Source of the DNA: Candidatus Peribacteraceae bacterium
Lineage (GTDB): Bacteria; Patescibacteriota; Gracilibacteria; Peribacterales; Peribacteraceae
Direction: 5' to 3'
DNA length: 63,498 bases
NCBI GenBank assembly: GCA_028703835.1
Contig: JAQVMB010000006.1
Coordinates: forward strand, 1-63,498
Made by a program: the position numbers and the translations under genes. The notes under the pieces are model-generated. The model did not search any database. It worked only from the letters and a program-made list of their open reading frames with translations, and was not told the origin of the DNA. Below, one piece after another: positions 1 to 63,498 of the stretch; position 1 is the first letter of the stretch, and every line of letters starts with the position of its first letter.

Positions 1-426
1 CTGCTCGGCCTCGCGCTGCTCATCGGTTCCGTGGTGTTCGATCTCCGCGAACCCCTGCGCCACCGCTACCTCCTGACCGTGTTCCTCGGCGTGTACGTCA
101 GCTACATGATCGCCATCGGCACCATCGACCGCGTACTGTACCTGTACCACTACTTCACGCCGCTCTTCCTCAGCTTCATCATCCTGGGTCTGGTCTTCAT
201 GGAACTGCGGCGCATCGGACCGTGGAAGCTGTCCCTCCAGGCAAAAACGTCCGCCCTGCTGGTCTTCGCGGGTTTGGTCTTCCTCGCCTTCGAATTCTAC
301 CGGCCGCTGTCGTACTACGAGCCGCTCAAGGACGAACAGTTCAACCGCCGCGCACTCCTGCCGGTGTGGGAACTCACCAACGTCCACACGGAACGGGTGA
401 ACTCGTTGGCGGTGCCTTGCAGGTAA
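1..426 (+). CDS. PMT/GT39-like membrane mannosyltransferase, C-terminal part
   Basis: The frame is open from base 1, so only the last 141 residues are visible; the stop is TAA. The piece has about four hydrophobic spans and the block YLYHYFTPLFLSF, which resembles the conserved C-terminal part of PMT/GT39 enzymes. Those enzymes move mannose from a polyprenyl phosphate onto Ser/Thr of exported proteins at the membrane. The convergent neighbour is a polyprenyl-phosphate glucosyltransferase-like GT2 gene, which fits a glycosylation locus. The catalytic N-terminal loop lies outside the window, so another GT-C family is possible. Confidence 0.7.
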   Translation: MLGLALLIGSVVFDLREPLRHRYLLTVFLGVYVSYMIAIGTIDRVLYLYHYFTPLFLSFIILGLVFMELRRIGPWKLSLQAKTSALLVFAGLVFLAFEFYRPLSYYEPLKDEQFNRRALLPVWELTNVHTERVNSLAVPCR

Positions 427-458
427 GCTGGTGGCCGCCTTCGATTCCTTCTTGGAAG

Positions 459-571
459 GAATTAGGGATTAGAGATTTGTGTATTAGGGACAGATTTCAG
501 GTCTTCCTCGTAGTAATTTTTGAATCTGTTTCCAGTGTCCTAATCTCAAATATACCAATCCCTAATCCCTT
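459..571. repeat. Imperfect inverted repeat with ATTAGGGATTAG-type units
   Basis: The left arm (about 459-500) and right arm (about 519-571) are imperfect reverse complements built from short degenerate units such as ATTAGGGATTAG and AGTGTCCTAATCTC. It lies between two convergent genes, and the right arm runs about ten bases into the 3' end of the GT2 gene. The position suits a bidirectional terminator or RNA hairpin. It belongs to a class of snap-back repeats seen across the window. Confidence 0.7.
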
Positions 572-1293
572 ACCCGTCCCCGGAAAAACCTCCGCACATA
601 CAGTCCCAGGACGGATCCCGTCATCTGCAGCGTGTCCTGCACGAGACGGACCTTGGATCCCGGCACCGCACGCCAGTGGACGGGGATTTCCGTGACGCGC
701 ATGCCGCGTCCGAGCGCCAGAGAGAGGACTTCGATGTCGAAGGCGAACCGGTCCACGCGCTGCACGGCAAAGAGCTCCCGGGACGCCGCTTCCGTGAAGA
801 GCTTGAACCCGCACGCCGCATCCCTGATACCCGGCACGAGGGAAGAGCAGAGCGCGTGGTACGTGCGCCCCATCAGGTGTCGATAGAAGCTCATCTTGAC
901 GAGATCGCTGTCCAGCTCATGGATGCGGGAGCCGATGATGACGTCCGGCCGGTGGTCCCGAACCGCGTCGCCGAACGGCCGGAGCATCTCCAGCGGCGTC
1001 GCTCCGTCCGCGTCGTAGAGCAGGTGATATTCGCCGGACGCGCGCAGCATCCCCTCCCGCGTGGCCGCCCCCTTCCCGCGGTTCGTCTCGAACCGGATGA
1101 CTTGGAGCGGGATCCTGTCCTTCCATGCCTCGACGACGGCGGCGGTCCCGTCCGCGCTGCCGTCATCAACCACGACCACTTCCTGGAGCGCGAAAGGGCT
1201 TTCTCCGCTCCCGAAGTAACGATGGATGTCGTCGAGGGTGCGGGGGAGCCGCTCCGCTTCGTTATACGCCGGTATGATGACGGAGAGATGCAT
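562..1293 (-). CDS. Family 2 glycosyltransferase, dolichyl-phosphate glucosyltransferase-like
   Basis: The product is 243 residues with a GT-A fold signature: SVIIPAYNE at 4-12, VVDDGSADGT at 41-50 for the nucleotide-sugar site, and YDADGATP at 93-100 carrying the metal-binding DxD. CGFKLF (161-166) and VHWRAVPGSKV (205-215) are the blocks that mark the DPG-synthase subgroup, which loads glucose onto a polyprenyl phosphate on the cytoplasmic side. There is no C-terminal membrane pair, so it is probably peripheral. A TATACT hexamer sits 14 bases before the ATG. The sugar is not readable from sequence. It fits with the PMT-like, GT-C and ALG10-like neighbours that use lipid-linked sugars. Confidence 0.85.
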   Translation of the reverse strand: MHLSVIIPAYNEAERLPRTLDDIHRYFGSGESPFALQEVVVVDDGSADGTAAVVEAWKDRIPLQVIRFETNRGKGAATREGMLRASGEYHLLYDADGATPLEMLRPFGDAVRDHRPDVIIGSRIHELDSDLVKMSFYRHLMGRTYHALCSSLVPGIRDAACGFKLFTEAASRELFAVQRVDRFAFDIEVLSLALGRGMRVTEIPVHWRAVPGSKVRLVQDTLQMTGSVLGLYVRRFFRGRVRD

Positions 1294-1369
1294 GAAACTG
1301 GCGAGACAGTATACAGGGATAAATGACTTTCTGCGACTCTCCGTGCAGAATGCAGTCTCTTATCTTCAC

Positions 1370-3154
1370 TCAATGAGCAAAGAAAAACAGCGAGGTAATG
1401 AACAGAGCTTCCAGAACAACAAACATCCACAGGATGCTCGTCCCGAAGCGGTTGAGGAGCGTGAAGCGCGTCTGCGTCCCCCGGACGGCGTAGTATGACA
1501 GCGGCACCGCGAGGAGCGGGACGTACCGGAAATCCTGCATGATGCTGAACGGATGGATGAGGCGCCCGACGAACAGGAACAGGAGCAAGCCGACGAGCGC
1601 GGCGAAGACGGGGAACGCCTCCATGAACCTCTCCCGCTTCTCCAGCCCCAAGCCGACGGCGGTGAACGCGAGACCGGCCATGCCGAAGAGGAGCATCAGG
1701 TACGTGAGGGTCGCGAGCTTCGCGTCGAAGACGTACTCGCCGAAGAACGACGACCGGAAGAGGTACTCCAGGAAATACTCCTTCTCTTCCTCGGCCCCCG
1801 TGGGGCTGTTGTACGGGTGGCGGAGGACCTGGAGCGGATGGAAGCGCAGCGTGTGGGAAACGGTATGGTTCAGCCGGAGCGCGGGATCGAGGAGATCGGC
1901 ATTCCCGATGAACGACGTGTTCTCCTGCATCCGCAGGGCGTACAGCCACCCCGTCAGGGCGATGAGAATGACGAGGAAAAGCGAACCGGCGTGGAACTTT
2001 TCACGCCACGGGATCCGCTTCGCCAACAGGCAGAGCCCCGCCACCCCCGCCATCGGCAGCACCGTGTTCTTCCCCAAGATGCCCGCGCCGATGACGATCG
2101 CCGCCGCGATCCAATGCCGCGTTTTCCCGCCCTGCCACCACGCGAGGAGCAACGCGAAAGAAAGGAAGGACATGAAGCCGGCGAACGCGTCGTTGTTGAT
2201 GACCGTGGTGAGGTAGACCACGCCCGGCACGGACGCGGCGAGCGCGAGGAACAGGGCGCTGTCCTGCCGACGCTTTCCCGCCCGCAGGAGACGCAGCCCG
2301 ATCCAGGCCGCAATAACGAGCGTCCCGAGCGAGAGCAGAAACGATCCTTTCTGGAGATCCAGGAGCAACGTTTCGAACGAACGGCCGAACGCCTCCCCGA
2401 TGCGCATCCAGAGCGCGCCGAGCGCGAAGTACAACGGCGGCTGGAAGTACTCCAATCCGCCGGCGGACACCGGCGGGACGCGGGCATGTTCGAGGAGGTA
2501 GCGGATGTAGCCGATCTCGTTGTCCCAGTCGTGCGCACGGACATAAATCAGCGTGGAGAGCAGGTAGAGCCACCGCAGGAGCACGCCGCCGGCCGCGACC
2601 GGAAACACCCACCCCAGGCGGCGCAACGCGGCGAACCGCCCGTACCACGCATGCACATACCATCCGCACAGGCTGATGCCGAGCAGCAGCAACGCCAGGA
2701 AGACGGGATCGGTGTGCGCAACATGGAGGGAGAACGCCCCCGCCCCGCCGCCGTCCCGCACCGTCGCGATGACGCGGTTCCACCCCGCCCGCAACGGCGG
2801 ATCCAGGCGGATGCGCCGCGGGATGCTGTCGCAGAAAGGCGTGCCGACGGCGGCCTCTTGCCCGTTCACCTCCAGCCGCTGCATGCAATCGTCCGCGAGG
2901 AGATCGAACGCGGGCACATGGATGGCGGGCACGTACACGTCGACCGCGACGCGGAGGTCCTCGCCGCGGCTGGTGTAGACGAGCGGGAGCGAGAACGGCC
3001 GCGGCTTTTCGCCGTTGACGGCGTACAGCCCTTCGGAAAACCGCGGCAGAAGCGCCTGCGACAGGAACAGCAGGCAAAAGACGCCCGCCGCGAAGATGAT
3101 CGAGCGAAGCCAGAGGGAACGATGCAGGCGCATGCGGTGTCGGTCGTGAATCAC
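1370..3154 (-). CDS. GT-C type integral membrane glycosyltransferase
   Basis: The protein is 594 residues with a short basic N-terminus, a first membrane helix, an exported beta-rich stretch of about 130 residues, and then roughly ten more hydrophobic spans. The loop after the next helices has the acidic pair in AHDWDNEIGY and the motif YFQPPLYF; an acidic loop followed by PPLY is typical of GT-C enzymes (PMT/ArnT-like) that use polyprenyl-phosphate sugars. The start is GTG, chosen because TACAAT ends five bases upstream. Donor and acceptor are unknown. The large extracytoplasmic insert between helices 1 and 2 is unusual. Confidence 0.65.
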   Translation of the reverse strand: MIHDRHRMRLHRSLWLRSIIFAAGVFCLLFLSQALLPRFSEGLYAVNGEKPRPFSLPLVYTSRGEDLRVAVDVYVPAIHVPAFDLLADDCMQRLEVNGQEAAVGTPFCDSIPRRIRLDPPLRAGWNRVIATVRDGGGAGAFSLHVAHTDPVFLALLLLGISLCGWYVHAWYGRFAALRRLGWVFPVAAGGVLLRWLYLLSTLIYVRAHDWDNEIGYIRYLLEHARVPPVSAGGLEYFQPPLYFALGALWMRIGEAFGRSFETLLLDLQKGSFLLSLGTLVIAAWIGLRLLRAGKRRQDSALFLALAASVPGVVYLTTVINNDAFAGFMSFLSFALLLAWWQGGKTRHWIAAAIVIGAGILGKNTVLPMAGVAGLCLLAKRIPWREKFHAGSLFLVILIALTGWLYALRMQENTSFIGNADLLDPALRLNHTVSHTLRFHPLQVLRHPYNSPTGAEEEKEYFLEYLFRSSFFGEYVFDAKLATLTYLMLLFGMAGLAFTAVGLGLEKRERFMEAFPVFAALVGLLLFLFVGRLIHPFSIMQDFRYVPLLAVPLSYYAVRGTQTRFTLLNRFGTSILWMFVVLEALFITSLFFFAH

Positions 3155-3159
3155 GGGGC

Positions 3160-3165
3160 ATTGTA
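3160..3165 (-). promoter_or_regulatory. -10 box TACAAT for the GT-C gene
   Basis: TACAAT on the minus strand ends five bases before the GTG start at 3154. Transcription would begin at or within the start codon, giving a leaderless mRNA. No convincing -35 is seen. Confidence 0.5.
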
Positions 3166-3232
3166 CCCGTTTCAGGCCTCTTCTCCTAGGCGGAAAAGGC
3201 CGTTCCCCGTGGTTTGCAGCCGGGCATCATGG

Positions 3233-3238
3233 TACATT
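3233..3238 (+). promoter_or_regulatory. Extended -10 box TACATT for the ALG10-like gene
   Basis: TGG precedes TACATT (extended -10), which ends seven bases before the ATG at 3246, so the transcript should be leaderless or nearly so. Confidence 0.5.
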
Positions 3239-3245
3239 TTCCCCG

Positions 3246-4541
3246 ATGCGCGCGTTGACACACACACCGTCGCGGACAATCCTCGCGGAGGCCGCCGTCC
3301 TCCTCCTCTTCGCCGGCGTCCTGGTCGCATCGTTCTTCGCCGTGAAAGACGCCACGTATTTCGGGGACGAAGGCTTTCACTTCGAACAGATCGAGCTCTT
3401 CCTGAAAGGCGAACTGCGGAACACCGGCGCCGTGACCACCATCCCCGGGCACCACGCGTTCCTGGCGCTCCTCTCCGTCCTCACCGGCCTGCGTTCGCTG
3501 CTCTTCTACCGCGCCGTCACCCTGTGCCTCGGCATCCTGTCGGTGTTCGTCTTCCATGACATCGCCCGGCGTTTGGAACCGCGGACCGCCCTCGTCCGCA
3601 CCGCGCAGTACGTCTTCCTGCCCATCCTGTTCCCGTTCTTCTTCCTCCTCTACACCGACGTCCCGTCCGTCCTCCTCAGCCTCCTCGCGCTGCGTTCCCT
3701 CCTGCGGCGCCGGTACGCGGGGAGCGCGCTGTGGGGCATCCTCTCCATCACGGTCCGGCAGAACAACATCATCTGGCTCGGCTTCCTCTTCGCGCTGTTC
3801 CTGTGGCGGGAGTACGGCCGGACGCTGCTCCGTCCCCTGCCGTCCGCGCTGCGGCGCCGGCTGACCCCGTACCTTCCCGCCGCCCAGCCGCCTCTCGGAC
3901 GCTTCCGCTTGGCCGCCGGATGGTTCTGGTTCCTGCTCGGCTTCGTCCTCTTCGCCGCGTTCGTCGTCTGGAACGGGGGCATCGCCATCGGCGACAAGGG
4001 AGCCCATCCCTTCCCGAACCTCCACCTGGGCAACGTCTACTTCCTCCTCTTCCTCCTCTTCTTTTTCTTCCTGCCGCTCCACCTCTTCCGGATGAAAGAA
4101 GCCGCGGCACGGCTGCGGACTTCCCGCATGCTCATGCCGCTGCTGGTCGTCGCGTTCGTCGTCTACATGTTCACCTTCGTGAACACGCACGGCTACAACC
4201 AGGACTTGTACTCCGTGTTCCTGCGCAATCGCATCCTGGTTTACTTCAACTTGTCACTGCTGCTCAAAACCGCGTTCTTCCTGCCCGTCGGCTTCGCCCT
4301 GCTCTCGCTCGCCGCCTCGCCGCGCAAGAGAACGGAATTCCTGCTCCTGCTGCCCCTCACGGTGCTCTACCTCCTGCCGTCGTGGCTCATCGAACAGCGC
4401 TATTACTTCGTCCCCTTCGTCTTCTTCCTGCTCTTCCGCGCCGGGTTGTCCCGGCGGCAGGAATGGGCGCAAGCGGCGTATTCGGTCCTGTTCACGGGAG
4501 TGATCTATTACATCGTGGCGACGAGGTACCTTTTCCTCTGA
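3246..4541 (+). CDS. ALG10/DIE2-like membrane glucosyltransferase
   Basis: The product is 431 residues with about ten hydrophobic spans and no signal peptidase site. Three blocks recall the eukaryotic ALG10/DIE2 family that adds the terminal glucose to the lipid-linked oligosaccharide: an early acidic loop FGDEGFHFEQI followed by TTIPGHH, the block TVRQNNIIWLGF, and GIAIGDKGAHPFPNLHLGNVYF, which parallels the family's GDKS-H pattern. LIEQRYYFVPF near the end matches the family's terminal histidine/tyrosine block. It is transcribed away from the GT-C gene with about 90 bases between them. Function by homology would be transfer of a hexose to a lipid-linked glycan; the acceptor here is unknown. 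Confidence 0.65.
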   Translation: MRALTHTPSRTILAEAAVLLLFAGVLVASFFAVKDATYFGDEGFHFEQIELFLKGELRNTGAVTTIPGHHAFLALLSVLTGLRSLLFYRAVTLCLGILSVFVFHDIARRLEPRTALVRTAQYVFLPILFPFFFLLYTDVPSVLLSLLALRSLLRRRYAGSALWGILSITVRQNNIIWLGFLFALFLWREYGRTLLRPLPSALRRRLTPYLPAAQPPLGRFRLAAGWFWFLLGFVLFAAFVVWNGGIAIGDKGAHPFPNLHLGNVYFLLFLLFFFFLPLHLFRMKEAAARLRTSRMLMPLLVVAFVVYMFTFVNTHGYNQDLYSVFLRNRILVYFNLSLLLKTAFFLPVGFALLSLAASPRKRTEFLLLLPLTVLYLLPSWLIEQRYYFVPFVFFLLFRAGLSRRQEWAQAAYSVLFTGVIYYIVATRYLFL

Positions 4542-4560
4542 TCGGTCCTGGCACCGGACA

Positions 4561-4632
4561 GTTCCTGGTTGCTGGTTTCTTGTTTCTGGATATACGCTTT
4601 GAGGATTCCTCCAGCAACCAGTAACCAGCAAC
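4561..4632. repeat. Inverted repeat with CCAGCAACCAG-type units, copy 1
   Basis: The left arm starts GTTCCTGGTTGCTGG and the right arm ends CCAGCAACCAGTAACCAGC, able to fold into a roughly 30-base-pair imperfect hairpin. It lies just after the ALG10-like gene and before purC. A second copy of the same family is at 24748-24819. Confidence 0.7.
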
Positions 4633-4665
4633 TATTGTTCGATTCTAGAATGATCTGGTTCTTGC

Positions 4666-4671
4666 TATGAT
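4666..4671 (+). promoter_or_regulatory. Extended -10 box TATGAT for purC
   Basis: TGC-TATGAT ends six bases before the purC ATG. The nearly identical string TTGCTATGAT precedes tpiA at the same spacing. This implies a leaderless transcript. Confidence 0.65.
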
Positions 4672-4677
4672 TCTGTC

Positions 4678-5637
4678 ATGCCCCACCGCCTCACCCCGTT
4701 CCTGACGACCACGCTCAACGAAACCGACTTCGGTTTTTTGGGGAAGAAATATGAAGGGAAAGTCCGCGACGTCTACATGCCGGACGATACGCGGCGCATC
4801 CTCATCGCGACCGACCGCCAGTCCGCCTTCGACATCAACTGGACGACGATCCCGCTGAAAGGGCAGGTCCTGACGCAGATCAGCAAGTGGTGGTTCGACC
4901 GGGTGAAGGACGTGATGCCGACGCACGTGCTCGCGCTCCCCGACCCGAACGTGATGGTGGCGAAGAACCTGCAAATGCTGAAAGTGGAAATCGTCGTGCG
5001 CGGCTACCTGACGGGATCCACGGGCACGTCCGCATGGGTGAATTACGACAAAGGCGTCCGCAATTTCTGCGGGAACATCCTCCCCGAGGGGATGGTGAAG
5101 AACCAGAAATTCGACGCACCGATCATCACGCCGACGACGAAAGGCGAGGAGGACGAGCTGATCGACGCGAAGGGCATCGTGGACCGCGGCTTCGCCACGC
5201 AGAAGCAGTGGGACGAGATCAGTGACCGCGCCCTGGCCCTCTTCAAGAGAGGACAGGAGATCGCGGCGGGACGCGGGCTGATCCTGGTCGATACCAAATA
5301 CGAGATGGGTTTCGATGCCGAGGGGACGCTGACGATCGGCGACGAGGTGCACACGCCGGACTCCTCGCGCTACTGGGTCGCCGCGACGTACGGGGAGCGG
5401 CATGCGAAGGGACAGGAACCGGAAAGCCTGGACAAGGAGTTCTTCCGCCTCTGGCTGCGAGAGCAGGGATTCGAGTACGGAGGCAAACGGCCGGAGATCA
5501 CTGACGACGTGCGCATCATGCTCGCGGAAAAGTACATCAGCCTCTACGAGAAAATGACGGGCGAGACGCTTGCGATCCCGGACGGGGCGAACGTGAAGGA
5601 GAGGATTGAGAGGAATTTGAAAGCATATTTGCGCTGA
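4678..5637 (+). CDS. purC: Phosphoribosylaminoimidazole-succinocarboxamide synthase
   Basis: SAICAR synthetase joins CAIR and aspartate with ATP in de novo purine synthesis (cytosol). The 319-residue length fits the longer type. Motifs include GKKYEGKVRDVY near residue 23 for the ATP loop, TDRQSAFDINWTTIPLKG (about 42-59), EIVVRGYLTGS (about 103-113), and DTKYEMGF with DEVHTPDSSRYW near 203-226, the metal and substrate region. The ATG is fixed by TATGAT six bases upstream. The next gene starts at the base after the stop, so the two are cotranscribed. No other purine gene is in the window. Confidence 0.95.
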   Translation: MPHRLTPFLTTTLNETDFGFLGKKYEGKVRDVYMPDDTRRILIATDRQSAFDINWTTIPLKGQVLTQISKWWFDRVKDVMPTHVLALPDPNVMVAKNLQMLKVEIVVRGYLTGSTGTSAWVNYDKGVRNFCGNILPEGMVKNQKFDAPIITPTTKGEEDELIDAKGIVDRGFATQKQWDEISDRALALFKRGQEIAAGRGLILVDTKYEMGFDAEGTLTIGDEVHTPDSSRYWVAATYGERHAKGQEPESLDKEFFRLWLREQGFEYGGKRPEITDDVRIMLAEKYISLYEKMTGETLAIPDGANVKERIERNLKAYLR

Positions 5638-6180
5638 ATGCATCGCGCTTCCCGCGCTCCAATGCCGAAGAAACAGCCGAACAACATCAGGGTGCACGAC
5701 AAGATGCAGCCGGACTACGCCTACGCCCTCACGGAGCCGGAAGGGAAGAACTTCGATCCCCGCTTCCGACCGGAGCTGACGCCGAAAGAAATGCTCGAAC
5801 TGGGCGTGTTCGGCGGGAAGTACATGACGGACTGCCGCAAGGAATTCCCGGCGAGCTGGTTCGCGGAAGCGAAGCTCTGCGCGGAGAAGCATGACCCCGC
5901 GCAGAATTGCTTCGGCGTGAATGCCAGCCAACCGTTGTCAGTGTGGAGAAAGAAAGGTTGGATCCACCCCGCCGACCCGCGCGGCTGGTTCCAGTGGTAT
6001 TGCCGTTATTACCGGGGCAGGCGCATGCCGGGCGAGGACGATCGGCAGATCAAGAGGTGGCTGGCCATCCGCCGCCATATCATCCAGATCGTCCGCAACT
6101 GCAGGAAAGGAGACCTGTCCTGCCGCAGGCGGCAGCGGCAAGCCGTGCTGCATTGGGCGTATGACAGTAGAGCAATGTGA
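5638..6180 (+). CDS. Conserved protein of unknown function following purC
   Basis: The protein is 180 residues and soluble, with no signal peptide. It has well-kept blocks such as LGVFGGKYMTDC, NASQPLSVWR and WFQWYCRYYRGRRMPGEDD, ending in a basic region RCRRRQRQAVLHWAYDSR-like. I recall similar uncharacterised proteins in bacteria, fungi and algae, but cannot confirm. The first ATG touches the purC stop; a second ATG eight codons in (5662) is also possible. The aromatic and arginine density suggests a nucleic-acid or nucleotide binder, but no fold is recognised. Cotranscription with purC is likely from the zero gap. Confidence 0.7.
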   Translation: MHRASRAPMPKKQPNNIRVHDKMQPDYAYALTEPEGKNFDPRFRPELTPKEMLELGVFGGKYMTDCRKEFPASWFAEAKLCAEKHDPAQNCFGVNASQPLSVWRKKGWIHPADPRGWFQWYCRYYRGRRMPGEDDRQIKRWLAIRRHIIQIVRNCRKGDLSCRRRQRQAVLHWAYDSRAM

Positions 6181-6212
6181 CATGCGTACATTTTTCATTG
6201 TGCATTTTGCAT

Positions 6213-6680
6213 TTATTCCAAAGGAATGTTCAGCTTCCACCCGCTCCCCACTCCTGCCGTTTCGACAAACCCCTCCACCATCTCCAGCGCGAACGAAGCC
6301 GCACGCTGCGATGGATACGACAGACAAGGATCCTCCGTACAAGGCTGCATCGTCACGGCAGAAACGAACGCCCCCTCTGCGTCGAAGTACATGATGTCCA
6401 GCGGCACGAGCGTGTTCTTCATCCAGAAGGAAAGGATGCGCGGACGGTCGAAGACGAACAGCATGCCGTTCCCGATCCGCTCACGGAACATCAGGCCGCG
6501 CTCCTGCTCCTGCGGCGTATCCGCGATTTCCACGGAAAGCTCGATCCGCTTTCCCGGTCCTTCGAGAACGATGGGTTGGTATTCCCGTCCCGCACCATCG
6601 CAAGAGGAGAACAGGGCAGCCGAACAAAGTACCATCAGAACTTTACTGACCACTGACCACTGATCACTGATCGCTTTCAT
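6213..6680 (-). CDS. DUF192 family lipoprotein
   Basis: The protein is 155 residues. After a short N-terminus comes VLMVLCSAALFSSC, a lipoprotein-type signal with the lipidated Cys, then a DUF192 domain with the blocks RGLMFRERIG, FVFDRPRILSFWMKNTLVPLD and ALEMVEGFVE. DUF192 proteins are small exported proteins of unclear role. The annotated ATG overlaps the rpe stop as ATGA, so the two genes are coupled. The first 15 codons are encoded by a CAGTGGTCAGT-type tandem repeat; the true start could be the ATG at 6635, directly before the hydrophobic segment. Confidence 0.8.
   Translation of the reverse strand: MKAISDQWSVVSKVLMVLCSAALFSSCDGAGREYQPIVLEGPGKRIELSVEIADTPQEQERGLMFRERIGNGMLFVFDRPRILSFWMKNTLVPLDIMYFDAEGAFVSAVTMQPCTEDPCLSYPSQRAASFALEMVEGFVETAGVGSGWKLNIPLE
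6645..6672. repeat. Tandem repeat of ACTGACC/ACTGATC units
   Basis: Four near-identical 7-8 base units (ACTGACC, ACTGACC, ACTGATC, ACTGATC) lie at the rpe-DUF192 junction and supply the first codons of the DUF192 gene. Similar unit repeats form the arms of the snap-back repeats elsewhere in the window. Confidence 0.6.
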
Positions 6681-7324
6681 TTTCCTCGGAGGGCAGCGAC
6701 TGCGGACGCGCGATCCGCCGCGCCGAAGACGTAACTGGCGGAGACGAGGTTGTTCGCGCCGGCCTTGCGGCAGAGCTTGGCCGTCTTGTCGTCGATGCCG
6801 CCGTCCATCTGGATCATCAACGTGGGATACTTGTTGCGCAGCTCCTCCACTTTCTCCAACACCTCCGGCATGAACTTCTGGTTGCTGAAGCCGGGATTGA
6901 CGGACATGACAAGAACCAAGTCCACGGTGCCGATGACGTCCTCAATCGCGGACACGGGCGTCGGAGGATTGATGGCGATGCCGACCATGGAGCCGCCGGC
7001 GCGGATCGCCGCGATGAGCTTGCGGCGGGCGGCGGTGTCCAGGACGGTTTCGGCATGGAATGTGATGTTCTTCACGCCGAGCTTGAGGAACTCCTCGATG
7101 CGGTCGGCGGGATTGCTGACCATCAGGTGGATGTCGAGCGGCACCGCGGTCTTGAGACACTTGATCACGGGTGCGCCGAAGGTGAGGTTGGGGACGAAGT
7201 GGCCGTCCATGACGTCCACCTGGAGCCAATCCACGTGCGGCGCGATGTCATCCACGTCCTTCTGGAGGTTCGCCAGGTCGGCGGAGAGGATGGACGGCGC
7301 GATGAAGACGGGGAGTTTGGACAT
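6677..7324 (-). CDS. rpe: Ribulose-phosphate 3-epimerase
   Basis: The enzyme interconverts ribulose 5-phosphate and xylulose 5-phosphate in the pentose phosphate pathway. The 215-residue TIM barrel begins PVFIAPSILSADLANL and shows the catalytic and metal blocks DVMDGHFVPNLTFG, DIHLMVSNP, ITFHAE, VNPGFSNQKF and QMDGGIDD (phosphate loop and second catalytic Asp). The ATG at 7324 is preferred to an upstream in-frame one because the family starts here and TACACT ends six bases before it. Rpe, RpiB and TpiA in this stretch make a small central-carbon group. Confidence 0.95.
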   Translation of the reverse strand: MSKLPVFIAPSILSADLANLQKDVDDIAPHVDWLQVDVMDGHFVPNLTFGAPVIKCLKTAVPLDIHLMVSNPADRIEEFLKLGVKNITFHAETVLDTAARRKLIAAIRAGGSMVGIAINPPTPVSAIEDVIGTVDLVLVMSVNPGFSNQKFMPEVLEKVEELRNKYPTLMIQMDGGIDDKTAKLCRKAGANNLVSASYVFGAADRASAVAALRGK

Positions 7325-7330
7325 GGCAAT

Positions 7331-7336
7331 AGTGTA
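7331..7336 (-). promoter_or_regulatory. Extended -10 box TACACT for rpe
   Basis: TGC-TACACT on the minus strand ends six bases before the rpe ATG, giving a leaderless layout. Confidence 0.6.
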
Positions 7337-7373
7337 GCAGCACTGTTCCTGTCGTGATGAATCTCGTTGCCCA

Positions 7374-7542
7374 AAGGATTTCAGGATTTCAAGAGTACAG
7401 GAATACAAGAAAGATTGCAGGATACCAAGATTTCAAGGTCACAAGGTTTCTGGATGGCAGCAGCAAGGATCCCTTGAAATCCTGTGATTTTGAGACCCTG
7501 AATTCTTCCCTGTATTCCTGGTGCCCTGAATTCCTGATTCCT
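7374..7542. repeat. Long inverted repeat with CAAGGATTTCAGG-type units, copy 1
   Basis: The left arm (about 7374-7454) and right arm (about 7467-7542) align as imperfect reverse complements over roughly 75 bases; both share words such as AGGAATACA and AAGGATTTCA. It lies between the end of the AEC gene and the start of rpe. Related copies are at 13352-13492 and 26414-26514. Confidence 0.7.
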
Positions 7543-7548
7543 TCCTCC

Positions 7549-8478
7549 TCAGAAGAACAACACCGTATACGCCGGAATGACAATCAACGCGACGATGGTG
7601 CTCGTCAGGACGATGAGGGACGCCTTCTGCGGCTGCACCCGCGCGATGACGGAGAACGCCACCGTGTTCACGGCGAGGGGCACCATGGAGAGGAGGAGCA
7701 TGACGGGATGGAGCGCGGGATCGTAGAAATGGAAGAAGCGCGCGTCGAGGCGGAGCAAGCCGACGACCAGGAGCGGCCAGAGGATGAACTTCACGGCATG
7801 CGTGAAGCCGACAAGGCGCAGATCGAACGCATCGCGGCGCATGCCGGCCAGCCCCAACCCGATGACCATCATGCCCAGCACTCCGTACGCTCCGCGGACG
7901 CTCGCGATCGTATCGAAGACGGCGGCGGACGGTGCGACGTGCGCGAGCCGCAGGAAGAGACCGAAGAAGAGCGCATACATCGCGGGAAGCCGCACCACTT
8001 TGCGCAGGCTTTCGCGTATCGTGAACGTGCCGCGCGAGAGGACGAAGAACCCGACGGTGTTCTCGTACAGGATGAACCCGAGCGACCCGAGCACGAGCGG
8101 ACCGAGCGCACCGGTGCCGAAGAGCGCGATGGCGACGGGGATGCCGAAGTAGCCGGTGTTCCCGTTGGCGGACGCGAACGCGGCGAGGTTCCGCGTCTCG
8201 TTGATCCAGAAGAATTTCGCACAGATGAACGACGCGATGCAGATGACCGTGCAGAGCGCCCAGAAGAAAAAAGGCAGCGAGAGCGTGGCTGCGGACAACT
8301 GCACGGAAAGCATCCCGTCCAGGATGACGATGGGGGTCAGGATGTAGATGAGGAGGAACGCGATGGAATCGCGGTGCACCTTCAGGACGACACCCGCAAA
8401 CCACCCGAGGGCGATGAGCGCATACAGCGGAATGAGTTTGACGACGAGGACGAGGAAGACATCCATGGCGTCAGGCAT
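7549..8478 (-). CDS. Auxin efflux carrier (AEC) family transporter
   Basis: The protein is 309 residues with about ten hydrophobic spans in two halves, beginning FLVLVVKLIPLYALIALGW as in the membrane-transport (AEC) family. FASANGNTGYFGIPVAIALFG is the conserved asparagine/glycine-rich block of the first half, and the end ITLTSTIVALIVIPAYTV-like region matches the second. Bacterial members export or import small organic acids; the substrate is unknown. The start overlaps the rpiB stop by eight bases, so the two are translated as an operon. An alternative ATG is four codons downstream. Confidence 0.85.
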   Translation of the reverse strand: MPDAMDVFLVLVVKLIPLYALIALGWFAGVVLKVHRDSIAFLLIYILTPIVILDGMLSVQLSAATLSLPFFFWALCTVICIASFICAKFFWINETRNLAAFASANGNTGYFGIPVAIALFGTGALGPLVLGSLGFILYENTVGFFVLSRGTFTIRESLRKVVRLPAMYALFFGLFLRLAHVAPSAAVFDTIASVRGAYGVLGMMVIGLGLAGMRRDAFDLRLVGFTHAVKFILWPLLVVGLLRLDARFFHFYDPALHPVMLLLSMVPLAVNTVAFSVIARVQPQKASLIVLTSTIVALIVIPAYTVLFF

Positions 8479-8908
8479 CCAGATCGTCGATGCGGCGCTG
8501 GTGGCGGCCGCCTTCGAAGTCCGTCGTGAGGAAAATGTCGGCGAAGCGCTTCGCGTCCTCCGGCTTCGTCAGCCGCCCCCCCAGGCTCATGACGTTGGCA
8601 TCATTGTGGGCACGGGCAAGCGTGGCCGTCTCGTCGCTGTAGACGAGCGCGGCGCGGATGCCGCGGACCTTGTTGGCGGCCATGGCCTCCCCGTTGCCGC
8701 TCCCGCCGAAGATGATGCCGGGAATGCCTTGCTCCAGCACCACCGCGCATCCCTTGCGCATGACGGCCGGATAATCCACGGGTTCCTCCGAAAACGCGCC
8801 TTCATCGATGACGTCCGTTCCCTTCGAAAGGAGATGCTTCTTGATCTCTTCTTTCAGCTTGAATCCGGCATGGTCGGATGCGAGGACGACTCGTTTGGGC
8901 GGTTGCAT
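8471..8908 (-). CDS. rpiB: Ribose 5-phosphate isomerase B
   Basis: The 145-residue enzyme interconverts ribose 5-phosphate and ribulose 5-phosphate. It shows VLASDHAGFKLKEEI at the start, the loop IIFGGSGNGEAMAANKVRG, and HNDANVMSLGGR. The loop lacks the catalytic Cys of the E. coli type and instead has NGE, as in actinobacterial RpiB where Glu is the base. The ATG at 8908 is chosen over an upstream in-frame start because the family begins here and TATCCT ends six bases before it. It is the first gene of a pair with the AEC transporter. Confidence 0.93.
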   Translation of the reverse strand: MQPPKRVVLASDHAGFKLKEEIKKHLLSKGTDVIDEGAFSEEPVDYPAVMRKGCAVVLEQGIPGIIFGGSGNGEAMAANKVRGIRAALVYSDETATLARAHNDANVMSLGGRLTKPEDAKRFADIFLTTDFEGGRHQRRIDDLDA

Positions 8909-8914
8909 GGCAAA

Positions 8915-8920
8915 AGGATA
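8915..8920 (-). promoter_or_regulatory. Extended -10 box TATCCT for rpiB
   Basis: TGC-TATCCT on the minus strand ends six bases before the rpiB ATG; leaderless layout. The palindrome at 8941-8968 lies just upstream. Confidence 0.55.
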
Positions 8921-8940
8921 GCAAAATATGAACGGAAAAC

Positions 8941-8968
8941 GTAGAGACGCGGCATGCCGCGTCTCTAC
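8941..8968. repeat. Perfect 28-bp palindrome, copy 1
   Basis: The left arm GTAGAGACGCGGCA is followed directly by its exact reverse complement TGCCGCGTCTCTAC. An identical 28-bp palindrome is at 9809-9836, and short flanks (TGAACGGAAA before) are also shared, so it is a dispersed REP/MITE-like unit. It sits in the divergent gap between rpiB and the slipin gene. Confidence 0.9.
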
Positions 8969-9043
8969 ACCATCCATTCATTCGTCCATACGCTATCCTT
9001 TTGCCGTCATCGGTGTATCGTTTTCATCGATTCCCCCCTTCCC

Positions 9044-9790
9044 ATGCCAGTCTTCGTCCCCGTCGCCATCATCGTCCTCGTCCTGGTCATCGTCTGCATC
9101 CGGCAGATCAACCAGTACGACCGCGGCATCGTGTTCACCATGGGCAAGTTCAGCACCATCTGGCAGCCGGGATGGCACATCCTCATCCCCGTCTTCCAAC
9201 GGCTCATCAAGGTGGACGTGCGCGTGAAGGCGGTGGACGTGCCGGACCAGGAAGCCATCACGAAGGACAACATTCCCATCCGCATCAACGCCGTGATCTA
9301 CTACAAGGTGCAGGACGCGGCGAAGGCCGTGATCGAGGTGGAGGATTTCTTCAACGCCGTGTCGCAGCTGGCGCAGACCACCATGCGCAACGCCGTCGGC
9401 GAGGTGGTGCTCAATGAACTCCTCGCGAACAAGCAGGGCGTGAGCGAAAACATCAAGAAAGTCGTGGACCGCGTGTCCGACGCCTGGGGCATCGACGTGC
9501 AGTCCGTGGAGCTGAAGGACATCATTTTGCCGGAGAGCCTCAAGCGCACCATCGCGAAGGTGGCCGAGGCGGAGCGCGAGAAGCAAGCCGTCATCATCAA
9601 TTCCGAAGGGGAAGTCGGCGCGGCGGCGAACATGGCCAAAGCGGCCGAAATACTGGCGACGACGCCGGGCGCCCTGCACCTGCGCACGCTCCAGAGCATC
9701 AACGACCTCAGCTCGGACCAGTCGAACACGACGGTGTGGATGATTCCGGTCGAGGCCTTGAAGGCGTTGGAGGGGCTGGCGAAGAAGTGA
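9044..9790 (+). CDS. Slipin/stomatin-like SPFH (band 7) membrane protein
   Basis: The protein is 248 residues: a single N-terminal membrane helix (VPVAIIVLVLVIVCI), then a band 7 domain with YDRGIVFTMGKF, PGWHILIP, VDVRVKAVDVPDQEAITKD and the coiled C-terminal stretch EREKQAVIINSEGE. It matches the prokaryotic slipin family that forms oligomers at the inner membrane face, often paired with an NfeD protease; no NfeD partner is next to it here. The ATG at 9044 is used because it begins the membrane helix. No clear -10 is within ten bases of the start. Confidence 0.9.
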   Translation: MPVFVPVAIIVLVLVIVCIRQINQYDRGIVFTMGKFSTIWQPGWHILIPVFQRLIKVDVRVKAVDVPDQEAITKDNIPIRINAVIYYKVQDAAKAVIEVEDFFNAVSQLAQTTMRNAVGEVVLNELLANKQGVSENIKKVVDRVSDAWGIDVQSVELKDIILPESLKRTIAKVAEAEREKQAVIINSEGEVGAAANMAKAAEILATTPGALHLRTLQSINDLSSDQSNTTVWMIPVEALKALEGLAKK

Positions 9791-9808
9791 TGTCATTGAA
9801 CGGAAATT

Positions 9809-9836
9809 GTAGAGACGCGGCATGCCGCGTCTCTAC
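9809..9836. repeat. Perfect 28-bp palindrome, copy 2
   Basis: Identical to 8941-8968, including arms GTAGAGACGCGGCA and TGCCGCGTCTCTAC. It lies between the slipin stop and tpiA; the two copies therefore bracket the slipin gene in direct orientation. Confidence 0.9.
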
Positions 9837-9862
9837 ATCATCCACACCATCGTGTTCTTTGC

Positions 9863-9868
9863 TATGAT
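9863..9868 (+). promoter_or_regulatory. Extended -10 box TATGAT for tpiA
   Basis: TGC-TATGAT ends six bases before the tpiA ATG, the same arrangement as purC. Confidence 0.65.
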
Positions 9869-9874
9869 CGTGCC

Positions 9875-10570
9875 ATGCCGAAACACCTCCTCATCGCCGC
9901 GAATTGGAAAATGAACCCCGCCCCCGCGGGCTTCGACACGCCGGATTCCCCGTACCGCCCGCGGACGGACGTTGACGTCGTCGTCTTCCCGACATTTCTC
10001 GACCTGGAGAAATGCATCGGCGCCGGCCTGGTGACGGGCGGGCAGTGGGGCGATCCCAAGCCTTCGGGCGCCGCCACGGGCGACATCAGCATGGCCATGC
10101 TCAAAGACATGGGATGTTCCTCCGTCCTCTGCGGCCACAGCGAACGTCGCAAATACCACCATGAAGACAACGCGTTCGTCGCCGAGCAAGTGCAGGCGGC
10201 ATTGGATGTCGGATTGATGCCGATCGCCTGCATCGGGGAAACGGAGGAGGAACGAAGCGCGGGGAAGGAGAAAGAAATCGTGCAACGGCAACTGTCCGCC
10301 CTCCCCGACGGCGTCACCGTCATCGCCTATGAACCTGTGTGGGCGATCGGCACGGGGAAAAATGCAACGCCCGAACAGGTGGAGAATATGCACGCTTTCA
10401 TCCGCACGTTGCGTCCGTCCGCCCGCCTCCTCTACGGCGGCTCATTGAACGAGAAGAACGCGCAGGAATTATTGGCGCTGCGGGATGTCGACGGCGCCCT
10501 GGTCGGCGGCGCTTCCCTCAAGGCCGCTTCCTTCCGCGGCATCATCGGGGTCGCGGGCGACCTCTGCTGA
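9875..10570 (+). CDS. tpiA: Triosephosphate isomerase
   Basis: The enzyme interconverts dihydroxyacetone phosphate and glyceraldehyde 3-phosphate. It is 231 residues, about 20 short of the usual length. Catalytic residues are visible: Lys in AANWKMN, His in CGHSERR, Glu in YEPVWAIGTG, and the phosphate loops LYGGSLN and LVGGASL. The ATG is placed by the leaderless -10. The last 102 bases overlap, in antisense, the end of the following minus-strand membrane protein gene. Confidence 0.95.
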   Translation: MPKHLLIAANWKMNPAPAGFDTPDSPYRPRTDVDVVVFPTFLDLEKCIGAGLVTGGQWGDPKPSGAATGDISMAMLKDMGCSSVLCGHSERRKYHHEDNAFVAEQVQAALDVGLMPIACIGETEEERSAGKEKEIVQRQLSALPDGVTVIAYEPVWAIGTGKNATPEQVENMHAFIRTLRPSARLLYGGSLNEKNAQELLALRDVDGALVGGASLKAASFRGIIGVAGDLC

Positions 10571-11485
10571 AACAGACGCCTCCAGCACCGCCTGCCCGAG
10601 CACGCCGTACCATACGATCCACACGCAGAACGCCGCCGCACGCACCGTCGAGGCAAGGAAGGCCGCCGGCAACGGCGCAAGGAAATGGCGCAGCAGCACG
10701 CCGCCGAGGAACGTCAGGACGGCCAGCGCCAGCGCCGCCGATACCAGTTCGACGGTGAAAGACCACCGGAATCCCCGCGTTTTCTCCCTGCTCCCGGAAA
10801 GGCTTTCGCGCACCCCCCGACCGTCGATCAGGAGCAGCGGCGCGACGGCGTAGCGGGGAGCCCGGAACAGGAACAGAAGCACCCCGGCCATGGAGAGCAG
10901 CAGGAGTTCCTCGCCCCAAGCGGCGAAAAACAGCTTTCCCAGAAAGACGAACACGAGCGGCACCCATATCCAGGATGCCGCGACCAACCGGACGCAGAGC
11001 CGGAGCGCAGGTCCGAGCAGGCGGGGAATAGCCGCCACCGCCTGCCGGGACGGATCATCGCGGCGAAGGAGAGACAGGATGAACACGCCGCCGAAGAGAT
11101 ACAGCAGAACCGCTCCCGCCGCATGAAGAAGCACGAACGGCGCCACCACGGCCAGGAACCGGAGCGACTGCGCGCGCGCCAGCAACCGCCCCTCCCCGCC
11201 CACCCACTCCGCCAACCGCAAGAGCACGTCATCCGGCCGGAGAACAGACCAGTCAGACAATCCTTCGTACATCCGAAAATCCATCATCGCCAGGGAATGG
11301 AAGTACCCCACCATGCCGGCCTTCGCGCCATCCAGGAAAAAGAACAACGCTCCCAGGACGAGCACGCCGCAAGCAAACGCCGCCCGTCTCGAACGGAACG
11401 CCGTCCGCGCACCGTCCCAAACGCCTCCGAAAGACCATGGCCGTACTGAATACACAAAGAATATACTATCCAACTTTGAATGCAT
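10469..11485 (-). CDS. Polytopic membrane protein of unknown function
   Basis: The protein is 338 residues with about six to seven hydrophobic spans separated by arginine-rich loops, with both ends likely in the cytoplasm. No family motif is recognised; the layout (long first helix, paired helices, polar tail) recalls small DUF975-like membrane proteins but that is weak. The ATG at 11485 is preferred to one at 11524 because AATAAT ends six bases before it. Its last 34 codons overlap the tpiA 3' end in antisense, and that tail (VARDPDDAAEGSG onward) is polar and possibly non-essential. Confidence 0.65.
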   Translation of the reverse strand: MHSKLDSIFFVYSVRPWSFGGVWDGARTAFRSRRAAFACGVLVLGALFFFLDGAKAGMVGYFHSLAMMDFRMYEGLSDWSVLRPDDVLLRLAEWVGGEGRLLARAQSLRFLAVVAPFVLLHAAGAVLLYLFGGVFILSLLRRDDPSRQAVAAIPRLLGPALRLCVRLVAASWIWVPLVFVFLGKLFFAAWGEELLLLSMAGVLLFLFRAPRYAVAPLLLIDGRGVRESLSGSREKTRGFRWSFTVELVSAALALAVLTFLGGVLLRHFLAPLPAAFLASTVRAAAFCVWIVWYGVLGQAVLEASVSAEVARDPDDAAEGSGLEGSAADQGAVDIPQRQ

Positions 11486-11491
11486 TTGTCC

Positions 11492-11497
11492 ATTATT
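11492..11497 (-). promoter_or_regulatory. -10 box AATAAT for the membrane protein gene
   Basis: AATAAT on the minus strand ends six bases before the ATG at 11485, leaderless spacing. Confidence 0.4.
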
Positions 11498-11511
11498 TCG
11501 ACATGAAAAAC

Positions 11512-11670
11512 TACCGCGCGGCAAGCTGCCGCGGTATCCGGCGAAAGAAGAACATCCAACCCCTCCCCGTCATGGGGAGGGGTGCGACCCCGCCGACGCG
11601 GGGGAGCGGGGTGGGGTAGAAAACAGCGTCATGGTCCCGCGGGAAAACAAGGAACCGAAGCAAGCTTCGG
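11512..11670. repeat. Cluster of four short hairpins
   Basis: Four inverted repeats follow each other in a gap between two minus-strand genes: 11512-11536 (TACCGCGCGGCA with TGCCGCGGTA), 11559-11583 (ACCCCTCCCC, loop GTCAT, GGGGAGGGGT), about 11586-11612 (ACCCCGC with GCGGGGT) and 11655-11670 (CCGAAGC, AA, GCTTCGG). The first and last are both followed by GGTATC, which suggests related repeat units. They may terminate transcription of the surface protein gene, or block read-through. Confidence 0.65.
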
Positions 11671-11701
11671 GGTATCGAACCAAAGGGAATGAGACAATCC
11701 A

Positions 11702-13342
11702 TCACCGTCCGCCGAACACCCACTGGAACGTACGGCCGCTGTCATGGCAGGCAACCAGGCACTGGAGTTTTGTCGGCCCCATCCCCACGCCGTCCTGCAC
11801 GTCCAAACGTTCCAGGGACTGCCTCCCCCGCACGTCCAGCCCCCATGGTATGCCGGGATCGGTGGACCGCAGCGAGAGGATCGCTTTGCCCATGCCGCGG
11901 AGCGTCAACGTCCCCCGCACCGACACGATGGAGCCGCTCCCCACGCGCAGGGTGTCATTTTTGGAGACGATCTTGTTGAGATGGTAAAAATCGATCTTCC
12001 CCACGATGCTCTGCCCCGTGCCGTCCATCGTCACCGTCCCCATGCGGGCGTCAAAGACCGCCTTGGGGTGCTTGCGGATGCTGCCGCCGAGCACCAGGTT
12101 CATGGGTGCGATGAAAGACCCCGTCATGATGTCCAACGTGCCGTTGACGCGCAGGGAATTGCCGTTCCCTTCCGCGCGCACCGTGCCGCCGTCCACCGTC
12201 AGGTTCGTGAATGACTTCGTGCCGCCGGCAGCCAGGAACAACAGGCCTTTCTTCAGCACCGTGTCCCGCAAGACGGTGAGGAAGCCGTTCGCCATGAACG
12301 CCCCGCCCCTGATCTCCACGTTTCCCGCGGTGAGAATGGCGGGATACTGGAGCAGCACCGCACCCGTTTGCACCGTCAACGTGCCGGCCACCGTCGTCCC
12401 TTGGCCGACCACGAACGTATCCCCCCCTTCCTGCGGGCGAAACTGCAGGTCCCCGAACCGGCGGGTACGCAGGACGAACATATCCGCTTTTCCGTTCTTC
12501 TTCCCGGCCAGCACCCAGGTGCCGTAGCTTCCGCCGGCATCGGCTGACAATTCATCCACGTAGACATTCTCCGACCCCTGCATCAGGACGGTCTTTTCAT
12601 TCAGGATGGATCGGGAACGCAGGTCGAATCCCGCGAGGTCCAGCGTGGTGTTCCGCACCGTCACCCGATCCTCCACGGCCAGGTGGGCGGAAAGGGCGTA
12701 CGTGGCGGTAGGATTGTTTTTGGTCCGCGTGAGCAGGAGGCGATGGTACGGTATCCGTTCCGGGACGAGACAGATCGGCAAAAGGGCTCCCGGAACACCC
12801 GAGAACTCCCACGCACCACCCGACTGCCACGACCCTGCGTTCACGGCCTCGCGACATTGCAGGCGCACCGTTCCCTCATTGAAAAAACTTCCCCGCACGG
12901 TCAGGCTCCGTCCGTTCAAATCCAGAACGGCTCCCGTCAGAATGGAAAGATTCGCCACATTGATGTCGGAAGTGAGCACGGGCATTGTCTTTTTCCCGCG
13001 GATGGTCACGATGCTGTCGTAATCCGGCACCTTCTTGGGCTTCCAGTTGTTCTTGTCGAACCAGTTATCGGACTTATCTCCCGTCCATACCGCCCCTTCC
13101 ACCGTGATCACCGCCGCCGGAGAAAAGAACGGCAATCCCCGTCCTGCGAGCAGGAGCACCAGGAGCAACAACCCCCCCAAGGCGGTCAGGAGACGGAACC
13201 GGGACGGCCCTTTCGCTTTCGGCTTCGCGATACCCTTGGTGCGGCGCTTCGCTTGCTTCACGATGATCCATGATACGGGACTGTCCCCGCAAAAACCGCT
13301 TGCGCGGGATCGCCGTTCTCCTTCCTTTCGCTGAAAACGCAT
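11702..13342 (-). CDS. Membrane-anchored beta-solenoid-like surface protein
   Basis: The protein is 546 residues. A Lys/Arg-rich N-terminus (KQAKRRTKGIAKPKAKG) precedes one membrane helix near residue 55-75, so it is a signal anchor with the rest outside. The body repeats short beta-strand turns with TV-x-G-T-L and LxVxGxL patterns (for example GTLTVQTGAVLLQYPAILTAG), as in right-handed beta-helix and autotransporter-like repeats. WTGDKSDNWFDKNNW at the start of the ectodomain resembles the opening of such domains. There is no C-terminal sorting signal. Role unknown; cell-surface adhesion or coat is an inference. Confidence 0.7.
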   Translation of the reverse strand: MRFQRKEGERRSRASGFCGDSPVSWIIVKQAKRRTKGIAKPKAKGPSRFRLLTALGGLLLLVLLLAGRGLPFFSPAAVITVEGAVWTGDKSDNWFDKNNWKPKKVPDYDSIVTIRGKKTMPVLTSDINVANLSILTGAVLDLNGRSLTVRGSFFNEGTVRLQCREAVNAGSWQSGGAWEFSGVPGALLPICLVPERIPYHRLLLTRTKNNPTATYALSAHLAVEDRVTVRNTTLDLAGFDLRSRSILNEKTVLMQGSENVYVDELSADAGGSYGTWVLAGKKNGKADMFVLRTRRFGDLQFRPQEGGDTFVVGQGTTVAGTLTVQTGAVLLQYPAILTAGNVEIRGGAFMANGFLTVLRDTVLKKGLLFLAAGGTKSFTNLTVDGGTVRAEGNGNSLRVNGTLDIMTGSFIAPMNLVLGGSIRKHPKAVFDARMGTVTMDGTGQSIVGKIDFYHLNKIVSKNDTLRVGSGSIVSVRGTLTLRGMGKAILSLRSTDPGIPWGLDVRGRQSLERLDVQDGVGMGPTKLQCLVACHDSGRTFQWVFGGR

Positions 13343-13351
13343 CGCACGGCG

Positions 13352-13492
13352 CAGGAAGAATACAAGGTATCAAGGTTTCAAGAATTCAAGGAAGGATCCA
13401 AGAAACCAAGGTTCCAAGGATCAAGGAATCCTTGAAATCCCGGCATCCTGATGCCTTCCCTGTATTCCTGCAATCCTGAAATCTTGGATTCC
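13352..13492. repeat. Long inverted repeat with CAAGGATCCAAGG-type units, copy 2
   Basis: The left arm (about 13352-13430) repeats words such as TTCAAGAATTCAAGG and the right arm (about 13431-13492) ends CCTGAAATCTTGGATTCC. It belongs to the same family as 7374-7542. It lies directly upstream of the surface protein gene. Confidence 0.7.
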
Positions 13493-13730
13493 TACCCTCC
13501 GCAGCCGCGAAGGGTTGTGGTTCCCTTCATTGCACCAAACTCATCCACCATCCTTCGCCCGCACATGGAACGTTGCGCCGGGGTGGGTGGGTATGACAGG
13601 ACGATCCAATATAATAGGTTCGACACAATTGTCAGCCTTTGGTAGGCTCTTGCCCTGCCGGAGGGAAAAAAGACGTTCTTACCCCTCGCAGAACCCCCTG
13701 TTCTTTCCACCGTCACTTTCCGCCCGAAAT
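13493..13730. other. Non-coding stretch before tRNA-Thr
   Basis: No gene is seen. A TATAAT at 13610-13615 on the plus strand could drive the tRNA with a leader of about 110 bases, but no matching -35 is visible. Together with the repeat at 13352-13492 this makes a gap of almost 390 bases without a protein gene. Confidence 0.4.
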
Positions 13731-13806
13731 GCCGCTGTAGCTCAGCTGGTAGAGCAACGGTATCGTAAACCGTGGGTCACCGGTTCAAATCCGGTCAGCG
13801 GCTCCA
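13731..13806 (+). tRNA. tRNA-Thr (anticodon CGT)
   Basis: The 76-base cloverleaf folds as acceptor GCCGCTG with CAGCGGC, D arm GCTC/GAGC, anticodon stem ACGGT/ACCGT with loop ATCGTAA (anticodon CGT at positions 34-36), and T arm ACCGG/CCGGT around TTCAAAT. The 3' CCA is encoded. It reads the threonine codon ACG. It is the only tRNA found in the window. Confidence 0.95.
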
Positions 13807-13952
13807 TCATTCGCTTCGCTCATGCCGTCGCCGCGCTGCGGCGCGCGGCCTTTTCTTATGGGGGAAAGGGCTCCCCAACCCCCCCCTCCGTGGAAGCAAT
13901 GATCGGTCCCGAATACGCTCCCATGAAGGAGCTCCATTTTTTGCGGGGTTGG

Positions 13953-13958
13953 TACACT
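13953..13958 (+). promoter_or_regulatory. Extended -10 box TACACT for dprA
   Basis: TGG-TACACT ends six bases before the ATG at 13965. Confidence 0.55.
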
Positions 13959-13964
13959 CCCTGC

Positions 13965-15053
13965 ATGCAACACCGGGAAGCAGCCCTCCTCTGGTCCCAC
14001 CTCAACGTCCTCACGAAGGAACGTTATGACGCGCTGATACGGGTGTACGGCTCTTTGGACGATGCCGCGAAGCACTTGGGGGAAGAAATGCTCCGGGGAC
14101 TGGGATGCCGGCAGGACACCGTCATCAATGCCATGCTGCGCCTGGAGGAATTCGACGCCGCATCGTATCAGCGTGAGCTTGAGAAGAGACATCTGCAGTT
14201 CCTGGAATGGACGGACGAACGTTACCCCTCCCGCCTGCGGGAGATCGGGGACCCGCCGCCGTTCCTCTACGCACGGGGCGACCTTTCGATCCTCGGCCAA
14301 CCCTGCCTGGGGCTGGTGGGGACGCGGAACATGAGCGGGTATGGGAAGCGCGTCGCGGAGACCTTCGTCCCGCCCGTCGTGGCGGCCGGCGTCGTGACCG
14401 TCAGCGGCCTGGCCGAAGGCATCGACGCCGCCGTGGCGGAGGAGACGCTCCGGGCGGGCGGCCGCACCGTGGCGGTGCTGGGCCATGGCTTGCACATGAT
14501 CTTCCCGAAGAGCAACGAGCGCCTGGCGGACGAGATCACGAAGGGCGGAGGCTTGCTCCTCACGGAATTCCCGCTGCGGGCGGAGACCGGCAAATACACG
14601 TTCCCCGCGCGCAACCGGATTATCGCCGGGCTCTCCCTCGGCACCGTCGTCCTGGAAGCGCCCGAGGGCAGCGGCGCCATCATCACGGCGGAACTGGCGC
14701 TGGAGTACGGACGCGATGTCTTCGTGGTGCCGGGGCAGATCTTCGATCCCAACTACGCCGGATCCCACGCGCTGCTGGCGAAGGGGACGGCGATGCTCGT
14801 GACGTCCCCGACGGAGGTGCTGCGGGAAATCGGCGTCGTGGCTCCGGCGGAGGGGAAAACCCTTTCTTCCTTCGTCCCGTCGACGCCCGAGGAGAAAACG
14901 GTGTTTGCCGCCCTCACGACCATGCCTCAAGAAATCGATGCACTGGTCGGAAAGACAAAAATGGATGCGGGACGACTCAATGCCGTCCTGACCATGATGG
15001 AATTGTCCGGAGGAGCGAAGAACATCGGAGGGGGGTTGTGGGTCAGAACCTGA
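13965..15053 (+). CDS. dprA: DNA processing protein DprA/Smf
   Basis: DprA loads RecA on incoming single-stranded DNA during natural transformation. The 362-residue protein has an N-terminal helix-hairpin region (to about residue 80), then the Rossmann-like DprA domain: LGLVGTRNMSGYGKRVAE, TVSGLAEGIDAAVAEETL, AVLGHGLHMIFPKSN, and TFPARNRIIAGLS, with LEAPEGSGAIITAELALEYGRDVFVVPGQ near the end of the domain. A C-terminal winged-helix-like stretch (about 295-362) matches the DML1 domain. The ATG at 13965 is chosen over longer in-frame extensions that would run through the tRNA, and has the leaderless -10. Its presence suggests capacity to take up DNA; no com genes are in the window. Confidence 0.95.
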   Translation: MQHREAALLWSHLNVLTKERYDALIRVYGSLDDAAKHLGEEMLRGLGCRQDTVINAMLRLEEFDAASYQRELEKRHLQFLEWTDERYPSRLREIGDPPPFLYARGDLSILGQPCLGLVGTRNMSGYGKRVAETFVPPVVAAGVVTVSGLAEGIDAAVAEETLRAGGRTVAVLGHGLHMIFPKSNERLADEITKGGGLLLTEFPLRAETGKYTFPARNRIIAGLSLGTVVLEAPEGSGAIITAELALEYGRDVFVVPGQIFDPNYAGSHALLAKGTAMLVTSPTEVLREIGVVAPAEGKTLSSFVPSTPEEKTVFAALTTMPQEIDALVGKTKMDAGRLNAVLTMMELSGGAKNIGGGLWVRT

Positions 15054-15063
15054 GAACGGGAAA

Positions 15064-15091
15064 TTGCATTTTTTATGTATTTTATTATAAT
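15064..15091 (+). promoter_or_regulatory. Consensus promoter (TTGCAT-N16-TATAAT)
   Basis: TTGCAT at 15064-15069 and TATAAT at 15086-15091 are 16 bases apart. TATAAT ends six bases before an in-frame GTG at 15098. This is a full sigma70-type promoter in the leaderless position. Confidence 0.75.
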
Positions 15092-15097
15092 AACAAT

Positions 15098-15508
15098 GTG
15101 ACTTGTCTCCTCTCCCCCGGTTCTCGAGCGGTTGTGGAAGGTTCATTCACGCAGGAAACCCCCCCTTCCAACGAGGAAAGAAGGGTCATGCATGCACTGA
15201 GACTGAGCCGTTTGCTTCCCCGGCAACGCCTCCTCATTCACGCTTACGAAGAGATGGGCATTCCCCTGTCGGAACAGTGGACGGCTTGGCAGGAATCGCA
15301 ACAAATCCGAAACAGCGCCGGAAGGCCGACATTTGAAAGGACGTTCTTCGAACATCTGGAAGGCGACCTTGCGATTCAAAGGGAAGCACAAGCGCACATC
15401 ACGGAAGGCAGGGCCGCCACGCGTGCGGACGCGATGCAATTGATCGCACGCGACCATGCGGAAACATATGAGGAGATCAGGCGGCATCTGCGGAAAAAGC
15501 CCCGGTAA
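15098..15508 (+). CDS. Small protein of unknown function
   Basis: The 136-residue soluble protein is rich in Arg, Glu and His and mostly helical by composition (RQRLLIHAYEEMGIPLSEQW and ITEGRAATRADAMQLIARDH). No domain is recognised. The start is set at GTG because TATAAT lies exactly six bases upstream; an ATG at 15188, preceded by GAGGAAAGAAGGG, is a second candidate and would give 106 residues. It stands alone between dprA and the sortase pair. Confidence 0.6.
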   Translation: MTCLLSPGSRAVVEGSFTQETPPSNEERRVMHALRLSRLLPRQRLLIHAYEEMGIPLSEQWTAWQESQQIRNSAGRPTFERTFFEHLEGDLAIQREAQAHITEGRAATRADAMQLIARDHAETYEEIRRHLRKKPR

Positions 15509-15597
15509 GAGGCAGCTATTGAAGGGGCCTGTCCGGAAAGAACCCGGGGGGCTGGACGTCACAGAAGACGCATTGTTATTTCTTCCCCCCCTTTGCC

Positions 15598-15939
15598 ATG
15601 AGAAAAATCGTCATCGGAACCGGCTTGCTCGCCGGAGCCGCCCTCATCGTCCCCGCCCTCGCGCAGGTGGGTGAGAACGGAGATGTGACGGCGCAGGCCG
15701 ACATGTCCTCATCCGTCTCCTCCGTGATGGCAGACGACGACTTCCAGGGCATCTTCGACTCCTTCACGGGCACCGGAGCCAACGCGGACAGTTCCGTCTC
15801 CGACATGAGCAGTAGCAGCAGCGTCAGTTCCGTCGCGGGCGCAGACCGGTCGGACGATACGGGCGGATTCCTGTATGAAGAGGAAGACATGACGCCCGAA
15901 GGCTTGCCGGAGACCGGCCGTGGCGGCATGGCACGCTGA
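15598..15939 (+). CDS. Exported Ser-rich microprotein with LPETG motif
   Basis: The 113-residue protein has a clear signal peptide (MRKIVIGTGLLAGAALIVPALA), then an acidic, Ser/Asp-rich low-complexity body (SDMSSSSSVSSV), and ends in EGLPETGRGGMAR with LPETG at 103-107. LPxTG is the canonical sortase recognition motif, and the next gene, 26 bases downstream, encodes a sortase. Unlike normal sortase substrates it lacks the hydrophobic segment and has only six residues after the motif. It could be a soluble substrate, a nucleophile or pilin-like subunit, or a truncated substrate. No family known to me. Confidence 0.7.
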   Translation: MRKIVIGTGLLAGAALIVPALAQVGENGDVTAQADMSSSVSSVMADDDFQGIFDSFTGTGANADSSVSDMSSSSSVSSVAGADRSDDTGGFLYEEEDMTPEGLPETGRGGMAR

Positions 15940-15965
15940 CCGTTCCGTCCATTCCCGACGCAAGG

Positions 15966-16595
15966 ATGCACTCTTTCCTGCTCCGCACCGAACGGCGCGG
16001 GCGGCTCCTCCTCGCTGCGGCCGTCGTGGGCGCGGCGGGGATGACCGCCGCTTGGCAACTCCCCTTCCTCCCGCCGGAAACGCCGGCGCCCCTGACCGCG
16101 GCATGGTCCGACCCGGCGGCTTCCCTGCCGCTGCGCGTTTCGTTCCTGCACCCCGCCGAACCCGCGCGGCTCCTCATCCCCCGCCTGGGCGTCGATGCGG
16201 CCGTGGAACACGTCGGCATGACGCCGGAACGGGACATGGACGTGCCCGCGGATGATGGGAATGTGGGTTGGTACCGGCTCGGCCCGCGGCCGGGCGAGCG
16301 GGGCAATGCCGTCCTCGCCGGGCACCTGGATTCCCAAACGGGACCCGCGGTGTTCTGGGAGCTGGCGGATTTGCACGAGGGTGACCGCGTCCTCGTGGTC
16401 GATGCCGAGGGCAGGGAATGGCCTTTCACCGTACGCGAGAGCGTGCGGTACCGCGACGACGACCCGCCTCTGCAACGCATCTTCGGCTGGTCGGGCGTGC
16501 CCCGCCTCAATCTGATCACGTGCGGTGGCGCATGGGACACCGGCATCGGGAGCTACGAAGAGCGCCTCGTGGTCTTCACCGAACCGGCATGGTAA
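15966..16595 (+). CDS. Sortase, class F-like
   Basis: Sortases cut substrates at LPxTG-like motifs and join them to an amine acceptor on the outer face of the membrane. The 209-residue protein has an N-terminal signal anchor (LLLAAAVVGAAGMTAAW, about 14-30), then a sortase barrel opening RLLIPRLGVDAAVEHVG. The catalytic triad is visible: His120 in LAGHLDS, Cys186 in LITCGGAW and Arg200 in EERLVVF. The compact size and motif spacing suggest class F (or class E). It follows the LPETG microprotein gene directly, and the giant proteins at 47489-63498 have variant sorting tails that could be its substrates. Confidence 0.92.
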   Translation: MHSFLLRTERRGRLLLAAAVVGAAGMTAAWQLPFLPPETPAPLTAAWSDPAASLPLRVSFLHPAEPARLLIPRLGVDAAVEHVGMTPERDMDVPADDGNVGWYRLGPRPGERGNAVLAGHLDSQTGPAVFWELADLHEGDRVLVVDAEGREWPFTVRESVRYRDDDPPLQRIFGWSGVPRLNLITCGGAWDTGIGSYEERLVVFTEPAW

Positions 16596-16611
16596 TGCGT
16601 GAAAGTGACAC

Positions 16612-18390
16612 CTACCGTTGGAGAGCGCGTAATGCTTCCCGTGCCGGCGCATATTCCTGAAGCCGCAGGAGATGCTCCAATTGGCCTTGCGCCTCCTTCC
16701 GCTTGCCCTGCTGCAAAAGAGCGATGGAAAGGTTATACCGCGCCTCAGGCGAGAGAGGATCACACCGCACGGCCTCACGCTCATCGGCCTCCGCCTCGGC
16801 GAAATGGCCGCTGCGCAGCAGGAGCGACCCACGGTTGAGGAGAGCTTCCGCGTAGCATGGCTTGCGTTCGATCGCCTGCGTGAACGCTTCGTACGCGTCA
16901 TTCGCCCGCCCCTGTCCCGCGTACACCAGCCCGAGCCCCATGTACGGCTCGCCGCTCCCGGAACCCGTCTTCAACGCCTCGTCGTACGCGGCCAGCGCCT
17001 CGGAAATCATCCCTTCTTTCCGGTACACGGCGCCCAGGTTGCTCCATGTCTTCGGATCGGGACGCACGGCCAGCGCCGCACGGAACTCCGCGATCGCCTC
17101 ATCGGACATGCCGCGCCGGCGCAGCGCATTCCCGATGTTGTTATGCGCCATGAACGAATCCGGGTAGGAATGCAGGACATGCCGGAAAAGCGTTTCGGTG
17201 TCCTTCCAAACCAGTGACTGCCCGTGCGCCTTCCATGAGAGACCGGCGAGCGGCAGAACCATCAATGCCGCTGTCGCGACGGCGCGTAAAGGCAGTGACC
17301 GGCGCGCCGCCAGTGCGTCCCACAATACCGATCCGATCAACAGCACCAGCCAAAGAACACCGACGGACGGGAGGTAGGCATACCGGTCCGCTCCGAGGAG
17401 CAGGAACTCCCCGCGCGCCAGGTTCGGAACCGTAGGCACGAGGAAGAGAAGGAAGAAAAGCATCCCGAAAGCGATGTCCCTGCCAACACGAAGCGACAGG
17501 ATGACCAAACCGCTGAAGACAAGCAGGACGGCCGCCGGCACGAGGAAAGCGGGCGTGAAGGGCGTGAGAGGCCCCGTATACGGATAGAGCGCAGAGAATG
17601 AAAACGGCCACAAGAACTGTGTCAGGACGAATACAGGATTCTGCAATGCCAACAGCACTTTCGGCAGCAGGGACGTGGACTCCAGCGTCGTCTGCTTCCC
17701 GAAGAGCGCCACAATGCCGAAGAGCAACGCAAGAGCGAAGAAGGGAACCGTCTCCCGCCAGGCCTCCCGCCATGGCCGCCGCTCCCGCCAAGCGAGGAGC
17801 AGCAAAAGGACCGGCAACCCGATGACGGTGACCTTGGACAGGAGCGCGCAGAGGAACAGCGCGACGCTCCCCGCGTAGAGCCGCCTGTCATCGCCCTGCC
17901 GGTAGGAAAGGAACGCGAGAAGCGATGCGAGAAAGAAGAACCCCGAGAGGACGTCCTTACGGGACGACACCCATGCCACGGCTTCGGTATGCAGCGGATG
18001 GACGAGGAACAGGAGGCCGGCAAGGAGCGCGATGCCTTTCTGCCCCTTCGTGAGCAGGAGAAACAGCCACGCCGTGAGCAGGGCGTTGAGCGTGTGGAGC
18101 AGGAGGCTGTGGAAGTGGATGACGGAGGGGCTTCCGCCGAAGAGGAAGTCGATCTGGTAGCTGACGAACGTCAGCGGGATGTAAAGCTCCGGATCGAAGT
18201 GGGTGAAGACGTATCCCAGCGTCTCCGCATTGATGGACCGGACGGCGGGGTTCTCCGTGACCAGGAGCCCGTCGTCCCACCGGACGAAGCCGTTTTGCAG
18301 CGATGAGCCGTAGATCAGGAAAGACAGGACGAAGAAGCCCGCAATCACGCCCAGAGCCATCCGCCGGGAGGGGAAACTTTCCGTGCTCAC
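16612..18390 (-). CDS. TMTC-like membrane glycosyltransferase with C-terminal TPRs
   Basis: The protein is 592 residues. The first 400 or so hold about eleven hydrophobic spans with the GT-C-like opening GFVRWDDGLLVTENPAV (the WDD loop), HPLHTEAVAWVSSRKD and GADRYAYLPSVG, as in TMTC proteins, which are O-mannosyltransferases in animals and common in bacteria. The last 190 residues are about five tetratricopeptide repeats (for example AHNNIGNALRRRGMSDEA and YMGLGLVYAGQGRANDAYE). The start is GTG, with TAGAAT ending six bases before it. It ends 16 bases from the convergent sortase gene. Substrate unknown. Confidence 0.85.
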   Translation of the reverse strand: MSTESFPSRRMALGVIAGFFVLSFLIYGSSLQNGFVRWDDGLLVTENPAVRSINAETLGYVFTHFDPELYIPLTFVSYQIDFLFGGSPSVIHFHSLLLHTLNALLTAWLFLLLTKGQKGIALLAGLLFLVHPLHTEAVAWVSSRKDVLSGFFFLASLLAFLSYRQGDDRRLYAGSVALFLCALLSKVTVIGLPVLLLLLAWRERRPWREAWRETVPFFALALLFGIVALFGKQTTLESTSLLPKVLLALQNPVFVLTQFLWPFSFSALYPYTGPLTPFTPAFLVPAAVLLVFSGLVILSLRVGRDIAFGMLFFLLFLVPTVPNLARGEFLLLGADRYAYLPSVGVLWLVLLIGSVLWDALAARRSLPLRAVATAALMVLPLAGLSWKAHGQSLVWKDTETLFRHVLHSYPDSFMAHNNIGNALRRRGMSDEAIAEFRAALAVRPDPKTWSNLGAVYRKEGMISEALAAYDEALKTGSGSGEPYMGLGLVYAGQGRANDAYEAFTQAIERKPCYAEALLNRGSLLLRSGHFAEAEADEREAVRCDPLSPEARYNLSIALLQQGKRKEAQGQLEHLLRLQEYAPAREALRALQR

Positions 18391-18396
18391 CCGCCG

Positions 18397-18402
18397 ATTC
18401 TA
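18397..18402 (-). promoter_or_regulatory. -10 box TAGAAT for the TMTC-like gene
   Basis: TAGAAT on the minus strand ends six bases before a GTG start, so GTG would be the first transcribed codon. Confidence 0.55.
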
Positions 18403-18559
18403 GACGAGAAGGAGGGGAGAAGAGAGAAGAAGATGGCAGGAGAGACTACTTCGGGGGGTCATGCAAGACTTCTCCGCTTCGGGCAGGGCTCAACCCCTTC
18501 CGCAAAACACGGATTTTTGGTATCATGTCTGGATTTCACAAACACACCCACACCTACCC

Positions 18560-18916
18560 ATGACGATCGAAGCCTGCATCGCCCACGCCATCCGCTCGGA
18601 CTTGGACATCATGGAAGCCCTGCCGGAAGTGACGGACATCCCCGTGGAGGAACTGGAGCCCTACGTGGAGCGCTACGTCGTGAAAGTCCAGGAATCCCTC
18701 CGGAACGTCATTGCGCACTGCGGAGAGCCCTATCTGCGCTCCCGCGACGCCGCGGGTCTCTGCGCCACGTGCCTGGAAGCGGGCGTCTCCATCCCCGCCT
18801 CGATGCTCCTGAAGATGTGCCAGACCATCCTGCAACTCTCCACCCTCGACGCGAAGTTCATCTTGGATACGGAGGACGGGAAGAGCCTGTATTACGTCAA
18901 ATTGGTGCTGGCGTGA
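18560..18916 (+). CDS. Small protein of unknown function, Cys-containing
   Basis: The 118-residue soluble, acidic protein (TIEACIAHAIRSDLDIMEALPEV at the start) has four cysteines, two in LCATCLEAG, and regular helical spacing. No family is recognised. A TATCAT at 18522-18527 lies about 32 bases upstream of the ATG, so unlike most neighbours it would have a leader, or a different promoter. It is followed by a long repeat-filled gap. Confidence 0.6.
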   Translation: MTIEACIAHAIRSDLDIMEALPEVTDIPVEELEPYVERYVVKVQESLRNVIAHCGEPYLRSRDAAGLCATCLEAGVSIPASMLLKMCQTILQLSTLDAKFILDTEDGKSLYYVKLVLA

Positions 18917-19072
18917 GGCTCACGCCTCAATCGCAATCGCAGCTTCCCCCCCCCAAGGTTCCTTTGAACCATTTTTCTGGTTGTTCCTTTCTTTCTTTTT
19001 GCAGAGTCGTCCTGAAATTGAATCCCAAGACTATTGAGCATCGCATCTTTTGGCTGTTTCTCGTTTTCCTTT

Positions 19073-19117
19073 GTCGGAGGAGGAGGGAACCTTGTCCGGT
19101 TCCCTTCCCCCTCCGAC
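19073..19117. repeat. Strong hairpin
   Basis: Arms GTCGGAGGAGGAGGGAACC and GGTTCCCTTCCCCCTCCGAC pair over 19 bases with one or two defects around a six-base loop TTGTCC. There is no T run after it on either strand, so it is not a standard terminator. Confidence 0.7.
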
Positions 19118-19234
19118 ACCACCCTTACCCTCCTGACCGGGCAGAGCGACTGCCTGCTGGAAACAAAGGCTTGTGCCCTTTGCTGGTCGCTTGAGATTTT
19201 GTTTCTGTTTTGTAGAAAACAAACAATCAACATT

Positions 19235-19312
19235 CCCCTTCTCCTTTCCTTCGATGCTCTTGCAGGAACAAACAATGCCGCCCTGCTATTTGAGCGTGGA
19301 AGGAGAAGGGGG
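19235..19312. repeat. CCCCTTCTCC...GGAGAAGGGG inverted repeat, copy 1
   Basis: CCCCTTCTCCTTTCC at 19235-19249 pairs with GGAAGGAGAAGGGG near 19298-19311. The outer flanks (AACAATCAACATT before, AGGGGATGAGGTGAAACAAAACA after) recur at 31660-31775, so this is a dispersed element rather than a local hairpin. Confidence 0.65.
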
Positions 19313-19351
19313 CAGGGGATGAGGTGAAACAAAACAACGAACAGGAACCAA

Positions 19352-19393
19352 TCCTCGGCTTCTTCGGCTTCCTCGGAATCGTCGGAATCCTCC
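19352..19393. repeat. Arm of the CCGA-type palindromic repeat
   Basis: CCTCGGCTTCTTCGGCTTCC and the units after it match one arm of the repeat found in rplQ and lysS. It begins just past the rpsI stop; no matching second arm is seen. Confidence 0.55.
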
Positions 19394-19395
19394 GT

Positions 19396-19803
19396 TCACC
19401 GTTTCTGCCACTGCGGCGCACGGCGGGCGCGCTTGAGGCCCGGCTTCTTGCGTTCCTTGATGCGCGCATCGCGGCGCAGGAAGCCTGCGCGCTTCAGTTC
19501 CACGCGGAATTCCGGGTTGAAGAGCAACAGGCCGCGGCTGATGCCGTGGCGCAATGCGTCCGACTGTGCGGTCTTCCCGCCGCCCAGGATCATCGCTTCG
19601 ATGTCGAAGGATGCCTTCGTGTTCGTGAGGACGAGGGGGGCGAGGGCGTTCTCCAGTTGGAAAGGCGTATCGAAGTACTCCTTCATCTTCATGCCGTTCA
19701 CCGTCACTTCCCCGGAGCCTTCCTGGAACAATTTCACGTTGGCGATGGCAGTCTTGCGCTTGCCGACGCAGCCGAAGTATTGGCGCTTCTTCTCGGAATT
19801 CAT
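19396..19803 (-). CDS. rpsI: Ribosomal protein S9 (uS9)
   Basis: The 135-residue small-subunit protein carries GKRKTAIANVKLF near the start, the core ALRHGISRGLL and the hallmark basic C-terminus ending KRARRAPQWQKR (normally KRR-QFSKR), which reaches the P-site tRNA. It overlaps the rplM stop as ATGA, so it is translationally coupled, and is the last gene of the ribosomal cluster. Confidence 0.96.
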   Translation of the reverse strand: MNSEKKRQYFGCVGKRKTAIANVKLFQEGSGEVTVNGMKMKEYFDTPFQLENALAPLVLTNTKASFDIEAMILGGGKTAQSDALRHGISRGLLLFNPEFRVELKRAGFLRRDARIKERKKPGLKRARRAPQWQKR

Positions 19804-20228
19804 AGGTCGAGCTTGAGGGAAACGGGCTTTTGGGGAGCGTACGGATGCTCCTCACCCTTGAAAATATGGACACGCTTGATGAGCTGCAGCCGCTGGCGGT
19901 TGCGGGGCAACATGCCGTACACGGCTTGGCGGAGGATCTCCTCCGGCTTCTCGTCCAACATCGTTTTCATGGTCTTCGCATGCAGGTGGCCGATGTACCC
20001 CGAATGCTTGTAGTACATCTTGTTGAGGAGCTTCTTGGGGTGCGCCTCTATCTTTTCGGCGTTCAGGATGATCACCTGGTCACCGCAGATCTGGTGAGGC
20101 GAGAACGTGGGCTTGTGCTTGCCGCGAAGAATATGCGCGACTTTGGCGGCAATGCGTCCGGGCACCTGCCCTGCGGCATCGACGATGAACCATGCGGGAG
20201 CCGAAACGGGAACGGTAGTGGTCTTCAT
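19800..20228 (-). CDS. rplM: Ribosomal protein L13 (uL13)
   Basis: The 142-residue large-subunit protein binds 23S rRNA early in assembly. It shows WFIVDAAGQVPGRIAAKVA, HQICGDQVIILNAEKI, YYKHSGYIGHLH and AVYGMLPRNRQRLQLIKRVHIF. It overlaps rplQ upstream and rpsI downstream by four bases each (ATGA), so rplQ-rplM-rpsI are coupled. Confidence 0.97.
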   Translation of the reverse strand: MKTTTVPVSAPAWFIVDAAGQVPGRIAAKVAHILRGKHKPTFSPHQICGDQVIILNAEKIEAHPKKLLNKMYYKHSGYIGHLHAKTMKTMLDEKPEEILRQAVYGMLPRNRQRLQLIKRVHIFKGEEHPYAPQKPVSLKLDL

Positions 20229-20719
20229 GCGTTCTTGGAGGAAACCGAGGAAGCCGAGGAAGCCGACGCAACCGAGGACTGCTTCTCCTTCTTCGGACTC
20301 CTCGGATTCTTCGGTTTCTTCGGATTCTTCTCGTCGGAAGCGGGCGCAGCGGGTGCCATGTTCGCATCAATCAATTCAAGGGTCACCAGCTTCGCTCCGT
20401 CTCCCGCGCGGCTGCCGAGCGGCACGATGCGCGTGAAACCGGAAGGACGCTTCTGGTAGCGGTCCTTGAGCACCTCCATCGTCTTGCGGCAGGCGTTCTT
20501 GTGCGTGACGACGGCATTGATGTAGCGAATCGCGACATGCGGCTGGCGCGTCTTCGCGACCGCAATGATGCGGTCCACGATGGGGCGAACCACCTCCGCG
20601 CGTTTCTTCGTCGTGCGGACGGACTCGTAGAGCAGGAGGGACGTCACGAGATTGCGCTGCAGCATCTTGCTGTGCGAGGGCTTGTAGCGGAGCCGGAGGC
20701 GGGAAAGGCGGTGTCGCAT
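20225..20719 (-). CDS. rplQ: Ribosomal protein L17 (bL17) with repeat-derived C-terminus
   Basis: The core (1-125) is normal L17: MRHRLSRLRLRYKPSHSKM, LVTSLLLYESVRTTKKRAEVVRP and FTRIVPLGSRAGDGAKL. From about residue 129 a 36-residue tail follows, NPKKPKNPRSPKKEKQ then SSVASASSASSVSS, encoded by the palindromic repeat at 20235-20338. The same peptide pattern occurs inside lysS. Normal bL17 ends soon after the core, so the tail is an added low-complexity extension. Coupled to rplM by an ATGA overlap. Confidence 0.95.
   Translation of the reverse strand: MRHRLSRLRLRYKPSHSKMLQRNLVTSLLLYESVRTTKKRAEVVRPIVDRIIAVAKTRQPHVAIRYINAVVTHKNACRKTMEVLKDRYQKRPSGFTRIVPLGSRAGDGAKLVTLELIDANMAPAAPASDEKNPKKPKNPRSPKKEKQSSVASASSASSVSSKNA
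20235..20338. repeat. Palindromic repeat of CCGA type inside rplQ
   Basis: Two imperfect inverted arms (GGAGGAAACCGAGGAAGCC and GATTCTTCGGTTTCTTCGG) flank a short centre. In the rplQ frame they encode a Lys/Pro half and a Ser/Val half. Counterparts are at 29138-29246 and 46181-46282, single arms at 19352 and 31461, and a diverged form at 38212-38390. Confidence 0.75.
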
Positions 20720-20747
20720 GGGGGGACGGAGTGTGCAGGAGAAGGGG

Positions 20748-21746
20748 TCAGCTGTCCATGGATTCGTCGGCGAGCTTCAGGCCGCGGTCGCCGAGGGTTT
20801 TCTTGACCTCATCGAGCGCCTTGGCGCCGAAGCCGCGGAAATTCGAGAGCGTTGCTTCCGTGCACTTCGTGAGCTGTTCGATGGATCCCACGCCCGCGTT
20901 GATGAGGGCGTTGAGGGTGCGGGGCGAGAAATTGAGGATTTCGATGGGCGTGTAGCTTTCCTTGACCGGCGCGTGGCCGGCCTCTTCCGGCACCTGCTGC
21001 GCGCTGGCACGGCTGAAGTCCGCCATGAATTCGGGCTCCACCACCCTCTTGTCCGAGGCGAAGTATCCGAAGTAGCTCTGCAGGAGCTGGGAAGCGAACT
21101 GGACGGCTTCCTCGGCCGTGAGGGATCCGGACGTCTCGACGTCCATGATGAGCTTCTCCAGGTCCGTCCGCTGGCCCACGCGGGCAGCTTCGACGTCGAA
21201 ACGGACTTTCAGGACCGGGCTGTAGATGGCATCGATGTAGATGAGGCCGGGCTCGTTCTGCTTCTTGTTCCGCTCGGATGCGGGAACGTACCCCACCCCC
21301 TTCTCCACCGTGATCTGCACTTCCAGGGCCGCGCCCTTCTCCAGGGTCGCGATAACGAGATCGGGGTTGAGCACCTCGATGTCGGACGATACCTCCAGGT
21401 CCTTCGCGGTGACGGTCCCCGGGCCCTTGGCGTCGAGGCGGATCACCTCCGGCTCCTTGCTGTGCTTCCGCAGCTTCAAGCCTTTGAGGTTGAGAGCGAT
21501 GTCCAAGACGGATTCATGCACGCCCTTCACCGTCGTGTACTCGTGCTGTACGCCCGCGACGCGAATGGACGTGACGGCGGCGCCGGGAAGGCTGCTGAGG
21601 AGCGTGCGACGCATGGCGTTCCCGAGCGTCATCCCGTACCCAGGAGGCAACGGAGTGATTGCGAAGACCGCATGACGGTCATCGCCCTTCTTCACCGGCG
21701 TGACGGTGAAGGCGGGGAGCCCGATTTCTTCCTGGATGATATGCAT
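20748..21746 (-). CDS. rpoA: RNA polymerase subunit alpha
   Basis: The 332-residue protein has the N-terminal assembly domain (GYGMTLGNAMRRTLLSSLPG, VKGVHESVLDIALNLK, AAALEVQ-like region and YIDAIYSPVLKV) and the C-terminal DNA-binding domain (PIEILNFSPRTLNALINAG, EATLSNFRGFGAKALDEVK). The ATG at 21746 begins MHIIQEEIGLP, as expected; longer in-frame upstream sequence is rejected. A variable linker at about 225-250 is EEAGHAPVKE-like. It sits between rpsD and rplQ, the standard alpha-operon order. Confidence 0.97.
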   Translation of the reverse strand: MHIIQEEIGLPAFTVTPVKKGDDRHAVFAITPLPPGYGMTLGNAMRRTLLSSLPGAAVTSIRVAGVQHEYTTVKGVHESVLDIALNLKGLKLRKHSKEPEVIRLDAKGPGTVTAKDLEVSSDIEVLNPDLVIATLEKGAALEVQITVEKGVGYVPASERNKKQNEPGLIYIDAIYSPVLKVRFDVEAARVGQRTDLEKLIMDVETSGSLTAEEAVQFASQLLQSYFGYFASDKRVVEPEFMADFSRASAQQVPEEAGHAPVKESYTPIEILNFSPRTLNALINAGVGSIEQLTKCTEATLSNFRGFGAKALDEVKKTLGDRGLKLADESMDS

Positions 21747-21798
21747 AGAAGAAAAGGAAAAGAGGGAGACGGGGAGGGAGAGCCCTCCGCGGGGAAAA

Positions 21799-22419
21799 TC
21801 AGGTGCGGGAATAGAACTCAATGATCTGGCGGACGTCGACGGCCTGCTCGGCATGCTCCGGCCCGGGCAGCGCCGTGACCTCCACCTTCAACGCGGCCGC
21901 ATCCGCCTTCATCCAGTTGGGCGGCAGGTATTTCTGGTGGGCGTCGATGATGGGGCCGAAAACGGGGGACGCCTTGCTGCGCGCACGCGCCGTGATGACG
22001 TCGCCCGGCTTCACGAGATAGCTCGGAACCGTCACGCGGCGGCCGTTCACCAGGAAGTGACCGTGTCCCACGAACTGCCGCGACTGGAAGCGCGTCTGTG
22101 CGAATCCCGCGCGATAGATGAGATTGTCGAGGCGGCGCTCGAGGAGCTGCTTCAGGTGGTCGCCGGTCTGGCCGGAAACCTTGGTCGCCATGGCGTAGTA
22201 CCGGTGGAACTGTTTCTCCGAAAGCCCGTACATGTCACGAGCCTTCTGCTTCTCCTTCAGCTGTACGGAATACTCCGACGGCTTGCCGCGCTGCGAATCC
22301 CGCGGATCTTTGCCGGGTCCGTAGGGCTTCCGCTGGAGGATCTTGTCGTACTTGTCGGAACCGTAGAGGTTCACTCCATGCCTGCGGCAGCGCTTCGCCT
22401 TGGGTCCTGTGTACTTCAT
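21799..22419 (-). CDS. rpsD: Ribosomal protein S4 (uS4)
   Basis: The 206-residue primary 16S-binding protein has KRCRRHGVNLYG at the start (a single Cys, so the zinc-free form), SEYSVQLKEKQKARDMYG, LERRLDNLIYRAGFA and the S4 RNA-binding motif SRQFVGHGHFLVNGRRVTVPSYLVKPGD. It lies between rpsK and rpoA. The gap before the ATG is CT-rich, with no Shine-Dalgarno site. Confidence 0.97.
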   Translation of the reverse strand: MKYTGPKAKRCRRHGVNLYGSDKYDKILQRKPYGPGKDPRDSQRGKPSEYSVQLKEKQKARDMYGLSEKQFHRYYAMATKVSGQTGDHLKQLLERRLDNLIYRAGFAQTRFQSRQFVGHGHFLVNGRRVTVPSYLVKPGDVITARARSKASPVFGPIIDAHQKYLPPNWMKADAAALKVEVTALPGPEHAEQAVDVRQIIEFYSRT

Positions 22420-22447
22420 GGAAGAAAGGAAGAAATATCGGAGGAAA

Positions 22448-22924
22448 TCACACGCGCCTGCGGCCCGTGGGCCGGCAACCGCCGTGAGGAATGGGCGTCA
22501 CGTCAATGATGGATTCGAGGTTGATGCCGGCGCCCTGGATGCCGCGGATGGCCTGTTCGCGTCCCGGGCCGAGACCCTTCACCTCCACGTCCACCGACTG
22601 GATGCCGTAAGGCTTCACCTTGCCCGCCGCCGTCTCGGCCGCGACCTTGGCCGCGTACGGCGTGGACTTGCGGGTGCCCTTGAAGCCGGCGGCGCCGGAG
22701 GAGCACCAGCCCAGCACGTTGCCGTCCGCATCCGTGAACGTGACGATGGTGTTGTTCTCGGATGCGTGGATGCACACGCGTGCGCGGGGCACGGTGCGCT
22801 TCACCTTCTTCTTACGCACGACGGGGCCTTTCTCGGCGGCAGCCGTGTCGGCTCCCGTCTCGGGCGTTGCCGGCCTGTCCTCCGCAGCTTTAGCGGAGGA
22901 GGATGCCTTCTTGTCTTCAGCCAT
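22448..22924 (-). CDS. rpsK: Ribosomal protein S11 (uS11) with N-terminal extension
   Basis: The 158-residue product has an S11 core from about residue 42: [40 protein letters not shown] and [26 protein letters not shown]. The first 40 residues ([20 protein letters not shown] and on) are low-complexity and not part of normal S11. The ATG at 22924 is used. It follows rpsM. Confidence 0.96.
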
Positions 22925-22958
22925 GGGAATCAAAGGAAAAGCAAAGGAAGGAAATACA

Positions 22959-23339
22959 TCATGTCTTGGTCAGCACGGTGCGGCCGGACGTACCCGTCTT
23001 CTTCTTGCCGCGCTTGGTGCGCGCGTTGCGGCGCGATGTCTGCCCGCGCACCGGAAGCTTGCGGCGATGTCGGTACCCGCGCCAGGTGCCGATATCCTGC
23101 AAGCGCTTGATATCCATCGAGATCTTGCGGACCAATTCGCCTTCCGTCAGCTCCTGCTCCACGCGGGCGCGGATGCGCGCTTGGTCGGTTTCCGAGAGGA
23201 CGTCGGCTTTCGTGTCGAGGCCGATGTGCAACTCGGCGAGGATGCGGCGGGCGAGGGATCGCCCGATGCCCTTCACCTGCGTGAGGGCGATTTCGATGCG
23301 CTTATTGCCGGGAAGGACGACACCGGAGATACGAAGCAT
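22959..23339 (-). CDS. rpsM: Ribosomal protein S13 (uS13)
   Basis: The 126-residue head protein contacts the P-site tRNA. It shows [19 protein letters not shown], the helix-hairpin-helix [12 protein letters not shown] and the basic end [14 protein letters not shown] then [10 protein letters not shown]. Standard neighbour of rpmJ and rpsK. Confidence 0.97.
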
Positions 23340-23361
23340 AATCAGAGGGAAGAGAGCTGAA

Positions 23362-23490
23362 TTATCCTTGCCGCTGCTTGTGGCGCGGATTCTTGCAGAC
23401 GATGCGCCGTATCACCTTGCCCTTGCCGTTGCGGCGGAGGACGAGGCGGCAATCTTTGCAACGCGGCTTGCAGGAGGGTCGGACTTTCAT
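23362..23490 (-). CDS. rpmJ: Ribosomal protein L36 (bL36), zinc type
   Basis: The 42-residue protein starts [14 protein letters not shown] and ends [13 protein letters not shown]. The CxxC with the later Cys and His forms the zinc ribbon of the C+ form. The short insert RNGKG before KVIRR is common in such forms. Its ATG overlaps the infA stop as ATGA. Confidence 0.96.
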
Positions 23491-23798
23491 GCGGAGGGAG
23501 GAGTCGGAGGAGGCGAATCGGGAGCGGGAGCGGCGCCCGGAGCGCCGTGGGAAATCGTGGAGGGTTGGGAAGCAAGGAAACGATAGACGATACGGCCCTT
23601 TTGCAGATCGTAGGGGGTCATCTCGATCTTCACTCTGTCCCCGGGGAGGATGCGGACCCGATGGACCCGCATGCGACCTGCCAGGTGGCAAAGAAGCACA
23701 TGATCTTTCGCCTGTTCACTGGTAACGCGGACTTTGAACGTGGTGTTGGGATAGGATTCTTCCACAACGCCGAGCAATTCAATTACATCCTTAGACAC
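23487..23798 (-). CDS. infA: Translation initiation factor IF-1 with Pro/Ala-rich tail
   Basis: IF-1 binds the 30S A site during initiation. The OB-fold core (about 1-75) is [40 protein letters not shown] and [12 protein letters not shown]. The GTG at 23798 is the family start; an in-frame ATG 17 codons upstream would add residues without a counterpart. A 28-residue tail ([17 protein letters not shown]) follows, absent in usual IF-1 of about 72 residues. Coupled to rpmJ by four bases. Confidence 0.93.
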
Positions 23799-23884
23799 AG
23801 ATAAACGGAGGGTCAAGAGCCGAATGATCCTACAGACGAGTTTACGCATCAGCAAGCCTCTGCTCCACTCTTTCCCCCAAAAGA

Positions 23885-23939
23885 GCAAAAATAGTCTTGC
23901 ATAAAGTATGAAATGTTTTACTTTTACATAATTATACCC
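23885..23939. promoter_or_regulatory. AT-rich patch upstream of the infA-rpsI operon
   Basis: A roughly 55-base AT-rich block stands out against GC-rich surroundings between map and infA. It has a TATAAT on the minus strand (23931-23936) and other TA-rich hexamers, so it probably holds the promoter of infA-rpmJ-rpsM-rpsK-rpsD-rpoA-rplQ-rplM-rpsI. No single -35/-10 pair is convincing. Confidence 0.45.
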
Positions 23940-24686
23940 TCAGGCAAGGATTTCATGCCCTTCCGGCAACACGAGCACCGTATGCTCGAAATGAGCCGCG
24001 ACGGCGCCGTCCCTCGTATGGATCGTCCAGCCGTCATCCCCTTCGCGGATCGCGTCGCTTCCCATCGACGTGATGGGTTCGACGGCCAAGAGAGTATAGG
24101 CGGGCACCATCGGGCCCGTGTGCGCCTCTCCGACGTTGGGGATGTCGGGATACTGGTGCAAGGTTTTCCCCAACCCGTGCCCCGTGAGGGCGTAGACGCA
24201 CTTGAAGCCCGCCCCCTCGACACTGTGTTGCACGCGGGATGAAATGTCCCCCACGCGAATGCCGGATCGGATGATGGCGCACGCGTCTTCCAGCGCGCGC
24301 GACGTGGCCGCGACGAGTTCCGCCGCGCGGGGCGACGCATCCCCCGCGATCACCGTCCTGCAGGCATCGGTGCAGATGCCGCCGAAGAAAACGCCGCAAT
24401 CGAGGCCGATGACATCGCCCTCCTTAACAATGCGCGCACCCGGGATGCCGTGGACGCACTCGTCATTGACGGAGACGCAGAGCGACGCGGGGTACCCGTG
24501 GTATCCCTTGAATGCCGGCTCTCCCCCATGCGAGCGAATGAAGTCCTCCGCGATGCGGTCCAGCTCTCCCGTCGTCACGCCCGGAACCGCACGGCGGGAC
24601 ACTTCTTCCAGGCAGGAACGGAGAATGCGGCCGCTTTCGCGAGCCGCTTCCATTTCCGCCGCCGTCAGGATTTGAAAGCGGGACAT
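23940..24686 (-). CDS. map: Methionine aminopeptidase type I
   Basis: The enzyme removes the initiator Met from new proteins. The 248-residue protein has the pita-bread fold blocks HGYPASLCVSVNDECVHGIP, GLDCGVFFGGICTDACRTV (the two metal Asp), LTGHGLGKTLHQYPDIPN (metal His), AVEPITSMGS (metal Glu) and HFEHTVLV (metal Glu). The ATG is supported by TACACT six bases upstream. The usual secY-adk-map order is kept but secY is separated by two inserted genes. Confidence 0.96.
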   Translation of the reverse strand: MSRFQILTAAEMEAARESGRILRSCLEEVSRRAVPGVTTGELDRIAEDFIRSHGGEPAFKGYHGYPASLCVSVNDECVHGIPGARIVKEGDVIGLDCGVFFGGICTDACRTVIAGDASPRAAELVAATSRALEDACAIIRSGIRVGDISSRVQHSVEGAGFKCVYALTGHGLGKTLHQYPDIPNVGEAHTGPMVPAYTLLAVEPITSMGSDAIREGDDGWTIHTRDGAVAAHFEHTVLVLPEGHEILA

Positions 24687-24692
24687 GGACGA

Positions 24693-24698
24693 AGTGTA
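24693..24698 (-). promoter_or_regulatory. -10 box TACACT for map
   Basis: TACACT on the minus strand ends six bases before the map ATG, so map is probably transcribed separately from adk and leaderless. Confidence 0.55.
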
Positions 24699-24747
24699 CC
24701 CCTGCCCCTGACCTGTTGCATATCGGAGGATATTCGCATGAGTTCGC

Positions 24748-24819
24748 CGGTTGCTGGTTCCTCGTTACTGGATAGGAACTCATCGAAGGCACATCCAGAA
24801 ACCAGCAACCAGGAACTAG
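24748..24819. repeat. Inverted repeat with CCAGCAACCAG-type units, copy 2
   Basis: The left arm CCGGTTGCTGGTTCC and the right arm CCAGAAACCAGCAACCAGG are imperfect complements. Same family as 4561-4632. It lies between adk and map. Confidence 0.7.
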
Positions 24820-24823
24820 AAAC

Positions 24824-25393
24824 TTACTGAAGCTTCTCCACCACTCTTTCCAAATCCCCATACACTTCATCGATACCCCTGCTCCCGTCGATCTCCGTCA
24901 CGATCCCTCTCTTCGTATAATCGGCGATCACGGGGAGCGTCTTGTCCACGAATGTCTTCATGCGGCGACGGATGGTCTCTTCGTTGGCATCGTCCGCACG
25001 TCCTTCGATTTTCGCGCGCCCCAGGATGCGCCGAACCCCTTCCTCGGGGTCGAGGAGCAAATGGATCCCGCGGAAGTCCCTCCCCACCTCCCGCATCACC
25101 CCGTCGAAATCGCGCTGCTGGTCGGCATCGCGGGGAATGCCGTCGAAGAGAATCTTCTGCGTCTTCGGACGCTGGAGAATGGCTTCCTTCACCACCTGCA
25201 TGATGATCCCGTGCGGCACCAGCTTCCCCTGGTCGATGTAGGACTTCACGGTTTGTCCCAGCTCCGAACCAAGTGCTGCGATCTTCCGCAGCTCGCCCCC
25301 TGCCTCGAAGATGTCGTAGCCGAATGCGGCCGCAAGACGCTTCGCCTGCGTGCCTTTGCCGGAGCCCTGAATCCCAAAGAGAAGCAAATCCAT
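24824..25393 (-). CDS. adk: Adenylate kinase
   Basis: The enzyme balances AMP, ADP and ATP. The 189-residue protein begins with MDLLLFGIQGSGKGTQAKRL (P-loop), then AAGGELRKIAALGSE-like AMP-binding region, FDGIPRDADQQRDF, and a short LID replaced by RAKIEGRADDANEETIRRRM, so it is the short-lid, zinc-free form. The ATG at 25393 is the family start; a longer in-frame version is unlikely. It lies just upstream of map, as in many spc operons. Confidence 0.94.
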   Translation of the reverse strand: MDLLLFGIQGSGKGTQAKRLAAAFGYDIFEAGGELRKIAALGSELGQTVKSYIDQGKLVPHGIIMQVVKEAILQRPKTQKILFDGIPRDADQQRDFDGVMREVGRDFRGIHLLLDPEEGVRRILGRAKIEGRADDANEETIRRRMKTFVDKTLPVIADYTKRGIVTEIDGSRGIDEVYGDLERVVEKLQ

Positions 25394-25531
25394 ATGTCGG
25401 GAGAGTAACGGCATCGCCGTCATCATGCAAAGCCGCTTACACCCCACACGTCATCGGAGAACGAAACGCAGACCCTTCAAGGGAAAAATATGCCGAAGCG
25501 GCTGTAGACTGTGCGCATTCCCCCTCCCCGC

Positions 25532-26398
25532 ATGTTCGCACATCTCAAGAAGTGGCCGAAATGGCTCAAAGGCATAACCGTCGCTCTCGCCACCCTCTGG
25601 GTGCTGCGCATGATTCCGCTCCTCATGGCGGGCTTCTCGTGTTCCTTCGGCGATGCGGATCCGGACGTGTCCTGCGGCCTTCTCTGGCTCTCCGGCCTCG
25701 TTTCCGCCCTCGGCGTCGCGGTTATCCTGGCCGCCGGCTGGCTGGCCTTCTTCCTCCTCGCATTCGAAGGGAAGCGTGCGGACCATGAGTGGAAGACGTG
25801 GCTCTGGACCGGCGCATGGTTCGGCATCGCCACGGCCGCGCTCGGCGCCTCGCTCACCGCACGTTTCTACATCACGGATACGTTCGGTACGGGCACGACG
25901 CCTCCCGGCCTCCTCTCCGCCTCCTTCCTCCTGACGATCCTGACGCTCTTCGTCTACGGCTTCCTGCTGGGCATCTGGTTCGCCTTCCCCATCCACTGGG
26001 CATTGCGCATCGTCCGCCGTCCGCAGGTGCGCCCTCTCACGAAAGGAGCCATCTTCGGCGGAGCGTTGGGCATCCCCTACTCGATCCTGTCCCTCGTCGT
26101 CATCCCCTTCCTCAGCGTCTTCGGCGTCTTCGCGCAGTGGTTTTCGCTGGAACCGGGATCGGCGGGCTATCTCCTGAGTTACCTGCAGCCGCTCATGTTC
26201 TACTTCCTGCCGCAAACCGTCCTGCAGGCCACGCCTTTCTCGCCGACGTTCAACCAACTGGCGGGACCCGTGGAACAGCTCTTCAACCTCCCGCTCTTCC
26301 TCCTCTTCAACACCGTCGCCCACGTCCTGCTCCTGATGATTGTGGGGCTCGTGATCGGGTGGATCATTGGGATGGTGAAGAAGCCGAAGGTCGCCTGA
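25532..26398 (+). CDS. Polytopic membrane protein of unknown function
   Basis: The 288-residue protein has about six hydrophobic spans, an early short loop SCSFGDADPDVSC with two Cys, and a basic C-terminus (GMVKKPKVA). No family is recognised. It runs against the ribosomal cluster, between adk and the hydrolase. A TAGACT hexamer at 25505-25510 is followed six bases later by ATT at 25517, in frame; the first in-frame ATG is at 25532. I use ATG, leaving a 15-base leader, but an ATT start fits the local spacing rule. Confidence 0.6.
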   Translation: MFAHLKKWPKWLKGITVALATLWVLRMIPLLMAGFSCSFGDADPDVSCGLLWLSGLVSALGVAVILAAGWLAFFLLAFEGKRADHEWKTWLWTGAWFGIATAALGASLTARFYITDTFGTGTTPPGLLSASFLLTILTLFVYGFLLGIWFAFPIHWALRIVRRPQVRPLTKGAIFGGALGIPYSILSLVVIPFLSVFGVFAQWFSLEPGSAGYLLSYLQPLMFYFLPQTVLQATPFSPTFNQLAGPVEQLFNLPLFLLFNTVAHVLLLMIVGLVIGWIIGMVKKPKVA

Positions 26399-26413
26399 TC
26401 ACATCCTCCACCA

Positions 26414-26514
26414 TGGAGAAGATTTCAAGGATCCAAGGACACAAGAATCCAAGTGCCCTTGCTTCTTGATTCCTTGGATCTTCCTTGCATTCTTGGAGCC
26501 TTGAATCCTTGGCT
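26414..26514. repeat. Long inverted repeat with CAAGGATCCAAGG-type units, copy 3
   Basis: GATTTCAAGGATCCAAGGAC on the left and CCTTGAATCCTTGG on the right frame an imperfect hairpin between two convergent genes, where it could end transcription from both sides. Same family as 7374-7542 and 13352-13492. Confidence 0.7.
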
Positions 26515-26531
26515 CCTTTCCCCTGCCACTC

Positions 26532-27089
26532 TCACAATCGCTCCACGATCCGCTCCAGCAGCAATTCAAACTTTTTGTATCCCGCCTTCTCGCTGAAGTG
26601 CCCCGCGCCGGGGACCGACGTGAGCGGAACGCCGAGTTTTTCCGCCAGTTCTTCCCCGCAGGCGACGGGGACGTAGGGATCGTTGTCGCTCTGGAACACT
26701 TCGAAATGGCCGCACACTTGCCGGATCCTGCCCCAGTTGTAGTGCCCTTCCAAGAACGAGACATTCGGAATGTCGAACTCCGGGCGACCGAGGGGACGGA
26801 GGAATCCCGCCACCAGGAACGCGGAGTCGACGGGCGCCTTCCGCCGCTCGAGCAGACGAAGGATGAACGCCACGCCCAGACTGTGTCCGACAAAAATGGA
26901 ATCCTTCGCAATCGCCGCATCATCCTGCCGGAGCACGCGCTTCCAGTTCTGCAGGTTCTGGTCCTCCGGCGTGGGGAATGCGGGGACGATGACCCGGCAA
27001 CCGCGCTTCTCCAATTCCCCTTTCAGCCACGGGAACCAGTTCTCTTCGGGATGGCCGTAGGAGCCGTGAATGAGGAAGAGGGTGGGCAT
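26532..27089 (-). CDS. Alpha/beta hydrolase, RBBP9/YdeN-like
   Basis: The 185-residue protein begins PTLFLIHGSYGHPEENWFPW, has the nucleophile elbow FVGHSLGVAF (Ser), the acid in SDNDPYVP and the His in GAGHFSEKAG, matching the RBBP9/YdeN family of small serine hydrolases. The substrate is unknown. The ATG at 27089 has TAGAAT seven bases upstream. Its position between secY and adk is an insertion into the spc operon. Confidence 0.88.
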   Translation of the reverse strand: MPTLFLIHGSYGHPEENWFPWLKGELEKRGCRVIVPAFPTPEDQNLQNWKRVLRQDDAAIAKDSIFVGHSLGVAFILRLLERRKAPVDSAFLVAGFLRPLGRPEFDIPNVSFLEGHYNWGRIRQVCGHFEVFQSDNDPYVPVACGEELAEKLGVPLTSVPGAGHFSEKAGYKKFELLLERIVERL

Positions 27090-27096
27090 GGCCGTC

Positions 27097-27102
27097 ATTC
27101 TA
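27097..27102 (-). promoter_or_regulatory. -10 box TAGAAT for the hydrolase gene
   Basis: TAGAAT on the minus strand ends seven bases before the ATG at 27089, leaderless spacing. Confidence 0.5.
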
Positions 27103-27138
27103 CCGCAGCCGAGGTTCATGAACCTCGGCTCCGAACAA

Positions 27139-27294
27139 TCAGGATCGGGTTAACATCTGATTGTGTCCTCTACGCTCTGCTCGCCGCACTGCATCATGTA
27201 ATTGCTGTTCTCTCTCTGCCCGCTGTTCGGGAGTGAGAGCATCCCATTCGGGATCCGCCTTGGTGACAATCGGAGTGCCTGGGCATTTTTCCAT
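27139..27294 (-). CDS. Small protein of 51 residues after secY
   Basis: An ATG 21 bases past the secY stop opens a 51-codon frame beginning MEKCPGTPIVTKADPEWDAL, followed by TPEQRAEREQQLHDAVRR and ending QMLTRS. The charged, helix-like second half and the pattern of codons suggest a real protein. An overlapping frame (27150-27356) has no such order. No Shine-Dalgarno site or promoter is evident, so it would be expressed from the secY transcript. Function unknown. Confidence 0.45.
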   Translation of the reverse strand: MEKCPGTPIVTKADPEWDALTPEQRAEREQQLHDAVRRAERRGHNQMLTRS

Positions 27295-27315
27295 GACAAT
27301 GAAGAGGAGAAATGA

Positions 27316-28590
27316 TTAGACCAACTTCTCATAATCATGCGCCAACATTTGGGCATTGATCTGCCGGATCAATTCCATCACAACGCCGACCACGATGATC
27401 AACCCCGAACCGGAGATGATGAGGTCATTGCTCGAGAGGGTGGAGTACTTGGTGAAGAAGAGCGGGATGATGGCGACGATGCCGAGGAAGGTGCCGCCCC
27501 ACAGGTTGAGGCGGTTGCTGGTCTTTTCCAGAAGATGCGCCGTCTGCGTGCCGGGGCGCACGCCGGGGATGAACCCGCCGCGCTTCTGGATGGTCTCCGC
27601 GACGTCCTTCGGCTTGAACGTGACCGACACGTAGAAGTACGTGAAGGCCAGCACCAGGAGGAAGTACAGGACGATGTACGCGATGCTCGGGTTCTGGGAG
27701 TTCAGGTACGTATCGATGAACGCCTTGATGCCCGCGAAGCGCGGAGCGGTCTGGAGGAATTGCCCGATGATCGCCGGGAACGTGATGAGGGAGATGGCGA
27801 AGATGATGGGAATCATCCCGGCCTGGTTGAGGCGGACGGGGATGCTGCCCTGCACGCCGCGCCCCGCACCCTGGTTGGCGTAGGTGATGGGGATGAGGCG
27901 GTGCGCGTCCGTGAAGAGCACGACGGCGATGAGGAGACCCGCCGATACCAGCGAGAAGAAGGCGAACGGCGCCATCTTGTCCTGGCCCGCAAGAAAGAGC
28001 GAAGCGGCCGTGGACGGGATGCTCGTGACGATGCCCGTGAAGATGATCAGCGACACGCCGTTACCGACGCCCTTCTCCGTGATGATCTCCCCGAGCCACA
28101 TGAGGAACAAGGATCCCGCCGTGACAAGGAGCATCGGGACAAAGACGCCCGGGAAAGTGGTATCGACGAGGTTGAGGCCGCCGGAATTGAGGAGCAGCAG
28201 GAACCCGTAGCTCTGGAGGAAGGCGAGGGGGAAAGCGAGCCAGCGCATGTAGCGGTTCAACTCCTGTTGCCCTTGCGCCCCTTCCTTGCTCAGCGCTTCC
28301 AGCTTGGGGAAGATGACCGTGCAAAGCTGGATGATGATGGACGCGTTGATATAGGGGGAAAGTCCCAGCATCACGAGGGAGACATTGTCCAAGCCGCCGC
28401 CCATGAGCGCGGCGAAGATTCCCAAAGGTCCGCCGCCGCCGCGCGTCAGCAACTGCCGCAACGCACGGGGGTCCGCCCCCGGGACGGTCACGTGCGCCGC
28501 AACGCGATAGACGACAAGGAGACCGACGGTCCAGAGGATGCGCTTGCGCAGATCATCGGAGCGCCAGAGCTGCTGCAGGTAGGTGATCAC
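27316..28590 (-). CDS. secY: Preprotein translocase subunit SecY
   Basis: SecY forms the channel of the SecYEG translocon. The 424-residue protein has ten membrane helices, with IFAALMGGGLDNVSLVMLGLSPYINASIIIQL-region plug and helix 2, then GVGNGVSLIIF, GSIPVRLNQAGMIPIIFA and the cytoplasmic loop QKRGGFIPGVRPGTQT. The start is GTG. It follows rplO in the normal spc order but is separated from adk by an inserted hydrolase and membrane protein. Confidence 0.97.
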   Translation of the reverse strand: MITYLQQLWRSDDLRKRILWTVGLLVVYRVAAHVTVPGADPRALRQLLTRGGGGPLGIFAALMGGGLDNVSLVMLGLSPYINASIIIQLCTVIFPKLEALSKEGAQGQQELNRYMRWLAFPLAFLQSYGFLLLLNSGGLNLVDTTFPGVFVPMLLVTAGSLFLMWLGEIITEKGVGNGVSLIIFTGIVTSIPSTAASLFLAGQDKMAPFAFFSLVSAGLLIAVVLFTDAHRLIPITYANQGAGRGVQGSIPVRLNQAGMIPIIFAISLITFPAIIGQFLQTAPRFAGIKAFIDTYLNSQNPSIAYIVLYFLLVLAFTYFYVSVTFKPKDVAETIQKRGGFIPGVRPGTQTAHLLEKTSNRLNLWGGTFLGIVAIIPLFFTKYSTLSSNDLIISGSGLIIVVGVVMELIRQINAQMLAHDYEKLV

Positions 28591-28614
28591 GGGAGTATGA
28601 GAAGAAAAGAGATG

Positions 28615-29061
28615 TCAGGAGAGCTTCAGGATTTGGAGCGAACCGCCGGCCTGCTCGACGGCCTTCTTCGCACCCTTCGAGGCGGCATTGGCGGAAAGCG
28701 CGAACTTCTTCGTGAGGGCTGCGCCGGCGAGGAGCTTCACCGGACGGCTTGAACGGACGATCTTGGCCTGCTTGAGCGCCGCGATGTCGTACGTCCCGGC
28801 CTGCAGTTTGGCCTCGAGCACATCGAGGTTCACGATCTCGTAGAGGACGCGGCGCGGGCGCTTGAAGCCGCCCATTTTGGGCTGGCGGCGGATGAGCGGT
28901 ACCTGGCCTCCTTCAAACCCGAACCTGCGGCCCTTGCCGGAACGCGATTGCTGGCCTTTCGTGCCGCGGCCGCCTGTCGTGCCGCCGCCGGCGCTGTTGC
29001 CGCGGGCGACGCGCTTGCGCTTCTGGATGGATCCCCGGGCGGGCTTGAGAGTATGGAGCAT
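28615..29061 (-). CDS. rplO: Ribosomal protein L15 (uL15)
   Basis: The 148-residue protein shows the glycine-rich start RVARGNSAGGGTTGGRGTKGQ, RFGFEGGQVPLIRRQPKMGGF and the C-terminal block LLAGAALTKKFAL. L30, which normally precedes it, is absent. Instead of directly following rpsE, it is separated by two exported CAP proteins, a DJ-1 gene and a small unknown. It has its own promoter upstream. Confidence 0.96.
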   Translation of the reverse strand: MLHTLKPARGSIQKRKRVARGNSAGGGTTGGRGTKGQQSRSGKGRRFGFEGGQVPLIRRQPKMGGFKRPRRVLYEIVNLDVLEAKLQAGTYDIAALKQAKIVRSSRPVKLLAGAALTKKFALSANAASKGAKKAVEQAGGSLQILKLS

Positions 29062-29085
29062 GGAAAAATTGTGGAGCGGGACGCG

Positions 29086-29114
29086 ATTCTAGGGGCTTAT
29101 CGGAGACGGGTCAA
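29086..29114 (-). promoter_or_regulatory. Promoter TTGACC-N17-TAGAAT for rplO-secY
   Basis: On the minus strand TTGACC (29109-29114) and TAGAAT (29086-29091) are 17 bases apart, placing a start about 18 bases before the rplO ATG. The same -35 word heads the rplC operon. It implies that rplO-secY is independent of rpsE. Confidence 0.75.
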
Positions 29115-29463
29115 TTCGAAAATTACCCTAGAACATGGGAAGAAACCGACGAAACCGACGAATCCAAGGAATCCGACGGACCCAAAGATCCACCCGAGTA
29201 CACTCCTCGGTTTCTTCGGCTTCGTCGGTTTCTTCGGTTTCCTGCGTACTACTCCACCATAACTTCACCCGATCCGACACTGTCGCTGACACTGGAACTA
29301 TAGTCCCCTCATACATTTCCCGATAAAAAGCCGCTTCTTCCATTGACTGATCCCCGACCCCGACGAAGAGTGCCCGCCTACCGGTAGTCCCCCGGCATTG
29401 GGGCCTGTCCCCCTCGCGCACCCGCTCTTTCCGTGCCGGATTTTAGTTTCTTCACCCCATTCT
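29115..29463. other. Gap between rplO and the first CAP gene
   Basis: No gene is seen in roughly 350 bases. It holds the CCGA-type inverted repeat at 29138-29246. The rest is GC-rich without obvious motif; a weak TTTAGT-like hexamer near 29440 could serve the CAP gene. Confidence 0.45.
29138..29246. repeat. Palindromic repeat of CCGA type, intergenic copy
   Basis: The left arm (GAAGAAACCGACGAAACCG onward) and the right arm (TTTCTTCGGCTTCGTCGG onward) are imperfect complements about 43 bases long with a 20-base centre. It matches the copies inside rplQ and lysS, here outside any gene. Confidence 0.75.
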
Positions 29464-30273
29464 ATGACGATGAAGAACTCTCTCGTCGTGTCGCTGGCCG
29501 CCGTGATGGCTCTCTCCGCGACCGCCGTCCCTCATATGTCCGCCGCAGAGTGCCCCGCTGCCGCTGCCGCCCGCGAACGGGCGCTCTCTTCCATCCCGAC
29601 GCTGCGGCAGCAGTCGTCGACGGCGAGCGCCGCACCCGCGACGCAACCCGCGCAACTATCCCAAGTCCGGGATCTTCTCCGCCTCATGGAGCAACGCCGC
29701 ACAGAGCGCAGCGGCGGGCTGCAGATGCCGTCCGTCCTCCGTGACTTCGGCGAAGGAGGATCCTTCTCCCTGCCCGGCTCCGCGTCGAGCAGCTCCCTCC
29801 CCACCCTCTCTTCCTCTTCCTCTTCTTCGTCTTCATCTTCCTCCGCTTCCGCGCAGCCGTCATCGGACGTGTCCGCGCAGAAGCAGAGCATCCTCAACCT
29901 CGTCAATGCCGAGCGTGCCAAGCAGAATCTGGCGCCCATGCGCTGGAATGACCGTCTGGCGGACGCGGCGCAAAAGCATGCCGAAGACATGCGCAACCGC
30001 ACCTACTTCGCGCACGTCTCCCCGGAAGGGACCAGCCCCACCGATCGCATCAAGGCGGCGGGCTACGGCCCCACGTGCACAGACTGCCGCTGGAGCGCCT
30101 CTTACGGCGAGAACATCGCCCGCGGCCAGCGCACCCCCGAGCAGGTGATGAACGACTGGATGAACTCTCCCGGCCACCGGGCGAACATCCTCAGCGCCAC
30201 GTTTGATGAAATCGGCGTGGGCATCACCGGCGACTACTGGGTCCAGAACTTCGGCCGCGTTTCCCAGCAGTAA
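29464..30273 (+). CDS. Exported CAP-domain protein
   Basis: The 269-residue protein has a signal peptide (NSLVVSLAAVMALSATAVPH), a polar N-terminal region, a poly-Ser linker near residues 115-140, and a C-terminal CAP/SCP domain: NLVNAERAKQNLAPMRWND, AQKHAEDMRNRTYFAHVSPEG, YGENIARGQRTPEQVMNDW, SPGHRANILS. The CAP His and Glu residues are present. Bacterial CAP proteins (YkwD type) act outside the cell with unclear activity. Cys pair CTDC is inserted before YGEN. ATG at 29464 or, two codons on, 29470. It starts an inserted block inside the ribosomal cluster. Confidence 0.9.
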   Translation: MTMKNSLVVSLAAVMALSATAVPHMSAAECPAAAAARERALSSIPTLRQQSSTASAAPATQPAQLSQVRDLLRLMEQRRTERSGGLQMPSVLRDFGEGGSFSLPGSASSSSLPTLSSSSSSSSSSSSASAQPSSDVSAQKQSILNLVNAERAKQNLAPMRWNDRLADAAQKHAEDMRNRTYFAHVSPEGTSPTDRIKAAGYGPTCTDCRWSASYGENIARGQRTPEQVMNDWMNSPGHRANILSATFDEIGVGITGDYWVQNFGRVSQQ

Positions 30274-30326
30274 TTCCCTTCGCCCGTCCCCCGCCGCCCG
30301 CGGGGGACGGCCCCCCGTCGGGGATA

Positions 30327-30355
30327 TTGCTTCAAAATGGGAAATGAGGTATAAT
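30327..30355 (+). promoter_or_regulatory. Promoter TTGCTT-N17-TATAAT for the second CAP gene
   Basis: TTGCTT (30327-30332) and TATAAT (30350-30355) are 17 bases apart. TATAAT ends 21 bases before the ATG, so unlike most promoters here it gives a short leader of about 14 bases with no Shine-Dalgarno site. Confidence 0.75.
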
Positions 30356-30376
30356 TATTCGATACAAACACCCACC

Positions 30377-31465
30377 ATGACCCTGCGGCTCCGCATCGCC
30401 TCCGCGGCCTTCCTTCTCCTCTTGGCCGGAACGGGAACCGCGCATGCGCAAACGAACGACAATGCCCTCCTGACACGCGGAGAAGCGGCCATGCTCCTCC
30501 TGCAATTGCGCGTCGAAACCATGCCGTCCATCGTTAATGACGGCCGCCTGCGGGACCTGAAAAAAGGACATGCCTTCGAACGGTACGTCCTGGCCGCCGA
30601 ACGCTTCGGCATCCTCACCGCCGACGCCCAAGGCGCCATCCGCCCCGACGGCACCGTGACCCGCGCGGCCTTCGTGAAGATGATCACCCTCACGTTCGGC
30701 CTCACGACGCGCACGCCGTATCTCTACAAGGACGTGCCTGCGCTCTCGTGGTTCGCGCCATACGCCGGTATCGCGTCGCGCTACGCGCTGTTCGGAAGCA
30801 ATGAGGATGGCAAGCTGTATCCCGATCGCCAGCTCACCCATGGGGAAGCGAAACGCATCCTGCAGTCGCTGATCGACTGCCAGGCGATCAAAACCCTCCT
30901 GACGAACAAACCCGTTTCCGGCGCGCAATCCGCCTACGGGCTGCAGATCTACCAGAAGATCTCCACGCAGGAACAGGAGCTTGTGCGCGTGAACGGCGAG
31001 CGCAAGGCGCCGACCTATCTCGCCCTGTCGGAGCGCCCCAGCATCGCCTCCGTGAAGCAGCAGGTGATTGACCTCGTCAACGCGGAACGCCAGAAGCTGA
31101 ACATCCCGCCGCTCCATCCCGACGTCGTGCTGAACACGTCCGCGCAGGCGTATGCCGAGGAAATGCTGAAGCAGAACTTCTTCGGGCACGTGAACCCCTC
31201 CGGCAAGACGCTGAAGGACCGCATGGAAAAAGCGGGGTATTATTCCACCGCCTACCAAACATGCTTCTGCATCCAGAAGTTCCTGGTGGGCGAAAACCTC
31301 GCCCGCGGCCAGAAGACGGCGCAGGAAGTGGTGGGCGACTGGATGAAATCGCCGTCACACAAGGAAGTGCTTCTCAACCCTGCCTTCACGGACACCGGCA
31401 TCGGCGTTGCGGCGGGCGTCTGGGTGCAGCATTTCGGGGGAGTGAAGCATAAGAATGAGGAGTGA
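30377..31465 (+). CDS. Exported SLH-like plus CAP-domain protein
   Basis: The 362-residue protein has a signal peptide (RIASAAFLLLLAGTGTAHA), two stretches that resemble S-layer homology repeats (LTRGEAAMLLLQL with YVLAAERFGILTADAQGAIRPDGTVTRAAFVKMI near 30-110, and YKDVPALSWFAPY with LYPDRQLTHGEAKRIL), and a CAP domain at about 225-355 (LVNAERQKLNIPPL, QAYAEEMLKQNFFGHVNPSG, VGENLARGQKTAQEVVGDW, SPSHKEVLLNPAF). SLH domains bind cell-wall polymers, so the CAP domain is probably held at the surface. It is a paralogue of the upstream CAP gene with an extra Cys pair CFC. Confidence 0.88.
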   Translation: MTLRLRIASAAFLLLLAGTGTAHAQTNDNALLTRGEAAMLLLQLRVETMPSIVNDGRLRDLKKGHAFERYVLAAERFGILTADAQGAIRPDGTVTRAAFVKMITLTFGLTTRTPYLYKDVPALSWFAPYAGIASRYALFGSNEDGKLYPDRQLTHGEAKRILQSLIDCQAIKTLLTNKPVSGAQSAYGLQIYQKISTQEQELVRVNGERKAPTYLALSERPSIASVKQQVIDLVNAERQKLNIPPLHPDVVLNTSAQAYAEEMLKQNFFGHVNPSGKTLKDRMEKAGYYSTAYQTCFCIQKFLVGENLARGQKTAQEVVGDWMKSPSHKEVLLNPAFTDTGIGVAAGVWVQHFGGVKHKNEE

Positions 31466-31506
31466 GGAAAACGAAGAAACCGACGAAGCCGATGAGTCCG
31501 AGGAGT
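31461..31506. repeat. Arm of the CCGA-type palindromic repeat
   Basis: GAAGAAACCGACGAAGCCG and the units after it, right at the stop of the SLH-CAP gene, match one arm of the repeat; no second arm follows. GTTTTTG comes after it. Confidence 0.55.
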
Positions 31507-31790
31507 GTTTTTGTTGGCTGTTATTTTGCCTCTCCCCTACCCCCTTCTCCTTCCTCGTACCTCTCGAAAGACGGCATCGTTCTCTCTCCATTGGAGCATC
31601 GAATATAAGGAGAAGGGGAATGTATGCTTTTCTGTTGTTATTGCTCTTCAAATGAAACAAATACAAACAACCAACATCCCCCTTCTCCCTGCTTCATGGA
31701 TGGAGAAACAAGGAAAACGCTCTCGTCATGGGAAAGGAGATGGGAGAAGGGGTGAGGGGATGAGGTAACAAAACAGATAACAGCAAATCA
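31507..31790. repeat. Composite of CCCCTTCTCC inverted repeats, copies 2 and 3
   Basis: The stretch has no gene. CCCCTTCTCCTT (31541-31552) pairs with AAGGAGAAGGGG (31607-31618), and CCCCCTTCTCCC (31678-31689) pairs with GGGAGAAGGGG (31742-31752). The flanks AACAACCAACAT and TGAGGGGATGAGGTAACAAAACA match those at 19220-19338. It separates the SLH-CAP gene and the convergent DJ-1 gene. Confidence 0.65.
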
Positions 31791-32300
31791 TCACAACGAC
31801 GCCAGCGTCCTCCCAAACTTCTCCGCCGCCGGGGCGCCGTTGGCCGTGACGATTTGCCCGTCGACGGTGACGGCCTCGCCCGTGAACGTCGCACCGCAGG
31901 ATTCGATGAACCGCGCCTGTTCGCCGTCGGCATCCCACACGGTCGCCTTCTTTCCCTGCAAGACGCCCGCAACGGCAAGAATCACCGGGGCGATGCAGAT
32001 CGCGCCGAGGACCTTTCCCTTGGCGACAGCTTCTTTGGCTATCCGAAGCGCTTCCTGATCATCTTTCAACACCTCGGCGCCGGGGCCGCCGATGAACGCG
32101 ATCCTCTCGAAGTCGTCGACCTTCACGTCCTTCAAGGCGATGTCGGCAATCGTCTTTCCCCCGAACTTTCCGCTGCACACGCCTTTGACCGTACTCGCGA
32201 TGGTCACCGTGAATCCCTTCTCCGCCAATCCCTTCATCGTCCCGGCCAGTTCGACGTCCTGGTAATTGCGCGAGGCGATGATGAGGAGAATGGAAGACAT
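31791..32300 (-). CDS. DJ-1/PfpI family protein
   Basis: The 169-residue protein starts SSILLIIASRNYQDVELAGT, has AFIGGPGAEVLKDD and the nucleophile elbow VLGAICIAPVILAVAG with the reactive Cys, then TVWDADGEQARFIESCGA and IVTANGAPAAEKFG. This is the DJ-1/PfpI fold; members act as glyoxalases, deglycases, chaperones or proteases, and the sequence does not decide which. TATACT ends six bases before the ATG. It is inserted between rpsE and rplO. Confidence 0.9.
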   Translation of the reverse strand: MSSILLIIASRNYQDVELAGTMKGLAEKGFTVTIASTVKGVCSGKFGGKTIADIALKDVKVDDFERIAFIGGPGAEVLKDDQEALRIAKEAVAKGKVLGAICIAPVILAVAGVLQGKKATVWDADGEQARFIESCGATFTGEAVTVDGQIVTANGAPAAEKFGRTLASL

Positions 32301-32306
32301 GAAGAC

Positions 32307-32312
32307 AGTATA
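32307..32312 (-). promoter_or_regulatory. -10 box TATACT for the DJ-1 gene
   Basis: TATACT on the minus strand ends six bases before the ATG at 32300; leaderless spacing. Confidence 0.6.
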
Positions 32313-32333
32313 AGCCGCTGCAAGTTCTTTCGA

Positions 32334-32555
32334 TCAAGAAATCTCAGGATGCCCTTTCCCCGGCAAACCGCCTTTCCGCGCCTCCATGTCATCTCTCACG
32401 CGCCAAACGAATGTGAAAGCGTCTTTGATCTCTTTTTCACCAGCCCCGAGCATCTCTTCAATCTTGCGCCGGCACGCCTCCTGTGTTTGCGAGTCATAAC
32501 CTTCCGCTACTGAAGCAAGAAAAGCATCCACCTCCGATTGGTCATCAAGTTGCAT
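32334..32555 (-). CDS. Small protein of unknown function downstream of rpsE
   Basis: The 73-residue acidic, helical protein contains DDQSEVDAFLASVAEGYD and CRRKIEEMLGAGEKEI. It lies after rpsE and before DJ-1, on the same strand. ATG at 32555 is used; a TTG at 32588, four bases from the rpsE stop, would add 11 residues and would make the pair cotranscribed. No family is recognised. Confidence 0.55.
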   Translation of the reverse strand: MQLDDQSEVDAFLASVAEGYDSQTQEACRRKIEEMLGAGEKEIKDAFTFVWRVRDDMEARKGGLPGKGHPEIS

Positions 32556-32592
32556 ATAATCCCAGTGAAAGGACAAGAGGCGCGACAAGGCT

Positions 32593-33240
32593 TCACTCGA
32601 TCGCGTTCCGCTTGGCCTCGAGGTTCTTGGCCTCCGTTTCCTTCCGGGAAACCTCTTTGACCTCGATCTTCGCGCCGCTGGACGTCTCTGCGGCGGGAAC
32701 GGCGGGCTTGTCTTCCACCGTCGCCTGGCCCATGACGGGGCGCAGCTTCTGAAGGGCGATCATGGTCGCTTGGGCGTTGACGAGCTTGTTGCGGGAACCG
32801 AAGCGCTTACTGAGGACGTTCTTCACCCCCGCGTGGTCCAAAATGACGCGCAGCGCTCCTCCGGCGATGACACCCGTGCCCGGCATGGCCGGCATCAGGC
32901 GGATGCGCGCCGCCTTGAACTTGATCTGGACTTCATGCGGAATGGTGCCGTTCTGGATCGGAACGCGCATCATGGCGCGCTTGGCGGCAGCCGAAGCCTT
33001 CTTGATGGCCGCCTGCACTTCCGTGGCCTTGCCCGTACCCAGTCCCACCTTTCCCTTGCGGTTCCCCATCACCACCACCGCGCGGAAACGCATGCGGCGT
33101 CCGCCCTTCACCACGCGCGTGACGCGGTCGAGGGAGAGGGTCGCCTCCGCGAACTCGCTGGGCTCGCGCTGTCCGCGGCCTCCGCGGCCACCACGGCGGT
33201 CATTACGCTTGCGATCGGGCTGGGATGTCTTGGCAACCAT
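32593..33240 (-). CDS. rpsE: Ribosomal protein S5 (uS5) with C-terminal extension
   Basis: The 215-residue protein has a basic start (DRKRNDRRGGRGGRGQRE), the S5 RNA-binding block RVTRVVKGGRRMRFRAVVV with GNRKGKVGLGTGKATEVQ, and the core AAGGALRVILDHAGV-like region. About 45 residues of charged extension (AETSSGAKIEVKEVSRKE onward) follow the usual end. L30 does not follow. Last gene of the S10-spc run that is still in standard order. Confidence 0.96.
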   Translation of the reverse strand: MVAKTSQPDRKRNDRRGGRGGRGQREPSEFAEATLSLDRVTRVVKGGRRMRFRAVVVMGNRKGKVGLGTGKATEVQAAIKKASAAAKRAMMRVPIQNGTIPHEVQIKFKAARIRLMPAMPGTGVIAGGALRVILDHAGVKNVLSKRFGSRNKLVNAQATMIALQKLRPVMGQATVEDKPAVPAAETSSGAKIEVKEVSRKETEAKNLEAKRNAIE

Positions 33241-33270
33241 GAGTGAATCGGAGGAAGAAGAGGGTGAAAA

Positions 33271-33615
33271 TCAGAATTGGAGTCCGCCTTCGCGGGCGGC
33301 GTCGGCGAGGGCCTTGATGCGGCCGTGGAACTTGTACCCGCCGCGGTCGAAGACGATCGTGGTGATCTTGGCATCTTTGGCCTTCTTGGCAACCAACGTA
33401 CCGAGTTTCTTGGCGCCCTCCACGGAAAGCGGCGCCTTCGCCTCGCTCGTGGAAGCGGCGACGAGCGTCTTGCCCTTCGTATCATCGATCAGCTGCACCG
33501 TGAGACGGCGCAGGGACCGGAAGACGGAGAGACGCGGACGCTCGGCCGTGCCCGCGATCTTGGCGCGGATGCGGCGGCGACGCGCGAGCCGGTGGTCAGT
33601 CTTGGAGGGTGTCAT
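33271..33615 (-). CDS. rplR: Ribosomal protein L18 (uL18)
   Basis: The 114-residue 5S rRNA-binding protein shows [34 protein letters not shown] and [24 protein letters not shown]. Standard place between rplF and rpsE. Confidence 0.97.
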
Positions 33616-33627
33616 GGGAGACGGGAA

Positions 33628-34182
33628 TTAAACGGAAGCCTTGGCGGCGGCCTTGCCCGGCTTGCGACGGACTTGCTCGCCGAAGTAACGCACGCCCTTG
33701 CCCTTGTACGGCTCCGGCATGCGCAGTTCGCGGATCTCGGCGGCAAACTGCCCGACCAACTGCTTGTCGATGCCGCGGATGATGAGGATGTTCTTGTTCT
33801 TTTCGTCCTGGCCGACCTCGATCCCCTGCGGAATCGCCATGTTGACGGGATGCGAGTGGCCCAGGTTCAGCACGAGCGCCTTGCCTTTGATCTGCGCCTT
33901 GTACCCCACGCCGATGATCTCCAGCTTCTTCTCGTACCCCGTACTCACGCCCAAGGCGGCATTCGCGATGAGCACGCGGATGAGGCCGTGGCGGGCACGC
34001 GCATCATCCGAATCATCCTTGCGGGTCACCGTCACGACGGAGCCGTCGATCCCCACGGAAACCTCCGGCAGGATCTTGACGGTCAGTTCCCCCTTGGAAC
34101 CCTTCAGGTGCACGTCCGATCCCTTGATCTCGGCGGTGACGCCGGACGGCAGGAGGACGGGTTTGATACCGATACGAGACAT
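33628..34182 (-). CDS. rplF: Ribosomal protein L6 (uL6)
   Basis: The 184-residue protein starts SRIGIKPVLLPSGVTAEI and has KLEIIGVGYKAQIKGKALVLNLG, SHPV and the C-terminal block MPEPYKGKGVRYFGEQVRRK. The ATG at 34182 is preferred to one six codons upstream. The gap before it overlaps the end of rpsH. Confidence 0.97.
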   Translation of the reverse strand: MSRIGIKPVLLPSGVTAEIKGSDVHLKGSKGELTVKILPEVSVGIDGSVVTVTRKDDSDDARARHGLIRVLIANAALGVSTGYEKKLEIIGVGYKAQIKGKALVLNLGHSHPVNMAIPQGIEVGQDEKNKNILIIRGIDKQLVGQFAAEIRELRMPEPYKGKGVRYFGEQVRRKPGKAAAKASV

Positions 34183-34184
34183 GG

Positions 34185-34574
34185 TCAGGAGATGGTACAA
34201 AGTACTTCACCGCCCACTTTCTTCTTCCGGGCTTGCTTGTCGGTGAGGAGGCCGTGGCTGGTGGTGAGGATGGCGATGCCGTAACCGCGGAGCACGGGCC
34301 GGAGTTCTTTCGAACCCGCGTAGAGGCGGCGGCCGGGCTTGCTCTCGCGCTTGAGAGTGAGGGCGGGACGATCGGCGGCGAACACCACCTCCACTTCCTG
34401 CTTGGGCGCCTCGCCCACCGTGCGCACGTCGGCGATCCAGCCCTCTTTCTTCAGGAGCGTCAGGAGTTCCACCTTGATCCTGGACCAGGGGGCGCGGCAG
34501 AAATTCCTGCGCGCTTTCTGGGCGTTGCGGATGCGGGTGAGAAGGTCGCCGATGGGATCGTTCAGGATGGGCAT
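34185..34574 (-). CDS. rpsH: Ribosomal protein S8 (uS8)
   Basis: The 129-residue protein begins NDPIGDLLTRIRNAQKARR and ends with the hallmark RPVLRGYGIAILTTSHGLLTD and KVGGEVLCTIS. S8 binds the central domain of 16S rRNA and in E. coli represses the spc operon. Confidence 0.97.
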   Translation of the reverse strand: MPILNDPIGDLLTRIRNAQKARRNFCRAPWSRIKVELLTLLKKEGWIADVRTVGEAPKQEVEVVFAADRPALTLKRESKPGRRLYAGSKELRPVLRGYGIAILTTSHGLLTDKQARKKKVGGEVLCTIS

Positions 34575-34586
34575 GGGGAGAGGAAG

Positions 34587-34811
34587 TTACCAGGAAGACT
34601 TGGTGACGCCGGGGATCTCGCCGTTCGTGGCCAGTTCCCGGAAGCAGATGCGGCAGACACCGAAGAAACGCATGTAACCGTGGCGGCGTCCGCAGAGGTG
34701 GCAGCGGTTGTACGCCCTCGTCGGGAATTTCGACTTCTTGCCTGCGCGCTTGGCCCGAAGGAGTTCTTCGAGCTTTTGCTTCTGGCTGTTGACGAGGGAG
34801 ATACGGGCCAT
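34587..34811 (-). CDS. rpsN: Ribosomal protein S14 (uS14), zinc type
   Basis: The 74-residue protein has two CxxC pairs ([11 protein letters not shown] and [10 protein letters not shown]) that hold zinc, and ends [11 protein letters not shown]. It is a little longer than the usual 61 residues because of the N-terminal helix [14 protein letters not shown]. Standard place between rplE and rpsH. Confidence 0.97.
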
Positions 34812-34814
34812 GAA

Positions 34815-34852
34815 CGAGGGAGTAGGTAGTAGGGGGTAGGGGGTAGGATTAT
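34815..34852. repeat. Tandem GTAGGGG-type units
   Basis: GTAGGTAGTAGGGGGTAGG and the following bases form four or five short G-rich units in the rplE-rpsN gap. Probably another degenerate unit repeat; no second arm. Confidence 0.45.
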
Positions 34853-34855
34853 GGC

Positions 34856-35443
34856 TTAGGAAGCGGAAGGATCAACGGAAGAGCCTTCTTTCTTCTTGCT
34901 GGGCTGGAAGGGCATCCCGATCTGTTTGAGGAGCGCGCGGCCGCGCTCGTCGGTCTTGGCATTCGTGGAAAGCTGGATCTGCATGCCGAAGATCCTTCCC
35001 GCTTCCACCGGCGGCACCTCGGGGAAAATCGTGTGGTCCTTGAGGCCGATGGCATAATTGCCGCGTCCGTCCAGCTTCGTCGGGAGGCCGCGGAAATCGC
35101 GGATGCGAGGGAGGACGTAGCTCACGAGACGGTCGAGGAACTCTTCCATCTTGCGTCCGCGCAGCGTCACCATGGCGCCCACGGTGAGGCCGACGCGCGT
35201 CTTGAAGTTGGAGATGGCCTTGTTCGTCTTCGTGAAGACGGCCTTCTGGCCCGTGATGCGGCTGAGGATATCCACGATGTATTCGTGGAGTTCCTTGCTG
35301 TCCATCTTCGTCTTGTTGATGCCGACGTTCACGATGATCTTCGTGACGCGGGGCAACGCGTGGACGTTGTTGACGCCGAGCTCTTTCTTGAGCGCTTCGG
35401 CGATGGGGCCGCGGAGCCGATCATGGAGGGAGACGTATTTCAT
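34856..35443 (-). CDS. rplE: Ribosomal protein L5 (uL5)
   Basis: The 195-residue 5S rRNA-binding protein shows [58 protein letters not shown] and [21 protein letters not shown] short Lys/Ser end ([15 protein letters not shown]) extends past the usual terminus. Confidence 0.97.
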
Positions 35444-35457
35444 GGGAGTCGGAGGAA

Positions 35458-35997
35458 TCAGGAACCGCGGCCGGCGCTCTTGCGGGGAATGGCTTTGCTG
35501 GGGGCGGCGCGCTCCTGCGGAGCGGCGGAGCCTTCACCGGCGCCCGCGTCTTCGACGGCGCCGGAGCCGAATTGCAGCTTCTTCCAGAACGGCTGCTTGG
35601 CGCCCTCGGGCTGCGTCTTGTCGGCGGCCTTCTCTTTCTTTTCGGTCGTCGGAGCGGCCTTCTTCGCGGCCGTCTGCTTGGGCGCCCGCACCTTCTTCAC
35701 CTCCTCGCCGGAGCGCTTCGCGATGCGGATTTTCTTGCCGTCCTTGATGACGTATCCGATGCGCGTGGGCTTCTTCGTTTTGGGGTCGAGGAGCATCGCC
35801 TTGCTCGCGTTGATGCTGGCTTCGTACTTCACGATGCGGCCGGCCTGCTGGTGCGTCTTCTTGATGTGGCGCGTGCGGATGTTCACGCCCGCCACCACCA
35901 CGTGGTTGCGTTCGGGGAGCACGCGCATGATCGTGCCGGTCTTGCCCTTGTCTTTGCCGCTGATGATGATCACGGTATCACCCGTATGGAGCTTCAT
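35458..35997 (-). CDS. rplX: Ribosomal protein L24 (uL24) with long C-terminal extension
   Basis: The KOW core (1-105) is LHTGDTVIIISGKDKGKTGT, NVRT-like GVNIRTRHIKKTHQQ and IGYVIKDGKKIRIAKRSGE. It is followed by about 75 residues of Lys/Ala/Pro/Ser-rich tail (KQTAAKKAAPTTEKKEKAAD and on), nearly doubling the usual length. Such tails occur on several ribosomal proteins in this window. Confidence 0.95.
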   Translation of the reverse strand: MKLHTGDTVIIISGKDKGKTGTIMRVLPERNHVVVAGVNIRTRHIKKTHQQAGRIVKYEASINASKAMLLDPKTKKPTRIGYVIKDGKKIRIAKRSGEEVKKVRAPKQTAAKKAAPTTEKKEKAADKTQPEGAKQPFWKKLQFGSGAVEDAGAGEGSAAPQERAAPSKAIPRKSAGRGS

Positions 35998-36020
35998 GAT
36001 GCGGAGAGAGAATCGGAGGA

Positions 36021-36084
36021 GCTGTCGGCTATCAGCTTCCAGCTTTCAGACGTTCTGACAGCTGACCGCTGAAAGCTGATAGCT
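36021..36084. repeat. Inverted repeat with AGCTTTCAGC-type units
   Basis: GGCTATCAGCTTCCAGCTTT on the left pairs with CGCTGAAAGCTGATAGC on the right. It lies between rplX and rplN, the only wide gap within this part of the operon. Confidence 0.7.
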
Positions 36085-36102
36085 TGCCTGTGGCAATGGA
36101 AT

Positions 36103-36471
36103 TCAGAGAACATCGGGTGCTTGTGAAATAATTTTCTGGTACCCCCTGCCGCGCAGTTCGCGGGCGACGGGACCGAAAACGCGCGTGCCCTTGGGCATGC
36201 CGTCCTTCTGGATGATGACGCAGGCGTTGTCGTCGAAGCGGATGGCGGAGCCGTCCTTGCGGCGGGTGGCCGCGCGGGTCCGTACGATGACGGCGCGCTC
36301 CACCGTCTTCTTCTTCACCGTGCCGCGGGGAGCGGCCTCTTTGATGGCAACGACGACGATGTCGCCGATGCCCGCATAGCGGCGGCGCGTTCCGCCGAGC
36401 ACGCGGATGCACATGGCCTTCTTGGCACCCGTGTTATCGGCGACGACGAGCATGGTTTGCTGCTGGATCAT
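36103..36471 (-). CDS. rplN: Ribosomal protein L14 (uL14)
   Basis: The 122-residue protein is the exact family length: [61 protein letters not shown] and [19 protein letters not shown]. It overlaps the rpsQ stop by four bases. Confidence 0.97.
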
Positions 36472-36791
36472 GATTGGGGCTCGGAAGCGGTCTTCGTCTG
36501 CTTGACGGTCGTCAGGTCGGCCACCGCCCCCTCCTCCTGCAATTCGCTCACGCGCGGGGCGCGCTTCACCACCTCCGTCACCTTGAAGTGCTTGTTCTTG
36601 CTGATGGGACGGCACTCCGCGATCACCACTTCGTCACCCGCGGCGAGATCGAAACCCTTGCTGTCCGCCAGGAACTTCTTGCTGCTGCGGAAGCGCTTCT
36701 TGTACATGGGATGGAACACGGAGCGGTGCACGGTCACGGTGACCGTGTCCTGCATTTTGGCCGACGTGATGACGCCTTGCTTGGTTCTCAT
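36468..36791 (-). CDS. rpsQ: Ribosomal protein S17 (uS17)
   Basis: The 107-residue OB-fold protein shows [37 protein letters not shown] and [20 protein letters not shown], with about 20 extra polar residues at the end. Overlaps rpmC and rplN by four bases each. Confidence 0.96.
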
Positions 36792-37075
36792 GATTGGGCG
36801 GGGGCGGTAACTGTACGGGTTTTCGGCTTCTTCTTCAACCCTTTGACGGGTTCAGGACGAACGTTCGTTCCGTTCTTCCCGATGTGCGCAACGGCCGTGA
36901 GCATGCGCGCGAGCGCGCGCTTTTCGCGGCGGTACTTGGCCGAATCCTTCTCCTTGTTCATCCGGATGCCGATGTGCATCCGTTCAACTGAGAGGCGCTG
37001 TTCGCGAATCTCCTTGCGAAGATCCTCGAGGGACATCGCCGTGAGTTCGCCGTAGGAAGCAAGGTGCGTGGCCAT
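36788..37075 (-). CDS. rpmC: Ribosomal protein L29 (uL29)
   Basis: The 95-residue protein has the helical core SLEDLRKEIREQRLSVERMH and KEKDSAKYRREKRALARMLT. The extra C-terminal tail (GTNVRPEPVKGLKKKPKT) is longer than normal L29 of about 65 residues. Located between rplP and rpsQ. Confidence 0.9.
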   Translation of the reverse strand: MATHLASYGELTAMSLEDLRKEIREQRLSVERMHIGIRMNKEKDSAKYRREKRALARMLTAVAHIGKNGTNVRPEPVKGLKKKPKTRTVTAPAQS

Positions 37076-37077
37076 GG

Positions 37078-37503
37078 TCAGGCAGCGAGGGAAATACGAC
37101 TGACGATCTTCGTCTTCATGGGCAATTTGTGGCTCGCGAGGATGAGAGCCTCCTTGGCGGCGTCGGACGGAAGACCGTCGATCTCAAAGAGGATGAGTCC
37201 CGGCTTCACGACGCAGGCGTAGTACTCCACGGAACCCTTCCCCGATCCCATCGGCACCTCCGCCGCTTTCCGCGTGACGGGCGTATGGGGGAAAACCCGG
37301 ATCCAGATTTTGCCGCCGCGCTGCACCCGGTGCGTCATGGCGCGGCGCGCGGCTTCGATCTGCCGGGCCGTGAGCTCGCCGCCTCCCTGGGCCTTGAGGC
37401 CGTAGGAACCGAAAGCCAGCTCCGCGCCTTTGTTCGCCTTCCCGCGGAAGGCGCCCCGGTTGCGGTGCTGCTTGCGATACTTTAATTTCTTGGGCTCGAG
37501 CAT
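37078..37503 (-). CDS. rplP: Ribosomal protein L16 (uL16)
   Basis: The 141-residue protein shows KKLKYRKQHRNRGAFRGKA, ELAFGSYGLKAQGGGELTARQIEAARRA and WIRVFPHTPVTRKAAEVPMGSGKGSVEYY. It sits near the A-site tRNA elbow. Confidence 0.97.
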   Translation of the reverse strand: MLEPKKLKYRKQHRNRGAFRGKANKGAELAFGSYGLKAQGGGELTARQIEAARRAMTHRVQRGGKIWIRVFPHTPVTRKAAEVPMGSGKGSVEYYACVVKPGLILFEIDGLPSDAAKEALILASHKLPMKTKIVSRISLAA

Positions 37504-37515
37504 GGGAAAAGAGGG

Positions 37516-38205
37516 TTAGGCCGCCTGGGCGGCCGCTTGTGCTTGGGAAGAGAGGGCGGCGGACTGCGCCTGTTGGATCTTCTTGAAGACCATGCCCTTG
37601 TAGATCCACACCTGTACGCCGATGGTGCCGAATTTCGTGATGGCGTGGCGCTTGGAGTGCTGGATGTTCGCCCGGAGGGTCTGCAGGGGGATGTTCCCCG
37701 TTTTGAAGAGTTCATCGCGGGCGATCTCCGCGCCATTCAGGCGGCCGGAAACCGTCACTTTGATGCCCAACGCGCCGGCCTGCATGGCCTTTTCCATGGC
37801 CATCTTCACGGCACGACGGTACGGCATGCGGCGCTGGATTTGCCCCTGGATGTTCTCGGCGATCACCGCCGCATCGGCATCGGGGCTGCGGATCTCGCGG
37901 ACCTCCACCTCAAACGACCCGCCGAAGCGGCGCTCCAGGTCTTTCCGCATATCCTCAATGGCGGCTCCCTGCTTGCCGATGAGCACGCCCGGCTTGCTGG
38001 TGTGGATGGTGACCGTCACCTTCTTCCCGCGGTCGATCTCGACCGAGCTGATCCCCGATTCCTTGATCTTCTCCATGATGTAGCGCTTCACGCGCACATC
38101 CTGCAGGAACAGGTCGCGGTACTTGTTGCCCTTGGCGAACCATGTGCTCGGCCACGTGTGCGTGATACCGAGACGGAAGCCGTTGGCGTTGACTTTTTGA
38201 CCCAT
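37516..38205 (-). CDS. rpsC: Ribosomal protein S3 (uS3)
   Basis: The 229-residue protein has MGQKVNANGFRLGITHTWPS, the KH domain block TSKPGVLIGKQGAAIEDMRKD, and RRAVKMAMEKAMQAGALGIK with GRLNGAEIARDE. It lines the mRNA entry site. Confidence 0.97.
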   Translation of the reverse strand: MGQKVNANGFRLGITHTWPSTWFAKGNKYRDLFLQDVRVKRYIMEKIKESGISSVEIDRGKKVTVTIHTSKPGVLIGKQGAAIEDMRKDLERRFGGSFEVEVREIRSPDADAAVIAENIQGQIQRRMPYRRAVKMAMEKAMQAGALGIKVTVSGRLNGAEIARDELFKTGNIPLQTLRANIQHSKRHAITKFGTIGVQVWIYKGMVFKKIQQAQSAALSSQAQAAAQAA

Positions 38206-38208
38206 AAA

Positions 38209-38715
38209 TCAGGAAGCAGAAGAAGCAGAGGAATCAAAGGAAGCAGAGGATTTGTTAATCTTCTTCCCTTCCGAGGAACTTTTATCTTTTACAGAATTTT
38301 TTGGCTTCTGGGAAGTCTTTTTCGTGCCTTTCCCCTCCTCCTTCTTTTGCATCGTTTGCTTCCTTTGCTTCTTTTGCTTCCCGTCCTCACCGGGGAAACC
38401 GAGCTCCACCGTGACGTGGGAGAGGAATTTCCGGAACGGACGCTGCTGGCCGCGCGCCTTCGGCATGCCGCGGCGGTACGCCGTGCCCTGGTTGACGACG
38501 ATGGACTTGATCACCATGGTCTGCGCGTCCTGTTTGTCATTGTGGGAAGCGTTCGCGATGGCGGAACGCAGCAGGGTCTCCACGATGCGCGCGCCCTTCT
38601 TGTTCGTGCGACGCAGCGCCTCGACGGCGTCGGGCACCGACATCCCGCGCACCATCCTCGCGATGAGGTTGGCTTTCTTGGGGGCAATGCGGACGGAATG
38701 GAGATGGGCTTTCAT
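38209..38715 (-). CDS. rplV: Ribosomal protein L22 (uL22) with repeat-like C-terminal tail
   Basis: The L22 core (1-108) shows LHSVRIAPKKANLIARMVRG, ALRRTNKKGARIVETLLRSAI, and the loop end RRGMPKARGQQRPFRK that lines the exit tunnel. From about residue 109 a 60-residue tail runs from Lys/Gln-rich (KKQRKQTMQKKEEGKGTKK) to Ser/Ala-rich (SSASFDSSASSAS), the same polarity as the tails in rplQ and lysS. Confidence 0.95.
   Translation of the reverse strand: MKAHLHSVRIAPKKANLIARMVRGMSVPDAVEALRRTNKKGARIVETLLRSAIANASHNDKQDAQTMVIKSIVVNQGTAYRRGMPKARGQQRPFRKFLSHVTVELGFPGEDGKQKKQRKQTMQKKEEGKGTKKTSQKPKNSVKDKSSSEGKKINKSSASFDSSASSAS
38212..38390. repeat. Degenerate palindromic repeat inside rplV
   Basis: AAGCAGAAGAAGCAGAGGAA at one end and TTTGCTTCCTTTGCTTCTTT at the other are imperfect complements about 150 bases apart. 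In the rplV frame the two halves give a Lys/Gln part and a Ser/Ala part, so it looks like a diverged relative of the CCGA-type repeat. Confidence 0.55.
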
Positions 38716-38733
38716 GGGTGCGTGAGGAGGGGC

Positions 38734-39051
38734 TTACTTGGCGGGAGCGGGAGCCGGCGCGGCGCCGGGAGCGGGAGCGACCGTGGTGGCCGCCTTGCCG
38801 CCGTGGCCCTTGAACTTCGTGGTCCAGGCGAACTCTCCCAGCTTGTGGCCCACCATCTGTTCGGTGACGTACACGGGCACGAAGTCCTTGCCGTTGTGGA
38901 CCGCGAAGGTGAATCCCACGAACTCCGGCGGAATGTCGCAGTCGCGCGCCCAGGTCTTCACGATCTTCTTCTCCTGCCGCTCGACCATCTTCATGACCTT
39001 CTTGAAGAGGGCTGGATCGACGTAGGGGCCTTTGCGGAGGGAGCGTGACAT
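38734..39051 (-). CDS. rpsS: Ribosomal protein S19 (uS19)
   Basis: The 105-residue protein shows [61 protein letters not shown]-type core and a short Ala/Pro-rich tail ([10 protein letters not shown]) not typical of S19. Standard neighbour of rplB and rplV. Confidence 0.96.
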
Positions 39052-39066
39052 GGGGGAGGAGGGGGA

Positions 39067-39909
39067 TTATTTCTTCTTCTTGCTGACGCGGCGGCGGACG
39101 ATGAGATCGGATGACTTGCGCTTGCGGCGGGTCTTCACGCCTAGGGCGGGCTTGCCCCACGGCGTCTTCGGATGCTTCAGGCCGATCGGGCTGTGGCCTT
39201 CGCCGCCTCCGTGCGGGTGGTCGACGGCGTTCATGGACTTGCCCAGCACCGTCGGGCGGCGGCCCATCCAGCGCATGCGTCCCGCCTTGCCGATGGAAAT
39301 GAGGTTGTGCTCGGGGTTGGAAACGGTGCCGATGGAGGCGAAACACTCCTTGCGCACCTTGCGGATCTCGGAGGACGGCAGCTGCAGAAGGGCGTACGGA
39401 CCGTCGAAGCCGATGAGCGTGGCGGCCGTGCCTGCGCTGCGGACGATCTGCCCGCCGCGGCCGAGCTGCACCTCGACGTTATGGATGTGGTAGCCCACGG
39501 GAATGTGCTGCAGTTCCATGCGGTTGCCCGTCTTCACCTTCGTGCGCTTCCCGGCCACCACCTGCTCCCCCACCTTCAACCCTTCCGGGGCGAGGATGTA
39601 GGACTTGGAACCGTCCGCGAAGTACACCAGGGCGATGCGCGCGGAGCGGTTCGGGTCGTACTCCAGGGCGCGGACCGTGCCGGGGACGCCGTGGCGGCCC
39701 GTCTGCTTGAAATCGACGAAACGGTAGAGGCGCTTGTGCCCTCCGCCGCGGTGGCGGACGGCGACGCGGCCCTTGGCATCGCGACCGCAGATGCGCTGCT
39801 TGCCTGCGACCAGGCTCTTTTCCGGTCCTCCTTTGGAGAGGCCTGAGAAGTCGGCGATCGTCATCTGACGTCGTCCGGGGGTCGTCGGTTTGGGCTTCTT
39901 CAGAGGCAT
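39067..39909 (-). CDS. rplB: Ribosomal protein L2 (uL2)
   Basis: The 280-residue protein, needed for the peptidyl-transferase centre, shows KSLVAGKQRICGRDAKGR-type start, the SH3 core GTVRALEYDPNRSARIALV, and the signature AVDHPHGGGEGHSPIG near the end. The ATG at 39909 gives the usual start PLKKPKPTTPGRR; a longer in-frame start runs through the upstream repeat. Confidence 0.97.
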   Translation of the reverse strand: MPLKKPKPTTPGRRQMTIADFSGLSKGGPEKSLVAGKQRICGRDAKGRVAVRHRGGGHKRLYRFVDFKQTGRHGVPGTVRALEYDPNRSARIALVYFADGSKSYILAPEGLKVGEQVVAGKRTKVKTGNRMELQHIPVGYHIHNVEVQLGRGGQIVRSAGTAATLIGFDGPYALLQLPSSEIRKVRKECFASIGTVSNPEHNLISIGKAGRMRWMGRRPTVLGKSMNAVDHPHGGGEGHSPIGLKHPKTPWGKPALGVKTRRKRKSSDLIVRRRVSKKKK

Positions 39910-39951
39910 GGGGAGGATCGGAGCGAAGTGGAAGCAATGAGGGAATCGAAG

Positions 39952-40022
39952 GAGCTTTGAGCTTTGAGCGGTGAGCTTTGAGAACCGTTGCTCATAGCCC
40001 ATAGCTCACAGCTCACAGCTCG
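39952..40022. repeat. Inverted repeat with GAGCTTTGAGC-type units
   Basis: GAGCTTTGAGCTTTGAGCGG on the left and CATAGCTCACAGCTCACAGC on the right are imperfect complements. It fills the gap between rplW and rplB. Confidence 0.65.
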
Positions 40023-40063
40023 TCTGAGGGAAGTGCAGCCGGCAATAACGCATGAACGAGTCA

Positions 40064-40366
40064 TCATGAACCAAAGGAAGCGAGATCGAGCTGCTTGCTC
40101 TTCTTGGCGAGAGTGACGAGCGCCTTCTTGGCGGCGTGGCGCTTTTCCATCGTCTTCCCGTTGCCGAGCACGCGGGTCTTGGGGCGGACTTTCACGATGC
40201 GGACGCTCTCCACCTCCACGCTGTAGAAGCGTTCCAGGGCTTTCTGCACATCGATTTTCGTGGCATGGGGAGCCACGATGATCGTATGCGTGTGGCGCTC
40301 GGCGGCCTTGAGGCGCTCCGCTTTTTCCGTGACGACGGGGCCGAGGATGATGCGGGAAAGATCCAT
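40064..40366 (-). CDS. rplW: Ribosomal protein L23 (uL23)
   Basis: The 100-residue protein at the tunnel exit shows RIILGPVVTEKAERLKAAE, ATKIDVQKALERFYSVEVE and VRPKTRVLGNGKTMEKRH. It starts in the base next to the rplD stop. Confidence 0.95.
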   Translation of the reverse strand: MDLSRIILGPVVTEKAERLKAAERHTHTIIVAPHATKIDVQKALERFYSVEVESVRIVKVRPKTRVLGNGKTMEKRHAAKKALVTLAKKSKQLDLASFGS

Positions 40367-47488: not shown

Positions 47489-50400
47489 TCATTTTCTACG
47501 CCTCCGCATCCATGCGAAGCCGGCGCCGGCACCTGCCGCCATCACGGCCAGCGCGGCGGGGCCGCTTTGGTTGAGGGGAACGGTGGCGGGATAGGCATAC
47601 TGGTACTGCGACACGATGGGAACGATCGGGATGCTCTGCGCGATGAGCGGCTGCGTTTGGGCGGCCACGAGGAGGCAGGAGGATGAGCAGCCGTCGCCGT
47701 CGGTGACATTGCCGTCATCGCACTGCTCATTCGCGTCCCTGATGCCGTCCCCGCAACGGATGGGGGTGCAGTTTTGGCGGCAGAGGAGACCGCCGTCACA
47801 TTGCTCCCCCGCTTGGACGATGCCGTCGCCGCAGCGGGCGAGCGTGCAGAGGTTGGAGCAGCGGTCGTTATTGATGTCATTCATGTCATCGCACTGCTCG
47901 TTTCGGTCCAGGATGCCGTCGCCGCAGTGCGCGGGGGTGCAATCCTTGCGACAAGCGTTGGGAGTGTAGTCGGAATTACGGGTGCCGGAATCGCACTGCT
48001 CCCCCGCTTGGAGGATGCCGTCGCCGCAGCGGGAGGATGTGCAGAGGGAGGTGCAGCCGTCGTCATTAGAGGTGTTGGCGTCGTCGCACTCCTCGCCGGG
48101 CTGGACGAAGCCATCGCCGCAGGCAGGTTTGCGGCAGTCGGCGGTGCAGAGGTCTTCGTTGGAATTGTTGCCGTCGTCGCACTCCTCCCCCGCCTGGATG
48201 ACCTTGTCTCCGCAGAAGGGCAGGGTGCAAAGCTTGGAACAGCCGGGGCTTCCGTCGCACTGCTCGCCGCTGTCTTGCACCCTGTCCCCGCAACGGGGGG
48301 AGGTGCAGTCGGTGCGGCAGCGGTCGGGAGTCGTATTGGAGTTTTCCTGGCCGTCATCGCACTGCTCGGTGCCCTGGACGAAGCCGTCGCCGCAGGAGGG
48401 GTACTTGCAGTGCGTCGTGCAGCCGTCCGTCTCATTGTCGTTGCCGTCGTCGCACTGCTCGGTCATCTGGACGATGCCGTCACCGCAACCGGGGAGGCGG
48501 CAATCATTGGTGCACCCGTCAGGATTGACACGGTTGCCGTCGTCGCACTGCTCATCCCCTTGGACGACGGCGTCGCCGCAGGCGGGCAGGCGGCAGTCAT
48601 TGGTGCAGCCGTCGGCGTTTGTGGCGTTGCCGTCGTCGCATTGTTCCGAAAGCTGGACGATGCCGTCGCCGCAGCGGGCGACGGGGGCGGAGGGGTAGAC
48701 GGCGGGCACGGAGGATGCTGCGGGAACGGGAACATACGAAGAGCGCGCAGATGAGGCAGACGGCGCAGGAGGAGAAGGGATGTAGGTGGAACGAACGGAG
48801 GAAGCGGCGGGTGTCACCGGAGGAACAAAGATGGAACGGGCAGAGGAAGCGGCTGGAGAGGAGGAACGCACGGAGGAAGCGGCTGGAGAGGAGGAACGGG
48901 CGGAGGAGGAGTGGACGGACGATACAACCGGAACGGACGCAGCGCTCTTGGAAGAGACGCCAGCGGTCGTGATCGACTCGCGCCTGCAGACACTGTTGCA
49001 GCCATCGTTGTTGAGGATGTTGGCGTCATCACACTGCTCCGTCCCTTTGACGAGACCGTCACCGCAGACGGGGCCGCAGACCGTTCCGGAGCACACCCAT
49101 CCGCTCTCCAGCTTGCAAGCCTTCGTGCAGCCGTCGCCGTTCTCCGTATTCTCATCGTCACACTGTTCGCCCGCATCCTGCGTCCCGTTGCCGCACGTTT
49201 GAGCACAGCGGCTGGGGACGCCGGTGCAGGAGTAGCCGGCATCGACGAGACAGGAAGTACAGCCGTCGTCATCCTTCGTATTGCGGTCGTCACACTGTTC
49301 GCCCTTGGCCGTGTCCACAACCCCGTCACCGCAGTTCTTCGAGCATTGGCTCGGGGAACCGATGCACGACCACCCCGCCTCGAGGGTGCAGAGAGAAGTA
49401 CAGCCGTCGCCTTTCGAAGTCCCGCCATCGTCGCACTGCTCGGTGCCCTTCAGGAGACCGTCACCGCATTCCGGCTTGCAAACGGGGACGCGGCCGACGA
49501 CGCACTCCCAGCCGTCCTCGAGGAGGCAGGAGGCGGAACAGCCGTCGTCGTTGGAGGCATTGCCGTCATCACAGGTTTCGTCGACCGCCGTTTCCACCTT
49601 GCCGTTGCCGCAGATCCCGCAGACGCTCTTCGTGCCGTTATGGATGCACGTCCAGTCAGCTTCGATGGTACAGACGGTGGAGCAGCCGTCCCCATCTTGG
49701 GGCTGTGATTGCTTGTCGTCGCAGGTCTCCGTGCCCTCGATGATCCCGTTGCCGCACTTCTGACAGACGGAAGGAGAACCGGAGCATGCCCAGCCGGATT
49801 CGATGGTGCAGGAGGCGGAGCAGCCGTCTCCACTCTCCATGTTGCCGTCCTCGCAGGTCTCCGTGCCCTCAATGATCCCGTTGCCGCAGGTCTTGTTGCA
49901 CTGGCTGGGAGCACCGGTGCAGGAGTAGCCGGCTTCTATGCGACAGGAAGCGCTGCAGCCGTCGCCGCTTGATCCATTCCAATCATCGCATTCCTCCCCT
50001 GCGGCCGCATCCACAGTGCCGTCGCCGCAGTTCTTGGCGCATTGGCTCGGGGAACCGATGCACGAGTAGCCCGCCTCGATGGTGCAGGTGGCGGAACAGC
50101 CGTCGCCCTTCGTCTTTCCGCCGTCATCGCACTGTTCCGTGTCTTTCACGAGGCTGTCGCCGCAGACGGGCTTGCAAACGGGGACGCGGCCGACGACGCA
50201 CTCCCAGCCGTCCTCGAGGAGGCAGGAGGCGGAACAGCCGTCGTCGTCGGAGTCATTCCCGTCATCACAGGTTTCGTCCAGGGCACTCTCCACCTTGCCG
50301 TTGCCGCAGATCCCGCAGACGCTCTTCGTGCCGTTATGGATGCACGTCCAGTCAGTTTCGATGGTACAGACGGTGGAGCAGCCGTCACCGTTCTGGGGGG

Positions 50401-52063
50401 AAGACTGCTTGTCGTCGCAGGACTCCGTGCCCTCGATGATCCCGTTGCCGCACTTCTGACAAACCGAAGGGGAACCGGCACAGGACCAACCGGTCTCGAG
50501 GGCGCAGGAGGCGGAGCAGCCGTCGCTGCCCGCGGCATCTTCGTCGTCGCAAGTTTCCCCGCTGTCGATGACGCCATTCCCGCAGTTCTTGCTGCACACA
50601 CTGGGAGCACCGGAACAGGAATATCCTGCCTCGATGGTGCAGGAGGCGGAGCAGCCGTCGCCCTTTGTCTTCCCGTCGTCATCACACTGCTCCGTGCCCA
50701 TCACGAGACCGTCGCCGCAAACGGGCTTGCAGACGGGGACGCGGCCGACGACGCACTCCCAGCCATCCTCGCGCTGGCAGGAGGCGGAACAGCCATCCCC
50801 GTTCATCGGAGTGGACTGACCGTCATCGCAGGTTTCGGTGCTCTTCACGATGCCGTCACCGCAGACGGCGTAGCAAGTATCGAGACGGTAGAGCAGGCCA
50901 CCGGGATTTGTCTGGGCCGTGGAACCAGCCACAGCTCGGTTTATGACATCGATGGCAAGCGTATTGTTGCCGCTGACAACGGGGAGAGCCATGCTCTTGA
51001 CGGGGCTGTTCGCGTGGTACTCGCCGGTCGTGTCATCGGTCACAACGGTACCGTTCATGGATACCTTCACAAAATCATCAACGGCAACGGCCAGTCGTGA
51101 AGAAGATACAATCCCCGGGGGGATCGTGAACGACCGGAGGAAATGGACGGTTTCGGAGTTCTGGGGATTTTGGACAAAGGGCGCGTTCCAGAGCCAGGAG
51201 GCCCCGGGAATGGTTGCGACCCAATTGGGGTTGCCGGAGTAGACGGTGGAGGCGGGGGCTCCATTTGCGGTGGTTTGCGCGTCGCTGACGATGGAGCTGC
51301 AGGCGTATCCGCTTTCGATGGCACACGTCTTGGAGCAGCCGTCGCCGTTGATTGCATTCCCGTCGTCGCAGGCTTCGCCGCTGTTGAGGATGCCGTCGCC
51401 GCAGGGTGGAGCCGTCACAGTGAGTGTGGCAATCGTTTTTGTTTCCTTCAGGCCGCCGCCGGCACATTGGTAAAAGAAATCTACGGTCCCCGCTGCAGTA
51501 GGTGTCAATGTCGTACCGCCGAAGTCGTTACTCGTTTCCCATATGCCGTTCGAAGTCCAGAAATGACATCCCCCTGCTATCCACCCTCCATTGTTCCAGG
51601 TGATTGGGACCGACTCGCCAAGATGAATAGTAGGGGGGTCTACGGAGATAGTTGGCGGCTGGGGATAAACTAAAAAACTATAATCCGCAGTACCTTGCTG
51701 CTTACAAAAATATTGTCCATTTCCTCCAGGCCTTGTAAAGGTGTAGCTGGCTGTTCCGCTGCTGCCAGCATGCCAGTCGCGATAAAATAGTCTCTGATTA
51801 ACCCCTCCATTAACGCACGTCCAGCAGCCTGACAGCGAATCGTTTATATTTGTATGCCATGCAATACTGACTGTGTCTCCAACATAGAAAGTATCACCGT
51901 GGCTCGTGTTATTGTTGGTAAGTGTGATCCAGCCATATTGGGAGGAAAGTGTGATTGATGCCTGGGTAGCGCCCTCTTTCATCAGCAACGAAACCGCAAC
52001 CACTGCCATCAAGAGGGTGAGAGCGGTAACAGCCGTTTGCCAGCGGAAAAGACGGGGCAGCAC
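47489..52063 (-). CDS. Giant Cys-rich DUF4215-type surface protein A
   Basis: The 1524-residue protein has an N-terminal membrane anchor or signal (ALTLLMAVVAVSLLM), two Ig-like stretches (about 40-220), and then about 26 copies of the Cys-rich repeat CGDGIVxxxEQCDDGN...DGC...C (DUF4215/Myxococcus-type). A Ser/Ala/Arg/Pro hinge (AASSVRSSSPAASSARS) splits 15 repeats from 11. The tail is PLNQSGPAALAVMAAGAGAG then FAWMRRRRK. The GTG at 52063 is used, with TGA-TACACT 11 bases upstream; a TTG at 52114 is an alternative. It contains long internal duplications. Confidence 0.88.
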   Translation of the reverse strand: MLPRLFRWQTAVTALTLLMAVVAVSLLMKEGATQASITLSSQYGWITLTNNNTSHGDTFYVGDTVSIAWHTNINDSLSGCWTCVNGGVNQRLFYRDWHAGSSGTASYTFTRPGGNGQYFCKQQGTADYSFLVYPQPPTISVDPPTIHLGESVPITWNNGGWIAGGCHFWTSNGIWETSNDFGGTTLTPTAAGTVDFFYQCAGGGLKETKTIATLTVTAPPCGDGILNSGEACDDGNAINGDGCSKTCAIESGYACSSIVSDAQTTANGAPASTVYSGNPNWVATIPGASWLWNAPFVQNPQNSETVHFLRSFTIPPGIVSSSRLAVAVDDFVKVSMNGTVVTDDTTGEYHANSPVKSMALPVVSGNNTLAIDVINRAVAGSTAQTNPGGLLYRLDTCYAVCGDGIVKSTETCDDGQSTPMNGDGCSASCQREDGWECVVGRVPVCKPVCGDGLVMGTEQCDDDGKTKGDGCSASCTIEAGYSCSGAPSVCSKNCGNGVIDSGETCDDEDAAGSDGCSASCALETGWSCAGSPSVCQKCGNGIIEGTESCDDKQSSPQNGDGCSTVCTIETDWTCIHNGTKSVCGICGNGKVESALDETCDDGNDSDDDGCSASCLLEDGWECVVGRVPVCKPVCGDSLVKDTEQCDDGGKTKGDGCSATCTIEAGYSCIGSPSQCAKNCGDGTVDAAAGEECDDWNGSSGDGCSASCRIEAGYSCTGAPSQCNKTCGNGIIEGTETCEDGNMESGDGCSASCTIESGWACSGSPSVCQKCGNGIIEGTETCDDKQSQPQDGDGCSTVCTIEADWTCIHNGTKSVCGICGNGKVETAVDETCDDGNASNDDGCSASCLLEDGWECVVGRVPVCKPECGDGLLKGTEQCDDGGTSKGDGCTSLCTLEAGWSCIGSPSQCSKNCGDGVVDTAKGEQCDDRNTKDDDGCTSCLVDAGYSCTGVPSRCAQTCGNGTQDAGEQCDDENTENGDGCTKACKLESGWVCSGTVCGPVCGDGLVKGTEQCDDANILNNDGCNSVCRRESITTAGVSSKSAASVPVVSSVHSSSARSSSPAASSVRSSSPAASSARSIFVPPVTPAASSVRSTYIPSPPAPSASSARSSYVPVPAASSVPAVYPSAPVARCGDGIVQLSEQCDDGNATNADGCTNDCRLPACGDAVVQGDEQCDDGNRVNPDGCTNDCRLPGCGDGIVQMTEQCDDGNDNETDGCTTHCKYPSCGDGFVQGTEQCDDGQENSNTTPDRCRTDCTSPRCGDRVQDSGEQCDGSPGCSKLCTLPFCGDKVIQAGEECDDGNNSNEDLCTADCRKPACGDGFVQPGEECDDANTSNDDGCTSLCTSSRCGDGILQAGEQCDSGTRNSDYTPNACRKDCTPAHCGDGILDRNEQCDDMNDINNDRCSNLCTLARCGDGIVQAGEQCDGGLLCRQNCTPIRCGDGIRDANEQCDDGNVTDGDGCSSSCLLVAAQTQPLIAQSIPIVPIVSQYQYAYPATVPLNQSGPAALAVMAAGAGAGFAWMRRRRK
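47492..47578 (-). other. Candidate sorting tail of protein A
   Basis: Encodes PLNQSGP, a 16-residue Ala/Gly/Val segment and RRRRK at the very C-terminus. The order motif, hydrophobic stretch, basic end is that of LPxTG sorting signals, with LNQSG in place of LPxTG. Confidence 0.6.
49441..50830 (-). repeat. Internal segmental duplications in protein A
   Basis: The block starting GGGACGCGGCCGACGACGCA occurs at about 49479, 50179 and 50735, and the units around it are similar for hundreds of bases. The first two are about 700 bases apart, the last about 560. At protein level it repeats CLLEDGWECVVGRVPVCKP and CTIEADWTCIHNGTKSVCG, so it reflects recent tandem duplication of several DUF4215 units. 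Confidence 0.75.
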
Positions 52064-52170
52064 TACGGATGGAAAGTGTATCACCTTCGTTCCCTCCGAC
52101 AATGCCGCTCGCAATTCTCGCCACTTTCATAATCTCTATGTACTATTCGTTCTTCATCTTCGCCTTACCC

Positions 52171-55100
52171 TCAGTGTTTCCTCTTCCTCTTCACCCACGC
52201 GAACCCGGCACCCGCACCTGCCGCCATCACAGCCAGCGCGGCCGGGCCGCTTTGGTTGAGGGGAGCGGTTGTGGGATAGGCATACTGGTACTGCGGCACC
52301 ATATGAGTGAGCGGCATGGTCTGCGCAATGAGGGGCTGAGTCTGGGCTGCGACGAGGAGACAGGAGGATGAGCAGCCGTCGCCGTCTCTGGCATTGCCGT
52401 CATCGCACTGCTCGGAGGCGTCCTGGATGCCGTCGCCGCAGCGGATGAGGGTGCAGGTGGAGCGGCAACCCGAGCCGCCGTCGCACTGTTCTCCATTCTG
52501 GACGATAGAGTCGCCGCAGGAAGGCAGCTTGCAGAGATTGGAGCAGCGGTCATTATTGATGTCATTCATGTCGTCGCACTGCTCGTTTCGGTCGAGAACG
52601 CCATCCCCGCAGCGGGCAGGGGTACAGTCCTTGCGGCAGGCGTTGGGGGTGTAATCGGAGTTCTTGGTGCCCTGGTCGCACTGTTCGCCTTGCTGGAGAA
52701 CGCCATCCCCGCAGCGGGGGGCCTTGCAGGTGGAGGTGCAATCGTCATCGTTGGAGGTATTGCCGTCGTCGCACTCCTCTCCGGGCTGGGTGAAGCCGTC
52801 ACCGCAGGCAGGCTTGCGGCAGTCCGTGGTGCAGAGATCCTCGTTGGAGTTATTGCCGTCGTCGCATTGCTCACCGGCTTGGATGATCTTGTCGCCGCAG
52901 TAGGGCATCTGGCAATTGGCGAGGCATCCGGGTGTTCCGTCGCACTGCTCCCCGGTGTCCTGCACCTTGTCCCCGCAGCGGGGGGCCTTGCAGGTGGTGC
53001 GGCAGCGGTCGGGGACGGTATTGGAATTATCCTCGCCCTCGTCGCACTGCTCGGTGCCCTGGACGATGCCGTCGCCGCAGACGGGGTACTTGCACCGGGT
53101 GGTGCAGGAATCATCATCGGCCTGATTGCCATCGTCACACTGTTCCGAAAGCTGCGTGATGCCGTCGCCGCAGGAGGGCAACTGGCAACCATTCGTGCAG
53201 CCGTCGGCGTTGGTGCGGTTGCCGTCATCGCACTGTTCGCCGCTCTGGACGATGCCGTCGCCGCAAGAGGGACGCTTGCAGGACGTCGTGCAGCCGTCAT
53301 CGTTCGAGGCGTTGCCATCGTCACACTGTTCAGTGAGCTGCGTGATGCCGTCGCCGCAGGAGGGCAACCTGCACACGTTGGTGCAGCCATCGATGTCCGA
53401 CGCGTTGCCGTCGTCGCAGGCTTCGCCGGCTTGGGTGATGCCGTCGCCGCAGCGGGCCGTGGGAGCGGCCGGGTACACGGGACTCTGGGAAGAGGCGGCG
53501 GGAGACTGGAAGTACGTGGAGCGGGCGGAGGAGGAGGCGGGGGCGGGCGGGGGCGGAACGGAAACGGCACGGGCGGAAGAAGCGGCGGGTGTCACCGGAG
53601 GAACGAAGATGGAACGTGCGGAAGAAGCGGCGGAAGGAACGTAGGGACGGGCGGAGGAGACAGCAGCGTTTGTCGCGGCTTCGCGTCGGCAGGTGCTGCT
53701 GCAGCCGTCACTGTTGGAGGTATTGCCGTCGTCGCACTGCTCGGCGCCCTTCAGGAGGCCGTCGCCGCAGACGGTCATGCACGACGTACCCGTGCAGGAC
53801 CAGCCCGGTTCGAGCCTGCAGGCCGACGTGCAGCCGTCGTTCGCATTGGTGTTGAAGTCGTCGCACTGCTCTTCGTCATCCTGCCTGCCGTTGCCGCAGG
53901 TCTCGGAGCATTTGCTCGGCACACCCGTGCAGGAGTAGCCGCGATCCACCAGGCAGGACGTGCAGCCGTCATCGTCCCGCGTATTGCGATCGTCGCACTC
54001 TTCGCCTTCGGACTGATCCACCGTCCCGTCGCCGCAGTTCTGCGAGCAAGCACTCGGAGAACCGATGCAGGAGAAGCCGGCTTCTCGTGTGCAGAGCGAG
54101 GAACAGCCGTTACCGCCGGACTTGTCGCCGTCGTCGCACTGCTCGGTGCCGAGCACCATCCCATCGCCGCACACGGGCTTACAGGGTTGGCCTGCCGTGC
54201 AGGTCCATCCGTCTTCGCGGTAACAGAGTGCGGAACAGCCGTCATCCCCCCCCTGATTGCCGTCGTCGCACTGCTCGGTGCCCTTCACGAGGCTATCGCC
54301 GCAGACGGTCGTGCAGGACGTGCCCGTGCATGCCCATCCTGTTTCCAGCCTGCAGGCATTCGTGCAGCCGTCATTGTTGGCGGCATTTTCGTCATCGCAT
54401 TGCTCTCCTTGATCCATCACCCCGTTGCCGCAGGTTTTCTCGCACTGACTTGGCACGCCCATACAGGCATATCCCGACTCAGCCCGGCAGGAATTGCTGC
54501 AGCCATCTCCATTGGATCCATTCCAATCATCGCATTCTTCGCCGGCATCGAGCGTGCCGTTGCCGCAGGTTTTCTCGCAGCGGCTGGGCTCATCCAGCGT
54601 GCAAGCGTATCCCGTGTCGATCGTGCAGGACGTACAGCCGTCCCGGGACGTGCTGTTATCATCGTCGCACTGCTCGGATCCCCGGATCAGGCCGTCGCCG
54701 CACGTGGGCCGGCAGGGTTGGCCGGCCGCGCAAGTCCATCCGTCTTCGCGGTAACAGAGTGCGGAACAGCCGTCATCCCCCCCCTGGCCGCCGTCGTCGC
54801 ACTCCTCGTCACCTTCCACCTTGCTGTTGCCGCATCGGCTGCAGACGGTCTTCGTGCCGTTATGCGTGCAATCCCATCCGTCTTCGAGCTGGCAGGAAGC
54901 GGAGCAACCGTCCTCGTTCTGAAGCGGCGATTGCTTGTCATCGCAGGTCTCCGTCCCCTCAACGATCCCGTTGCCGCACTTGTTGCAGATGCTGATCCCG
55001 TCGCCGGTGCTGCAGGTCCAACCGCTGACGACGGCGCTGCACGTCGCATTGCATCCTTCGGATCCGTTCTTATTCCCGTCATCGCAGGCTTCCCCGCTCT

Positions 55101-56310
55101 GGATGATGCCGTCGCCGCACGCGCGGCAAACGCTCCTGCCCTGCGCATTGGTGGTGCACTGCCAGCCGCTGACGATTTCATTGCAGTATTCATTACAGCC
55201 TTCCGAACCGTCCGTATTCCCGTCGTCGCAGGCTTCCGTTCCCTCCTTCACTCCGTTGCCGCACCGCCGGCAGACGCTCTTGTTGTTCTGCCGGTCACAC
55301 TCCCATCCGTCTTCGATCCGGCAAGCGGTGGAGCAACCATCATTGTTGGCGGTTGCCTTCTCCTTATCGTCGCATTCTTCATCGCCTTTCAGAAGACCGT
55401 CCCCGCAGATGGGAGCACATACGCTGGGCGCGGAACCGGTACAGTTCCACCCCGTTTCGACGTCACAGTTGCCGGAGCAGCCGTCGTCGTCGTCCTCATC
55501 CCCGTCATCGCATGCATCCGTGCCGTCGATGATGCCGTCTCCGCATATCGGTGCGGCAAGAATCTGGAAGGTCTGTGTCGCCGTCTTCCATAGCGTGGAG
55601 TCGATGGTGCGCGTCCCGAACCCTGGGTTCGCGGTAATTTCCATATGCACATGGCACCCCTGCGCCGAGAACTCATACGCCCCTGGCAAGGTTCCCGACG
55701 CATCCGTCTGGACGATCTCATGTCCACTGTAGTCTCCGGAACTCCAAAGATCATTGGAAGCGAACCACTCGCATTCCTGCCAACCATGGCTATCCCACGT
55801 CACTTCGAATGTGTCCCCTGCCGTCACGGAAGACGCCGAGAGCGAGAGCGAGGGATGGGGAGGAAGGACCCAGAATTCCGTTCCCACGCCCCCCGTCGAC
55901 TGCCCTGGAGGGTAGAGAGTCACTTGGTAGAACCCGGCGTTCGACGCGAAATTATGCAGTTCGCCGGAGCATGCATTGGACACAACGGTCCCCCCTCGCT
56001 TCAGTGTGCACGACCCTGTCCAAGGAGAACTCCATGAGACAACTACATCATGATCCCCGAAAAGCGCCTCGCCCGGAGCCGTCCCATTTCGGAAAGAAAC
56101 GGAAGCCGTCCCCGTCTGTCCCAGGAAGTGGATGCCCGTAGCGGCTGCCGATCCGGTTCCCAGGAGAACAAACAACACCAGGATCGTTTTCCGCCACCGA
56201 AGTATGTGCCCCACCTTCTCTCGAGCCCCACGTTTCGGCACACACGTCTCTTCTCCAAAGCGGAGAGGCTGTTGGTCTTTGAGGGCAAGTGGTGTTTGTT
56301 TCACGTCCAT
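52171..56310 (-). CDS. Giant Cys-rich DUF4215-type surface protein B
   Basis: The 1379-residue protein starts with a charged cytoplasmic stretch and one membrane helix (TILVLFVLLGTGSAAATG), then two Ig-like beta regions with Cys pairs, and about 26 DUF4215-type repeats. A Ser/Ala/Pro/Arg hinge (PAASSARSIFVPPVTPAASS-like, about residues 925-985) sits between 14 and 12 repeats. The tail is PLNQSGPAALAVMAAGAGAG then FAWVKRKRKH. TGC-TATAAT ends ten bases before the ATG. Highly similar to protein A in its C-terminal half, so they are tandem paralogues. A secure secreted or surface location; role unknown. Confidence 0.9.
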   Translation of the reverse strand: MDVKQTPLALKDQQPLRFGEETCVPKRGAREKVGHILRWRKTILVLFVLLGTGSAAATGIHFLGQTGTASVSFRNGTAPGEALFGDHDVVVSWSSPWTGSCTLKRGGTVVSNACSGELHNFASNAGFYQVTLYPPGQSTGGVGTEFWVLPPHPSLSLSASSVTAGDTFEVTWDSHGWQECEWFASNDLWSSGDYSGHEIVQTDASGTLPGAYEFSAQGCHVHMEITANPGFGTRTIDSTLWKTATQTFQILAAPICGDGIIDGTDACDDGDEDDDDGCSGNCDVETGWNCTGSAPSVCAPICGDGLLKGDEECDDKEKATANNDGCSTACRIEDGWECDRQNNKSVCRRCGNGVKEGTEACDDGNTDGSEGCNEYCNEIVSGWQCTTNAQGRSVCRACGDGIIQSGEACDDGNKNGSEGCNATCSAVVSGWTCSTGDGISICNKCGNGIVEGTETCDDKQSPLQNEDGCSASCQLEDGWDCTHNGTKTVCSRCGNSKVEGDEECDDGGQGGDDGCSALCYREDGWTCAAGQPCRPTCGDGLIRGSEQCDDDNSTSRDGCTSCTIDTGYACTLDEPSRCEKTCGNGTLDAGEECDDWNGSNGDGCSNSCRAESGYACMGVPSQCEKTCGNGVMDQGEQCDDENAANNDGCTNACRLETGWACTGTSCTTVCGDSLVKGTEQCDDGNQGGDDGCSALCYREDGWTCTAGQPCKPVCGDGMVLGTEQCDDGDKSGGNGCSSLCTREAGFSCIGSPSACSQNCGDGTVDQSEGEECDDRNTRDDDGCTSCLVDRGYSCTGVPSKCSETCGNGRQDDEEQCDDFNTNANDGCTSACRLEPGWSCTGTSCMTVCGDGLLKGAEQCDDGNTSNSDGCSSTCRREAATNAAVSSARPYVPSAASSARSIFVPPVTPAASSARAVSVPPPPAPASSSARSTYFQSPAASSQSPVYPAAPTARCGDGITQAGEACDDGNASDIDGCTNVCRLPSCGDGITQLTEQCDDGNASNDDGCTTSCKRPSCGDGIVQSGEQCDDGNRTNADGCTNGCQLPSCGDGITQLSEQCDDGNQADDDSCTTRCKYPVCGDGIVQGTEQCDEGEDNSNTVPDRCRTTCKAPRCGDKVQDTGEQCDGTPGCLANCQMPYCGDKIIQAGEQCDDGNNSNEDLCTTDCRKPACGDGFTQPGEECDDGNTSNDDDCTSTCKAPRCGDGVLQQGEQCDQGTKNSDYTPNACRKDCTPARCGDGVLDRNEQCDDMNDINNDRCSNLCKLPSCGDSIVQNGEQCDGGSGCRSTCTLIRCGDGIQDASEQCDDGNARDGDGCSSSCLLVAAQTQPLIAQTMPLTHMVPQYQYAYPTTAPLNQSGPAALAVMAAGAGAGFAWVKRKRKH
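52174..52263 (-). other. Candidate sorting tail of protein B
   Basis: Encodes PLNQSGP, a 16-residue Ala/Gly/Val segment and KRKRKH. Nearly the same as in protein A. Confidence 0.6.
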
Positions 56311-56320
56311 GAATCATGAA

Positions 56321-56326
56321 ATTATA
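56321..56326 (-). promoter_or_regulatory. Extended -10 box TATAAT for protein B
   Basis: TGC-TATAAT on the minus strand ends ten bases before the ATG at 56310. Confidence 0.55.
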
Positions 56327-56486
56327 GCACCATCTGCCCTTCCACGCGAGTTGCTCTTATAGCATACTTGTTGTTAAGTTACACTTAAATTCACTTAGGA
56401 ACGAAGAGCCGAAACGGATGACGCATCTCGATTCTTCTCGCGGTGCCAACCAACTTTCCATGTAATTTTTGCGTTCTGCCCCCCTC

Positions 56487-59400
56487 TCACTTCCTCCGCC
56501 TCTTCATCCATGCGTAGCCAGCCGCCGCCCCTCCCGCCGCTACCACGACGGCCGCGGGCCCCGTCTGCTGCAGCGGCTGCGTCGCCGGGACGATGGGGAG
56601 GACCGTTCCCGCATACTGCTGCCCCGCGATCTGCTGCCGCGGAGGCACGTAGATCGCCGCCTGTCCCGGCACGCGGCACATCAGGTCGCAGTAAACGCCC
56701 TGCGTCCCGTTGGACGCGCCCGCATCGCACTGCTCGCCCGCATCCGTCACCGCATCGCCGCAAGCGGGGAACATGCACGTGGTCCGGCAGCGGTCGGGGA
56801 ACCTGTCGGAGTTGGACGGCCCGTCATCGCACTGCTCGCCCGCCTCGACGATGTTGTCGCCGCAGAACGGCCGGATGCCCGGTTCCAACGTGCAGGCGGC
56901 ATCGCAGCCGTCGCCGGGAAACTGATTGCCGTCGTCGCACGTCTCGCCGGGATCCAGGCGGCGGTTGCCGCAGAGGGGCAGGGTACGGCAGTCCAGGCGG
57001 CACGGGCTGAGGGTGGTGCCGTTCCAAGCGCCGTCATCGCATTCCTCGCCGGCCTGGATGACGCCGTCCCCGCACGCCGCGATGCCCGTGAGGGCACAGG
57101 AGGAGGAACAGGGACTCCCCGCCAGGCCGTTCATCACCCCGAGATCGCATTGCTCTCCCGCCTGCAGCAAGCCGTCGCCGCAGCGGTACGACGTCTGGCC
57201 GCCGAGCAACCGACAATCGCGTGAACAGCCCGAAGACGAAAGGCCGTTGGCATCCGCCGCATCGCACTCCTCCCCCGCCTGCAGGAGGCCGTCGCCGCAG
57301 CGCGGCTCCACGCCCGGCTTCCGCATGCATGCTTCGTCGCATCCCCGCGAGAACGAACCGTTGCGCGCGCCGTCATCGCACTGTTCGCCGCTCTGCACTA
57401 TGCCGTCGCCGCAGAAGGGAACGAGGCGGCAGGACGCGGAGCAGAGCGCGCCTTCCTTGCCGTTGCCCGATGCGTCGTCGCACTCCTCGCCGCTCTGCAC
57501 CGTGCCGTCGCCGCAGCGCGGCGTCGTTCCCGGATATGTCGTGCATGTTGCCGTGCAGCCCGACGCCGGGGTGCCGTTCCTGCCCCCGCCCGCGTCACAC
57601 TGCTCACCCGGATCGATGCGGCCGTTACCGCAGTAGGGTGCGGTGCGGCAGGAAGCGGTGCAACGGCTTCCCGACACCCCGTTCCTCGCCCCTTCATCGC
57701 ACTGTTCGCCGGCCTGCGTGATGCCATCGCCGCAGCGCGGCGTCGTTCCCGGATACAGCGTACATCCCTTCGTGCAACCGGAAGTCGGGGTGCCGTTCCT
57801 GCCCCCGCCCGCGTCGCACTGCTCGCCGGGGTCGATGCGGCCGTTGCCGCAGTAGGGGGCCGGGCCGCCCGACGAACGGGAGCTGGCGACGCCGTGGTAG
57901 GAAGAGGAACTGCGGGATACATACCAGGATGATCGGGACCCGTAGGAAGTCGACGCACGGCTGGCGCTGCGCGCCGAGGAGCGGGAGAGGGACGAAGCGG
58001 CGGAGTGGAACCCGGAGGAGCGGGAGCCTGCAGAGGATCGCGAAACGGAAGAACCCGAACGTGACGATGCGGAGCGAACGGATGACGACCGGCCCGACGA
58101 AGCGCGGGAAGAGCTGCTTCCGCGCAAACATGCCCCGCCGTAGCACGCGCCGGACGGGCAGACGATCGTTTCCCGCCTCACCGACCCGTCCGCCCCGCAG
58201 AAATACTCCACCACGCTCGTCTCGCTGGCGCACTCATCGATGCCCACCTCCCACTCCCCGCCCGGACAGACCATCCGCTCCGCGCCGCCGCCCAAGTAGA
58301 TGTTTCTCCCGTCCGTGTCGCGGCAAGGAACGGGTTCGCAGGCATCGGAGGAGGATTCATCCGAAGAAGCGGATGAACCTCCCCAGGATGCCGCCGATGA
58401 AGCATCTCCGGAGGAACTCTCATCCCCTCCCGCCGACGCAAAGGAAGAGGCGGAAGCGGAACTGGCCTGCGCGGAAGGCGTGCAGGGACAGAATGTGTAA
58501 TCCGGCCGCGCGGTGCAGGAGAACGACTCGCCCGTACCGCCGTCCCAGCACCCGCCTTCACAGACGCCGCAACCGACGGCATTGCAGGTAAGACAGTGGT
58601 CGACGGGGGCGACGCTGCCGTTGCTGCTGCTGTCGCCGGTAGCATCCGATGCACTCGACCCTCCGCCTTGGCTGCTTGCCCCTGCGATAACCGTTCCACT
58701 TGTCGCGCTGCCATTGCTGCTGCCGCCTCCTCCCCCTCCACCCCCGCCCCCGCCGTCGCCCCCTCCTCCCCCGCCGCCACCAAGAGGCGGGAACAGCATC
58801 GGCATGCAACCGAACCCGATGCAGAGATAGTTTGCTGTAGCCTTTGATCGTATAACACCACTCCCCCCTCCAACTCTGCAATAGTAATCTCCTACCGTTA
58901 TGCCCACGTCCTTCATGACCAGCTGATCAATGACGCATTTACCTGTACAACAATCAACATCGGAGCATGTCCCTTTGTGCAAACCAATACATGAAAATTT
59001 GGCCCTCCCCCCAGGTACATCTCCGCACTCATCAGCATCTTTGCACGGTTTTCCTGTCCCTTGGAATACTAACGGATCCTCTTGGCAACGACCTAATATT
59101 AAATCCTCGCATTGAGAGTTCCCGCCTGCAACGACGCAATCTTCATCACTGCTGCAGCTGAACTTTCTCCGAACTGTACACTTTTCCCCGACATCTATAC
59201 AGGCCGGAAGATTACTGTCGTCACTGTCATCACCCTCAGCTTCTGCCACCAGCAATGTGGCAAGAAATTCGGTATATCTCTGCTGAACGGTAATGGCATA
59301 TGGCTTCTGGCGAGAAAGAAAGAATGTTGAAAGAACGGCAGCAAAAACATGTTGACGTTTGAATGGCTCAAACGCAGTGGTATCCGGCCTCTCCATGTAC

Positions 59401-62063
59401 ATCTCCGGCTCATCGCCCATCACGTTGCCCACGCTGTCGCGCCCCTGCAGGAATCCGCATTTGCCGAAGGCGGACATCGGGAAGAGCCGCAGCGTCTGCC
59501 GTTCCCACTCCAGATCATGCTCCACGCGGAAGAAATCCCCGTCGAGCCACCCTTCCCATGGCAAACACTCCGTCGATGTGCCGCGAATGAACGTGTCGAA
59601 ACACCCGGATCGTGAAAAATTGTACTGCCGCAGGGCCAGCCCCGACTTTCCCCCGGCCTCATTCTCCGTCTTCGCGCAGGCGGCCACCTTGCATTGGTCG
59701 GTGCAGGAAGACTGTTTCAGCATGTCGTTCCACGCCTCCGACCAGGGCACTTCGTTCCCGTCTTGCAGGGGAGCGTTCGCGATGCCGCCGGGGATATTCA
59801 CTTTCCCGTCGCCGCAGTTGGCGCCGCTCTTGCACACCTCCCGGTCCTCCTCCACGGAACCCGCCTGCGGATCGTCGTTGTTCGCCTTCCCCTCGTCGCA
59901 TTCTTCCCCGCGGCTCTTGTCCACGATGCCGTCGCCGCAAGAACCCTGTTCCTCCAGGCATGCGTCCGAACACCCGTCACCGTTATCGAGATTGCCGTCG
60001 TCGCACTCTTCCCCATACCAATCATCCGTAATGTCGTCGCCGCACCTGCCCCACGTGCAATCGAGGCGGCAGGCCGCATTCGCATCATCGGAATTGCACC
60101 ACCCGTCGCCGCAATCGGTCCCGTCATCACACTCTTCGCCCTGGTCCATGTTGCCGTTGCCGCAACCCGGTTTGGAAGAGGCGCTCGACGCCGCACTGCC
60201 GCAGAGATCCTCGGTGCACGAAGCGCCGGCCTTGAACACGCTCTTGTCATCTTGCGCGGTGCATGCCTGTTGCGTTTTGATCGTTCCGTTGCATTCCCAC
60301 GTGCCTTGCCCGTCCTGATACACGCAACATACCCCTTGCTGAGCCGTGCAGTAGGCGGGGGCATTCGGCTTCGGATTCCATTGGCATTGGCCGTCCTTTT
60401 CATCGCAACCGTAATAGCTGACGCAATTCAAATCCGGCTTGTCCTTGGTCATGCAGTAGTAATACGGATTGTTGGTGCATTTATTCGCAGGAGCACAGGC
60501 AGGGTCTTCGGAACATTCGTCATCGTCACAATCGGCTTGGCCGTCCTGGTCGTTGTCCGCTCCGTCTTCACAGTGCGTTTCCGTGTCGCAGTCTCTGCTG
60601 CATTCCTCGCCGACTGCGCACGAACCGTCTCCGCAGGGATCGGTCTGGCACCAGGGATCCGTGCTCCGCCGCATCGTGCACCCCCCCGCCGAGACGCTGC
60701 AGTACTCGATGGTGCACTCGTCGCCGTCGTCATCGGGGCATTCCACGCCGGAGCGCTCGCATATCCCGTTGACGCATTGGGCGACGGTGCAGGCGTTACT
60801 GCTGCAGTTGGATGTGTTGCATGGAGTCGGGCCGGAGCCGCACGTGTACGGACCGCAAGTCGTATCATCGCCTTTGTAATCGGTGCATTCGATGGACGGC
60901 ACCACATAACACCCGACCCAGTCGCAGCAAGCGCCCGACTTGCAATGTTGGGGGCATTGTACCGAGCACTCCCCATCGTCACACGAAGGTTCGTCGCACC
61001 ACGGGTCTTCAAGGTTCCGCCTCTGCGTGCATCCTCCCGCCGTTATGCTGCAATACTCGATGGTGCAGTCGTCGCCGTCGTCATCACATTCAACATCACC
61101 TCGCTCACAGGTGCCGTTTCTGCATTCGGCGGTTGCGCAGATGTTGTACGGTTGGCAGTTGGTGGCGTTGCATGGATCGGGAGACTGGCAGGCGGGATTT
61201 GAGAAACAGTCACTGTCGGCGCAATCGATGCGGCTGTCACCGTCATCATCCCAGCCATTGGTGCAAATTTCAGAGGATGCGCACGCGGATGTTCCGGAAC
61301 AGCCGTCGTCGTCACAATCCGTTTGGCCGTTCTGGTCATTGTCCGCATCGTCCGTGCAATGTGTTTCCCAACTGCAGTCCGCACTGCACTCCTCACGGGC
61401 CAAGCAGGAACCGTCGCCGCAGGGGTTGGTCTGGCACCAGGACGGCGGCGGGTTGATGCGCCTCACATGGCAAGAACCGGTGGGATTCGGTGGGCTGCCG
61501 GCGCAATACAATTCATAACAGTCATCATCCGGCTGCTCCGTACAGCGTGAGAGATCACCGTCATGGCAACAGTTATCGATCGTCGCGGCCTGACACTCCC
61601 CTTCCCCCGGTGTATAAAGACCGATATTTTCGCATGTGTATCTCTCACACGGCTCCAATGGCGGAAGTCCGGTGGCCTGCGTGGAACATTCCGCGGGAGC
61701 GCCGGTGCAACAACCTTCTATCCGTTCGGATTCACAAACGAATCTCCCATCCCTTGAACAGCCTCCCCAGTAACATGGGGCGGGATCCGGGCAATCCTCG
61801 TCCGCAAAACAAAATCCTGATTTTGGCGTGTAGACGCACACTTTCACCTCAAAGCCGAGATCCAGTCGCACCTCGCACGCGCGATTGGCGACATGCGACG
61901 GAAATTCATCACACTCAGACACATTTGTGCACCCCCGTCCCGTCTGCACCGATCCGGCAAACGTTTTCCCTCCCTGCATCCGCCAAAAAACGACCGCCAC
62001 GATCAACGTACACAGGAACAGGCCCGTCAGGACGATCAGCCGGAGGCCGGGAAGGCGCAGCAT
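56487..62063 (-). CDS. Giant Cys-rich surface protein C
   Basis: The 1858-residue protein has a signal anchor (IVLTGLFLCTLIVAVVFW), then Cys-rich units (CTNVSECDEF), three Asp-rich blocks such as DDADNDQNGQTDCDDDGCSG that look like calcium-binding thrombospondin-3-type loops, unusual domains, a Gly run (GGGGGGGDGGGGGGGGGGG), a long Ser/Arg hinge (SSVRSASSRSGSSVSRSSAG), and about 14 DUF4215-type repeats, ending PLQQTGPAAVVVAAGGAAAG then YAWMKRRRK. The ATG at 62063 is chosen over an upstream TTG; TGG-TACAGT ends nine bases before it. It differs from A and B in its N-terminal half. Confidence 0.88.
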   Translation of the reverse strand: MLRLPGLRLIVLTGLFLCTLIVAVVFWRMQGGKTFAGSVQTGRGCTNVSECDEFPSHVANRACEVRLDLGFEVKVCVYTPKSGFCFADEDCPDPAPCYWGGCSRDGRFVCESERIEGCCTGAPAECSTQATGLPPLEPCERYTCENIGLYTPGEGECQAATIDNCCHDGDLSRCTEQPDDDCYELYCAGSPPNPTGSCHVRRINPPPSWCQTNPCGDGSCLAREECSADCSWETHCTDDADNDQNGQTDCDDDGCSGTSACASSEICTNGWDDDGDSRIDCADSDCFSNPACQSPDPCNATNCQPYNICATAECRNGTCERGDVECDDDGDDCTIEYCSITAGGCTQRRNLEDPWCDEPSCDDGECSVQCPQHCKSGACCDWVGCYVVPSIECTDYKGDDTTCGPYTCGSGPTPCNTSNCSSNACTVAQCVNGICERSGVECPDDDGDECTIEYCSVSAGGCTMRRSTDPWCQTDPCGDGSCAVGEECSRDCDTETHCEDGADNDQDGQADCDDDECSEDPACAPANKCTNNPYYYCMTKDKPDLNCVSYYGCDEKDGQCQWNPKPNAPAYCTAQQGVCCVYQDGQGTWECNGTIKTQQACTAQDDKSVFKAGASCTEDLCGSAASSASSKPGCGNGNMDQGEECDDGTDCGDGWCNSDDANAACRLDCTWGRCGDDITDDWYGEECDDGNLDNGDGCSDACLEEQGSCGDGIVDKSRGEECDEGKANNDDPQAGSVEEDREVCKSGANCGDGKVNIPGGIANAPLQDGNEVPWSEAWNDMLKQSSCTDQCKVAACAKTENEAGGKSGLALRQYNFSRSGCFDTFIRGTSTECLPWEGWLDGDFFRVEHDLEWERQTLRLFPMSAFGKCGFLQGRDSVGNVMGDEPEMYMERPDTTAFEPFKRQHVFAAVLSTFFLSRQKPYAITVQQRYTEFLATLLVAEAEGDDSDDSNLPACIDVGEKCTVRRKFSCSSDEDCVVAGGNSQCEDLILGRCQEDPLVFQGTGKPCKDADECGDVPGGRAKFSCIGLHKGTCSDVDCCTGKCVIDQLVMKDVGITVGDYYCRVGGGSGVIRSKATANYLCIGFGCMPMLFPPLGGGGGGGGDGGGGGGGGGGGSSNGSATSGTVIAGASSQGGGSSASDATGDSSSNGSVAPVDHCLTCNAVGCGVCEGGCWDGGTGESFSCTARPDYTFCPCTPSAQASSASASSFASAGGDESSSGDASSAASWGGSSASSDESSSDACEPVPCRDTDGRNIYLGGGAERMVCPGGEWEVGIDECASETSVVEYFCGADGSVRRETIVCPSGACYGGACLRGSSSSRASSGRSSSVRSASSRSGSSVSRSSAGSRSSGFHSAASSLSRSSARSASRASTSYGSRSSWYVSRSSSSYHGVASSRSSGGPAPYCGNGRIDPGEQCDAGGGRNGTPTSGCTKGCTLYPGTTPRCGDGITQAGEQCDEGARNGVSGSRCTASCRTAPYCGNGRIDPGEQCDAGGGRNGTPASGCTATCTTYPGTTPRCGDGTVQSGEECDDASGNGKEGALCSASCRLVPFCGDGIVQSGEQCDDGARNGSFSRGCDEACMRKPGVEPRCGDGLLQAGEECDAADANGLSSSGCSRDCRLLGGQTSYRCGDGLLQAGEQCDLGVMNGLAGSPCSSSCALTGIAACGDGVIQAGEECDDGAWNGTTLSPCRLDCRTLPLCGNRRLDPGETCDDGNQFPGDGCDAACTLEPGIRPFCGDNIVEAGEQCDDGPSNSDRFPDRCRTTCMFPACGDAVTDAGEQCDAGASNGTQGVYCDLMCRVPGQAAIYVPPRQQIAGQQYAGTVLPIVPATQPLQQTGPAAVVVAAGGAAAGYAWMKRRRK
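56490..56576 (-). other. Candidate sorting tail of protein C
   Basis: Encodes PLQQTGP, an Ala/Gly/Val segment and KRRRK. Here L-Q-Q-T-G fits LPxTG except for the proline. Confidence 0.6.
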
Positions 62064-62072
62064 CGGGTGAAA

Positions 62073-62078
62073 ACTGTA
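62073..62078 (-). promoter_or_regulatory. Extended -10 box TACAGT for protein C
   Basis: TGG-TACAGT on the minus strand ends nine bases before the ATG at 62063. Confidence 0.45.
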
Positions 62079-62138
62079 CCATGCGCGCGCCGCAGCCAAA
62101 TCAACACTCTCCTTGCGCCTGCGGCCATTTGTTTCGGA

Positions 62139-62190
62139 TTACCGCCTTCTTTTCATCCACGCATAGCCCGCTCCCGCACCCGCGGCCACC
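62139..62190 (-). pseudogene. Orphan C-terminal tail of a giant surface protein
   Basis: Between proteins C and D, on the same strand, a short frame reads VAAGAGAGYAWMKRRR and then TAA. This is the last part of the sorting tail of the giant proteins, without the rest of a gene. It lies about 30 bases past the protein D stop, separated by a small hairpin (GTCCGC with GCGGAC) and in a different frame. It is either the relic of a lost paralogue or the old end of protein D after a rearrangement. Confidence 0.75.
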
Positions 62191-62217
62191 CTTCGTCGTC
62201 CGCCTGCGGCGGACTCC

Positions 62218-63498
62218 TCAGGGCAAGTCACGTTTTTTCTGGCGCCGCATCCATGCAAAGCCGGCACCGGCACCTGCCGCCATCATAGCCAGCGCGGCGG
62301 GGCCGGTCTGGTTGAGGGGGACGGTGGACGGGTACGCCACGTAGGGGACGGGAGCGACGTTCGCGGCGTAGGGACCCGGAGTCGTGACGGGCGGGTTCGC
62401 GGGGACGTACGGCGGCTGCACAGGCAATGAGGTGACGGCGGGAGCGACGGCGTGGGGCGGGGCGGAAGAGGAAGCGGCAGCGACGACGCGGCAGGCGACA
62501 TCGCAGCGGGAGGGCTGCTTGCCGTTCCAGGAACCATCGTCACACTGCTCGGCGCCCTGGAGGATGCCGTCGCCGCAGCGGGGAAGCCTGCAGGCGTTGG
62601 TGCAACGGTCGGCGTTGACGACGTTCATGTCGTCGCATTCCTCGTTGCGATCCAGGATGCCGTCGCCGCAGCCGGCGGGGGTGCAATCCTTGCGGCAGGC
62701 GTTGGGCTTGTAATCGGAATTGAGGGAACCGCCGTCGCACTGCTCCCCTTCCTGGAGGATGCCGTCGCCGCAGCGCGGGGATGTGCAGGCATTGGTGCAG
62801 GCATCGTCGTTCACCTTGTTCCCGTCGTCGCACTCCTCGCCGGATTGGACGATGGTGTCCCCGCAGGCGGGGTACTTGCAACGGTTGGTGCAGGCATCGT
62901 CGTTCACATCGTTGCCGTCGTCGCACTGCTCGGTCAGCTGGGAGATACCGTCGCCGCAGAAGGGCAGGCGGCAGGCATTGGTGCAGCCGTCGGCGTTGGC
63001 GCGGTTGCCGTCGTCGCATTCCTCGCTTCCCTGCACGACGCCGTCGCCGCAGACCGAAAGTCTGCAATCATTCGTGCAGCCGTCGCCGTTCACCCCGTTC
63101 CCGTCGTCGCACTGCTCCCCCGCATCCTTCACCCTGTCGCCGCAGCGGGGCGCGGTGCAGTCGGTGCGGCAGCGGTCGGCGAGGATGGAAGAGTTGCGGG
63201 TGCCGTCGTCGCACTGCTCGGTGCCCTGGATGATGCCGTCGCCGCAACGGACGACGAGGGATTGAGTGGCGGCGCGGGGAGTGCAATCGCTCCAGCAGTC
63301 GCTCCCGGCCGTGCCGTTCCGAAGCCCTTGGTCGCACTGTTCGGTGCCCTGGATGATGCCATCGCCGCAGCTGGAGACGGTCGCCGCGGAAGATGCCGGC
63401 TGGAAGAGGGTGCGGGGTGCGGAGGCGGCCGAGGAGCGGGGGGAGGAAACGGCGGCGGCCTTGAAGGACGAGGCGGTCGTGGAAGAGGAGTGCGGGGG
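62218..63498 (-). CDS. Giant Cys-rich DUF4215-type surface protein D, C-terminal part
   Basis: The frame stays open to the window edge, so 426 residues are visible and the N-terminus is missing. It starts within a Ser/Ala hinge (VSSPRSSAASAPRTLFQPAS), followed by about nine DUF4215-type repeats, a Pro/Ala/Val-rich spacer and the tail PLNQTGPAALAMMAAGAGAG then FAWMRRQKKRDLP. The last residues differ from the RRRRK end of the others, as if the end had been altered, and a detached copy of the standard tail lies just downstream. The repeats follow the same unit as A and B. Confidence 0.88.
   Translation of the reverse strand, partial: PPHSSSTTASSFKAAAVSSPRSSAASAPRTLFQPASSAATVSSCGDGIIQGTEQCDQGLRNGTAGSDCWSDCTPRAATQSLVVRCGDGIIQGTEQCDDGTRNSSILADRCRTDCTAPRCGDRVKDAGEQCDDGNGVNGDGCTNDCRLSVCGDGVVQGSEECDDGNRANADGCTNACRLPFCGDGISQLTEQCDDGNDVNDDACTNRCKYPACGDTIVQSGEECDDGNKVNDDACTNACTSPRCGDGILQEGEQCDGGSLNSDYKPNACRKDCTPAGCGDGILDRNEECDDMNVVNADRCTNACRLPRCGDGILQGAEQCDDGSWNGKQPSRCDVACRVVAAASSSAPPHAVAPAVTSLPVQPPYVPANPPVTTPGPYAANVAPVPYVAYPSTVPLNQTGPAALAMMAAGAGAGFAWMRRQKKRDLP
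62221..62319 (-). other. Candidate sorting tail of protein D
   Basis: Encodes PLNQTGP, an Ala/Gly/Met segment and a basic end RRQKKRDLP. L-N-Q-T-G fits LPxTG except for the proline. Confidence 0.6.

Follow-up and report, generated by a model that had tools for sequence, protein, structure and literature searches.

In a genome assigned to Candidatus Peribacteria, the -10 boxes of the ordinary primary sigma factor very probably place the transcription start at or near the start codon, and about a third of the mRNAs would be leaderless; the probability of this reading, which is drawn from sequence analysis, is roughly 0.9. The genome consists of 1,335,977 bases (98.5% complete, 60.3% GC), and the window, which is the whole stretch of 63,498 nucleotides that was analysed, is its contig C36. 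The host is probably a member of Candidatus Peribacteria, judged by the relatives of its purC gene, the nearest of which in the species collection (82% identity) is from an uncultured Candidatus Peregrinibacteria bin, while the next ones are mostly from Peribacteria. The gap is given below as the number of bases between the box, TANNNT, and the start codon.

The box upstream of purC (SAICAR synthetase, Pfam PF01259; 4678-5637, forward strand) is TATGAT at 4666-4671, with TGC on its 5' side, and is followed by the six bases TCTGTC at 4672-4677, which abut the ATG at 4678. This extended -10 box is therefore present as described in the earlier note, and the predicted +1 is the A of this ATG, as judged by sigma-70 geometry. 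The earlier note had listed 16 genes of the window that share such a box at gaps of 5 to 7. TANNNT is found at one of these gaps before 14 of them, but the genes at 42288 (TTACAT) and 11485 (AATAAT), both assigned to gap 6, fall outside the pattern. The boxes at gap 6 other than that of purC are those of rpe (ATG 7324; TACACT with extended TGC, 7331-7336, reverse strand), rpiB (ATG 8908; TATCCT with extended TGC, 8915-8920, reverse), tpiA (ATG 9875; TATGAT with extended TGC, 9863-9868, forward), dprA (ATG 13965; TACACT with extended TGG, 13953-13958, forward), a TMTC-like gene (GTG 18390; TAGAAT, 18397-18402, reverse), map (M24 peptidase, ATG 24686; TACACT, 24693-24698, reverse), a DJ-1/PfpI gene (ATG 32300; TATACT, 32307-32312, reverse) and the genes at 15098 and 46913. 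Pfam matches back the assignment of purC, rpe, rpiB, tpiA, dprA, map and the DJ-1 gene, and TPR repeats are the sole Pfam matches of the TMTC-like gene. The genes at 15098 and 46913 are weak as genes, because they have no Pfam match and are absent from the gene calls, which were made without upstream sequence. The genes assigned to the other two gaps are placed correctly: a DIE2/ALG10-like membrane gene (ATG 3246; TACATT with extended TGG, 3233-3238, forward), a serine hydrolase gene (ATG 27089; TAGAAT, 27097-27102, reverse) and a ZIP transporter gene (ATG 42477; TACAAT, 42464-42469, forward), all three identified by Pfam, have gap 7, and the gene at 3154 has gap 5. Two further Pfam-identified genes, absent from that list, have boxes at gap 8, namely adk (ATG 25393; TACTCT, 25402-25407, reverse) and a DUF4215-repeat gene (ATG 56310; TATAAT with extended TGC, 56319-56324, reverse). 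The latter (52171-56310, reverse) encodes a protein of 1,379 residues with 22 DUF4215 stretches. Boxes at gaps 6-9 precede 13 of the 57 called genes of the window, as compared with about 2 expected (binomial P 7e-8).

The same signal is present genome-wide. Genes were called with our own caller, the coding model of which is blind to upstream sequence, and the scan of TANNNT against 983 called starts (refined set) gives 14, 4, 124, 62, 60, 48, 24 and 28 boxes at gaps 4 to 11. The peak at gap 6 has a sharp lower edge. When 64 patterns of the form XYNNNZ are ranked over 30 gaps, TANNNT at gap 6 takes the first rank (122 of 955 genes, background 7.8), with TANNNT at gaps 7, 8 and 9 directly behind it, and the box fraction exceeds 0.15 in 25 of the 27 contigs with at least 10 genes. 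Thus, the peak that the earlier note had predicted for the whole genome exists, but the rule spans gaps 6 to 9 rather than 5 to 7, because gaps 6-9 are enriched and gap 5 accounts for only 4 of the 983 starts. Gap 5 is rejected from the rule of this genome for this reason, although it is the site of the peak in another family (f119, see below). It is reasonable to use the position of the box as a guide to start codons, as the earlier note had proposed, purC being the case examined. An origin of the peak in A+T-rich or codon-biased start regions, or in the caller's choice of starts, is hardly credible. The regions 5' of starts do differ from the genes in being C-rich and G-poor, but column shuffles among genes, which keep the composition of each position, yield 36 boxes at gap 6 on average and no more than 57 in any of 500 trials, and no such peak is seen at 5,360 in-frame internal ATGs or with the reverse-complement motif before starts. 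Likewise, starts of the longest open reading frames peak at gap 6 (74 of 764), and the box of purC persists in loci that have diverged. This explanation is already refuted for the bulk of the signal.

The box has the properties of an extended -10 element of the sigma-70 type. In the aligned gap-6 boxes, the middle positions are T/C, A-rich and A/C, and G is present two bases 5' of the box in 51% of them. The fit to TTGACA is best at a spacer of 17 (2.18 of 6 matches, as compared with about 1.45 at most other spacers). An EM model seeded with an extended -10 converges to A 0.98 at the second position, T 0.98 at the last and G 0.60 at the extended position. The primary sigma factor of this genome (contig C10, 98709-100184) is ordinary in regions 2-4, which align closely to SigA/RpoD of solved structures. 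Approximately 50 residues of this protein extend past region 4 and contain two CxxC pairs (CPNC and CDHC) in a zinc-ribbon-like arrangement; the best solved-structure alignment ends before this tail. The box precedes 116 of 352 divergently transcribed genes, but only 3 of 55 overlapping same-strand genes (4-base overlaps are present in 43 same-strand gene pairs). It is very unlikely that TANNNT is a translation signal, recognised by the ribosome on a leadered mRNA, instead of a promoter. Another ribosome signal might be expected where Shine-Dalgarno (SD) motifs are missing, but a ribosome signal accounts neither for the TGn and the -35 element at spacer 17 that accompany the box nor for its rarity in overlapping operon-internal genes, which need translation as well.

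The EM estimate of the leaderless fraction is 28% (gaps 6-9) to 31% (gaps 6-11) of called genes and 34-37% of divergently transcribed genes. The estimate is probably low, because the gene calls contain start errors. Approximately 70% of called genes have no box at gaps 6-11, for which the start errors of our caller account only in part. For operon-internal genes and internal ATGs the EM procedure returns a fraction of 1.00 with no box-like matrix, and therefore no usable estimate. The view that leaderless initiation is the main mode is only partly supported, in view of the above fractions. However, the box is the one positive signal for initiation that was found, as neither the operon nor the divergent class of genes is enriched in SD motifs.

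The exact site of transcription start would follow from the spacing. A C-rich, purine-poor stretch lies 5' of all starts of this genome, including those of no-box and operon-internal genes. C at -1, which resembles a transcription initiator and could be taken as proof of the transcription start, was rejected as weak evidence, because this C is common in no-box genes as well (49-72%, depending on whether the genes are divergent, far, near or overlapping). It is improbable that the promoters are real but produce leaders of 1-5 bases, or that leaderless transcripts arise only as a minor side product, with other promoters located upstream. This possibility draws on the shoulder at gaps 7-11 and on gap-7 genes, 45% of which have a purine (35% have G) directly before ATG, so that some transcripts from gap-7 boxes may have a 1-base leader. 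However, the mode is gap 6, with a sharp edge below it, and purines are depleted ahead of ATG at the longer gaps: their share is 0.35 and 0.25 at distances 7 and 8 for gap-8 boxes, and 0.29, 0.21 and 0.19 at distances 7, 8 and 9 for gap-9 boxes, against a background of 0.45. The start would therefore be pushed to the A of ATG at gaps 8 and 9. Leaders of 1-5 bases are in any case too short for an SD motif.

The signal is conserved among relatives. In 51 purC-bearing Peribacteria-like loci (449 genes), 74, 30, 36 and 20 boxes are found at gaps 6, 7, 8 and 9, where the background is 5.5, and there is no SD excess in these loci (38 against 49 in the background). The SD motif is enriched, and no comparable box peak is seen, in loci of Francisella (23 against 1), Acidobacteria (50 against 22) and Fibrobacter/Chitinispirillum (23 against 7). 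The box of purC itself is kept at gaps 6-9 in 45 of the 51 loci (33 at gap 6, 2 at 7, 8 at 8 and 2 at 9), a count in which chance matches are somewhat raised because every in-frame start close to the expected position was admitted; one of the six loci without a box is N-masked. Three contigs labelled Deltaproteobacteria or Proteobacteria (loci L070, L097 and L099) carry a purC of the Peribacteria type, the promoter of which has the same geometry, and are probably mislabelled bins.

SD motifs look avoided in this genome, because SD-like motifs precede 64 of 972 genes, as compared with 134.8 in control windows (7% against 14%). The 16S rRNA ends with GGAATATCTCCTTA, in which UCUCC takes the place of the usual CCUCC. 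In the family of this genome, ACCTCC is missing in all 13 genomes and CCTCC in 12 of them (G230 retains it). Among 286 Patescibacteria genomes the 16S tail is readable in 199, of which 165 have ACCTCC, including G183 by virtue of a second, intact tail on another contig, and 34 lack it, including G075, the tail of which was not displayed. Complete loss of the anti-SD sequence is seen in 12 genomes, which represent 11 families (G043, G269, G260, G183, G219, G227, G235, G252, G130, G244, G210 and G116; for example, tail GGATTATTTCAAA). Several of these genomes may represent one clade, because the helix preceding the tail is similar in most of them. Of the two 16S tails of G183, the one on contig C6, near the contig start, has CCTCC and the one on C2 does not; this double tail is possibly due to contamination.

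In four genomes that have lost the anti-SD sequence, the box is enriched over background (G130, 0.41 against 0.12; G183, 0.38 against 0.05; G235, 0.38 against 0.09; G227, 0.26 against 0.12), but SD stays at the background level, the corresponding values being 0.08 against 0.10, 0.13 against 0.11, 0.04 against 0.13 and 0.09 against 0.12. G165 and G248, which keep CCTCC, have the box together with SD (0.28 against 0.18 and 0.41 against 0.11, respectively). Comparison of these two groups indicates that leaderless and SD use coexist in some CPR genomes and that SD use is gone in others. The median box ratio is 4.80 in the 35 genomes with an altered anti-SD sequence and 2.78 in the 164 with an intact one, whereas pooling of the ten altered genomes that belong neither to f1 nor to the lost group yields a lower ratio (1.81 against 2.75). 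A family-level test of anti-SD change against box ratio gives a marginal P of 0.02 with kinship ignored. Statistically, anti-SD change and box ratio are thus linked in a suggestive but not a clean way. Decay of the anti-SD sequence as a simple result of leaderless use is only partly supported, in view of the lower ratio of the ten altered genomes and the mixed state of G165 and G248. Protein bS21 as a reason for an unused anti-SD sequence is weak, its presence being patchy (12 of 19 genomes). In the 19 Patescibacteria genomes, a match to Era through its C-terminal end (2-269) is seen only in G126 and G056, both from families with an intact anti-SD sequence; in the others the match is limited to the G domain, as Der would give. 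Era does not separate the cases.

The 286 Patescibacteria genomes were also surveyed for TGNTAYRMT followed by ATG after 6-9 bases, with 2-5 bases as the control. The totals are 12,102 and 4,259, respectively. The 6-9 count is the higher one in 260 genomes (in 183 of them at binomial P <0.01, kinship ignored), and a significant deficit at gaps 6-9 is seen in none of the 286. By family, the gap ratio is at least 2 in 88 of 130 and below 1.3 in 24 of 130. As judged by a different control, the backward reading of the pattern, the counts are 252 against 23 in four Peribacteria and 637 against 375 in 16 non-CPR genomes or records reached via named loci. Genetic code 11 was used throughout the per-genome box and SD counts. 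A low ratio does not mean that leaderless genes are absent, because the control at gaps 2-5 includes gap 5, where G250 has its real signal. In G250 (family f119, loci L249-L256, intact anti-SD sequence), the maximum of TANNNT lies at gap 5 (38 of 150 genes, background 3.3), and the boxes are otherwise typical extended -10 elements with a clear TGGTATAAT. The one-base shift fits a lineage-specific distance between the polymerase and its start site, as far as f119 can be represented by G250. A gap-6 peak is likewise present in G196 despite its low survey ratio (22 against 12).

According to the preferred reading, a polymerase carrying the primary sigma factor would start at the start codon or no more than about three bases from it, and roughly a third of the genes would therefore have leaderless mRNAs with a 5'-terminal AUG or GUG. 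Ribosomes would initiate on the 5'-terminal AUG, operon-internal genes that have neither box nor SD would be translated by coupling, and the 16S anti-SD sequence would have been free to drift once SD pairing was needed less. There is perhaps a slightly less than even chance that leaderless initiation is phylum-wide, and perhaps ancestral, in Patescibacteria, that SD pairing was abandoned in Peribacteria and separately in the families that have lost the anti-SD sequence, leaving initiation on 5'-terminal AUG together with coupling, and that the polymerase spacing was shifted in f119, with the box 5 bases before ATG. CPR bacteria form a large, mostly uncultured part of bacterial diversity. Should leaderless starts be frequent among them, start annotations based on an SD model would often be wrong, and -10 boxes would be directly readable from genomes. 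Lineages with a decayed anti-SD sequence would be natural tests of bacterial life without SD pairing, which is a long-standing question on the evolution of translation initiation.

To our knowledge, leaderless bacteria such as Actinobacteria and Deinococcus keep SD for their other genes. This genome differs from them, in that it shows no enrichment of SD motifs (64 against 134.8 of 972) and the core of the anti-SD sequence is altered. Two parts of the present result are already in print: the -10 rule (Zheng et al. 2011, PMC3160421) and the SD-scarce, CCUCC-lacking state of Peribacter (Estrada et al. 2024, PMC10783764). Joining them for CPR bacteria is provisionally new: the open-access literature on leaderless or SD initiation in CPR, Patescibacteria, Peribacteria and Saccharibacteria gave no report of leaderless promoters, subscription papers being mostly outside the search. 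In the survey of Zheng et al., TANNNT about 12 bp upstream marks leaderless genes and is found in 207 of 953 bacteria; such genes exceed 20% in Actinobacteria and Deinococcus-Thermus, and the table examined from this survey of 953 genomes lists no CPR group. The genes described here resemble these TA-led genes (PMC3160421) in having the TANNNT core above shuffles about 12 bases upstream, which, counted from the first T, is gap 6, together with the sigma-70 features extended TG and -35, and also in the little information of the middle positions at high GC and in the share of genes, roughly 20-40%. According to PMC9581028, GeneMarkS-2 predictions (Lomsadze 2018) give leaderless transcription in 21.6% of bacterial species, with up to 40% of transcripts, a mode that is likewise predicted for the genome analysed here. 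Class iv of Estrada et al. ('SD-scarce organisms lacking CCUCC') is set at SD pairing in <5.5% of mRNAs by hybridisation energy, whereas the values of this genome (7% against a background of 14%) are motif counts. This class lists Candidatus Peribacter riflensis, Absconditabacteria, Campbellbacteria and Wolfebacteria, and in its treatment there leaderless mRNA is offered as a reason for Nanoarchaeia only, with no promoter rule for the CPR members. With its 16S rRNA without CCUCC, the genome analysed here resembles class iv (PMC10783764), in which one Peribacter has the same kind of anti-SD change.
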